From Deltaproteobacteria bacterium (GTDB lineage Bacteria > Bdellovibrionota_C > UBA2361 > SZUA-149 > JADLFC01), in assembly GCA_020845775.1 (NCBI GenBank), contig JADLFC010000095.1, positions 1 through 41,355 of the forward strand: 41,355 nt of DNA. Reading direction: 5' to 3'. The notes beneath the pieces were generated by a model. It saw only the letters and a program-made list of their open reading frames with translations. It did not search any database and was not told the DNA's origin. This document shows positions 1-41,355 of this stretch, one piece after another (position 1 is the first letter of the stretch; each line of letters opens with the position of its first letter). Made by a program: the position numbers and the translations under genes.

Positions 1-27
1 GAGCTCAATCTTCGGGCGAAGGCGAGA

Positions 28-1389
28 GTGCTAGAACACACCCCAGAAGCTGAACTTACAGAGTACTATTTAAGGTACTTACATGACGAAAAAAATCTTA
101 AAGCGGTTACCATTTGCTTTTCCAATCTGGAAGGGCGCTTCCACATGCTGGATTACGATAAGAAGTTCTTGCTAAAATCGTATAACAACCTCACCTTCGA
201 CGGCTCATCTATTCGCGGTTTTTCTGAAGTTCGAGAATCAGACTTAAGACTAGAAGTCGACTGGGGCTCATTGCGATGGCTGCCAACTGACGTCTTCGGT
301 CCAGGTAAGGTAATTGCCTTTGGCCGCATTCGCGACCGAGATGGCTCAGTATACGTGTCCGATATGCGAAGCCGTTTGCAGGAGCTAACCAATAAACTTT
401 GGGAAGACAACAAAACAGTTGCGAATGTAAGTGTTGAGATTGAGGGTTTTCTTTTTGAAGGCATCAACGCCGAGCAAAACTACATTTCAAGAAACGGCTT
501 TAGCTTCGTTTCAAGCGGCGGGTATTACAATTCGTTGCCAAAAGATCCTTTGCGCATTTTCATAGATAGCTTTGCCGAAGCTCAACGCGCTATGGGCTTT
601 GAAAATGAAAAAGATCACCCTGAAGTTGCGCCATCGCAGTTTGAACTTAACTATAATTTCTGTGATGCTTTAGTAGCAGCCGATCAAATTCAAATTTACA
701 AACTACTAGCTAGACAAGTAGCCGCTAACCAAGGACGCACTGCTTGTTTCCTTCCAAAACCAGTTGCCAACATCAACGGTAGCGGAATGCACACTAATAT
801 GTCGATAGCTCGAGAGGGCCAAAACCTATTCCACAGCGCAGACGGCCAAGATGGCCTTTCCGAGTTTGCCTGGGGCTTTGTTGACCGCCTCCTAGCTAAC
901 GCTGGCGACTTGTGCTTGGTTATGAATTCAAGCGTAAACGCCTACCGCAGGCTAGATCCAAATTTTGAGGCACCTAACCAGATTAAATCGTCTGCTATTG
1001 ACAGAACATCAATGGTGCGAATCCCATTGGCAAATAAGACGAGCGCACGCATAGAAGTGAGAACCGTCTCACCCGACGCTAATCCGTACCTCACAATTTA
1101 CTCACTAATACGAACCGGGTTAGAGGGGAATATGGGTCAGCCTGGAGAGCATAGAGGACGCGGAGGTCAAGCCAAACTACTGCCGATTGACATTTATAGC
1201 GCGGTAGAAAAGTTTGAAGATAGCTCCTATCTAAAGGAGATACTTGGAGATGACACTCACAGAAAATATATGAACTTAAAAATTGCGTCTGCGGATCGCT
1301 GCCCACGAGAACTCGGAACTATTGTAAAAACTGAGGAAATACTTTTTCACCATGAGGTGACTAACCAGTACCTCTGGTCGCGATTCTAA
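28..1389 (+). CDS. Glutamine synthetase family protein (GSI-like, divergent)
   Basis: Likely ATP-dependent ligation of ammonia to glutamate in the cytoplasm. From the GTG at 28 the product is 453 aa, close to the usual 440-470 aa of type I enzymes. Visible family motifs are FDGSSIRGF (residues 57-65), EIEGF with two metal-ligand glutamates (137-141), VAPSQFELNY (200-209), NGSGMHTNMS (250-259), NAYRRLDPNFEAP (304-316), IDRTSMVRIP (324-333) and RIEVR (341-345). MHTN instead of MHCH resembles Gram-positive GSI-alpha forms (MHCN). I cannot identify a clear adenylylation-site region near the C-terminus. The frame is open back to base 1, so the true start may lie outside the window, although AAGGCGAG just before the GTG could serve as ribosome binding site. 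A gamma-glutamyl-polyamine or other GS-like ligase remains possible. The family is sure; the exact substrate is not. Confidence 0.85.
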   Translation: MLEHTPEAELTEYYLRYLHDEKNLKAVTICFSNLEGRFHMLDYDKKFLLKSYNNLTFDGSSIRGFSEVRESDLRLEVDWGSLRWLPTDVFGPGKVIAFGRIRDRDGSVYVSDMRSRLQELTNKLWEDNKTVANVSVEIEGFLFEGINAEQNYISRNGFSFVSSGGYYNSLPKDPLRIFIDSFAEAQRAMGFENEKDHPEVAPSQFELNYNFCDALVAADQIQIYKLLARQVAANQGRTACFLPKPVANINGSGMHTNMSIAREGQNLFHSADGQDGLSEFAWGFVDRLLANAGDLCLVMNSSVNAYRRLDPNFEAPNQIKSSAIDRTSMVRIPLANKTSARIEVRTVSPDANPYLTIYSLIRTGLEGNMGQPGEHRGRGGQAKLLPIDIYSAVEKFEDSSYLKEILGDDTHRKYMNLKIASADRCPRELGTIVKTEEILFHHEVTNQYLWSRF

Positions 1390-1455
1390 TAAGACATTTT
1401 ATTACGCATGATTAAATAGCTGTTTTTTCTAGTATTTTATCGAAGTTTAAGTTGC

Positions 1456-1484
1456 TTGTATTAGTCGCGAGCTTGGGCTATGAT
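1456..1484 (+). promoter_or_regulatory. Candidate sigma-70 promoter for scpA
   Basis: TTGTAT (1456-1461), a 17-base spacer and TATGAT (1479-1484). The -10 matches 5 of 6 consensus bases, the -35 only 3 of 6. It places transcription start about 35 bases before the ATG at 1526. It argues against the upstream TTG start at 1484, which would lie in the -10 box. Found by eye only. Confidence 0.35.
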
Positions 1485-1525
1485 TGGCCCCAAGTTTTCG
1501 CGCACACAGTTATCTATTTAGAAAG

Positions 1526-2452
1526 ATGTCAGAGGAGCTGCTAACAAATTTTTCGAGCTTTCAGGCAAATTCCTTTGCCGTTCATTTGGATTGCTTTAGT
1601 GGGCCACTCGACTTATTACTACACCTAGTCCGTCGAGAGGAAGTGTCCATTGAAAAAGTAAACATGTCAAATATTGCAGATCAATATCTGCAGGTAATAC
1701 ACAGCGCAAAGGAGCTCGACTTAGATTTAGCAGCCGAATTCTTGGTCGTCGCAGCTACCTTGCTAGCAATTAAGAGTCAGCTATTGCTGCCAGCTTCGCA
1801 GGTAGCTGAAATTGCAGATGAAGAAGCCGAGGACAGCAGCGCTTACGAAGAACTGAGAGAAAGACTCCGACGTTATGAACAAACGAAACGCCAAGCTCAA
1901 GCATTGCGAAACATTCCCCAGCTTGGCGTCGACACATTTTCTCGATTAGATCGCTCACTGCTTAGACCAGATCCAGAAATTCTCGAATTATCACCAGACC
2001 CTCAGTCGCTAGGAGTGATGTTCGTTAAACTACTAGAAAGGATTGGCGAAACAGTCCGCTCTATTCGCATTCGCCTAGAACCGATTTCGGTTGTCGATTT
2101 CATGATGCGAATAATCAACACATTACAAGGACATACCCGCCCACTAACAGTTGTCCCTAAGACGTTCAGTGGGTTATTAAGCGCATTTAGGAAACGGTCG
2201 CCAATAAAAATCTTAGCAACACATGAGCTAGATGGCCGTGAAGCAGATATTCAGGATCGCCAGCTCATAGTCGGCACTTTTATTTCTATGCTCGAGTTGA
2301 TAAAGAGAGGATTTTTGAGCGCCTCGCAGAGCGGCGAGATGAGCGATATTGATCTAAGTCTTCGCCTGCGGACCAATGAGGAGATAAACAATCTCGAGTT
2401 AGCAGAAGAAGATAGACAAGATCGACAAGTCGTTGGGATGTCGATCGCTTAA
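1526..2452 (+). CDS. scpA: Segregation and condensation protein ScpA
   Basis: Kleisin subunit that bridges SMC heads and recruits ScpB in bacterial condensin. The N-terminal signature is clear: FSGPLDLLLHLVRREEVSIE, followed by an IADQYLQVI helix and a LAAEFLVVAATLLAIKSQLLLP segment (family helices that contact SMC). The C-terminal part ends in a winged-helix-like region (TFISMLELIKRGFLSASQ). A TTG at 1484 would add 14 residues. I chose the ATG at 1526 because the protein then begins like other ScpA proteins and a plausible promoter overlaps the TTG. The product is 308 aa, slightly longer than the usual 240-280. It is followed after 63 bases by scpB, the normal partner arrangement. Confidence 0.93.
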   Translation: MSEELLTNFSSFQANSFAVHLDCFSGPLDLLLHLVRREEVSIEKVNMSNIADQYLQVIHSAKELDLDLAAEFLVVAATLLAIKSQLLLPASQVAEIADEEAEDSSAYEELRERLRRYEQTKRQAQALRNIPQLGVDTFSRLDRSLLRPDPEILELSPDPQSLGVMFVKLLERIGETVRSIRIRLEPISVVDFMMRIINTLQGHTRPLTVVPKTFSGLLSAFRKRSPIKILATHELDGREADIQDRQLIVGTFISMLELIKRGFLSASQSGEMSDIDLSLRLRTNEEINNLELAEEDRQDRQVVGMSIA

Positions 2453-2515
2453 AACGACCTTCGTCATCTTAATTGCAGAACTAATTAACAGACATAACGG
2501 GGAGAACAAACAGCA

Positions 2516-3124
2516 GTGTTAGAAGAAAGTATTGGCAAGGACTCCTTGGTTCAGCGGATCGAGCTTTCAAGAGCCGCAGTTATCAGCGCCTTACTTTTTG
2601 TGTCCCCCAAACCGTTGACAGTAGAGACGATTGCGGAAGCTACCGATTCAGACATCGTAACAGTAGAGGAAATCCTAGAAGAGGTGCTCAGTTTATTCAA
2701 AGATGACGTACATGGCTTTTCTCTTCACGAGGTTGCCGGCGGATGGCAATTGCGCACTTCTACGCTTGCGGCAGATGCAGTAAAACGACTTATTCCACCA
2801 AGAGGCAAAAAGTTAAGCCGCGCGGCAGCCGAAACACTAGCGGTCATCGCGTACAAGCAACCGGTAGAACGAGCTGAAATTGAAAGCATTAGAGGAGTAG
2901 ACGCTTTGCCTACTCTAAAAACACTTCTCGATGGAAAACTCATAAGAGTAGTCGGACGAGCAGAGACCGCGGGAACGCCAGCGCTGTACGGGACTACTAT
3001 GACTTTTCTTGAGAAATTTGGCCTTAAAGATCTTTCTGACTTGCCATCGGGGCATGAACTCGAGGAACTGCTAGCAGAACCAGGCGAGGAAGAGGCTTTA
3101 GAAAACGAGAGCGCGTCTCAGTAA
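2516..3124 (+). CDS. scpB: Segregation and condensation protein ScpB
   Basis: Paired winged-helix protein that dimerises and binds ScpA in the SMC-ScpAB complex. Recognisable parts are the first winged helix (AVISALLFVSPKPLTVETIA, about residues 21-40) and the highly conserved LSRAAAETLAVIAYKQPVER block (about 100-119). AEIESIRGV, a GRAETAGTPALYGTT turn and a FLEKFGLKDLSDLP end then follow. Length 202 aa is typical. The start is a GTG preceded by GGGGAG (2499-2504). An acidic tail follows the conserved core. It lies directly downstream of scpA, and its stop is only two bases before the three-hairpin repeat element at 3127. Confidence 0.95.
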   Translation: MLEESIGKDSLVQRIELSRAAVISALLFVSPKPLTVETIAEATDSDIVTVEEILEEVLSLFKDDVHGFSLHEVAGGWQLRTSTLAADAVKRLIPPRGKKLSRAAAETLAVIAYKQPVERAEIESIRGVDALPTLKTLLDGKLIRVVGRAETAGTPALYGTTMTFLEKFGLKDLSDLPSGHELEELLAEPGEEEALENESASQ

Positions 3125-3126
3125 CA

Positions 3127-3254
3127 TTTATAGCATTTACAAAAAGGATTTTTGTAAATGCTATAAACAGCAAGTGCGTAAGCACTTGCCAATAAACAAC
3201 AAATACCGTTTCAAAAAAGTAAAATATTTAACTTACTTTTTGGAAACGGTATAG
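3127..3254 (+). repeat. Three-hairpin intergenic repeat, copy 1
   Basis: Hairpin 1 has perfect 19-bp arms (3127-3145 and 3149-3167) with loop GGA. Hairpin 2 has 8-bp arms GCAAGTGC/GCACTTGC (3170-3177 and 3182-3189) with loop GTAA. Hairpin 3 has 20-bp arms (3203-3222 and 3233-3252) around a 10-base loop, with one mismatch at 3213. The same 126-base layout recurs at 38373-38498 with six base differences, and identity continues for two more bases to 3254. Four of the six differences form two compensated pairs in hairpin 1. The element fills most of the scpB-rluB gap and ends 26 bases before the rluB start. No T-run follows any stem, so it is not a typical intrinsic terminator. Its role is unknown: ERIC/MITE-like repeat or cis-acting RNA. 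Confidence 0.9.
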
Positions 3255-3278
3255 AACAACAACTTTAACGACAAACTC

Positions 3279-4022
3279 TTGACAAAGCAGCGACTTCAAA
3301 AAGTTATCGCCCGAGCTGGTATCTGCTCAAGGCGCAAAGCCGAAGATTACATTGCAAACGGACGCGTAAGCGTAAACGAAAAGGTAGTTTGCGAACCTGG
3401 AACAAGCGTCGATCCAGAAACTGATTTAATTTGCGTCGACGGCAAAGAACTCAGAGCTACTCCAACAGTTCTCTACCGATTTTACAAACCAAGAGATGTA
3501 ATTACGTCAATGCAGGACACACATGGACGAAAAACCGTAGGCGACTTCGCTCGGCAATTGCCGACACGAGTATTTCCAGTTGGACGACTAGATAGAGACG
3601 TAACTGGATTACTCCTACTAACTAACGACGGAGAATTTGCGCAGCGAATGCTTCACCCACGCTTTTCAGTTCCACGCACCTACTACGCCGTTGTTCCGGG
3701 AAAACCCAAACAAGAAGTATTTACGCGCCTAAAACGGGGCTTAGAACTAGATTGTGGTTTCGGCTGCGTTTTAGATGCGCATGCAGTTAAAGCTTCTAAG
3801 AGAACTATAGAGTTATTCGGTAACATCGAGCGTGACTCAAGCATCATTTCTGTCACGGTGACACTAGGAAGAAAACATTTTGTTAAAAAAATCCTAGCCG
3901 CTGTAGGCTACCCAGTGAAACAATTATGCCGAGTCTCCTTTGGCCCCTACTTTTTGGGCAATCTTCGACCGGGCGAAATCGTCAAAGAAAGCATAAACAC
4001 CTCTATAATTGAAGCGATTTGA
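3279..4022 (+). CDS. rluB: 23S rRNA pseudouridine synthase, RluB/RsuA family
   Basis: Isomerises uridine to pseudouridine in rRNA. An N-terminal S4 RNA-binding domain (about residues 3-50, RLQKVIARAGICSRRKAE) precedes the catalytic domain. That domain carries the family motif GRLDRDVTGLLLLTNDG (102-118), with catalytic Asp105. The C-terminal part normally reads EGRNRQVRRM, but here is LGRKHFVKKI, a real divergence in an RNA-contacting segment. AAVGYPVKQLCRVSFGPYFLG then follows the family pattern. The start is a TTG with no obvious Shine-Dalgarno sequence. It is chosen because the S4 domain begins right after it. At 247 aa the length is normal for RluB. scpA-scpB-rluB is a widely conserved neighbourhood, which favours RluB over RsuA or RluE. 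Confidence 0.87.
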   Translation: MTKQRLQKVIARAGICSRRKAEDYIANGRVSVNEKVVCEPGTSVDPETDLICVDGKELRATPTVLYRFYKPRDVITSMQDTHGRKTVGDFARQLPTRVFPVGRLDRDVTGLLLLTNDGEFAQRMLHPRFSVPRTYYAVVPGKPKQEVFTRLKRGLELDCGFGCVLDAHAVKASKRTIELFGNIERDSSIISVTVTLGRKHFVKKILAAVGYPVKQLCRVSFGPYFLGNLRPGEIVKESINTSIIEAI

Positions 4023-4055
4023 CGCGGCAGTTACGAAGCTAACGCGTTCACCTAG

Positions 4056-4424
4056 CTACATCTTCGCATCGCTTAATTCTACATAACGGCACTTATGACT
4101 CACACAAGACACTACTCCCGAACCACAAGCAGGAACTCCACCTAACTCAGTGCACATTACTTCTACGCAATCAAACCTCGCGCGAAAGTCATCATAGCGA
4201 TCCTTGTTTACAGCTACGTCCTGCCCGCCATTGGCACAATCGCAGCAACCGTTAACAGCTTTCACGCAATCAGCATCCTCTCCGCAAGACTGATACCGAC
4301 CCAACTCGAACTGGCTTAACGGTTCGGCAGTCTTCCCATCATCCTCCACATCGCCCCAAACAAAATTTAGCGGCACCAGGCAGCTTAAGATTAAAATAGC
4401 CACACTCTTGAATATTGTTTTCAT
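4056..4424 (-). CDS. Cys-rich secreted protein of unknown function
   Basis: The 122-aa product has an N-terminal signal peptide (about residues 1-24, ending FVWG). The mature part is small, with ten cysteines at 47, 53, 60, 61, 63, 86, 91, 100, 107 and 112. The even number and a CGEDADCV...GCCDC pattern suggest a disulfide-stabilised extracytoplasmic domain. I cannot name a family with confidence. Short proteins with a CxxDxDC...CC pattern occur in several deltaproteobacterial genomes, but that is recollection, not a search. The start is an ATG with AGGA about 11 bases upstream. It lies 52 bases downstream of mgtC on the same strand and may be the last gene of a glk-mgtC transcript. Confidence 0.7.
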   Translation of the reverse strand: MKTIFKSVAILILSCLVPLNFVWGDVEDDGKTAEPLSQFELGRYQSCGEDADCVKAVNGCCDCANGGQDVAVNKDRYDDFRARFDCVEVMCTELGGVPACGSGVVSCVSHKCRYVELSDAKM

Positions 4425-4476
4425 ATACCGTTACATCCTAACAAAGAGAAATTCCAAACCAGCCTATCCTCACTAA

Positions 4477-5004
4477 CTAGTGAACATCATCGCTTTGGCT
4501 GCTTGGATTTTCCGCCCGCGTAACTACCTGCACCTTTGGCACCCTGGCACCAAACATTTTGTGCAAAACAACCGACGCCACTATTATAAACCAATAAACT
4601 ACAAAACTCCACAAAGCCACGTCGATTCGGTTAAAACCACAAGCCATTCCAATTCCAGCAGCTAGCCATATCATGGAAGCCGTTGAAATACCCTGCACGC
4701 GCCGATCGCTTAAAAATATTACTCCACCGCCAACAAAACCAATACCCGTTACAATTCCAGCCGCTACTCGAGTTGGATCATACTGGCCTTCCAATGGGTG
4801 ACCTGCGACTTGCACAGAAAGCAGTGAAAAAAGGCAGCTCCCCGCGCAAATCATAGAAAAAGTCCTCACCGAAGCAGCCTTTCGACGATAAGCTCGCTCA
4901 GTCCCCAAAGACAAACCCAATAGCGCCGCAAGCAGTAGCTGCTGCACGTAATCAGGCAATACAAATGAATGCCCCAAAATAGTTAAAACTCTAGCTACAA
5001 ACAC
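4477..5004 (-). CDS. MgtC/SapB family inner-membrane protein
   Basis: Family members are polytopic inner-membrane proteins tied to growth under low magnesium, acid tolerance and, in pathogens, virulence. The 175-aa product has the conserved N-terminal block LLAALLGLSLGTERAYRRKA plus SVRTF. The Gly-rich RVAAGIVTGIGFVGGGVIF segment (about residues 79-97) and STASMIWLAAGIGMACG follow. Four to five hydrophobic helices are visible, then a short polar tail. It lacks the extra cytosolic C-terminal domain of full-length MgtC and so resembles the shorter SapB-like form. The GTG start has AAAGAGAG upstream. It begins 21 bases after the glk stop, so the two genes are probably co-transcribed. Confidence 0.88.
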   Translation of the reverse strand: MFVARVLTILGHSFVLPDYVQQLLLAALLGLSLGTERAYRRKAASVRTFSMICAGSCLFSLLSVQVAGHPLEGQYDPTRVAAGIVTGIGFVGGGVIFLSDRRVQGISTASMIWLAAGIGMACGFNRIDVALWSFVVYWFIIVASVVLHKMFGARVPKVQVVTRAENPSSQSDDVH

Positions 5005-5025
5005 TGTTCTCTCTTTAGCCCCTTC

Positions 5026-6012
5026 TCATTCTCTACTCAAAACCTCACATAGTTTCTTAGCGCCACACATCGCAGCACCCCATAACCCGCTCTCCTCATC
5101 GACAATTAAATAAACCGGAATTGTGCTTAAAAGCTCATTATGCCTAGGAGAGCTTACAAACTCTTCTCGAAACGCCGGGTGCTTGACTAATTGAGGAACT
5201 TTAGCCGCTACGCCACCGGCAATAAAAACTCCCCCTAGTGCTAGAGTATCTAGCGCAAAATTTCTACATACTCGACCATAAAAACGCGACGCCCACAAAA
5301 GCGTTTCATTATGGTCTGCAAAACGAGCACTTACTTCAGATGGTTCTAGACACTCGCCAGTAAGAAACTCATGAATGCGGGATAGTCCCTTGCCCGATAT
5401 CACTTCATTGCACGTTAGGTAATCGGCAGCAGTTCTTGTCAAGACAAATTGAGCAAACTCTAACTCTCTCCTGGACTGAAGCGGAAAAGTGATATGTCCT
5501 CCCTCAGAAGGAACCACGATATAGTTTCCACCCTCTCTAACCGCAACTATGGCTTTTCCCAAATTGCTTCCTGCCCCAATAACAGCAATAGTTGCATCTC
5601 GTCTCGCCTTTCCATCGACAACTTGCGTAGCCATTTGCGCGATTGGAGACTTACAGGCATAAGCCTGGGCTACAAAATCGTTAATTAAACAATATCGTGA
5701 AAAACCATAGTCGCGCTCGGCACACGAAAAATCGATTTCCCAAGAAATATAAGGTGGCTTGCAGTAGACTCCGTCCTCAATCGGACCAGCAACACCAATG
5801 GAAACTATATCAGCCTCCTTTGGCGTAAGAGAAAAATCGCTCTCAGCCAAGTTATGCAGTAACCCCGCAAACGAGTTCTGCTCACTGGTTCTTAGCCATT
5901 TGCTACTTAAGAGTTTTATTCCTTCATCGCTTGTCCTAAAATGCGCAAATCTACAGCTCGTTGCGCCAATATCCGCAGCAAGAATTTCACTACTCATAAC
6001 TCTTGTAACCAC
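5026..6012 (-). CDS. glk: Glucokinase
   Basis: Phosphorylates glucose to glucose-6-phosphate with ATP in the cytoplasm. The product belongs to the Glk (non-ROK) family: an N-terminal phosphate-binding DIGAT, catalytic-region LINDFVAQA, adenosine-site GAGSNLGKA and SEGGHITFP. About 328 aa matches the family's usual 320. GAGSNLG replaces the common GPGTGLG, a mild divergence. Three in-frame starts are close together. I chose the GTG at 6012 because AAGGA lies 10 bases upstream. TTG at 6015 and ATG at 5997 (MSSEILAADIG) are possible. It is the first gene of a minus-strand run with mgtC and is divergent from clpS. Confidence 0.85.
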   Translation of the reverse strand: MVTRVMSSEILAADIGATSCRFAHFRTSDEGIKLLSSKWLRTSEQNSFAGLLHNLAESDFSLTPKEADIVSIGVAGPIEDGVYCKPPYISWEIDFSCAERDYGFSRYCLINDFVAQAYACKSPIAQMATQVVDGKARRDATIAVIGAGSNLGKAIVAVREGGNYIVVPSEGGHITFPLQSRRELEFAQFVLTRTAADYLTCNEVISGKGLSRIHEFLTGECLEPSEVSARFADHNETLLWASRFYGRVCRNFALDTLALGGVFIAGGVAAKVPQLVKHPAFREEFVSSPRHNELLSTIPVYLIVDEESGLWGAAMCGAKKLCEVLSRE

Positions 6013-6083
6013 CAAAACAAATTCCTTAAAAGAGAAGCTTACAGCAATCGAATATGCCCATGCATAGCAGCAATGTGATCCAG

Positions 6084-6112
6084 AATATATCTAAGCTAAT
6101 TAAACCGTCCAA
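6084..6112 (-). promoter_or_regulatory. Candidate sigma-70 promoter for glk
   Basis: On the minus strand, TTGGAC (6112-6107), a 17-base spacer and TATATT (6089-6084). The -10 matches 5 of 6 bases, the -35 is weak. The position in the glk-clpS divergent gap would give a leader of about 65 bases before glk. Visual match only. Confidence 0.3.
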
Positions 6113-6198
6113 CAAAAAAACTAAGTCTTTCTTATGTGTTAAAAGGCGTCAGCTTTGGCATCTGGCTAAGGCGTCAAATAGCAATTATAATAAATACT

Positions 6199-6513
6199 AT
6201 GCCAAGAACTAAAATTATTAACGAAACAGACATTCTCACAGAAGATAACATTGATGTTAAAGAGCCACCTATGTATCGAGTCATTTTATTAAATGACGAC
6301 TATACAAGCATGGATTTCGTGCTTCTTATACTTAAAAGCATTTTTAGAAAAAGCTCTGAGGAAGCAACTCGCTTGATGCTGACAGTGCATAATCACGGGT
6401 CTGCAACTGCTGGACTTTACACTAAAGAAGTGGCCGAAACTAAAATAGCAATGGTGCATCAGATTGCTCGTGAACATGAGTTTCCTTTAAAATGCCAAAT
6501 GGAACCAATTTAA
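6199..6513 (+). CDS. clpS: ATP-dependent Clp protease adaptor ClpS
   Basis: Adaptor that recognises N-end-rule substrates and delivers them to ClpAP. The 104-aa product has a short unstructured N-terminal extension. The conserved core is MYRVILLNDDYTSMDFV, with NDD...M lining the N-degron pocket, then VHNHGSATAGLYTKEVAETK. The family more often has a bulky acidic residue and -G- in the NxG/HxxG segment; HNHGSA is close. A GTG at 6136 would add 21 residues not typical of the family, so I chose the ATG at 6199, which gives the usual 100-110 aa. The stop lies one base before the clpA start, so the two genes form one operon and are probably translationally coupled. Confidence 0.93.
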   Translation: MPRTKIINETDILTEDNIDVKEPPMYRVILLNDDYTSMDFVLLILKSIFRKSSEEATRLMLTVHNHGSATAGLYTKEVAETKIAMVHQIAREHEFPLKCQMEPI

Positions 6514-6514
6514 T

Positions 6515-8788
6515 ATGCTGGAACCAGCCGTAGAAAAGCTCTTACAGGACGCAACTCAGGAGGCAATCACTCGCTCTAACGAGCTGGTCTGTCTCGAGCA
6601 CTTGCTCTATGCCATGCTAGAAGACGGCGAAGTAGCAGCTATCATTGAACACTGCGGAGCTCAGATAGCAGAAATAAGAAATAAGCTAGAAAGATTTTTT
6701 GACACTAAACTCGAGTCGACGCCTCCGTTTATGTCACTAGAGCCACAACAATCCCTTGCCTTTCAAAGAGTCCTCCAGAGAGCCATTTTGCACGTGCGTT
6801 ACTCTAGCAAGGATAAAGTCTCACCGGGAGATGTGTTGGCTGCAATTTTTACCGAGACCGATAGCCACGCCGTCTATTTTTTGCGCCAGGCAAATATATC
6901 CCGCCTCGACGTACTCGAGTGCATATCGCATGGCCCTGTTAGCACAAGCGACTTCAGCGATAGATACGACCACGTGGACGAAGGCGATGAATCGCTAAAC
7001 CTTAGCGACCGGCGGGCAAGTCCTTTGGAACAGTTCGCAATCGATCTAAACCAAAAGGCTCGCGATGAAAAAATAGATCCCCTTATAGGACGCGACAAAG
7101 AGATTAGTCGCTTAGTGCATGTTCTTTGTCGGCGCAACAAAAATAATCCCATATTGGTTGGCGATCAGGGCGTTGGCAAGACTGCGATTGTTGAAGGATT
7201 CGCCCGAAAACTAGTAGCCGGAGAAGTTCCCAAGCATTTGTCCACATGTCAAATTTTCGCACTCGATCTAGGGGCACTGCTTGCCGGGACGAAATATAGA
7301 GGCGATTTCGAGGCCCGCTTTAAGGCAGTCATTCAGGCATTAGAGAAAATTCCAAACGCCATTCTCTTCATTGACGAAATTCACACCGTAGTCGGTGCGG
7401 GAGCGACCTCCGGTGGCACGATGGATGCGGCCAATCTGCTTAAACCAATACTTTCCTCACGCGAGCTTCGGATTGTCGGCAGCACGACATATGAGGAATA
7501 TAAGAACGTCTTTGAGAAGGATCGAGCCCTTGCTAGGCGTTTTTCGAGAATTGAGATTTTAGAACCGAGCGTAACAGACGCGATTGAAATTCTAAAGGGC
7601 CTTAAATCGCGCTTTGAGGCACATCACCATGTGCGGTATTCGCTTTCCGCAATCAAAGGCTGCGCAGAGCTATCCGAAAAATACCTCCGCGAACGCCTAT
7701 TGCCCGATAAGGCCATTGATGTCATGGACGAAGCAGGGGCAGCGCTACGCCTATCGTCATCAGACGAAAGAGAGCGAATCGTTCGTTTGTCACATATAGA
7801 GAAAGTCATTTCCGATATGGCTCGAATACCAGCGCAGACCGTTAGCACTACTGAGGCAGATAAACTTAAAAACTTAGAAACTAACCTAAAGCAAGTTGTT
7901 TTCGGGCAGGACCGCGCCATTGCAGCTTTGGCTCAAGCAATTAGGCGTGCACGAGCCGGGCTTTCGCAAGAAAACAAGCCAGTTGGGTCGTTCTTGTTCG
8001 TCGGCCCAACTGGCGTAGGCAAGACGGAAGTGAGCAGGCAGCTAGCGGAGATCCTGGGCGTTGAGTTAGTGCGCTTTGACATGAGCGAGTATATGGAGAA
8101 GCACTCCGTTGCGCGTCTCATCGGAACACCCCCGGGGTATGTTGGCTTTGAACAAGGTGGACTGCTCACGGATGCGATAATGCGAAATCCGCACTCGGTA
8201 CTTCTGTTAGACGAGATTGAAAAAGCCCATCCAGATCTATTCAATATTCTGCTCCAAGTCATGGATCACGCCACACTTACGGATCACAACGGCAAGAAGG
8301 CATGTTTTCGCAACGCGATTATAATCATGACATCAAATGTCGGCTCCGAGAATTTAAGTGGCCAAGCTATAGGCTTTGGCAACGAAGCTAGACAAGTGGA
8401 TCAAAGCTCGATAAACAAGACATTTCGTCCAGAATTTAGAAATCGCCTGGACATGGTGGTAAAATTTGAGCCTCTTAAACCAGAAACGGTAGAGCATATC
8501 GTAGACAAGTTTATTGCCGAAATAGATAGCAAACTTCTAAACAAGAAAGCCTCTATTGTCGTAACCCCTGAAGCGCGCTCGTGGCTAGCAAGGCAGGGTT
8601 ATAGCCCGGAATATGGGGCACGTTCCATTCACCGCTTGATTCAAGAAAAAATTAAAGACCCACTGGCCGACGAACTGCTGTTTGGCCAATTGAGACAAGG
8701 CGGCCTAGTCACCGTAAGACTTGAAGGAGAAGATATTAAACTCGCCGTTGAACAAAACGCCGAGAAAAAAGCAACTGTTAAAAGTTAG
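6515..8788 (+). CDS. clpA: ATP-dependent Clp protease ATP-binding subunit ClpA
   Basis: Hexameric AAA+ unfoldase that threads substrates into ClpP. The 757 aa match the ClpA length. There is an N-terminal Clp_N double repeat (about 1-140) and a first AAA+ domain, Walker A GDQGVGKT (216-223) and Walker B FIDE (285-288). The second AAA+ has Walker A GPTGVGKT (497-504) and Walker B LLLDE (563-567). No long coiled-coil M-domain is present between them, which separates it from ClpB. An IGF tripeptide (619-621) sits at the ClpP-docking loop position, so it should work with ClpP, which is not in this window. The first Walker A has DQ where EP is usual. It follows clpS after one base. Confidence 0.96.
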   Translation: MLEPAVEKLLQDATQEAITRSNELVCLEHLLYAMLEDGEVAAIIEHCGAQIAEIRNKLERFFDTKLESTPPFMSLEPQQSLAFQRVLQRAILHVRYSSKDKVSPGDVLAAIFTETDSHAVYFLRQANISRLDVLECISHGPVSTSDFSDRYDHVDEGDESLNLSDRRASPLEQFAIDLNQKARDEKIDPLIGRDKEISRLVHVLCRRNKNNPILVGDQGVGKTAIVEGFARKLVAGEVPKHLSTCQIFALDLGALLAGTKYRGDFEARFKAVIQALEKIPNAILFIDEIHTVVGAGATSGGTMDAANLLKPILSSRELRIVGSTTYEEYKNVFEKDRALARRFSRIEILEPSVTDAIEILKGLKSRFEAHHHVRYSLSAIKGCAELSEKYLRERLLPDKAIDVMDEAGAALRLSSSDERERIVRLSHIEKVISDMARIPAQTVSTTEADKLKNLETNLKQVVFGQDRAIAALAQAIRRARAGLSQENKPVGSFLFVGPTGVGKTEVSRQLAEILGVELVRFDMSEYMEKHSVARLIGTPPGYVGFEQGGLLTDAIMRNPHSVLLLDEIEKAHPDLFNILLQVMDHATLTDHNGKKACFRNAIIIMTSNVGSENLSGQAIGFGNEARQVDQSSINKTFRPEFRNRLDMVVKFEPLKPETVEHIVDKFIAEIDSKLLNKKASIVVTPEARSWLARQGYSPEYGARSIHRLIQEKIKDPLADELLFGQLRQGGLVTVRLEGEDIKLAVEQNAEKKATVKS

Positions 8789-8815
8789 CAATACAAGACG
8801 CGATAGACCAGTGAT

Positions 8816-9052
8816 TCACAGATTAAAAAATGCCTTCATCTGATCCATAAGGACATCAAACTGCTCGTCTTCAATTAAGTCGAGCCTATATTCATTAATT
8901 ACCCTTATCATAATGTGATCATTCCACTCATCCCAGGCTTCTTTGGAAACTTTCTCGAAAATCTCCCGACCAAGCTCGCCCTCGATAGGAACTGATTCCA
9001 AACCGGGCAGCTCTTTGCCATAACGACTACAAATGACAACTCGCTCAGACAT
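8816..9052 (-). CDS. yggX: YggX-family Fe(2+)-trafficking / oxidative damage protection protein
   Basis: Small cytosolic protein linked to iron handling and protection of Fe-S enzymes. Family hallmarks are visible: a near-N-terminal single Cys (VVICSRYGKELPGL), the GELGREIFEKVSKEAWDEW block (about residues 25-43), and a VINEYRLDL helix followed by DVLMDQMKAFF. At 78 aa it is a little shorter than the usual 85-95. It lacks the C-terminal GYTP-like tail of enterobacterial YggX. AAGGGA lies about 11 bases before the ATG. It is convergent with clpA (27-base gap) and divergent from the ureohydrolase. I am fairly sure of the family. The biochemical role in this organism is assumed from it. Confidence 0.85.
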   Translation of the reverse strand: MSERVVICSRYGKELPGLESVPIEGELGREIFEKVSKEAWDEWNDHIMIRVINEYRLDLIEDEQFDVLMDQMKAFFNL

Positions 9053-9186
9053 ATAAATATTATTCCCTTATAATTCAAGCATCAGTTATATCATTTACAT
9101 ACTATCTAGCTCAAACAGAAAAGTCTAGTATCTCAAAACATCGCATTGGCATCCTAACGCATATACATAATCACTTAGAAAAAAAC

Positions 9187-10005
9187 ATGTCGATAGTGAA
9201 ATTAATTGGAGCACCCTATGACGTTGGTTGCAGATCGGAAACTGCTACAGCAATAGATCAAAAAAACGGCCCAAAAGCACTGCGCAGCGCAATCAGTCGA
9301 ATGACTCGTGGATTGAATGTGCCACTTGATTTTGACGATGTCGGCGACATTATTTGCGACAACACAGTTCTAGCAGTATTAAAAAGCGTCGAGGAAACAT
9401 TTTTAAGAGTTCACTTAAAAAAAGCTCTGCCGCTAATTATTGGCGGAGCACACACTCTGACACTCGGCGCACTGCGTGCAGCAAAAAAAATAAACCCTAA
9501 ATTTTCCCTAATTTACATCGACGCCCATGGGGATATAATGCCTCACAGTGAAATTAATTATGGTTCTTTTCTGCACTATGCGATTAAAGAAAAAACTATC
9601 TTACCTCAGCAGATAGGCTTTGTAGGCACTAGACTTCTAGAACGCGAAGAATTGGAGACGATAGGTAGAGAAAACATTTTCAACCTGACTTCCCTATCCG
9701 TCGAAGAATACGGAATCGTTAGCACAATTGAGAAGATAAAAGCATCGCTCCCTACACCCTACTACATAAGCATAGACCTAGATTCATTAGACCCAAGCGT
9801 AGCTCCTGGCGTGTCCGCACCATATCCTGGCGGCCTAAGCTTCCGCGAGCTATTATTCCTGACTAGAGAACTTACAAAATGCCACGTCCTAGGAATAGAT
9901 ATAGTTGAACTTTCTCCCATAAACGACATCAATAATCAAACCGCAAATCTTGCCGCCACACTTGTGCTGTCTCTCGCAACTACAGTGTGTTCAATATCTA
10001 GATAG
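9187..10005 (+). CDS. Ureohydrolase (arginase/agmatinase/formiminoglutamase family)
   Basis: Predicted dinuclear-manganese hydrolase acting on a guanidino or formimino group. All six metal ligands of the family are visible: His89 (GGAHTLTLG), Asp112-His114-Asp116 (DAHGD), Asp197 and Asp199 (SIDLDSLDP). The later family block APYPGGLS (211-218) and GIDIVELSP (236-244) are present. The loop that usually reads SHGTPFRR in agmatinases or SGNxHG in arginases is instead EINYGSFLHYA (about 122-132), so the substrate cannot be assigned. At 272 aa it is slightly short for the family (290-310). It stands alone, with no arginine or polyamine gene beside it. Confidence 0.85.
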   Translation: MSIVKLIGAPYDVGCRSETATAIDQKNGPKALRSAISRMTRGLNVPLDFDDVGDIICDNTVLAVLKSVEETFLRVHLKKALPLIIGGAHTLTLGALRAAKKINPKFSLIYIDAHGDIMPHSEINYGSFLHYAIKEKTILPQQIGFVGTRLLEREELETIGRENIFNLTSLSVEEYGIVSTIEKIKASLPTPYYISIDLDSLDPSVAPGVSAPYPGGLSFRELLFLTRELTKCHVLGIDIVELSPINDINNQTANLAATLVLSLATTVCSISR

Positions 10006-10087
10006 CAGCTTGTGCTACGCTAAGTCACTGATATTACAGATCTAAAAAGCGGGATCGCAAAAATAAGCACTAATTAGCGTCAAAATA

Positions 10088-10114
10088 TAAAGCTTATGGA
10101 TTTTATGCCGATTA
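10088..10114 (+). promoter_or_regulatory. Sigma-28 (FliA) type flagellar promoter
   Basis: TAAAGCTT (10088-10095), exactly 11 bases, then GCCGATTA (10107-10114). The FliA consensus is TAAAGTTT-N11-GCCGATAA, so each half matches 7 of 8 bases with the exact spacing. It lies about 120 bases upstream of the flagellin ATG at 10234. The intervening leader contains a run of seven T at about 10174-10180 and no riboswitch that I recognise. Confidence 0.8.
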
Positions 10115-10233
10115 GGTATAATTAAGACTCGTCTGAGCCTTAGATCCGTTGGAGATCGATAGGGAAAGTTTCGTTTTTTTAAATGTAGCTCTGCTCTGAC
10201 TCAGTCTAATTTCGCTAGAATAGGTATGAAATA

Positions 10234-11055
10234 ATGTCGCTTACCATTCAGTCAAATATAAACTCCCTTAAAGCTAATAAGGAGTTAAATAAGCAAGAAG
10301 CTGCATTAAAAAAGAGCTTCGAAAAGCTTTCTACGGGAAAAGAGATCAACAAAGCTTCTGATAATCCGGCAGCGCTTGCCATTGCCATGGAGCTTCTCAC
10401 CGACGCTGACACGTCGACGGTTGCGGCGCGAAATATTAGCGATGCTGTATCCGTTACCAATATCGTGGATAGCTCTTTAGAAACTGCTAGCGACATAACT
10501 TTGCGAATGAGGGAACTCGCAACTCAAGCCTCAAACGGAACATATAGCAATGAACAAAGAGAAGCACTAAATGACGAATTTCAGTCTCTTTCTGCAGAAT
10601 TGGATCGAATTGCTCAAACCACTGAATTTAACGACCAACAATTACTGAGCACCGATGGCAGCATCTCTTTGCAAATCGGAACAGATGGAGATGTGTCCTC
10701 ACAGATTTCTTTACCGCTTAAAGCCGTAAGCAGCTCCTCCCTTGGTTTAGGGAGCACAGATATCTCAACTCAGGCAAATGCTACGCAGGCTCTCTCTAGC
10801 ATTGAGTCTGCAAGCGAAACGCTAACTGATGCCCGTAGCGACGTGAATGTAGTAGCAAACCAACTAAGTTTTACCTTTGAAAGCCTTCAAGTCTCTGAAC
10901 AAAACAAAAGAGACGCGGCGAGTCGAATACTAGATGCAGACATAGCGACGGAAAGTGCTAATCTTGTAACAAATCAGATTCGTGAAAAGGCAGCCCTGGC
11001 AGTTAAAGCACAAGCGAATATCATGCCCGAACTCGCTCTAAAACTCCTAAGCTAA
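10234..11055 (+). CDS. fliC: Flagellin
   Basis: Filament subunit exported by the flagellar type III apparatus. The N-terminal D0/D1 helices (SLTIQSNINSLKANKELNKQ, then KLSTGKEINKASDNPAALAIA and LRMRELATQASNGTYS) are typical. So is the C-terminal D1/D0 (AASRILDADIATESANLV to AQANIMP and a final LLS). At 273 aa it is a minimal flagellin: only about 60 Ser/Thr-rich residues separate the two conserved ends, so the variable D2/D3 domains are missing. The canonical RLSSGLRINSAADDAAG segment is altered to KLSTGKEINKASDNPAA. A sigma-28 type promoter precedes it. No other flagellar structural gene lies in the window. Its stop overlaps the convergent RsbW-like gene by nine bases. Confidence 0.93.
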   Translation: MSLTIQSNINSLKANKELNKQEAALKKSFEKLSTGKEINKASDNPAALAIAMELLTDADTSTVAARNISDAVSVTNIVDSSLETASDITLRMRELATQASNGTYSNEQREALNDEFQSLSAELDRIAQTTEFNDQQLLSTDGSISLQIGTDGDVSSQISLPLKAVSSSSLGLGSTDISTQANATQALSSIESASETLTDARSDVNVVANQLSFTFESLQVSEQNKRDAASRILDADIATESANLVTNQIREKAALAVKAQANIMPELALKLLS

Positions 11056-11562
11056 CTTCTTAAGCAGCTTAACGCTATTTCCCTTATCATTAAACAAAAC
11101 CTGGTCAAACTCCTTATTTACCATCGCTAACCCGCGACCGTGTAGCTTTAGCAACACGGTTGGATCTACAATAGGTTCTGGGACATCTTGCCAATTAAAC
11201 CCTTCACCATCGTCCTCAACCACACAGCAGAACTCTGTAGGGCTAATATCAACTATCACTCTAATCTTTAATCCATGCGCTATCGCACGCGAGCTGCGTT
11301 CACTAAGAAGCTGTTCAAACGCATCATTCTCCAGAGCCGCAGTCTTTTCTTCATAGCTAATGCCTAAATTTCCGTGCTCTAGTGCATTGCGAAGCACTTC
11401 TGAGATTACCACCTCCACACGACCTAACTCGCGATAAGAAATGAGGCCGTTTAGCAAACTAGATATTATTTTAACCGTAGGGGTAATTATCTTACTAGAG
11501 CTAATTAAACATAGCTCAAGTCGCGCATGATCAAATATGTCACAAGCTGTCTTACAACCCAT
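11047..11562 (-). CDS. RsbW-like anti-sigma serine/threonine kinase (HATPase)
   Basis: GHKL-fold ATP-binding protein of the anti-sigma/serine kinase type. Such proteins bind and inhibit a sigma factor, or phosphorylate an anti-anti-sigma STAS protein. The N-box is in EVVISEVLRNALEHGN (about 50-65), with Glu55 and Asn59. The G1 box is EDDGEGF (116-122) and the G2 box HGRGLAMV (141-148). An unusual insertion of about 30 residues (about 68-98) sits between the N-box and the following strand. There is no membrane segment or phospho-acceptor His domain. It is 171 aa. The start codon lies only 20 bases after the encoded CCA end of tRNA-Pro on the same strand. Its partner is unknown; two sigma-70-like genes lie 3.5-5 kb away. 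Confidence 0.82.
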   Translation of the reverse strand: MGCKTACDIFDHARLELCLISSSKIITPTVKIISSLLNGLISYRELGRVEVVISEVLRNALEHGNLGISYEEKTAALENDAFEQLLSERSSRAIAHGLKIRVIVDISPTEFCCVVEDDGEGFNWQDVPEPIVDPTVLLKLHGRGLAMVNKEFDQVLFNDKGNSVKLLKKLA

Positions 11563-11582
11563 TCCATTTCCATAAGGGATAT

Positions 11583-11659
11583 TGGTCGGGGTGAGAGGAT
11601 TTGAACCTCCGGCCCACGGTTCCCAAAACCGTTGCGCTACCAGGCTGCGCTACACCCCG
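11583..11659 (-). tRNA. tRNA-Pro (anticodon UGG)
   Basis: Read on the minus strand, the 77-base sequence folds as a cloverleaf. The acceptor arms are CGGGGTG and CACCCCG. The D-loop is AGCGCAGCCTGGTAGCGC. The anticodon stem ACGGT/ACCGT encloses TTTGGGA with anticodon TGG, and the T-arm is GGAGGTTCAAATCCTC. The discriminator A is followed by a genome-encoded CCA (11583-11585). It lies between rdgB and the RsbW-like gene, all on the same strand, with 20 bases to the next start codon. Confidence 0.97.
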
Positions 11660-11712
11660 TAATTCCGATTCCGCTGGCAAACAAACCTATTTCTCTCATA
11701 TTAACTTTAATG

Positions 11713-12369
11713 TCAAATACATTCATTCGTAACTTTGGCAAACAATCTCTCAGCCGCCATGGCACGGAATCCTTTCTCGCATGTAACTTCGAACTCGACT
11801 TGAGCGAGCGTAGCGTTTAGACTGTCGATCCAAACAATCGGATCATAGCCAAAACCCCCATTCCCCAGGGGTTTATCTAAAATGCACCCCTTAAGCGAGG
11901 ATTGAACTTCGAACTTCTTCCCATCCGGGAAAAGCAATACCAGCGCGCAAACGTAATGAGCAGTTCTGTTCTTATTACCAGTCTCAACTTCGACCAATTT
12001 TAGTTCGTCAACGAGCGCCGTCATGCGCTCTGTATAAGTAGCATTTACACCTAGATAGCGAGCCGATCTTAGACCGGGTCGACCGCCCAAAGCTTCAACT
12101 TCTAAACCAGAATCGTCCCCAATAGCCGCCATGCCCGTAAAATTAAGAGCCGCAACTGCTTTTAAGAAGGCGTTCTCCATGTATGAACTGCCAGACTCAA
12201 TAATTTCGGGCATGGGTCCCAGGTTCTTAATTTTGCAGGCAGCATCTAAGGAAATCAGCTTAACTCCAAAGCGCCTTGCTACAGCATTTAATTCCAAATA
12301 CTTATGATTATTCGTCGTCGCCACGACGATGGGATCTTGCTCAAGGGATAAGGCTGTACGGAAACTCAT
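11713..12369 (-). CDS. rdgB: XTP/dITP diphosphatase (RdgB/HAM1 family)
   Basis: House-cleaning pyrophosphatase that hydrolyses non-canonical purine nucleoside triphosphates (ITP, XTP) to monophosphates and pyrophosphate. Motifs are VVATTNNHKYLEL (N-terminal substrate loop, usually ATGNxxK), ESGSSYMENAFLKA, GDDSGLEVEALGGRPGLRSARY (catalytic Asp region) and GNGGFGYDPI. The usual SHR motif near the C-terminus appears as EKGFRAMA, where His is replaced by Phe. That is a noteworthy difference in the base-recognition segment. It is 218 aa, slightly long because of an N-terminal extension of about 12 residues. It is co-directional with tRNA-Pro and the RsbW-like gene, and divergent from the DUF4124 gene. 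Confidence 0.9.
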   Translation of the reverse strand: MSFRTALSLEQDPIVVATTNNHKYLELNAVARRFGVKLISLDAACKIKNLGPMPEIIESGSSYMENAFLKAVAALNFTGMAAIGDDSGLEVEALGGRPGLRSARYLGVNATYTERMTALVDELKLVEVETGNKNRTAHYVCALVLLFPDGKKFEVQSSLKGCILDKPLGNGGFGYDPIVWIDSLNATLAQVEFEVTCEKGFRAMAAERLFAKVTNECI

Positions 12370-12390
12370 ATAAGAATTTATAGCTAACGC

Positions 12391-12419
12391 TTGTTTCTCA
12401 CTGGAGAGATCACTATACT
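12391..12419 (+). promoter_or_regulatory. Candidate sigma-70 promoter for the DUF4124 gene
   Basis: TTGTTT (12391-12396), a 17-base spacer and TATACT (12414-12419). The -10 matches 5 of 6, the -35 three of 6, and spacing is ideal. Transcription would start about 70 bases before the ATG at 12495. Visual match only. Confidence 0.35.
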
Positions 12420-12494
12420 CATTATAGCTCTTTAGGAAAACACTTGTTCCAGCGCTTTTCCTAGCAGCTACTTTGGCATAAATAGACAGGTATT

Positions 12495-12875
12495 ATGACT
12501 TTGGCTTTTCGCGCAATATTAATCGCCGTTTTATCAGCATACAGCTTGCCCTATTCTGCACATGCGGAAGATGTTTACTCGTGGAAGGACGAGCGCGGCA
12601 ATACGTTTTTTGGCAGCACCCCGCCACACACTGCGGTCTCTGTGAGCAAACTAAATTCTCCTAGCATCTCTCGCTATTCGACAAAAAAAGTTCTTTCCGG
12701 CTACAGCTCCAATAAATCGCAGACAGAACTTGAGATTACCGACATAAAAGCAGACGACTTTGACATGAGAACTGCGCAAGAAATACCGGACACTACGACG
12801 GAGATAGTGGATACACCTCAAACAACACAAGCTTCTCAGTCTCTTGATCTACCAGACGACCACCAGAGGCAATGA
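12495..12875 (+). CDS. DUF4124 domain protein, secreted
   Basis: The 126-aa product starts with a signal peptide (about 1-24, ending SAHA before EDVYSW). It continues with the short DUF4124 domain: VYSWKDERGNTFFGSTPP resembles the family pattern of Trp-x-Asp-x-x-Gly-x-x-xFs-x-xPP. The remainder (about 50-126) is Ser/Thr/Asp/Gln-rich and probably disordered. Function is unknown; family members are periplasmic or envelope-associated in proteobacteria. The last 83 bases overlap the 3' end of the convergent glycosyltransferase gene, in a different frame on the other strand. Confidence 0.75.
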   Translation: MTLAFRAILIAVLSAYSLPYSAHAEDVYSWKDERGNTFFGSTPPHTAVSVSKLNSPSISRYSTKKVLSGYSSNKSQTELEITDIKADDFDMRTAQEIPDTTTEIVDTPQTTQASQSLDLPDDHQRQ

Positions 12876-14583
12876 CATGAAAAGGCAGCCTATTTGAGCT
12901 AGGGTTTGCCACATTTGTTTCAAACCAAGCACGACGTGCTAAATACAACCCAGGGGTTCGCAATGGCTCATCGGGACTAAGCATTACGACATTGCGCCTA
13001 AAATAAAAGAAAAAACCATCGAAGGATTCATCCATTACGTGCTTTACAAAACGAATGTCCTGTTCATGAGATACTCTTTCCCTTACCTCTTCTGCAAACC
13101 CTCTATAGGTGTGCGTTACTCCTTTAAGCGCAATGCCCGTGTTTACTAGCACTAAGAGCAGTTGCAGGAAGACAAAAATAGCCAAGGCCACAAACTCTAG
13201 CCTTGCACGTAAAAAACCTCTGAACCAAAAAAAAAGTGATAGAGCTAAAAAGAGAACGACATATGTGATAATAATCCCTAAATGGCTTTCCAACACAACC
13301 GACAGAGCTGCCATTAAGTCATCAAATCTGTTATCGCCATTAATCGAGCTAAAACTTTCTGCAATAGAAAACGCGCTCGGATTAGCATAGATGGAATACA
13401 CACCTACCACAAACAGAAGGGCTATCAGCCATACTAGAACTCCTGCTGCAAACCTAGGTTTACTTAAAACCTCGCTAGCGCTTCGGCCCGCAAGGTATTC
13501 CTTAAACCGACACAACACAACCGTTAAAGTCATCGCCATGGCTGGCAATAGTGGCAAAAGATAAGCCCTACGCTTTCCTACTGCGACGCTAAAAAAAACA
13601 ACACCTATAAGAAACCAAATTAACCCAACGCCATGTAAAAAATTATCTCCTGAAATCGGTTCACGCCAGGCAAAGGTTTTTACGGAAAAATCGAATTGGC
13701 GAATTTTTTTTGCCAGAAGATACATTAAATAGGCGACAAAGACGAATGACCAAGGAGCTGCTTGGCCGAACACATGTGGAACATAAAACCAAAACGGCTT
13801 TGCGACGATGCCATCTGCGCCAATAAACCGCTGAAAGTTTTCAAAATAAATTTGCCGCGACACAAACGCGCTATCTTGTTTTAATGCCGCAAATAGATAC
13901 CACGGCAATGGAATGACAATAGCGAATATCCACCCTGGATTAAGAAGGGCCCAAACTCCCCTAAATCCACGATACACAAAGGCAACTGACGCTATCACTA
14001 TAGCAGGCAAAACCAAACCCAAGGGCCCCTTGGTCAAAAAAGCAAGCCCAGCTAGAATCCCTACAAGAATGTAACGAGATGTGGGTATTCTATTATTCTG
14101 CGGATTTTCGCAGTTGAGCGTACCATAGAACGCACCTAGCCACGCACAAATGCTGGCAGTAGCGAAAAAGCAAAATAACATGTCAACTCGTCCATCCTGC
14201 GCTAGATGTACAAATCCATATGTAGAAAGCAGTATGAGAGCTCCAACCAAACCGCTTCTAACTCCACATAAAGAGCTAATGAAATTATACAGCACGAGCA
14301 CAGAGGAAATTGCAGCAATACAGGAGATCGCACGCAATCCAAATTCCTCATAATTACCAGACATAACTGCCCAAGCAGCGCTTAACCAGTGGAACAGTAT
14401 TGGTTTGGAAGGAATAATGTGTCCATTTCTAAGCGGCAAGAGAATGCTGCCGCCATTTAATATTTGATTGACAACCACACCCTCGCGGGCCTCAGATACC
14501 TGAAATACAGGCGAAAGGCCGAGAAGAGGAAATAACAACAAAACGGCAATTAAAGCTACAGCAATACTAGGAATATAGCGCAA
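12793..14583 (-). CDS. GT39-family (ArnT/PMT-like) membrane glycosyltransferase
   Basis: Inner-membrane enzyme that would transfer a sugar from a polyprenyl-phosphate donor, often to lipid A or a protein. About a dozen hydrophobic helices fill the 596 aa. The first periplasmic loop has the PMT_2 pattern: SEAREGVVVNQILNGG, then KPILFHWLSAAW, and DGRVDMLFCF with acidic residues expected near the active site. A soluble domain of about 110 residues follows the last helix (from about 485). The specific donor and acceptor cannot be read from sequence. ArnT-like lipid A modification is a guess supported only by family and by the lpxB/msbA genes 7 kb away. Its 3' end overlaps the DUF4124 gene by 83 bases. 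Confidence 0.8.
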   Translation of the reverse strand: MRYIPSIAVALIAVLLLFPLLGLSPVFQVSEAREGVVVNQILNGGSILLPLRNGHIIPSKPILFHWLSAAWAVMSGNYEEFGLRAISCIAAISSVLVLYNFISSLCGVRSGLVGALILLSTYGFVHLAQDGRVDMLFCFFATASICAWLGAFYGTLNCENPQNNRIPTSRYILVGILAGLAFLTKGPLGLVLPAIVIASVAFVYRGFRGVWALLNPGWIFAIVIPLPWYLFAALKQDSAFVSRQIYFENFQRFIGADGIVAKPFWFYVPHVFGQAAPWSFVFVAYLMYLLAKKIRQFDFSVKTFAWREPISGDNFLHGVGLIWFLIGVVFFSVAVGKRRAYLLPLLPAMAMTLTVVLCRFKEYLAGRSASEVLSKPRFAAGVLVWLIALLFVVGVYSIYANPSAFSIAESFSSINGDNRFDDLMAALSVVLESHLGIIITYVVLFLALSLFFWFRGFLRARLEFVALAIFVFLQLLLVLVNTGIALKGVTHTYRGFAEEVRERVSHEQDIRFVKHVMDESFDGFFFYFRRNVVMLSPDEPLRTPGLYLARRAWFETNVANPSSNRLPFHVIASGGRLVDQETEKLVLFEVYPLSPS

Positions 14584-15061
14584 AGGTACCTCGTCACTAA
14601 GTATGCGCTCTCTAAGAACTCCAGTCGCCGAACACTATAGACAAGACAAGAACGCTAACACAAAGAAATGATGCTATTTCACCAAAACCCATCTACGATA
14701 ACACTCCCTCTCACGCTGCCACAATAGTACCAACAAATTAACTATCGCAGTATTTAAAAATTAACAGTGAGTGCTGCATAACATGCAAATGTGTAATTCG
14801 TCCAGTACTTATCTTTAGCCTACACAAAAAAAATGCATCCGCTCAATACTTTGCCCACAATCGCCATAACTAATTGATATCCTTAACAATCCATAGCGCT
14901 AAGATAGAGCGCAATGTTTTTCTGAAGTAAATCCAGACTAAGCCCAGATAAGAGAGTGTAAGTTACGTTACTCGCCTTCTTGGGCATGTCGAAAGATGTG
15001 CTCAAACAAACAAAAAACAAAGGCGAGCTAAAGGTTAAGACTCATTAAGGAGAGTAAAATA
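14584..15061 (+). other. 478-base gene-free region with a structured leader
   Basis: Gap between the divergent glycosyltransferase (-) and the first sigma-like gene (+). No convincing ORF, tRNA or repeat copy was seen in 14584-14970. The 3' part holds a strong RNA-like hairpin (14971-15027, listed separately). The ribosome binding site AAGGAG (15047-15052) lies nine bases before the ATG at 15062. Confidence 0.6.
14971..15027 (+). promoter_or_regulatory. GNRA-capped hairpin in the leader of the sigma-like gene
   Basis: An 11-bp helix TTGGGCATGTC (14980-14990) / GATGTGCTCAA (14995-15005), with three G-U pairs, closes a GAAA tetraloop. It is enclosed by an outer stem CTCGCCTT (14971-14978) / AAGGCGAG (15020-15027) with an A-rich internal strand. 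G-U pairs only make sense in RNA of this strand, which fits a transcribed leader. It ends 34 bases before the start codon. I could not match it to a known riboswitch class. Confidence 0.5.
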
Positions 15062-15898
15062 ATGAGCTATTTAGCATACAGCGCGAAAGAATCTTTTGCT
15101 GAACCGACGAGCACACCAAAAGCTTCTACGAGGACGCGCGCCAAGGTTTCCGCTCCCTCCACTGAATATATCAACGATTTAATTCTTACACATAGAGAAA
15201 ATGGCCGCAAACTGGCGCGCAGTCTCTTAAGGCGCTGGCGCGCAAGAATGAATCCACAGGAGGTCGACAGCCTAGTTGACCTAACGCTCTGCGAAACCGC
15301 CAAGAGATTTTCGCTAGAACATGGTGCCTCGTTCATGACTTTCTTTTACTATCATCTTCGAGGTTATCTCGTTCGAGCAATTGCTAGCGCTGTTAACTCT
15401 GGAAGTTTCATTGCTTCATCAGGGGAAGGCGCCAACGGCGAATCGCCAGAACGCCTATCCGTAGGAAAGAATTATTACTATTTCCTCCCCGATGAAATTG
15501 GCTCTGGTTCATACGATAACGAAGGGCCAGAATGCTTGCTAATTAGAAAAGAAAATATAAATTTGTGCAGAAATGCCTGCGCCCAATTAGATTCCTTGGA
15601 ACAAGAGGTCATTGTGCGCTCATTTGAAAAAGAAGAGGCATTGGTAGACATAGCCCGTTCCTTGGGATATAGCAGATGCCACATATCGAGGGTAAAGAAA
15701 CGAGCGCTAGAGAGGCTAACAGCACTATTGGATAAGGAAAGCATACGACCAAAGAGTAAAACCGAAAAATCTAACGGGCTAGCTACGCGCGCAGCTGCCA
15801 CTGTAAGACAAAAAGGCAGTCGTAGAAGTCGCAGAAGTAACATAAGGTCGCGACAATTCATGAGTTCTGTAGAAATGCCTCTCGAAAAACTCGCTTAG
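15062..15898 (+). CDS. Divergent sigma-70-like factor 1
   Basis: The 278-aa product has a sigma region 2-like segment (about 46-108: NGRKLARSLLRRW ... AKRFSLEHGASFMTFFYYHLRGYLVRAIA). A region 4-like helix-turn-helix follows (about 174-223: LDSLEQEVIVRSFEKEEALV, then DIARSLGYSRCHISRVKKRALERL). No region 1 or clear region 3 is visible, as in small alternative sigma factors. The last 50 residues are strongly basic (RQKGSRRSRRSNIRSRQF) and not part of the known fold. It could direct RNA polymerase to a small regulon or act as a sigma-like DNA-binding protein. An AAGGAG site and a structured leader precede it. It is the first gene of a run ending in typA. Confidence 0.7.
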   Translation: MSYLAYSAKESFAEPTSTPKASTRTRAKVSAPSTEYINDLILTHRENGRKLARSLLRRWRARMNPQEVDSLVDLTLCETAKRFSLEHGASFMTFFYYHLRGYLVRAIASAVNSGSFIASSGEGANGESPERLSVGKNYYYFLPDEIGSGSYDNEGPECLLIRKENINLCRNACAQLDSLEQEVIVRSFEKEEALVDIARSLGYSRCHISRVKKRALERLTALLDKESIRPKSKTEKSNGLATRAAATVRQKGSRRSRRSNIRSRQFMSSVEMPLEKLA

Positions 15899-15910
15899 CC
15901 ATGATACAGT

Positions 15911-15947
15911 CTTAGTTGCTGGCGAGTTCGATGCTCGCCAAACTAAG
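15911..15947 (+). repeat. Inverted repeat / hairpin after sigma-like gene 1
   Basis: Arms CTTAGTT-GC-TGGCGAG and CTCGCCA-AACTAAG form 14 pairs with a two-base bulge and loop TTCGATG. It begins 12 bases after the stop at 15898. There is no T-run, so it is not a classic terminator. It could stabilise an mRNA 3' end or belong to a paired structure with the next hairpin. Confidence 0.75.
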
Positions 15948-15958
15948 AATGAGAACAT

Positions 15959-16018
15959 AAACTAACGCCCTTTCTGGCCAACGAAATATTGGTAGTTGGC
16001 TAAAAAGGGCGTTAGTTT
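15959..16018 (+). repeat. Long inverted repeat upstream of sigma-like gene 2
   Basis: 24-base arms (15959-15982 and 15995-16018) match at 22 of 24 positions around a 12-base loop. The core of each arm is AACTAACGCCCTTT or its complement. The element ends 34 bases before the ATG at 16053, and no clear Shine-Dalgarno sequence lies between. It is not related in sequence to the three-hairpin repeats elsewhere in the window. Confidence 0.85.
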
Positions 16019-16052
16019 GCGCTACCACAAAGTTCTGTGTCCATCTTGCATT

Positions 16053-16901
16053 ATGGCTGAAGATAATAGTTACGAAAATTTTCAACAGGGCAGTCAAGAC
16101 CTGATAGATAGACTAATAGCTGAGAACATGGGTTGGGCTACATCTATTGCACGCTCTGTGGCGCGTAGCTGGAATCTAGATTGGCAACTGGATGGCCTCG
16201 ATGGCGGAGCTTATGAGGGATTAATATTTTGCGCTAGGCGTTTTGATCCTACTCTTGGCATACCTTTCCGCGCGTATGCTAGAAAAAGAGTTCATGAGGC
16301 AGCCACCGAAGAAGCTAGGAAGTCAAAGAGTTGGCAGCGAGGCGTCGGCGCTAATACGCAGGCGGATCAAGATGCGCGAGAAATATCTGCGCGATTGTTT
16401 GAGATATTTCCTGAATTGCGAGAAGGTCTCCTACCATCTGGGACTGAGGAAGGCGACGGCGATTCAATGCGGCTTTCGGTCCGACAATTATTGGCAAGTG
16501 CTGGCATGATTGCCACGGCTTGTGAACTAGGACAGGATAATCCAGAACGGGTTTTTGAGTACAAACAAATGCTTCAAGTAATCTCCGAGCTGGATCCAGT
16601 GCACCAAGGAATTATATGGGGCTTGTATTACTGTGGCCAGTCCATGCGCGCCTTGGCAAAAGACTGGAATATAGATGAACTCACAATCATTAGAGAGCAT
16701 AAGGAGTTATTGCATTACGTCCACTCGCGGCTTTCAGATCCGCGCAAAATCATTAAGAAATTAAAAATTCGCCCTGGACTAAGACCTCAAGCTCAACTGA
16801 TGAAGCGCAAAAAGGAAATTTCACCATTTGCGCGCTTTCTAAGCATTAAGATGATTTTTTTCTCATTGGCGTCTATCTTGTCTAGGAATTGCTGGAGTTA
16901 A
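16053..16901 (+). CDS. Divergent sigma-70-like factor 2
   Basis: The 282-aa product again has a sigma region 2 (about 18-95: DLIDRLIAENMGWATSIARS, then ARRFDPTLGIPFRAYARKRV). Its region 4-like segment is weaker (about 173-228: LQVISELDPVHQGIIWGLYY ... MRALAKDWNIDELTIIREHK). The RRFDP...G.PF..YA..R core is typical of sigma-28/SigB-type region 2. The linker (about 95-170) is unlike ordinary region 3, and the C-terminus ends in a hydrophobic stretch (about 261-279). A TTG at 15996 would extend the protein by 19 residues, but it lies inside the long hairpin, so I chose the ATG. Its stop is four bases before the next ORF, whose GGAG site lies inside this gene. Confidence 0.68.
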   Translation: MAEDNSYENFQQGSQDLIDRLIAENMGWATSIARSVARSWNLDWQLDGLDGGAYEGLIFCARRFDPTLGIPFRAYARKRVHEAATEEARKSKSWQRGVGANTQADQDAREISARLFEIFPELREGLLPSGTEEGDGDSMRLSVRQLLASAGMIATACELGQDNPERVFEYKQMLQVISELDPVHQGIIWGLYYCGQSMRALAKDWNIDELTIIREHKELLHYVHSRLSDPRKIIKKLKIRPGLRPQAQLMKRKKEISPFARFLSIKMIFFSLASILSRNCWS

Positions 16902-16905
16902 TTAA

Positions 16906-17244
16906 ATGGTTAACAAAATTGGCGGCCCAAAACGTCCTATCGGTCCTGCGGACACTCCCGTTGAGTCAACTAAGCGAGTTCAGCCGGGCAATATCGGCGA
17001 TGTAGCAAAGGTCAAGGGAGCAGAGAAGAAGGGCAAGACAGAAAAGATTCAAGCTACGGGAATAAGAATTACGCCTCAACAGAAGGAAGAGATATTTCGC
17101 ATGATCGATGAAGAAGCCGACAAGATGTTTGGCCCTGGTGGGTTGCCCTTATCAAAGCGGGAATCCGTTGAGAGTGCTGTTAAAAAAACGATTGCTGCAA
17201 GCATGATTGAAAAGGAAGACGAGGAGAAGTCGAACGACGTATGA
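16906..17244 (+). CDS. Hypothetical protein coupled to typA
   Basis: I do not recognise this 112-aa protein. The N-terminal half (about 1-50) is Pro/Gly/Lys-rich and probably disordered (KIGGPKRPIGPAD). The C-terminal half is charged and helical (QQKEEIFRMIDEEADKMF, then SKRESVESAVKKTIAASMIE). No signal peptide or membrane segment is present. GGAG lies eight bases before the ATG. Its TGA overlaps the typA ATG (ATGA at 17241-17244), so the two are translationally coupled. Small charged proteins behind sigma genes are sometimes anti-sigma factors (FlgM is disordered and similar in size), but I see no FlgM motif, so this is speculation. Confidence 0.65.
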   Translation: MVNKIGGPKRPIGPADTPVESTKRVQPGNIGDVAKVKGAEKKGKTEKIQATGIRITPQQKEEIFRMIDEEADKMFGPGGLPLSKRESVESAVKKTIAASMIEKEDEEKSNDV

Positions 17245-19043
17245 AAAAAAGAGAAGTAAACCACAGCATTCGCAATGTCGCTATCATCGCTCATGTCGAT
17301 CACGGAAAGACTACTTTAGTAGACCAGCTATTAGCACAAAGCGGAACCTTTAACCTGGGCGACAACAAGCGAATAATGGATAGCTTGGATCTAGAGCGCG
17401 AAAGGGGAATTACCATCGCGGCAAAAAACTGCGCTGTTTATTGGAAGGAGGTTAAAATCAACATACTTGACACACCTGGGCATGCCGATTTTGGCGGAGA
17501 AGTCGAGAGAGCTTTGCAAATGGTTGACGGCGCCATATTGCTAGTAGACGCCTCAGAAGGCCCACTACCACAAACGCGCTTTGTGCTAAGAAAGGCACTG
17601 GGATGCAAACTGCCAATCATCGTCGTAATTAACAAAATAGATCGCCAAGACGCACGCTGCCAGGAAGTGTTGAATGAAATATACGATTTATTTATTGACC
17701 TCGATGCATCGGAGGAACAAATTGAATTTCCCGTTCTCTATGCCATTGCGCGTCAGGGCATAGCCAAGAAAAGTTTAGATAGCAGCGCTAGTGACCTATC
17801 GGCGCTGTTTGACGAAATATTGGCCACTATTCCACCTCCATCATACGAGAGCGATGAGCCGTTTAGGATGTTAGTATCTAATATTGGCTATTCGGACTAT
17901 TTAGGAAGGCTTGCAATTGGCAAAGTCGTCAGTGGGGCTATTCGCACTGGGGACTCGCTAGTGTGCATAAAAGAAGGCAACAAGTGCGTTCCCATGAAAC
18001 TTTCTTCAGCACAAGTTTATCATGGGCTTAAGTTTGAAACGCAAAACCTAATTACTGCTGGTGAAATTGCCATACTATCGGGAGCAGAGGATGTGGAGAT
18101 TGGCGATACCATCTGCAATAAGGCCGCGCCGTCCGCGCTAAAGCGAATTAGTGTAGATGAACCGACGATTTCTATGCTTTTTACCATAAATTCTTCGCCG
18201 TTTTCGGGACAGGAAGGAACCTATGTGCAATCCACTAGAATTGCCGAGCGGCTGTTTAAGGAGACTTTGCATAACGTAGCTCTACGCGTAGAGGAAGGCG
18301 AGGCAAGCGAAACTTTTATCGTAAAGGGACGCGGGGAGTTTCAGATGGCCATTCTAATCGAGACGATGAGACGAGAAGGTTTTGAGTTAAGTGTTGGAAG
18401 GCCGAAAATAATTTTTAGAGAAAAGGACGGGCAGACCTTAGAGCCAATTGAGCATCTCTTTATCGATTGCGAGGACGTTTACACCGGCATCATTACTGAA
18501 AAACTTTCGCTGCGAAAGGGAAGAATGATAAATTTGGTAAACCATGGCAGTGGCCGAGTCAGGTTGGAATTTACACTTCCGTCTCGAAGTTTAATTGGAT
18601 ATCGCAGCGAATTTTTGACAGACACAAAAGGAACCGGAATCATGAATTCCATTCTCTCGGGCTATGAGCCATTTCGTGGAGATTTTCCAACGCGGGCAAG
18701 TGGTTCTCTAGTCTCTGATAGGCAGGGCGAGGCCATTCCGTATGCGCTCTTTCACTTGCTGCCAAGAGGAAGGCTTTTTGTTAGACCGGGCGAGCGCGTT
18801 TATGAGGGAATGGTTATCGGCGAGCACAATAGGGATAACGACTTATTTGTAAATCCTTGCAAGACCAAGAAACTTACAAATGTTAGGGCATCGGGAAGAG
18901 ACGACTCAATAACGCTTCCACCGATTCAACCACTCACGCTAGAACAAGCAATCGAGTTCATCAATGACGATGAATGGGTAGAGGTTACTCCTAAAAACAT
19001 CCGCATGCGAAAAATAAAGCGCCCACCAGCCACGCGAGGTTAA
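17241..19043 (+). CDS. typA: Translational GTPase TypA/BipA
   Basis: Ribosome-binding GTPase involved in stress, cold growth and late 50S assembly. G motifs are AHVDHGKTT (17-25), RGITI, DTPGH, and NKID. The family's effector, domain II and C-terminal sequences follow (SLRKGRMINLVNHGSGRVRL; RSLIGYRSEFLTDTKGTGIM; ERVYEGMVIGEHNRDNDL). Length 600 aa is typical. The family G5 SA(x)G motif appears as AIARQG. It overlaps the unknown 112-aa ORF by four bases, so expression follows the sigma-like genes, an unusual context for typA. A 22-base perfect palindrome lies directly after the stop. Confidence 0.96.
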   Translation: MKKREVNHSIRNVAIIAHVDHGKTTLVDQLLAQSGTFNLGDNKRIMDSLDLERERGITIAAKNCAVYWKEVKINILDTPGHADFGGEVERALQMVDGAILLVDASEGPLPQTRFVLRKALGCKLPIIVVINKIDRQDARCQEVLNEIYDLFIDLDASEEQIEFPVLYAIARQGIAKKSLDSSASDLSALFDEILATIPPPSYESDEPFRMLVSNIGYSDYLGRLAIGKVVSGAIRTGDSLVCIKEGNKCVPMKLSSAQVYHGLKFETQNLITAGEIAILSGAEDVEIGDTICNKAAPSALKRISVDEPTISMLFTINSSPFSGQEGTYVQSTRIAERLFKETLHNVALRVEEGEASETFIVKGRGEFQMAILIETMRREGFELSVGRPKIIFREKDGQTLEPIEHLFIDCEDVYTGIITEKLSLRKGRMINLVNHGSGRVRLEFTLPSRSLIGYRSEFLTDTKGTGIMNSILSGYEPFRGDFPTRASGSLVSDRQGEAIPYALFHLLPRGRLFVRPGERVYEGMVIGEHNRDNDLFVNPCKTKKLTNVRASGRDDSITLPPIQPLTLEQAIEFINDDEWVEVTPKNIRMRKIKRPPATRG

Positions 19044-19044
19044 G

Positions 19045-19066
19045 CATTTTTGGCATGCCAAAAATG
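19045..19066 (+). repeat. Perfect 22-base palindrome after typA
   Basis: CATTTTTGGCA is followed at once by its reverse complement TGCCAAAAATG, with no loop base. It starts two bases after the typA stop. It lacks a following T-run. It could be a DNA-binding site for a dimeric protein or a transcript-end hairpin. Confidence 0.7.
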
Positions 19067-19114
19067 GCGTGGTCGAAAAGTGCAGTGAGCACGGGATGGG
19101 CAGTGATTTTCTGC

Positions 19115-19143
19115 TTGACATTTGGGAGCCGATGAAATGTAAA
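19115..19143 (+). promoter_or_regulatory. Candidate sigma-70 promoter for the DUF4019 gene
   Basis: A perfect TTGACA (19115-19120), 17 bases, then TGTAAA (19138-19143, 4 of 6). It lies in the 250-base gap between typA and the ATG at 19294, giving a leader of about 145 bases. Visual match only. Confidence 0.3.
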
Positions 19144-19293
19144 GACCGTTTGCAGAAAGTGTCCTAATGTATCTTTCGTAAAGCGGTATTTCCCATGACA
19201 GATCCAAGAGAATCAACTGTTTTCCTATAACCCCGTTGTGTGATAAGGCTTAGTTATTAAAGCATCGACTACGCAGCGAGAATACAGAATACC

Positions 19294-19722
19294 ATGAAAC
19301 CAAATAAGATTTACTTAACTGCCATCGCATTATTTCTTAGTATCTTTGTAATTGCCTCTTCTACTGCCGCTCAGGGGAATACGGCAAAAGCGGGCTTGGC
19401 TTCCTCGGTATGGCTAGCACAGGTTGATAGTGGCGAGTACGGAGAAAGTTGGAACTCAGCAGCCACTCACTTTAAGAATACAGTAAAAAAAGAGGCTTGG
19501 GTGCAAACTCTTAAATCTTACCGAAAACCTCTAGGTAAAACGATTTCAAGAAAAATTGTTAGCCAGAAACTTACTACCGAACTACCAGCGGCTCCTGATG
19601 GTCAGTACGTGCTTATCGATTACGAAAGCAGCTTTGAAAACAAGAAACAAACCATGGAACGCGTAACTGCCATGCTAGAAAAAGACGGCTCGTGGAAAGT
19701 AGCCGGTTACTTCTTTAAGTGA
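19294..19722 (+). CDS. DUF4019 domain protein, exported
   Basis: The 142-aa product has a signal peptide (about 1-26, IASSTAAQ). One DUF4019 domain follows: ASSVWLAQVDSGEYGESWNS, then FKNTVKKEAWVQTL, RKPLGKTISRKIVS, and a C-terminal GSWKVAGYFFK. This matches the family pattern of WL...D...Y..SW, RxPLG and dGxWkVaGYf. Function is unknown. The family is small, periplasmic and common in proteobacteria. The last eight bases overlap the 3' end of msbA on the other strand. Confidence 0.85.
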   Translation: MKPNKIYLTAIALFLSIFVIASSTAAQGNTAKAGLASSVWLAQVDSGEYGESWNSAATHFKNTVKKEAWVQTLKSYRKPLGKTISRKIVSQKLTTELPAAPDGQYVLIDYESSFENKKQTMERVTAMLEKDGSWKVAGYFFK

Positions 19723-21499
19723 TATTATTATTTCCGCTAAACTCGATATTCCTAAACTGCATGTCATAAAGCTTAGCATATCTCCCTTTCGCGGCTATTA
19801 AATCTTTGTGACAGCCAAATTCGACTAACTCGCCATCGGCAATTACGGCGACCTTATCCGCTTGACGAATAGTAGACAGGCGATGCGCTATCACTAAAAC
19901 AGTCCGCCCCTCCATTAAACGCTCAATAGCCGATTGCACTAATTGTTCAGATTCACTGTCCAATGCCGCAGTAGCCTCATCCAGAATGAGTATTGGCGCA
20001 TCTTTCAACAACGCCCTCGCTATCGCAACTCGCTGGCGCTGCCCACCAGAAAGCATCATGCCCTGCTCGCCAATTATCGTATCGTATCCCTTTGGCAGCT
20101 TTGCAATGAACTCATGAGCATTTGCGTCCCTTGCAGCGGCGTAAACTCTGTCGACATCGGCGCCCAAACAACCATAAGCTATGTTGTTAAATACTGTGTC
20201 GTTAAAAAGAAAAGTATGCTGATCCACCACCGAAACCATCTTGCGGAGCGAAGCGAGTTTTAACTTGCGAATATCCACGCCCGCTATTTTGATAGAACCC
20301 CTAGTTGGGTCATAATAACGCGACAACAAATTAACTAGCGTCGTCTTTCCACCGCCAGACATACCTACTAACGCAAGAGTCTCCCCAGCCTCGACTACAA
20401 AATTCACGCCCCTTAACACCCAATTGCGCTGAACTCCATCGCTACCGCTGCTAACTCCATAGCTAAAATAAACATTCTCATAATCCACCCTAAGAACAGC
20501 ACCTCTAGCCAACTCCTCTGCCTCAGGGCCGTCCTTTATTTCTGGCTCTATGTCTAAAATTTCAAAAATGCGCTCAGCTGCTGCAATTCCAGCCTGCAAC
20601 ATATTATTGACACGGCTTAGTTTTTTTACCGGCTCATACAACAAGAACATAGACGTAATAAATGCAATAAAATCACCTTGGGTTCTCACCCCAGAAATTA
20701 CGCTAAAACCACCATATAAAATGACCCCGGCAATCGCAAAACTAGCTACCGTTTCATTAATGGGCTGTGAAAGAGCTGCGTATTTCTCAGCTGCCTTAAG
20801 CGTCTTTGTGAGCTTTTCGTTCTCAGTCCCAAAGCGCGCTTCCTCATAAGACTGCATACCAAATGACTGCACCACCTTATGCCCAACTATTAATTCTTGC
20901 AGTAGCCCAGTAAGACCACCAAACTCATTTTGACCAGTCTTGCTAAACCTTCGCACCTTCTTGCCTAGACGAATCACTGGAAAAATAGCTAGTGGGAAAC
21001 CTATAAGAGTGACTGCGGCAAGAATGGGATCGAGATATATAGACGCACAAAGAAGCACTAATATCCTAACGCTATCTCTTAAAAGCGAAGCACCAGCATC
21101 AGTCAGAGCCATACGAGCTAACAAAGCGTCATTAGTAACCCGTGAAATTAGTGAACCAGTAGTGTGTTTAGAAAAAAAACTTGGCGACAGTTTCAGCAAA
21201 TGTGAATTAATATCGCTGCGCAAATCCTTGATTATATCTAAACCTACAGCAGTCGCCAGATATTGCTGCAAAAATCCAAAAACACCCCTAGCTACCGAAA
21301 AAGCCACCAACACTAACGCCAAAGACATCAACAATCCTTGCTTCTGTGATGCAAAAATGTCATCGAGTATTGTCTTGATTAGAAAAGGAATCGCACCATC
21401 CGTCGCCCCATATAAAGCCATTGCAAGTAGCGCAAGCAAAAACCGCTTCTTATATGGCAAGAGATACTTTATGAGCCGCCTAAGGACAGGAGAAAACAT
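19715..21499 (-). CDS. msbA: Lipid A export ABC transporter MsbA (permease-ATPase fusion)
   Basis: Homodimeric half-transporter that flips lipid A-core across the inner membrane. The N-terminal part has six hydrophobic helices (about 20-300). The ATPase domain has Walker A GMSGGGKT (379-386), Q-loop VDQHTFLF, signature LSGGQ (483-487), Walker B LILDE (504-508) and switch His539. I chose the ATG at 21499 because AAGAGGG precedes it at good spacing. A GTG at 21520 would add seven residues. At 594 aa it matches MsbA. Position directly after lpxB on the same strand (58-base gap) supports a lipid A role over a general drug exporter. lpxK and kdtA are not in the window. Confidence 0.88.
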   Translation of the reverse strand: MFSPVLRRLIKYLLPYKKRFLLALLAMALYGATDGAIPFLIKTILDDIFASQKQGLLMSLALVLVAFSVARGVFGFLQQYLATAVGLDIIKDLRSDINSHLLKLSPSFFSKHTTGSLISRVTNDALLARMALTDAGASLLRDSVRILVLLCASIYLDPILAAVTLIGFPLAIFPVIRLGKKVRRFSKTGQNEFGGLTGLLQELIVGHKVVQSFGMQSYEEARFGTENEKLTKTLKAAEKYAALSQPINETVASFAIAGVILYGGFSVISGVRTQGDFIAFITSMFLLYEPVKKLSRVNNMLQAGIAAAERIFEILDIEPEIKDGPEAEELARGAVLRVDYENVYFSYGVSSGSDGVQRNWVLRGVNFVVEAGETLALVGMSGGGKTTLVNLLSRYYDPTRGSIKIAGVDIRKLKLASLRKMVSVVDQHTFLFNDTVFNNIAYGCLGADVDRVYAAARDANAHEFIAKLPKGYDTIIGEQGMMLSGGQRQRVAIARALLKDAPILILDEATAALDSESEQLVQSAIERLMEGRTVLVIAHRLSTIRQADKVAVIADGELVEFGCHKDLIAAKGRYAKLYDMQFRNIEFSGNNNIT

Positions 21500-21557
21500 T
21501 TTAACCCTCTTGTTAAACACTACGTCCTTTTTCTCCCTTATAAAACACTTCCAGCCA

Positions 21558-22772
21558 TCAATAGTTACACAGCATTATTTCGCTGCGACTTGTTTCAGGC
21601 ACAGGGCACACCCCCATCATCTCTAGCGCCATGCAGGCTACGCGTCCACGCGCAGTATCCGCACTTCCATAGCGACTAGCTAGCGCTTCCTTAACCTGAA
21701 CCAGATCGGCTTGCATTTTTTCTCTGCGACCAGCATCTCCCAGTAAGCGCTCCATCTCGAGCAATATTCTCTGCGGCGTTACTTCCTCCTGCAGCAATTC
21801 CTCTACTATCTTTCTACCAGCAATTACGTTAGGCATGCCAAAATGCTCTATCCCGCGCACTAACAACTTCGCAACCAAGCAAGTAAAATTAGATAACTTG
21901 TAAACTATTATTAATGGAACTCCGCATATCGCAGCCTGAACAGTTGCCGTTCCAGATGCGACTACCGCCAAATCAGCAGCTTTTAGACATTCCTGGGCAT
22001 GACCACGCAGATAGCGCAGACCCTCTCTTACGCCAGCTATCTCCTTTAAACCAGATGCACTTAATCCAGGTGCAACCGGAATCACAGCCTGAATGCCAGG
22101 TCTGATGACGCGAAGTTTTGAGAACGCCTCAACCATAGGCACCAACAGTCTCTCAACTTCACTCTTTCGACTTCCTGGCAATAGAGCCACAATTGGAAGT
22201 TCAGGATCTAAACCAACAGCCGACGCAAAAACAGCTCTATCGACCTTGTCTGCTGGCAAATCCAAAAAAGGATGTCCAACATAACTTACATCGACGCCAT
22301 GCCCAGCATAAAACTCTTCTTCAAATGGAAAAATTGCGGCGACTTTGTCGACGTATTTTTTTATTATCTTGATTCGCCCCTTTCGCCAGGCCCAGATCTG
22401 CGGGCTGATAAAATATAATACTTTAACCCCTCTACGCTTTAGGACTCGCGCCAAGCGCAAGTTAAAATCAGGGAAATCCAATAAAATCGCCACCTGAGGC
22501 CGATGAGTTTTTATACTGGCAACTAGCGTTTTAAAGGCTCTAAACAACGACGTTAAACCACCCCATAACTCCACCAATCCCATCACACCTGCTGATTTCT
22601 CCGAATCGACAATGGTATCCATTCCCGCGCGGCGGGCATTAGAACCAGCCATTCCATAAACATATATTTCGGGAAAGTAAAATTGTAGTTTCTTCACAAG
22701 CGCAGCAGCATGTTCATCACCTGATGTTTCTCCGGCGACTATCATTATGCATTTTTTATCGAGAGAAGACAT
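21558..22772 (-). CDS. lpxB: Lipid-A-disaccharide synthase
   Basis: GT19 enzyme that joins UDP-2,3-diacylglucosamine and 2,3-diacylglucosamine-1-phosphate to form the lipid A disaccharide backbone at the inner membrane. Clear motifs are IMIVAGETSGDEHAAALV at the N-terminus, ILLDFPDFNLRLA, ISPQIWAWRKGRI, LLPGSRKSEVERL and VASGTATVQAAICGVPLIIV. The preferred start is the ATG at 22772, nine bases after AGGAG; an ATG at 22778 is only three bases from it. 404 aa is a little over the usual 380. The start overlaps the end of the upstream Gfo/Idh gene by 17 bases, so the two are tightly coupled. Confidence 0.96.
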   Translation of the reverse strand: MSSLDKKCIMIVAGETSGDEHAAALVKKLQFYFPEIYVYGMAGSNARRAGMDTIVDSEKSAGVMGLVELWGGLTSLFRAFKTLVASIKTHRPQVAILLDFPDFNLRLARVLKRRGVKVLYFISPQIWAWRKGRIKIIKKYVDKVAAIFPFEEEFYAGHGVDVSYVGHPFLDLPADKVDRAVFASAVGLDPELPIVALLPGSRKSEVERLLVPMVEAFSKLRVIRPGIQAVIPVAPGLSASGLKEIAGVREGLRYLRGHAQECLKAADLAVVASGTATVQAAICGVPLIIVYKLSNFTCLVAKLLVRGIEHFGMPNVIAGRKIVEELLQEEVTPQRILLEMERLLGDAGRREKMQADLVQVKEALASRYGSADTARGRVACMALEMMGVCPVPETSRSEIMLCNY

Positions 22773-23769
22773 TTTCATCCACTCCTAATTCACTAGCACC
22801 ATGCGAATGTAAAATGTGTTCCTTCATCTCGCTCATGCTAACTTCAAAAGCTCCATGTATTCGCTCGACGAGTTCTAAAGCCCTTAGACCATCGCGACCA
22901 CTAACCACAGGCTCTGTCCTGTTAATAACCGCACTTATAAACGACTCAATCTCATCCTCCAGTGCATCCCTGGGCGTAATCTTCTTCTCCACTACCGAAA
23001 TATCAGCCAGTCCAGCCCCGGTGGAGTTTGGCTTTTTGGTATAGGTCTTCAGTCGCTTTTTTTCAAAATCAAGCGATATATATACATTTGGCTGAAATAT
23101 CCTAATAGTGCGCTCAGAATTAAAGGCGGCTCGACTAGCAGAAACATTTGCAACCGCTCCGCCCTCGAACAACAGCCGCGCATTGGCAATATCCACTGAA
23201 TTTGTAAGCACAGGGACGCCGACAGCATCTACGCGCTTTAACGGTCGACCAACGAGATGAGATACTATGTCAATATCGTGGATCATCAAATCCAAAACTA
23301 CATCGACATCGTGCCCACGCCCTTTAAACTTAGCTATGCGCCGAACTTCAAAAAACCACGGCTGAGTTAAAAGTTTTTTCATTTCCACAAAAGCTGGGTT
23401 AAAACGCTCGAGATGCCCAACCTGAAGAATTCTGCCATTCCTCTCGGCAATCTCAATCAAAAGCCGCGCCTCGTCTTTGGTGGTGGTCATGGGTTTTTCA
23501 ATCAACACATCGATGCCGCTTTCCAACAATAACTTTGCTATCTCAAAATGAGTAGAAGTATCACTTGCAATACTCGCACAACTCACCCCTAGACTCGGCA
23601 GCTCTCTGTAGTCTGATAAGCCACATGTCCTAAACCGCGAAGCAACTTGTCGTCTCTTTTCGTCAGATACATCCACCACAACTGATAATTCCGCGCGCTT
23701 TGACTTAGCAAACTTCTCCGCATGGAATTGCCCTAAATAACCAACGCCAATTACCGCTGCTCTTATCAC
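22756..23769 (-). CDS. Gfo/Idh/MocA oxidoreductase, possible GnnA (UDP-GlcNAc 3-dehydrogenase)
   Basis: NAD(P)-dependent oxidoreductase of 337 aa. The Rossmann motif is GVGYLGQFHA (8-17), the substrate-cofactor motif EKPM (91-94), then GHLERFNP (118-125) and DVVLDLMIHDIDIV (156-169), whose His164 and Asp residues lie in the expected active-site segment. Known biology: in Acidithiobacillus ferrooxidans, GnnA of this family sits with GnnB between lpxA and lpxB and makes the 3-amino sugar of lipid A. Here the gene overlaps lpxB, which favours such a role. No GnnB-like aminotransferase is present in the window, because the next upstream gene is divergent. The family is sure; GnnA is inference. 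Confidence 0.85.
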   Translation of the reverse strand: MIRAAVIGVGYLGQFHAEKFAKSKRAELSVVVDVSDEKRRQVASRFRTCGLSDYRELPSLGVSCASIASDTSTHFEIAKLLLESGIDVLIEKPMTTTKDEARLLIEIAERNGRILQVGHLERFNPAFVEMKKLLTQPWFFEVRRIAKFKGRGHDVDVVLDLMIHDIDIVSHLVGRPLKRVDAVGVPVLTNSVDIANARLLFEGGAVANVSASRAAFNSERTIRIFQPNVYISLDFEKKRLKTYTKKPNSTGAGLADISVVEKKITPRDALEDEIESFISAVINRTEPVVSGRDGLRALELVERIHGAFEVSMSEMKEHILHSHGASELGVDENVFSR

Positions 23770-24076
23770 CTAAAACATTCCTAAAAAACTAAGAAATAAG
23801 AAGTCAAGTTGTTATTACTTATCGAAATTAGAGTACACAATTTTGACAACTATGCACCACTATATTCCAGAACGAATAAGTCTCAATAATATCAACTACT
23901 TACGACGCAAACGTGCCGCCAAACAAGCTCGAATAAGGCACAAATTTACACCAAAATACCAAAAAAAGGAATCTCTCTGAATCACTTGCCAAATCGAGCT
24001 TTTTGCCTGAAGCTTTGGGAACAAATTTGGACTAACGCTTGGCTTATAGACGAACGAAAAAAGCTGACTTTTTAAC
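23770..24076 (+). other. 307-base divergent intergenic region
   Basis: Gap between the Gfo/Idh-lpxB-msbA unit (-) and the AsmA-family gene (+). It must carry promoters for both directions, but I see no convincing -35/-10 pair. A TTGACA at 23843 has TATATT only 12 bases later, which is too close. No repeat, tRNA or plausible small ORF was recognised. Confidence 0.5.
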
Positions 24077-26479
24077 ATGAAATTGACACTAAAAATACTC
24101 CTTGGTTTTCTCTTTATTGGTTTACTAATGGCGGCCGTTGTGGTCTGGAACGCCAATTCAATCGCAAAGACTTTTAGGCCACAACTCGAAACTATGCTGT
24201 CGCAGGCTATTAACGCACCGCTAAGTTTCGGAGAGATTGACCTAAAATTCTTTCCTCGTATCGCCATACGCCTTAACGATCTTTCTATAAAAAGTTCGCC
24301 GGATAATGAGGGCGAGACCTCTTCGGTAAAGGCTTTGCTGCTTTCAAGTAGCCCGCTAGACATAATGCGAGGGCGTTTGTCAGTTTCAGAGATAGGCGTA
24401 GAAAACGCCAATGTGTCTATCAGGAGAAAAGCAGACGGAACACTTACTATTGCCGGAATACCACTCGCTCAGGCAGCACGAACCAATAAAAATGAAAACA
24501 ATTCCTCGACTGAGGCTGGAGGTACGCCTATTTCCATAAACATTGATGCGGTTCAAGTAGTAAATACCTCGCTAAACTGGATAGACGAGACTGTAACGCC
24601 GACTGCAAAGCTAACTATCTCTGACATCAATACACGACTAGATGAGATAGACCTTGCCGGCAAAGCTCGCATTGAACTATCAGCTAAGGCATTTAGCGAC
24701 AACGCGAAAAGCATCCAATTAAACGGAATCCTTGGAAACCCCTTAGAGGGCTTCCCATCGAACTTAAGTCTCGATCTTAATGACATATCTCTAAAAAAAT
24801 TAAACACTACACTCGAGACCTATGACATCAAACTCGAAAAAGCAGAACTTGGAGAAACATTTTCTTTGTCTACGAATATTTCAATGGAGAAGGGTTCCGA
24901 TGCCAATATCTCTGCTAATCTCGATGCTTCAAGTTCAAGTATCGTTTTTGAAAACATATTAGACAAAAAAGCCGGCACTACTCTTAAGATCAACCTATCC
25001 GCTACCGCTTCGCTCCTCGGTGACATCTCCGCAAAAACCGCAACACTTGCGCTTGGAAATTTATCTTTAAATGCTCCTTTTAACATAGGTAAGGATAGCA
25101 TTTCCTTAAATCTAAGCTCCCAAGACATGTCACTAGCAGACTTGTCAACTATACTTCCAATGCTTCAACCATTTGGACTGGAAGGCAAACTAAAAAGCAA
25201 CATTTACGTATCAATGGCACGATCTGGCGCTGAGGCCAACAAGCCTAAAATGACTGGCCAAATAGAACTACAAGACGTTGGAGCAAAAGTTAGTGCGCCC
25301 TCAAAGGAGGGAAGCAATTCACCGGCATTAACGGTTAACAAAATAAATGGTCAGATTGCGCTAGCTCAGGACACAATATCGTCAAAAAAAATATCCTTGG
25401 CTATAGCCGAACAGAACATCGACCTTGGTTTTAAAGTCTCATCGCTTACAAACCCGCTCATCGCAGCAGTGATTAGCACTAATAAGTTAAATGTGTGGCC
25501 ACTTGTTAGTCCATTTGCGCCTACGTCTAAAGCGCTCCAAACATCGTCGATTGAAGATATGAAGATAACTGCAACTTACGGAACCGAAAATCAAAGCGGC
25601 AACGTTAGCATTTTAGCCGGGAACGCACAACTTGCTGGAATTGAAGGCAAAAACATTAAAGTGGCGGTAATGCTAAAACCAGAGACAATATTTCTAAAGC
25701 CAAGTTCCTTGGATGCCTTTAGCGGGAATATTGAACTTCAGGGATATCTAAAGCAAAATCCTCAGCAGGACTTCGAAGTAGCGTTAAAGGGTTTAAATCT
25801 GGATTCTTCCTTGCTCTCGAATGCTTTAATGCCAACGAGTAAAATATCACTGAGTGGGACCATGGATCACTTAACCATTAACGCTAAGGCAGAAGCACAG
25901 AGGCTAATGCCAACTCTTGCTAGCTCGACTCGTTTCGCCGTATCTAATGGCGCAATAGAGGGTGTAAACATAGCAGGACAGGCTTTGGCAAAAATTAATC
26001 AAATTCCTGGGCTTGGCGAGGCCCTTAGTGCCTATATACCAGAAAAGCATCGAGGTATTTTCCAAAGTAGCGATACGGCATTTACTAAACTAATAAGCGA
26101 CATTTCTATTCGCGACGAGATTATGTCACTTAGCACGATGCTTTTGGAGCATCCACTCTATATTATTAGCGGTCACGGCGATATTAATTTTAACGGCTCA
26201 CTAAAGCTAAAAACGCAGTTAAAACTTACACCCCTGCTTGCAAAGAGCATGGTGCTGTCGCAGCCAAAACTTGCCTTGCTCTTAGATGAGGGAGATAACA
26301 TCGTAATCCCTGTAGTAATAACACGTCAAAATGAGTCAACCCTGGTTGTGCCAGACACTACAGAGTTGTTTAAGCGAGCAGCCAAAAATACCGCTAAAGA
26401 AGCGGCACAGAGGCAAATTGAAAAACTAATTCCAGGTGCTGGAGGAGCCGCTAAGGTACTAGATTCCTTATTTAAGTAG
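24077..26479 (+). CDS. AsmA family protein
   Basis: Envelope protein of the AsmA/TamB-like group, anchored in the inner membrane with a long periplasmic beta-rich part. These proteins are thought to help move lipids or affect outer-membrane assembly. The 800-aa product has one N-terminal hydrophobic segment (about 5-26). The AsmA start pattern follows: LETMLSQAINAPLSFGEIDL, then FPRIAIRLNDLSI and LDIMRGRLSVSEIGVENANV. Near the C-terminus are AFAVSNGAIEGVNIAGQA-like and SGHGDINFNGSL elements. Ser/Thr/Asn-rich repeats fill the middle. Nearby lipid A genes are divergent, so the link is only positional. Confidence 0.82.
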   Translation: MKLTLKILLGFLFIGLLMAAVVVWNANSIAKTFRPQLETMLSQAINAPLSFGEIDLKFFPRIAIRLNDLSIKSSPDNEGETSSVKALLLSSSPLDIMRGRLSVSEIGVENANVSIRRKADGTLTIAGIPLAQAARTNKNENNSSTEAGGTPISINIDAVQVVNTSLNWIDETVTPTAKLTISDINTRLDEIDLAGKARIELSAKAFSDNAKSIQLNGILGNPLEGFPSNLSLDLNDISLKKLNTTLETYDIKLEKAELGETFSLSTNISMEKGSDANISANLDASSSSIVFENILDKKAGTTLKINLSATASLLGDISAKTATLALGNLSLNAPFNIGKDSISLNLSSQDMSLADLSTILPMLQPFGLEGKLKSNIYVSMARSGAEANKPKMTGQIELQDVGAKVSAPSKEGSNSPALTVNKINGQIALAQDTISSKKISLAIAEQNIDLGFKVSSLTNPLIAAVISTNKLNVWPLVSPFAPTSKALQTSSIEDMKITATYGTENQSGNVSILAGNAQLAGIEGKNIKVAVMLKPETIFLKPSSLDAFSGNIELQGYLKQNPQQDFEVALKGLNLDSSLLSNALMPTSKISLSGTMDHLTINAKAEAQRLMPTLASSTRFAVSNGAIEGVNIAGQALAKINQIPGLGEALSAYIPEKHRGIFQSSDTAFTKLISDISIRDEIMSLSTMLLEHPLYIISGHGDINFNGSLKLKTQLKLTPLLAKSMVLSQPKLALLLDEGDNIVIPVVITRQNESTLVVPDTTELFKRAAKNTAKEAAQRQIEKLIPGAGGAAKVLDSLFK

Positions 26480-26529
26480 GGAAAAACAATAAATACAAGT
26501 TATTAGCAGAAGGCATCTTGTAGATCCAA

Positions 26530-27342
26530 TCAAAGTAGTTCGATTTGCTGTCGTTTTACCCAGCCACTACGTTCTGCCGGAAGGACTATCTCTAGCCATT
26601 CGCCTCTCTGCTCGGCAACATCTACTTCAGCACCATCGTGCAGCACAAAAACGACCTGAAACGAATCAGAGTTACCCGAATACACCTTGGCCTCTTTTGT
26701 CACTATTACTCCAGCCTGCGCGCTCTCTATAGAAAACCTTCGCAAACCGTCTATTCCCTGCCTGCTCGCAAACGTACCTACTGCACAAACAACTGTAACA
26801 AAAAGACTTAGGGCTAAGGACGTTGCCAAAAGAGCAGTGCGTTTAAAATAGCAAATCACACCGATTATCCAAAAACACGCATAAGACATTAAGAATCCTA
26901 CGCGTAGCTCTCTATCGCTCACCTTTGTTCCCAGAAGCAAAACATTGGCAAAAACTGAAAACCATGAATCTTCGGAATAATCTAGCTTGTCAATTGCCTT
27001 CTTTCTAGCCAAGGACAAATTTGCGCTCAGATCTGGATCTCGAGGGATTTCTGCAAATGCTCGCCGGTAGTTTGCAATACTTTTCCCATATTCGCCCAGC
27101 CTGTAATATGCGTTGCCGAGATTATACCGCAAATGAGGATTGTCAAATCCCGTAACAAGAACACTCTCGTAACTTTCTTTAGCCTTAACGTAATCCTGCT
27201 TCTCGTAGCTGTCATTCCCCGCCTTAATCACTTCGACAAAATCGGCTTGCACTTGAGCTAGAGCACAGCAGGCCGTGCCGAAAACCAACATACCAAAACA
27301 CCAAACGAACAGAGCTCTATTAAATATGTTTATCCAATTCAT
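26530..27342 (-). CDS. batE: BatE-like TPR and SH3 protein
   Basis: Last gene of the Bat run. The 270-aa product has an N-terminal signal or anchor segment (about 8-30). TPR repeats follow (about 35-115: AGNDSYEKQDYVKAKESYES, then NLGNAYYRLGEYGKSIANYR). Two hydrophobic helices come next (about 148-190) and a C-terminal SH3-like domain (about 210-270: IVTKEAKVYSG, DGAEVDVAEQRGEWLEI and SGWV). This order is the known BatE layout. It is likely a periplasmic-facing scaffold in a membrane complex with BatA and BatB. Its start overlaps the end of batD by 23 bases. Confidence 0.85.
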   Translation of the reverse strand: MNWINIFNRALFVWCFGMLVFGTACCALAQVQADFVEVIKAGNDSYEKQDYVKAKESYESVLVTGFDNPHLRYNLGNAYYRLGEYGKSIANYRRAFAEIPRDPDLSANLSLARKKAIDKLDYSEDSWFSVFANVLLLGTKVSDRELRVGFLMSYACFWIIGVICYFKRTALLATSLALSLFVTVVCAVGTFASRQGIDGLRRFSIESAQAGVIVTKEAKVYSGNSDSFQVVFVLHDGAEVDVAEQRGEWLEIVLPAERSGWVKRQQIELL

Positions 27343-29149
27343 TAATCAGCACCCTTGCCTCTCCCACTATATCACTACCACTTTCGTCCGCACCTAACGC
27401 ATTGCTAAATCTCAATCTTTCTAGCTTTGCTAGATACTGCGCTACATTAGTAGCTAACTTGTGATCGCTAAGTTTAACAGAAATCAACCGTTCTATCTCA
27501 GAGGGAGTCATGCTTGCACATTTACAAGAAAACTTATTGGCTAAATACGTTCTTGCTATTTGCGAAAGCTCATCGCTGATTTTATCTCCGCGCGTATCCT
27601 TAAGAGCCTCAATGTCCTGCATAGCTATACTTTGCGCTCTCCTTCTCAGAGCCGCGTTAGGATCGGCCGAAACTCTTAGCCAATGCTCAGCAAATACGCA
27701 GACTGAAAAAGCCAGTATCGGCACAACAACAAAAACTATGACAATAAAGCGATTTTCGATTGGCTTAGTTTCTCTATACAATTCATCCGAGACGCGCTGC
27801 GGCAATAGATCTTCGCCTAGAACTTTTACCGCTTGTTTTTCTTGCCGAGCATCCACAACTCCAGCACCGCTTGTAGACGACTTAGCGTCAATATGTTCGT
27901 CACTTGAAACCGCATCGACTACGACTGAACGGCTAGGAGTTTTTAGGATCTCATAAGAAGCACTTTCTGGATCGAAAACTACTATGTCAAACCTCGGAAC
28001 CGTGAGCTCACCGATTTTTTGAGGGATGAGAGCAAAAGTAAATTTCTTTTTGAAAAAAACTCTGTCATTTTCTAAGAACGCCTCAATTTCCGGCTTGTCG
28101 GCATAAACCTTAAAGTTATCATCCCTGGATTCTGGAATCTCGTATGGCCGCAAATTGGCGTCGCCATATAACTCAACAGTCATAGTGGCACTTTGGTTGC
28201 TTCGTATAAGCACCTTATCCACAGAAGATGCTAGTTTAACTTTTCCCACTGGGGTATAGGAGAGCCCTGAGACAGGTGGAGGTGGCAAGGGTTTTGCGCT
28301 CAGCGAAATAGCAGGTGCGACAAAATTTTTCCTTACAGCATCACTAAAGACATTCATATCAAATATACTAGGCAACCTCTGAGCAAAGGGCTCAAAGTAT
28401 CTCTTGTCGAAATAACTAGAAGGAACTTGCAATGATGCTGTTAACCTCCTGGCGGGAATACCTAGTGTTCCCGCGGTTGTTGGGAACAAAGATTCGCGCA
28501 AGGTAAGAACTTGGAAACTAGCATTACTATCCGTGTATGACTTACTTCCAGCTTCGCCAAAAGATTCGCGCCAAAAGCCAGTAAGTTCGATGGGCGTAAG
28601 TTCCGCACCAAATATTTTTGCCTGCGACCTGAACCTAGTTTCATACAATATTTGCTCGCCGACGAATGGTGACTCCTTGCTAACCTTATGGCTTAGCTCA
28701 CTACCCTTGGTATTTTCGGCAATAGCTTCGCTCGTAGGCAGAATAGTCAGAGAAGGAAGCTTGAAACTTATTCTCTGCGTTCCATTAATAAAATACCCAT
28801 CCGGAAGCTGATAAGTGCCAGGAGCCAGCGATGGACTTAGAATTATGCGAAAAGAAAATGTCTTATTCGATTCGGAATGCCCATTAATAAAATATTGCTT
28901 AATGGCGGTTCCGAGTGCTTCAAACTCAAACTTTTCACTAGCTTCAAAACTTGGCCCTTCTAGCGAATCGCTGGTATCGCTAACCGCGACTTTTAACACA
29001 AACTCATCCTCTAGGCTTCCGGATCTTGGCTGAAGAGATAATTTCACCTCTGGCGCCGAAGCCAATGCCACAGTACATGCAGTAGAGACAACTAATGCCC
29101 AAATAGACAAGGCGATAAATAATCGAACACAGTTCCTAGGTGACAGCAT
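27320..29149 (-). CDS. batD: BatD (aerotolerance) protein
   Basis: Large envelope protein of the Bat cluster. The 609-aa product has a signal peptide, then two to three beta-rich domains of the oxygen tolerance family (about 30-440; KLSLQPRSGSLEDEFVLKVA near the start, FGEAGSKSYTDSNASFQVL later). One hydrophobic helix follows (about 470-492), and a cytosolic helical tail (about 500-609) ends it. ATG at 29149 is chosen; TTG at 29161 would add four residues. The family is sure from order and topology; the molecular function is not known. It lies between batC (46-base gap) and batE (overlap). Confidence 0.83.
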   Translation of the reverse strand: MLSPRNCVRLFIALSIWALVVSTACTVALASAPEVKLSLQPRSGSLEDEFVLKVAVSDTSDSLEGPSFEASEKFEFEALGTAIKQYFINGHSESNKTFSFRIILSPSLAPGTYQLPDGYFINGTQRISFKLPSLTILPTSEAIAENTKGSELSHKVSKESPFVGEQILYETRFRSQAKIFGAELTPIELTGFWRESFGEAGSKSYTDSNASFQVLTLRESLFPTTAGTLGIPARRLTASLQVPSSYFDKRYFEPFAQRLPSIFDMNVFSDAVRKNFVAPAISLSAKPLPPPPVSGLSYTPVGKVKLASSVDKVLIRSNQSATMTVELYGDANLRPYEIPESRDDNFKVYADKPEIEAFLENDRVFFKKKFTFALIPQKIGELTVPRFDIVVFDPESASYEILKTPSRSVVVDAVSSDEHIDAKSSTSGAGVVDARQEKQAVKVLGEDLLPQRVSDELYRETKPIENRFIVIVFVVVPILAFSVCVFAEHWLRVSADPNAALRRRAQSIAMQDIEALKDTRGDKISDELSQIARTYLANKFSCKCASMTPSEIERLISVKLSDHKLATNVAQYLAKLERLRFSNALGADESGSDIVGEARVLINELDKHI

Positions 29150-29195
29150 TATTCTAATCAAATTCTCTCATACTAAAGATTCAAACCATTTTCCT

Positions 29196-30209
29196 CTACC
29201 AATCATTTTCCGGTAAGTCTTCCTGACTCGCATTTAGTTCACGCAAGGCTTTGCGCTTTAGGTGCTCCAAATGCGCTTCGCGACTTTCCTCCACATTCCC
29301 AAGCAAAAACTCTAGTTGATTGCCGTACTCGCCACTCGAATCTTCCTCCTCTGCGCCATCAGCCATATCGGCTTCACCATCACCTCGTTCCGAAGCATTA
29401 CTATCCTCTCCCGCCTCGTTCTTGGACTCACTCTCCTGAGCCTCCTGTTTAGCAGTTTTCTCCTCTGCTTCCCCACGCGCATCTTCTTGCTTTAAAAGCT
29501 CCTCCTGCTCTTCCTCTCCCCCCTGCTGCGGCGACTGTTGTTGTTGCTCCTCCTGCTCGCCTTGCGAATCCTGTTGCGGCCTAGTCTCCGGCTGCTGTTT
29601 TTCCTGCTCCTCCTGTTGCTCAGTAAACTGTTTTTCTTGCTCTTCTTTTAGCTCGTCGCCAGAACTCCCCTTATCGCCCTTATCCTCTGAATCTTGAGAT
29701 TCAGATTTTTCTTCTTTAGACTGATTCTTAGAACTTTGCTCCTTTTTCTCTTGTTGCTCCTGCTTTTTCTTTTCTTCTAAAAGTCTCTTAACATAGGCGA
29801 GATTTTCCTTTGTTTCCTTGTCGTCTGGAATTAACTTTAGAGCCTCCTCGTAAGTCTTAATTGCATCCTCAAATTGTCCAAGCTGGACAAGCGAATTGCC
29901 AGCATTGTAAATAGCAAATCCCTTCGACGAAGAGTCATTCGCGGCCTCTACCGCCTTAAAAAAGCTCGCCTGCGCCTCTTCAAAACGCCCCAATCTATAA
30001 TTGCTGGCTCCTTCGCCAACAAAAAAGCGATAATCCTCTGGGTTCTCTCTAGCACCTTCGCCAAATTTTTTTAGCGCCAACTCAAAATCACCAACCTTAT
30101 AACTATCGCTTGCAGCTCTTCCCAAAAACTCTTCAAATTGCGCTTGCGCATCAGCCGCAAACGCCAAAGCCAAACAGCACAATAGTCCTATCTGTGTTTG
30201 CTTAACCAT
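29196..30209 (-). CDS. batC: BatC-like TPR protein with a Gln/Glu-rich segment
   Basis: The 337-aa product has a signal peptide (about 1-24). TPR repeats follow (about 37-145: ASDSYKVGDFELALKKFGEG, YRLGRFEEAQASFFKAV, YNAGNSLVQLGQFEDAIKTY). A long low-complexity stretch rich in Gln, Glu, Lys and Ser then runs from about 145 to 300. The end EHLKRKALRELNASQEDL and PENDW resembles the conserved BatC tail. The repeat-like DNA (CTCCTG and similar triplets on the plus strand) may be a hot spot for length change. Its start overlaps the stop of batB by eight bases. Confidence 0.83.
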   Translation of the reverse strand: MVKQTQIGLLCCLALAFAADAQAQFEEFLGRAASDSYKVGDFELALKKFGEGARENPEDYRFFVGEGASNYRLGRFEEAQASFFKAVEAANDSSSKGFAIYNAGNSLVQLGQFEDAIKTYEEALKLIPDDKETKENLAYVKRLLEEKKKQEQQEKKEQSSKNQSKEEKSESQDSEDKGDKGSSGDELKEEQEKQFTEQQEEQEKQQPETRPQQDSQGEQEEQQQQSPQQGGEEEQEELLKQEDARGEAEEKTAKQEAQESESKNEAGEDSNASERGDGEADMADGAEEEDSSGEYGNQLEFLLGNVEESREAHLEHLKRKALRELNASQEDLPENDW

Positions 30210-31272
30210 TCCGAGATGCTTTTTTCAACAAACGAAACTTAAATGCCTTCAGCAAACCAGTTGCCGGATGTAACAACTCAGCTAAGCACGGCAATAGCAA
30301 AAACAGTATAGCTATAGAAAGAGGGAGCTGAAAATATTCGTTCCATTGTTTCTTACGCGAACCCTCAACCGTACTCGAGCTCAAGGTCTGCTTTATTCCG
30401 GAATCGTAAATTATCTCTGTATCCCCATCGGAGGTAATGGACTTAACATAAATACCACCAGTTTCGGCGGCTAGCTGTTTTAAGGGTTCCTCATTAAGCC
30501 TCGATATCACCGTTTCTCCCAAGTTGTTTTTCTTATAACGCCCATCGGAAAGCTTTATGGGTGAACCAGTTTCAGTTCCAACTCCTATAATAAATATCTT
30601 GGTGTTACTTGCTGTCGCCTCAGCTCGGACTGCACTCAAATCACCAGAAAACGACTCGCCATCTGTAAAGAGAATTATCGCGTGTTCTCGCGCCGAAGAC
30701 ACTTTAGAGTTCTTTTGCTTAATTGCCTGCATGGACTTTCGCAAAGCACCTTCTAAATTACTTCCCTGTAGCGGTATCAAATCCGGCGAAAGGGAATCCA
30801 CAAAACTTCTAAAAGTGCCATAGTCAACCGTAAACGGAGTTTGTAGAAACGCAGTTCCTGCAAACGTGACTAAAGCAACGCGATCGCCCTGGAGATGAGA
30901 TAGAAGATCGAGAATTTCCCGCCTCACTCGCTCGAGTCGCGTAGGCGAAATGTCTTCGGCTAACATGCTATGCGACACATCGACAGCTAAGACTATATCA
31001 ACACCTCTCTTGTGGCCCTTTTGCCAAACAAATCCCCATTGCGGTCTCAACAGTGAAAAAATAGCCGCTAACACAACCATAACGGCAAATGCGCTCTCCA
31101 ATAGGCGTTTGCGGCCATGGCGATTAAAATCGGGAATAACCGCATCCCATAGAGATATGTCGACAAAATTTTCAAGCTGCCTCCTGCTATTTACGCGCTG
31201 CCACCAGCAAAACGCTCCACTGATAATTCCAGCGAGAAAAAGCCATGACAGGTGCGCATTTGCAAATTGCAT
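30202..31272 (-). CDS. batB: BatB, VWA-domain membrane protein
   Basis: The 356-aa product has N-terminal hydrophobic helices (about 8-24 and 60-76), a von Willebrand A domain (about 90-290) and a C-terminal helix (about 315-335). The MIDAS start is DVSHS (Asp98, Ser100, Ser102), and ALVTFAGTAF and ILFTDGESFSGDLSAV give the later metal-contact segments. The domain probably binds a protein ligand through a divalent metal on the periplasmic face. The start lies 15 bases after the batA stop, and its end overlaps batC. The VWA-TM layout plus neighbours supports BatB. Confidence 0.88.
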   Translation of the reverse strand: MQFANAHLSWLFLAGIISGAFCWWQRVNSRRQLENFVDISLWDAVIPDFNRHGRKRLLESAFAVMVVLAAIFSLLRPQWGFVWQKGHKRGVDIVLAVDVSHSMLAEDISPTRLERVRREILDLLSHLQGDRVALVTFAGTAFLQTPFTVDYGTFRSFVDSLSPDLIPLQGSNLEGALRKSMQAIKQKNSKVSSAREHAIILFTDGESFSGDLSAVRAEATASNTKIFIIGVGTETGSPIKLSDGRYKKNNLGETVISRLNEEPLKQLAAETGGIYVKSITSDGDTEIIYDSGIKQTLSSSTVEGSRKKQWNEYFQLPLSIAILFLLLPCLAELLHPATGLLKAFKFRLLKKASRNG

Positions 31273-31287
31273 ATAACTTTTAAGTTG

Positions 31288-32304
31288 TTATGGAATTTTT
31301 AAAAACACAGTAGCAGATAAGAACAAGTGTGTCATAAACGACAAAAGGCCAATCACGATAAAGGGAAAGAAGCGCTCTCGATAATCCACATACTCAAAGG
31401 TCTTTTCGTCGCGCACTTCCAGTTTGTCAATTTCTGCATATACCCTCTTTAGCTCTTCGGTATTTTTAGCATTAAAATATTCTCCCTCCGTCGTGCTAGC
31501 AATTTTCTTAAGAGTTTCTTCGTCGTACTCCATCTTGCGGTCTACCAAAGTAGTGCCTCCAAAAATGCCACGCACCGGAAACGGCGCATACCCAGAATCC
31601 CCTATACCAATTGCGTGAACTTTAGTGTTTAGTTCCTTCGCAATCTTAGCTGCTTCTAGTGGACTGATGGCACCAGAATTATTCTTGCCATCAGTAACGA
31701 GCACGACTGTCCTCGAATTTGATTCAATTTCCTTAATTTGCTTTAGAGCAATCGCAAGCGCACTCCCAATCGCGGTCCCTTGACCGGCCATTCCTATTTC
31801 CATGCTATCGACAAAAGCGTTAAGGATATCGTGATCGAGAGTGAGAGGGCATTGAGTAAAAGCCTGATCCCCAAAAACAACTAGTCCTATTCTATCTGCT
31901 ACTCTTGCCTTTATGAACTCTTTAACGACAAACTTTAAAGCCGTTAGCCTATCTACCCTCTCGTCTTGTAAAAAAAAGTCTAGAGCCTGCATACTACCCG
32001 ACACGTCTAGAGCTAATATTATATCGCGTCCGCTAGCCTCAATTTCACTAAACTGATTTCCAGACTGCGGGCGCGCCAGAGCAATAGTAAACATGACGAA
32101 ACTTAACAGCTTAAGTGCCGACAACACCTTTGCTCTGCACACAGTGCGCCGCGATCTAGGAATAGCAAAAATGTCTACGGGAGACGAAAATCTAATAGCA
32201 CCTGCACCATCTTTCGGCTTTCTGAACCGACTACGTATAGCACCGTCCAGAAAAAATGGAATAAACAGCAAAAGTAAAAAAGCCCATGGTGACTCAAACC
32301 GCAT
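31288..32304 (-). CDS. batA: BatA, VWA-domain membrane protein
   Basis: The 338-aa product starts with the BatA hallmark MRFESPWAFLLLLFIPFFL helix, has a second helix (about 60-78), then a VWA domain. The MIDAS is DVSGS (Asp100, Ser102, Ser104), with IGLVVFGDQAFTQCPLTLDH and TVVLVTDGKNNSGAISP. A final helix ends the protein. I chose the ATG at 32304 since AGGGGG lies nine bases upstream. Earlier Met codons (32313, 32376) add residues not seen in the family. Its start overlaps the upstream DUF4381 gene by 11 bases. BatA and BatB probably interact in the membrane. Confidence 0.9.
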   Translation of the reverse strand: MRFESPWAFLLLLFIPFFLDGAIRSRFRKPKDGAGAIRFSSPVDIFAIPRSRRTVCRAKVLSALKLLSFVMFTIALARPQSGNQFSEIEASGRDIILALDVSGSMQALDFFLQDERVDRLTALKFVVKEFIKARVADRIGLVVFGDQAFTQCPLTLDHDILNAFVDSMEIGMAGQGTAIGSALAIALKQIKEIESNSRTVVLVTDGKNNSGAISPLEAAKIAKELNTKVHAIGIGDSGYAPFPVRGIFGGTTLVDRKMEYDEETLKKIASTTEGEYFNAKNTEELKRVYAEIDKLEVRDEKTFEYVDYRERFFPFIVIGLLSFMTHLFLSATVFLKIP

Positions 32305-32947
32305 ATCCAGCATCCCCCTGTACATCATGCGCCTTACTATTCGCAGAAGAAGACCTGCGCTCTTCTTCACTCTCAAAATCCTGATTTAAGGAGCGAATTA
32401 ACCTCTCGGTTTTCGTCAGAACATCTTCGACTTCTCTTCCTTCCAAAAAATATTTTTGCTGCGAGTCATCTGCGAAACACAGATACTGGATAAAATTCAA
32501 AATACTACTGCTCTCCTGCACCACCTCTGACAATCTCTCTTGCTTAAGCATTGGCAACATCTTAGCAATGCGTTGTGGCAATACAGAAATAATTTCTTTG
32601 CTAGTAGCCTCGGTTGCAGAAAATTTAAACACTGCCTCCAAATAGCCCCTAAAAGTGAGCGACAGTGCCGCGGCTAGCTGCCTAATATCGAGTTCGCTCG
32701 TATTTCTTTGCTGGCGCAAACTCAGAAGTTCCTCTAGCGCCACCTCATGGGGTTTCTTAACAACTAGTAGAGGCGTTGGCCCTTTACGCCTCTTAAAGAG
32801 AACCCAATATAAGAGGGATAAGATCAACAAAGTCAAAAGAGCAAAAACTGCAAGTAGTCCAAGGCCAAACGGCGAAAATTCCGGAAGTGGTTTTATGTCA
32901 TTGAACGCAGTAGAAGGGTCGTGAATTCCGTAGACCGAAAAAATCAT
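32294..32947 (-). CDS. DUF4381-like membrane protein of the Bat operon
   Basis: The 217-aa product has an N-terminal periplasmic motif (NDIKPLPEFSPFG, close to the DIKPP.E.P of DUF4381). One membrane helix follows (about 28-52) and a basic juxtamembrane segment (FKRRKG), then a helical cytosolic domain of about 150 residues. Proteins of this type sit between the DUF58 and batA genes in many Bat operons. Function is unknown; it probably joins the MoxR/VWA complex. Its C-terminal residues overlap the batA start (11 bases), and its start follows the DUF58 gene by 11 bases. Confidence 0.75.
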   Translation of the reverse strand: MIFSVYGIHDPSTAFNDIKPLPEFSPFGLGLLAVFALLTLLILSLLYWVLFKRRKGPTPLLVVKKPHEVALEELLSLRQQRNTSELDIRQLAAALSLTFRGYLEAVFKFSATEATSKEIISVLPQRIAKMLPMLKQERLSEVVQESSSILNFIQYLCFADDSQQKYFLEGREVEDVLTKTERLIRSLNQDFESEEERRSSSANSKAHDVQGDAGYAV

Positions 32948-32958
32948 ACTATTTAACC

Positions 32959-33882
32959 TTAGCCAAGGCGTCCACTATGACGAGTTTTTTTTGAGCTAAA
33001 GTAACTTTGCAGCTTTGGGATAAATGGCTCATCAGTCTGCAAATTAATAAAACCAATACGGTTACGCATAAAAAGCGATTCTAGTTCTCTCTTAGCTCTG
33101 CGAGATTCCTCTTCATAAGTAGCCCTAAAAACTGCATCTCTGCAATCTACGAGAACGGCATTATTGGTCTCGGGCTCTACAATGTTAACCAGACCGGCAA
33201 TAGGCAAAACGCTATCGGCTGAATCTCGTATCACTATAGCAGTAACGTCATGCGATTTAGAAAGCGCCCCAAGGGACTGCTCAAAATTACTGCAAAAAAA
33301 ATCCGATAGTATAAACACTACAGACTGTCGCCTTAAAACTTTGCTCAAGAAACCGAACAACCCACTTAAATTGGTCGAGCGAACTATTCCAGTTGAGGAG
33401 CTAGAATCGGCCATCACTTCTCTAAGCACGCGCCAAACTGCTCCGCGCCCCTTTCTCGGCGGATGAAATGTGTCGACATCGCTCGAATAGGTCACCAAAC
33501 CCACCTTATCGTTATTGTTTAGTGCGATTAGCGTCAACACCGCCCCCACGCGCGCAATCAAGGCCTCTCTGAGCTGATTACGCGTTCCAGTTAGCGTTGA
33601 AGAACTAGTGTCTATTGCAATCATCACAGTGAGTTCGCGTTCCTCGCGATACGACTTGATGTGAGGAACATGACAGCGCGCCGTTACCTTCCAATCAATT
33701 GCCCGAACATCATCTCCGGGGAGGTATGGTCTTACTTCCTCGAATTCGATGCCATGTCCGCGAAAGGCGCTGCGATATTGACCCGAAACTCCTTCTGTAG
33801 CAATGCGCCTAGTCTGAAAGTGCAGCTTTCTAATTTCGGCTAGAGTCTCCGGACTAAGCGTAGAAGATTTAAAGAGATCCAT
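32959..33882 (-). CDS. DUF58 domain protein (MoxR-associated)
   Basis: The 307-aa product has the DUF58 core motif GDDVRAIDWKVTAR (56-69). A VWA-like fold carries DTSSS (Asp91, Ser93, Ser95). It lacks membrane helices and is presumably cytosolic. MoxR AAA+ proteins are normally encoded beside DUF58 and VWA proteins, and are thought to act as their chaperones. The start is ten bases after the moxR stop, with AAGGA close to the ATG. Next downstream is the DUF4381 gene. Confidence 0.92.
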   Translation of the reverse strand: MDLFKSSTLSPETLAEIRKLHFQTRRIATEGVSGQYRSAFRGHGIEFEEVRPYLPGDDVRAIDWKVTARCHVPHIKSYREERELTVMIAIDTSSSTLTGTRNQLREALIARVGAVLTLIALNNNDKVGLVTYSSDVDTFHPPRKGRGAVWRVLREVMADSSSSTGIVRSTNLSGLFGFLSKVLRRQSVVFILSDFFCSNFEQSLGALSKSHDVTAIVIRDSADSVLPIAGLVNIVEPETNNAVLVDCRDAVFRATYEEESRRAKRELESLFMRNRIGFINLQTDEPFIPKLQSYFSSKKTRHSGRLG

Positions 33883-33892
33883 TTCCTTTCTG

Positions 33893-34888
33893 CTACGGTA
33901 CTTGAACTCCCTCTAAGATCATTGAAACGAGGGCATCCGAGTTTAAGCCTTGAGCTTCAGCCTCGTATGTCGGCATTACGCGATGCCTAAGGACATCCAT
34001 CGCAACGTCCTTTACGTTTTGAGGCGTAACATAAGTCATCCCACTAAAAAGCGCCTCTGCTCGCGCCATGAGGAATAGCGCTATCGACGCACGCGGCGAT
34101 GCGCCTAGCTCTATGAGGCGATCCATCTTAAGACCGTAATTAGCGGGTGTCCTCGTAGCCCATGCTAAATCGACTATGTAATTCCTTATCCTCTGGTCGA
34201 CATATATGGTGTGTAAAAGTTTCTTTATCTGAAGAATATCCTCTAAAGTTGCAACTGGAGGCCTTACGTCTGTTTGAAAACTTTCCTGCGTTACCAAATC
34301 GAGCATTTGGCGCTCAATCTCTGGGCTTGGATAATCCACGCGAACTTTCATAATAAAGCGATCGATCTGTGCTTCTGGTAGTGGATAAGTGCCCTCCTGC
34401 TCAATCGGGTTTTGAGTAGCCATGACAAAAAACGGCGTTGGCACTCTAAGCGTTTTTTCCCCTATGGTAACCTGTTTTTCCTGCATCGTCTCTAGCAGAG
34501 CAGATTGCACCTTTGCCGGCGCGCGATTAATTTCGTCTGCTAAAATTAAGTTTGCAAACACCGGCCCCTTGCGAACCTCAAAAGTGCCATCTTGGGGCTT
34601 AAACACTTCTGTTCCGATTAAATCAGCCGGCAACAAATCCGGCGTAAACTGAATTCGCTGAAACCGCGCATCTATGGCCTCAGCTAAAGCTTTGATGGAA
34701 AGTGTTTTTGCAAGGCCAGGAACGCCTTCTAGCAATATATGGCCATCTGTTATCAATGCTCCAATTAGACGGCTGCGTAGCTCGTCCTGCCCTACGACAG
34801 TTTCACCTATTGCATACTTAATGCGAGCAATAGTCTCAAACGCTCGATCGAATTCTTTCGATCGAGCATGCGGATTTACAGTACTCAT
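33893..34888 (-). CDS. MoxR-family AAA+ ATPase
   Basis: The 331-aa product is a single AAA+ module. It has Walker A GVPGLAKT (55-62), Walker B LILADE (114-119), sensor region ATQNPIEQEGTYPLPEAQID and a C-terminal lid. Family members are chaperone-like and act on VWA proteins in metal loading or complex assembly. It is the first gene of the Bat run. No Shine-Dalgarno sequence is visible upstream of its ATG. pal lies 66 bases upstream on the same strand, so a pal-moxR transcript is possible. Confidence 0.95.
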   Translation of the reverse strand: MSTVNPHARSKEFDRAFETIARIKYAIGETVVGQDELRSRLIGALITDGHILLEGVPGLAKTLSIKALAEAIDARFQRIQFTPDLLPADLIGTEVFKPQDGTFEVRKGPVFANLILADEINRAPAKVQSALLETMQEKQVTIGEKTLRVPTPFFVMATQNPIEQEGTYPLPEAQIDRFIMKVRVDYPSPEIERQMLDLVTQESFQTDVRPPVATLEDILQIKKLLHTIYVDQRIRNYIVDLAWATRTPANYGLKMDRLIELGASPRASIALFLMARAEALFSGMTYVTPQNVKDVAMDVLRHRVMPTYEAEAQGLNSDALVSMILEGVQVP

Positions 34889-34954
34889 TTTATTAAATAA
34901 TTACTAAATATGGCGCTCTCAAACTGCCGCCTTCAAACGCCCTCTCAAAACGAT

Positions 34955-35497
34955 CTACACACCGTCCTTAATCACTGCAAAATGAACACGCCTATTCTTG
35001 GCGTAAGCATCCTCCTGATCAGCCGAGTCAACGGGAACCTCCTCGCCATAACTTATCGTGCTTACCTGTTTGGAACTCGCCCCGTAACTAACCAGCAATT
35101 CCGCAATATTGCGCGCTCGTTCACCGCCCAAAGCCAAATTGTACTCATTAGTGCCTCGCTTGTCGCAATGTCCCTCGACCTCAACTCTTAAAGTCGAATC
35201 AGCCGCCAATGCCTTAGCATTTTCCTTAATAAGATCGTGGTGTAACTCTTCGACCATAGCTGAGTCGTAGTTAAAGAATATGTCCTGAAAAAGCCCCTCG
35301 GTCTTGCTAGAGGCAAGTGGAATATTGCCATCACCCCATCGCCTTTGAGAAAGCGACAAATCACTATCGGAAAATTCTCCATCCTCCCCTAACCCCAGCC
35401 CCGCTCCTTTCTTGCTTGACGAACAAGCCATAAAAGCACATATAAACACTAAGCAAATTCCGCCAATAATAATTTTTCTACCAACTTTTAATTTCAT
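34955..35497 (-). CDS. pal: Peptidoglycan-associated lipoprotein (Pal)
   Basis: Outer-membrane lipoprotein of the Tol-Pal system that anchors the membrane to peptidoglycan. The signal ends in a lipobox FMAC with Cys25 as lipid site. After a flexible linker, the OmpA-like domain (about 68-178) carries FFNYDSAMV, EVEGHCDKRGTNEYNLALG, ERARNI and the NRRVHF end. These are the diaminopimelate-binding residues of the family. At 180 aa the length is typical. TAGGGA precedes the start. No tolA or tolB lies nearby; instead the Bat operon follows. Confidence 0.92.
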   Translation of the reverse strand: MKLKVGRKIIIGGICLVFICAFMACSSSKKGAGLGLGEDGEFSDSDLSLSQRRWGDGNIPLASSKTEGLFQDIFFNYDSAMVEELHHDLIKENAKALAADSTLRVEVEGHCDKRGTNEYNLALGGERARNIAELLVSYGASSKQVSTISYGEEVPVDSADQEDAYAKNRRVHFAVIKDGV

Positions 35498-35690
35498 AGC
35501 AATGTGATTCCCTAGTTAGAAGTTTCCTAGCCACTCGCGATATTAGCAACTAGCGAAGCCTCTAGCAAAGGCTTGTTAGGAAAAAAGTACATCGCAAATT
35601 TGCAGACCAGTCATTACGTGATAACATACCCAGGCGTATTTTTTGACACTCAATTAGGACTATAACTAACAAATCTGGAGGTAAAAGGGC

Positions 35691-36002
35691 ATGACAAATG
35701 CTTGGGATGACATGAAGCGGGCGAAGGAGGATTCTTATTTCGAGAAAAAAAACAAAGAAGCTCTAAATAGGCTCTCCAACAAGCAGCAGCAAAGCCGCCT
35801 AAGCCCTATAACTGGCAAGCCTATGGAACAGGTTGTGATTCACGGCGTCGTTATAGACCGTTGCCAAGATACGGGCGGAATATGGTTAGATGCCGGCGAG
35901 TTAGAGCAGCTAGTCGAAGCGAGCAAGAACGAGAAAACCGAAGCGAGCAAAGGCGAGAGCTTACTAGCTTCTTTTTTAAAGACATTGAGCGGTAAGAGCT
36001 AG
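35691..36002 (+). CDS. zf-TFIIB-like protein with degenerate zinc ligands
   Basis: The 103-aa product has a charged N-terminal helix ([20 protein letters not shown]), then a zf-TFIIB-like module. The module reads [20 protein letters not shown], then [20 protein letters not shown]. Normal members have CPxC and CxxC; here the first pair is Ser/Thr and the second pair has Cys then Thr, so only one Cys remains. Zinc binding is therefore doubtful, although the fold signature ([11 protein letters not shown]) is very clear. GGAGG lies nine bases before the ATG. It precedes queF by two bases, so they form an operon. Confidence 0.8.
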
Positions 36003-36004
36003 TT

Positions 36005-36370
36005 ATGCCGTCGACACCTTCTAAGGAAATATTGACATTTGACAATCCGAGACCTGGGCGCGACTATGAAATTCGCTTTTCTTGCGACGAATTTACTTGC
36101 CTTTGCCCAATGACTGGGCAGCCGGACTTTGCGACGATAAACATTAGCTACGTGCCTGCTAAGCTATGCGTGGAGCTAAAATCATTAAAGCTATATCTCT
36201 GGTCATTCCGTCAGGAAGGAGCGTTCCACGAGGCTGTAACCAATCAGATTCTCGACGATCTGGTTGCCAAAATCTCGCCAAAATCAATGATAGTTGAAGG
36301 AGATTTTAAAATAAGAGGCGGAATTCATACGGTGGTAAAAACTAGCTACGTTAAATGTATTCCGGGATAA
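36005..36370 (+). CDS. queF: NADPH-dependent 7-cyano-7-deazaguanine reductase QueF
   Basis: Reduces preQ0 nitrile to preQ1 amine in queuosine synthesis. The 121-aa product is the short (type I, YkvM-like) form. The conserved block [20 protein letters not shown] includes catalytic Cys34 and Asp41. [13 protein letters not shown] and [14 protein letters not shown] supply the substrate and NADPH contact motifs. It follows the zinc-ribbon-like ORF with a two-base gap. No preQ1 riboswitch was recognised upstream. Its stop is one base from the end of the convergent unknown gene. Confidence 0.96.
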
Positions 36371-36371
36371 A

Positions 36372-36959
36372 CTACATTGAAGTTGCAATTAAAGGCGGAA
36401 ATTTTGGACAGTATTGATTAGTTTTACAAGACTGTCGCAATTTATTGTAAATAGAAATCACATTTGCGTTAAGCGATGGGGTTACCATGCGATTGACTCC
36501 AATAGTCAATAATTCATAAAACTCCTTATGTGCTCGCAGGTAATCTTCCGTTTTCTGTTTTAGCTTAGCTTCATAGTCGTCATCAACGGCATTGACTGAC
36601 TTGATGTCCTCTTGCAAGGCAACTATTTTTTCGAGTTTCGTTAGAAGCTCTTGCTTAAATCCAGGTTCTATAGATTTTTTTGTAGTTACCCAGCTAATTG
36701 CGCGAACGAATTTTTCATCTTTCGCTAGCCTACTAATAGTTGCCAATCCCTTTACCTTATCTATCTTGTCTGCTAGCAAGATTGCAAACTCTGGTTTAGC
36801 ACATATCTCTTCCAGCGATGTGCCTTTTTCCAACCCTTGGAGAAATCTTTCTTGTAGCCTCGCATAATGCCAGCCTGTAGTCGCCAATATGCCGAGATAG
36901 AACGCGCTCGCAATTAACAGAAGTGAGAACGTTGCAATAATCCAAGAAAAGATGCGCAT
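36372..36959 (-). CDS. Hypothetical membrane-anchored protein
   Basis: I do not recognise this 195-aa protein. An N-terminal hydrophobic helix (about 3-26: IFSWIIATFSLLLIASAFYL) is followed by a helical soluble part rich in Lys, Glu and Leu (about 30-150), and by a C-terminal segment with two cysteines (CKTNQYCP). The single helix plus no clear cleavage site suggests an inner-membrane anchor with a periplasmic domain. ATG at 36959 is preferred; a TTG at 36980 would add seven residues. It lies between convergent queF and the upstream kinase gene (30-base gap), so it may share the kinase transcript. Confidence 0.7.
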   Translation of the reverse strand: MRIFSWIIATFSLLLIASAFYLGILATTGWHYARLQERFLQGLEKGTSLEEICAKPEFAILLADKIDKVKGLATISRLAKDEKFVRAISWVTTKKSIEPGFKQELLTKLEKIVALQEDIKSVNAVDDDYEAKLKQKTEDYLRAHKEFYELLTIGVNRMVTPSLNANVISIYNKLRQSCKTNQYCPKFPPLIATSM

Positions 36960-36989
36960 GAGTAGACTACTAATAATCAATCGCCGTTA

Positions 36990-38126
36990 TTATTGGGACT
37001 CGGCAGTGCGAACACGTGGAAATTTTACTTCCACTTCAAGACCCCCGCCTTCAGGAGTGCTAAACAAAATCTCGCCGTTATTAATCGCTGTAAAATATCG
37101 CGCGATGGTTAACCCTAGCCCACAACCTTGCTGTTCAAACGTATCTCTATCGATTTGCGAAAAACCACTACAAGCTTGCTCGATTACGCGATTGGACATT
37201 CCCGGCCCGCGATCCCGAACTACCACTGACGCAGTGCTCGCGTTACAAAGTACGCTTACCGTTATGGGACCACTATTTGCACCAAATTTAACAGCGTTGC
37301 TCAGCAAACGCTCTATGACATCATATATTTGGATTGCATAAACAAGAACGGAAGTATTCTCAGCATCGCACCTTTCATCCATCTCTATTACTGAAGCAGC
37401 GCGTTCTTGCGACTCTTGAAACGAATCTACGGCATCCCTTGCAATGTCTAAAAGATAATGATTCTTTGCAAGGGACTTTTGAGCACTGGCCGCGCTACCG
37501 CTATCTACCTGTTGTAACGTCATAAAGTCATTAACTAGGCGCTGGAGACGTTGACCACCTCTGCTGATAGACTCGATAAGGCGTCTTGTCTTTACGTCGT
37601 CTAGTGCATTGCCACTATCTAGCAGCAACTCAGAACCAGTATTGATAGCTACTAGCGGTGTGCGAAATTCATGCGAGAGCGTATTGATAATGCGCCGCCT
37701 AAACTCATCTAGCGCCGTCTGATTAAGAGAACTTCGCTGCTTAGACAAGTTTAGCTTTCCCTTAACGACAGACAGCAAATCATCTGGGTCAAATGGTTTA
37801 GTCAAGTAGTCATCACAGCCTTGTTCCTTTCCATTCCTTATATCTTGTCGGGAAGCTAGCGATGTTAAGAACAAAAACGGTATATTACACCACTTACTGC
37901 TACTAGATACGATTTTGTGAAAGTGATACCCATCGATTCCAGGCATCAACACATCGCATATAATTATGTCTGGAGTGTCTTTTGCTAACTGCGAGATGGC
38001 TTCATTGGCGTTGTTAGCGACCATTAGGTCCAGATCATTTTGCAGCAACAACTCCTTAAGAACCAGCAAGACATTTGGATTATCGTCGACGATCATAACT
38101 TTATGTCGAGCAACCTGTCCTGCCAT
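36990..38126 (-). CDS. Response regulator-histidine kinase hybrid (REC-HisKA-HATPase)
   Basis: The 378-aa cytosolic protein starts with a receiver domain (about 8-125: DD at 14-15, phospho-acceptor Asp58, Lys110 in LTKPF). A HisKA dimerisation domain follows (about 138-205, His152 in LSHEFRTPL). The HATPase domain (about 245-370) has an N-box in ERLLSNAVKFG, a G1 box DRGPGMS and a G2 box GCGLGL. There is no sensor or membrane segment, so it receives signals by phosphotransfer or partner binding. Output is unknown, and no separate regulator lies beside it. AAGGAT lies about seven bases before the ATG. Confidence 0.93.
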   Translation of the reverse strand: MAGQVARHKVMIVDDNPNVLLVLKELLLQNDLDLMVANNANEAISQLAKDTPDIIICDVLMPGIDGYHFHKIVSSSSKWCNIPFLFLTSLASRQDIRNGKEQGCDDYLTKPFDPDDLLSVVKGKLNLSKQRSSLNQTALDEFRRRIINTLSHEFRTPLVAINTGSELLLDSGNALDDVKTRRLIESISRGGQRLQRLVNDFMTLQQVDSGSAASAQKSLAKNHYLLDIARDAVDSFQESQERAASVIEMDERCDAENTSVLVYAIQIYDVIERLLSNAVKFGANSGPITVSVLCNASTASVVVRDRGPGMSNRVIEQACSGFSQIDRDTFEQQGCGLGLTIARYFTAINNGEILFSTPEGGGLEVEVKFPRVRTAESQ

Positions 38127-38300
38127 TTATATCCTTTCCGCCCTTTAAGTTAGAAAGAAGCTTCCGGAGACAAATAGTCACCGACACTTCTAGAAAACAA
38201 CCGTGCCTTTATGTCTAAATCGGCTAAGTAACAACAAGCCTAAAGCACGACATTTGATAAATAGCTTGGATTTCTCTAAACTGCATAGCTTGGGGCGTTG

Positions 38301-38336
38301 TGCGACAATACTTGCGACAATACTTGCGACAATGCT
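38301..38336 (+). repeat. Three 12-base tandem repeats
   Basis: Units TGCGACAATACT (38301-38312), TGCGACAATACT (38313-38324) and TGCGACAATGCT (38325-38336). The third differs by one base. They lie 37 bases upstream of the second three-hairpin element. A repeated protein-binding site or slippage product is possible. Confidence 0.9.
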
Positions 38337-38372
38337 CGCTAGACTTATGTAGTTGAAATTATTAACAAACAT

Positions 38373-38500
38373 TTTATGCCATTTACAAAAAGGATTTTTG
38401 TAAATGGCATAAACAGCAAGTGGGTAAGCACTTGCCAATAAACAACAAATACCGTTTCCAAAAAGTAAAATATTTAACTTACTTTTTGGAAACGGTATAG
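38373..38500 (+). repeat. Three-hairpin intergenic repeat, copy 2
   Basis: Hairpin 1 has perfect 19-bp arms (38373-38391 and 38395-38413) with loop GGA. Hairpin 2 keeps seven pairs (38416-38422 with 38429-38435). Hairpin 3 has perfect 20-bp arms (38449-38468 and 38479-38498) around the loop AATATTTAAC. Compared with copy 1 (3127-3254) there are six substitutions in 126 aligned bases and no gap. In hairpin 1 an A-T pair becomes G-C and a G-C pair becomes C-G. Orientation relative to the downstream gene is the same in both copies. Confidence 0.9.
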
Positions 38501-38517
38501 TTATTTGATACAGCAAT

Positions 38518-39438
38518 ATGAAAATAGCGGGTTTATTTCCTGGTCAGGGATCTCAAGTGGTTGGAATGGGCAAGGAGCTTTGTGGGAGCGACGAAAGAGC
38601 TCGTGAAATCTTTGAACGCGTCGATAAGGCCCTGGGCATTTCACTTTCGAGCTTGTGTTTTGAGGGGCCAATTGAAAAGCTTACGCTTACTGAGTTTGCC
38701 CAGCCTGCTATATTGACTACAAGCATTGCGTCGTTTGCCTGTTTGCCGCTGCCTCTAACTGCTGGAGCAGGACACAGTTTGGGCGAATATTCCGCACTGG
38801 TTGCCGCTGGCAGTCTTTTGCTTGAGGATGCGGTGTGTATTGTTCACAAGCGCGGGCGCTATATGCAAGAAGCCGTTAAACCAGGGATGGGAAAGATGGT
38901 TGCTGTTATGGGCCCAAAAGAAGAGGAGATTGCGTCAACACTTAGCAGTATTGATACTGGCATAGCCGAGATAGCTAATCTAAACTGCCCTGGTCAGACT
39001 GTAATTGCGGGCGATGTTGCTGGGATAGATTTGGCTTCTGAAAAGCTAAAGGAAAATGGAGCAAAAATTATTCCTCTAATGGTAAGCGCTCCTTTTCATT
39101 GCTCGCTAATGAAGCCAGCTGCAGAGAAACTTTGGGCTGATTTAGATCGCACTACTTTTAAATGTCCAGCTTTTCCAATCTACGCAAACGTTACCGCAAA
39201 GGCTGTTACGTCGGCTAGTGAGGCACGAGAGTTATTAAAAAGACAAGTTTGCGCTCCTGTCCGATGGACTGAGTCCATGAGTCAAATGATAGCTGACTGC
39301 AGAATAGACATTACAGTTGAATTCGGACCTGGAGGAGTTCTTACAAAACTCTTAAAACGCATAGACAAAAATCCAACTAGCTATCAAGCCTTCGATCCGG
39401 AAAGCATATCCGCTGTATCTAACGCATTAGTCGGCTAA
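38518..39438 (+). CDS. fabD: Malonyl CoA-ACP transacylase
   Basis: Loads malonyl groups on acyl carrier protein for fatty-acid synthesis. The 306-aa product has FPGQGSQVVGMGKEL at the start, GHSLGEYSAL with nucleophile Ser87, an Arg in KRGRYMQEA that binds the malonyl carboxylate, and SAPFHCSLM with catalytic His194. GQTVIAG and VEFGPGGVL follow the family pattern. The ATG at 38518 sits just after the second three-hairpin element. Its TAA overlaps the ATG of the following copper-type ATPase (TAATG). No other fab gene is in the window. Confidence 0.96.
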   Translation: MKIAGLFPGQGSQVVGMGKELCGSDERAREIFERVDKALGISLSSLCFEGPIEKLTLTEFAQPAILTTSIASFACLPLPLTAGAGHSLGEYSALVAAGSLLLEDAVCIVHKRGRYMQEAVKPGMGKMVAVMGPKEEEIASTLSSIDTGIAEIANLNCPGQTVIAGDVAGIDLASEKLKENGAKIIPLMVSAPFHCSLMKPAAEKLWADLDRTTFKCPAFPIYANVTAKAVTSASEARELLKRQVCAPVRWTESMSQMIADCRIDITVEFGPGGVLTKLLKRIDKNPTSYQAFDPESISAVSNALVG

Positions 39439-41355
39439 TGAGCAAAAGTTGTTGTCATAAAACCAACTCACATGAGCAGAACCCCCTTCACAAAGGCGGG
39501 TTAGGCAATGGTACGATTTATACTTGCCCGATGCATCCCGAGGTAGAGCAAATCGGACCGGGAGACTGTCCTAAGTGCGGCATGGCGCTTGAGCCAAAAG
39601 GTGGCGTTTTAGCGGAAGGAAGCGAAATAGAACTAAGAGAAATGACTCGGCGTTTTTTTCTAAGTGCGCTCCTCACTCTGCCCATTTTTTTTCTCGCCAT
39701 GGGCGAAATGGTTTTCGGAAATTTGTTGCCCACCTTTATTTCTTCTCAGCTTTCGTCTTGGCTTCAGCTACTTCTTGCTACTCCCGTAGTACTTTGGGGT
39801 GCTTGGCCTTTTTTTAAACGAGGTTGGAATTCGGTCTTAACCCAGAATCTTAACATGTTTACCTTAATCGCCATGGGAGTGGGCGTAGCTTATACTTATA
39901 GCGCGGTTGCCGTTCTCTTTCCCTACTTTTTGCCCCATGGTTTTTTGGGAGTAGATAATCACGTGCCAATTTATTTTGAAGCTTCTGCCGTCATTGTGAG
40001 CTTGGTCTTACTGGGGCAAGTGCTGGAGCTAAAAGCGCGCGCAAAGACGAGCAGTGCCATACGAAAACTCTTAGAGCTCGCACCACCTAGCGCCACCAGA
40101 ATTAAAGAAGACGGCACCGAGGAAACTGTTCCCCTTGCTGAACTTAAAGTAGGCGAGGTCTTAAGAGTTAAGCCCGGAGATAAGGTTCCCGTAGATGGGA
40201 TTATTCTAGAGGGAAAGACGACCATCGACGAGTCCATGATAACCGGCGAGCCCTTCCCGGCCCAGAAAGGCCTAGAGGCAAAAGTCATCGGCGGAACTAT
40301 TAATGGCACGGGTAGCTTTGTCATGAAGGCAACCAGAGTAGGTGGCGATACCCTTCTTTCGCAAATCATTCACCTGGTAAGCGAGGCGCAAACCTCAAGA
40401 GCCCCAATTCAACGCCTAGCCGACAAGGTTTCGTCCTATTTTGTCCCTGCCGTTATCCTCATAGCGGCTCTAACTTTTGTATCCTGGGCGTTCCTTGGTC
40501 CCGAGCCACGGCTGGCGCTAGCAATTCTAAACAGTGTCGCCGTGCTAATAATTGCTTGCCCTTGTGCGCTGGGCCTTGCCACGCCAATGTCCATTATGGT
40601 GGGAACGGGAAAAGGTGCTAGCATGGGAATTCTTATCAAGGATGCCGCGGCCCTTGAAGCCTTTGAAAAAGTAAACACCCTCGTGGTCGATAAGACGGGA
40701 ACTTTAACGCTAGGAAAGCCAAAGCTTATAAACCTTCATGCGAGCAAGAATTTTAGTCAGGATGAACTCTTAACCTATGCAAGTTCACTCGAGATGGGAA
40801 GCGAACATCCGCTAGCTCAGGCCATTGTTTCCGGAGCAAGAGAACGCGGTGTTAAACTCTTTCCATTTTCGAACTTCGAATCTTTCACCGGAAAAGGAGT
40901 TAAGGGAGAAGTAAATGGACGCACTGTAATTGTTGGAAACAGCAATTTACTTAGCGAAAATAATATAACGCTCGATGAGGTAGCAGAGCGCGCAGAGAGC
41001 CTTCGCCAAGAGGGCCAAACGCTTATGTTTGTTAGCATTGACGGTCGTATCGCTGGCGTCCTCGGCGTTTCGGACCCCATAAAAGACTCGACCAGAGAAG
41101 CGCTAAAACTTCTAAAAGAAGATGGCGTGAGAATCGTCATGCTTACGGGAGATAGCTCCACTACATCTAAGGCCATAGCAAATGCGCTACAGATAGAGGA
41201 ATTTCATGCCGAGGTGCTACCAGAAGATAAAAACCGCATCGTAAAAGAACTGCGCCAGGCGGGCGCTATCGTTGCCATGGCGGGCGATGGAATTAACGAT
41301 GCACCTGCGCTTGCCCAAGCTGACATTGGGATAGCCATGGGAACGGGAACGGACA
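39438..41355 (+). CDS. Copper-type P1B ATPase with N-terminal metal-binding domain (3' partial)
   Basis: Translated from the ATG at 39438, whose first base is the last base of the fabD stop. The window shows 639 residues and ends before the C-terminus. The N-terminal region has CC at 5-6 and a heavy-metal-binding YHS-like domain: YTCPMHPEVEQ ... CPKCGMALEP (29-53), without an HMA CxxC domain. Helices follow, then the actuator TGE (269-271), CPC metal site (374-376), phosphorylated DKTGT (418-422), the HP motif (458-459) and GDGINDAP near the end. CPC and this N-terminal domain indicate Cu(I)/Ag(I) export. No stop occurs before the window end, so it is partial, not broken. Confidence 0.93.
   Translation, partial: MSKSCCHKTNSHEQNPLHKGGLGNGTIYTCPMHPEVEQIGPGDCPKCGMALEPKGGVLAEGSEIELREMTRRFFLSALLTLPIFFLAMGEMVFGNLLPTFISSQLSSWLQLLLATPVVLWGAWPFFKRGWNSVLTQNLNMFTLIAMGVGVAYTYSAVAVLFPYFLPHGFLGVDNHVPIYFEASAVIVSLVLLGQVLELKARAKTSSAIRKLLELAPPSATRIKEDGTEETVPLAELKVGEVLRVKPGDKVPVDGIILEGKTTIDESMITGEPFPAQKGLEAKVIGGTINGTGSFVMKATRVGGDTLLSQIIHLVSEAQTSRAPIQRLADKVSSYFVPAVILIAALTFVSWAFLGPEPRLALAILNSVAVLIIACPCALGLATPMSIMVGTGKGASMGILIKDAAALEAFEKVNTLVVDKTGTLTLGKPKLINLHASKNFSQDELLTYASSLEMGSEHPLAQAIVSGARERGVKLFPFSNFESFTGKGVKGEVNGRTVIVGNSNLLSENNITLDEVAERAESLRQEGQTLMFVSIDGRIAGVLGVSDPIKDSTREALKLLKEDGVRIVMLTGDSSTTSKAIANALQIEEFHAEVLPEDKNRIVKELRQAGAIVAMAGDGINDAPALAQADIGIAMGTGTD

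Follow-up and report, generated by a model that had tools for sequence, protein, structure and literature searches.

Intergenic three-hairpin repeats in a deltaproteobacterial genome: a probable orphaned MITE family whose stems change in pairs

Described hairpin repeats and the two copies in the window

RUP of Streptococcus pneumoniae, a MITE derived from IS630/Tc1-mariner, is short, gene-less, AT-rich, intergenic and strongly folding, and MITEs of this type carry terminal inverted repeats with TA at the termini (PMC2229807). Terminal TA is typical of bacterial MITEs in general (PMC2229807), and TA is also the target of IS630 elements, which duplicate it on insertion (PMC2170065). Likewise, the ERIC repeats of enterobacteria (IRU, RU-1) are about 127 bp long and intergenic, with inverted ends that include TA (PMC2229807). 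REPINs and BIMEs, which are associated with a REP-associated tyrosine transposase (RAYT), are paired intergenic palindromes with compensatory changes (PMC3116915). A TATA-ended MITE of Candidatus Thiomargarita nelsonii is found in many intergenic hairpin-forming copies with TATA(G) ends (PMC4853749). Mobile intergenic hairpins are also described as double-hairpin or repetitive hairpin-forming elements of mitochondria (PMC2800124).

The element reported here resembles RUP, ERIC, the REPINs and BIMEs, the T. nelsonii MITE and the mitochondrial elements in the structural features named for them, and it is unlike each of them in others. Unlike RUP-type MITEs, it has another end sequence, no resident IS630 gene was found, and each of its ends forms a complete palindrome by itself, the third hairpin lying between the two. 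Unlike ERIC, it consists of three separate hairpins, and nothing matching it was found in 5,426 genomes of E. coli, a carrier of ERIC, which agrees with the statement of a preliminary description of this DNA that the sequence is not ERIC. The T. nelsonii MITE, the parent element of which was not found there either (PMC4853749), is linked to a group I intron and was set against the present element by description and not by sequence. The double-hairpin elements of PMC2800124, for their part, belong to organelles. The element is probably a non-autonomous MITE of IS630/Tc1-mariner type in which the paired changes arose mainly from template switching. The family appears to be unlisted, and the kind of element is one already known.

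The window, the whole stretch of 41,355 nucleotides that was analysed, contains two copies with the following parts:

3127..3254, forward strand: copy A including border bases, in the scpB-rluB gap
3129..3130: left TA of copy A, putative target-site duplication (most copies have TATA at each end; nested insertion L107/L110)
3131..3251, forward strand: putative mobile unit of copy A, bounded by its left and right TA (from the TA duplication; equal length in 45/45 measured copies)
3252..3253: right TA of copy A, putative target-site duplication (borders and nested insertion)
3127..3167, forward strand: hairpin 1 of copy A, 19 bp with a 3-nt loop GGA (folding, copy alignment)
3170..3189, forward strand: hairpin 2 of copy A, 8 bp with a GTAA loop (folding, copy alignment)
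3203..3252, forward strand: hairpin 3 of copy A, 20 bp with one mismatch (folding, copy alignment)
38373..38500, forward strand: copy B, upstream of fabD
38375..38376: left TA of copy B, putative target-site duplication (borders and nested insertion)
38377..38497, forward strand: putative mobile unit of copy B (constant copy length)
38498..38499: right TA of copy B, putative target-site duplication (borders)
38373..38413, forward strand: hairpin 1 of copy B, in which one A-T pair of copy A is G-C and one G-C pair is C-G (folding)
38416..38435, forward strand: hairpin 2 of copy B, 7 bp, one pair fewer than in copy A (folding, copy alignment)
38449..38498, forward strand: hairpin 3 of copy B, 20 bp, fully paired (folding, copy alignment)

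The terminal inverted repeats are formed by the outer arm of hairpin 1 on the left, TATA(G/C)CATTTACAAAAAG, and by the right arm of hairpin 3 on the right. Copy A lies 2 bp past the scpB stop and upstream of a pseudouridine synthase gene, and fabD begins 17 bp downstream of the end of copy B. The two 128-bp copies align without gaps and are mismatched at exactly six positions (copy A/copy B: 3132/38378, 3133/38379, 3161/38407, 3162/38408, 3177/38423 and 3213/38459). Four of the six make up the two co-varying pairs of hairpin 1; one costs copy B a pair in hairpin 2, and one is the mismatch within hairpin 3 of copy A. The gapless pair, its six differences, the two paired changes and the stem lengths of 19, 7-8 and 20 bp had all been given correctly in the preliminary description. 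Predicted RNA folding energies are -53.3 and -58.6 kcal/mol (z -12.7 and -13.8) for the two copies; no shuffled sequence is predicted to fold as well, and the native sequence is far stronger on either strand. Just 5' of copy B, at 38302-38337, there are three tandem 12-mers resembling GCGACAATACTT, two of them exact.

Copies, ends and nested units in the genome

The genome that includes the window (2.57 Mb in 189 contigs, about 96% complete and fragmented) has 114 matches to the core of hairpin 3 at up to 3 mismatches, against 0 for a reversed control. Copies with hairpin 2 were extracted in 97 cases, of which 55 had both flanks, 18 only the left and 24 only the right; the one-flank copies are explained by contigs that often end inside a copy. 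Two such contig-end copies may be halves of one insertion, and hence the extracted copies represent between 79 and 97 insertion sites. The copies are nearly identical, occur in both orientations between unrelated flanks and align without gaps, the length being the same in all 45 that were measured. With a length of 128 bp (below about 200 bp), no gene, 97 dispersed copies and terminal inverted repeats, the element has several of the features by which bacterial MITEs are recognised.

Of 46 copies with sufficient flank, 34 are entirely outside predicted reading frames, and the other 12 mostly overlap short frames (<110 codons) or only the edge of a gene; the two copies inside longer frames are L020 and L108. 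Insertion into terminators is seen in a few clear cases (L010, L019 and L109), with no convincing overall excess. The preliminary description had proposed that a genuine structured element would be present in many intergenic copies with co-varying stems, and the copies are indeed numerous, mostly intergenic and co-varying in their stems, far beyond what two copies could show by chance. The further copies, the terminal inverted repeats, the solo hairpins and the inverted loops were not part of that description.

No match was obtained among plasmids and none among viral contigs, and the phages gave one 36-bp match at E 0.4 and nothing similar. Among the species-representative genomes the sole exact-pattern match, on one contig of Pelagibacter, was treated as chance. 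A reading of the hairpins as attC was dropped on inspection.

The outer ends common to the copies are TATACC... and ...GGTATA, with TATAGC or other single changes in some, and they are inverted repeats of one another (left TATACCATTTACAAAAAG; right, the complement of TATACCGTTTCCAAAAAGTAA). TATA is found at most copy borders, with T favoured in the left flank and G in the right flank. The same borders, TATACC...GGTATA, enclose solo units, either hairpin 3 alone (52 bp) or hairpin 1 alone (37 bp). One solo 52-bp hairpin (L181 843-894, G000:C33) has one arm of the hairpin 3 type and one of the hairpin 1 type, and it adjoins a degenerate DDE_Tnp_1 fragment. Two contig ends, L110 and L107, bear copies that share two unusual variants; if joined, they would place an element within an older TATACC hairpin, in the form CATT-TA[TACC...GGTA]TA-CCAAAGAG. 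This one joined pair suggests that the TA target is duplicated on insertion, and two more nested right borders (L014 and L055) fit a TA target. A transposase supplied in trans would recognise the outer inverted repeats TATACC(A/G)TTT(A/C)CAAAAAG... and would insert the element at TA dinucleotides with duplication of the TA. Each end is a complete palindrome and hence would be able to exist as a lone hairpin, and the 128-bp form would consist of two such end-hairpin units flanking hairpin 2.

Paired stem changes and loop inversions

Compensatory base changes are usually read as strong evidence for a functional RNA. In 58 aligned copies of the element, 8 pairs have changed on both sides against 1.4 in shuffles, and none of the 500 shuffles was as high. 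When each kind was counted once in 90 copies, there were 9 kinds of double change (4/38 twice, 5/37, 6/36 twice, 7/35, 9/33, 81/122 and 86/117) against about 0.06 expected from independent hits at the observed one-sided rate. Several of them are A-T to C-G or C-G to G-C, without a G-U intermediate. Given the low divergence between copies, the partner site is unlikely to have been hit independently by a further mutation. Short-read assemblies can homogenise repeats. Mixing of known copies cannot account for double changes seen in a single copy, whereas it could produce the four hybrid copies (G7 with G35), which may be assembly chimeras.

The double changes could be taken to mean that the element is a structured RNA, with hairpins for mRNA stability or regulation that are under selection for pairing and are dispersed by transposition. 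This agrees with the strong covariation, which extends from the window's family to the hairpins of a relative of the same order (G002); in G002, 7 pairs are doubly changed against 1.1 in shuffles, most of them from one diverged copy (L164). Both window copies, moreover, are on the coding strand, between or just ahead of genes. However, 29 of 46 copies have the same direction as the gene downstream of them, which is not a significant bias (p = 0.10), and hence there is no sign that the transcribed strand matters. Loops are inverted or altered in several copies, and one-sided changes that break stems are common, affecting 0.68% of paired against 1.13% of unpaired sites. One-sided changes are therefore only mildly rarer in stems (~1.7-fold, p = 0.02), which means that any selection against unpaired stems can be no more than modest, and the difference leaves room for weak selection on pairing. 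Search against Rfam returned only a tRNA in the window and nothing credible in the relatives. Selection on a transcript is thus an unlikely account of the family, and from the preliminary suggestion of an undescribed repeat family or structured RNA the first half stands, as these are repeats with no Rfam match, and the second is not supported. The copies may nevertheless affect mRNA locally, as other MITEs are known to do.

Inversions of the loops are of two kinds. In hairpin 1, inversion has turned the GGA loop into TCC in 5 copies, which represent two stem backgrounds; in hairpin 3, it is the interior that is inverted, and the 3 copies concerned have differing hairpin 1 types. These changes also bear on whether the GGA loops act as decoys that bind and titrate CsrA. 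Most copies have GGA as the loop of hairpin 1, several GGA loops are present in the elements of G002, and csrA is present in both genomes. Such a role is very hard to reconcile, however, with GGA being on one strand only while insertions go both ways, with its loss in about 11 copies (5 through inversion), and with the single GGA per element in the window's genome, and it is considered the least probable of the readings. In G002 and in the window's genome, csrA adjoins a FliW-like gene (L178 and L179; translation inspected).

Template switching between inverted repeats is described as homogenising the arms and inverting the spacers (PMC8604942), and PMC8794818 gives the signature likewise, with loop inversion listed. 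The excess of paired arm changes together with the loop inversions matches this signature of hairpins maintained by template switching. During DNA synthesis, a switch of template within a hairpin would copy a mutation of one arm to the opposite arm and could also invert the loop, and such switching by the polymerase would be the main source of the covariation. The covariation is real, yet it is weak evidence for RNA, and arm-to-arm copying of DNA explains it better than transcript selection does. It is improbable that the hairpins are instead rebuilt at each move, from a folded single strand with one arm templating the other, in a transposition step that has not been described; if they were rebuilt during movement, the palindromy and the loop inversions would be by-products of transposition and not of ordinary replication errors.

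Relatives and the source of the transposase

The nearest relatives that were compared are at the level of the same order. The end pattern TATACC(A/G)TNNNCAA(A/G)AAGTAA, allowing up to 2 mismatches, was frequent in 2 of 32 genomes tested, with 94 sites in G002 and 100 in a genome of the same class but another order (G042), whereas the reversed pattern gave 0-1 per strand. In G002, a left and a right TATACC unit enclose chains of at least 5 hairpins, and modules are present or absent among copies. For example, L143, L149, L161 and L164 are chains of ~250-450 bp with interchangeable modules between TATACC and GGTATA units, and in L164 the stems are kept though both arms have changed. An IS3-like element, with a visible orfA start and the end TGAACCTCCCCCGA..., appears to be inserted within a TATACC element of G002 (C9, L147).

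In G042, the ends are paired ~200 bp apart and represent MITEs. Two longer end pairs in that genome enclose broken DDE_3 genes of the IS630/Tc1-mariner class (E 5e-22 and 1e-15):

L195 981-1835: element of 855 bp enclosing a broken DDE_3 gene
L196 1791-2664: element of 874 bp enclosing a broken DDE_3 gene

The ends of the present element are identical to those of these two elements at ~17 of 19 bases, and through this similarity its assignment to the IS630/Tc1-mariner class is probable, though not proven. DDE_3 had no match in the window's own genome, and the family therefore looks orphaned. In G002 DDE_3 is represented only by a 54-residue remnant, and no intact transposase with matching ends was found in the window's genome or in any relative searched. 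An apparently intact IS630-type transposase (a 346-codon frame) with TATA-starting inverted ends (TATAGTAAAGACAGAAAGAAATTTCCG) is present in another genome (G029 C110, L222); it was rejected as the source because its ends are different (TATAGTAAAGAC...). The one degenerate DDE_Tnp_1 fragment of the window's genome (C33:954-1205), beside a solo hairpin, was likewise rejected, as it has no matching ends.

The genome does carry one RAYT-like Y1 gene, and given that REPINs are intergenic palindromes with compensatory changes (PMC3116915), the element might be considered REPIN- or BIME-like and moved by this RAYT. This is very unlikely, as the tandem palindromic repeat that flanks the gene is a different one, no copy of the element lies in the 2.2 kb around it, and the ends of the element match those of IS630-type elements instead. 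The flanking repeat of this sole RAYT-like gene (L170 919-1043, G000:C62) consists of GGAGTAACGGCGTTCCAGCT twice and GGAAACACTGGAACGCCGAGGATGTCC twice and is probably the REP family that belongs to this gene.

Through this probable orphaned MITE, hairpin-chain repeats of a bacterial class are linked to IS630-type transposons, which have apparently been lost in two of the three genomes. Within one genome, dozens of near-identical copies have accumulated paired changes and loop inversions without clear selection on a transcript. The family hence offers a natural test set of how far arm-to-arm copying of DNA mimics the covariation of RNA, and a caution for covariation-based discovery of RNAs in repeats.
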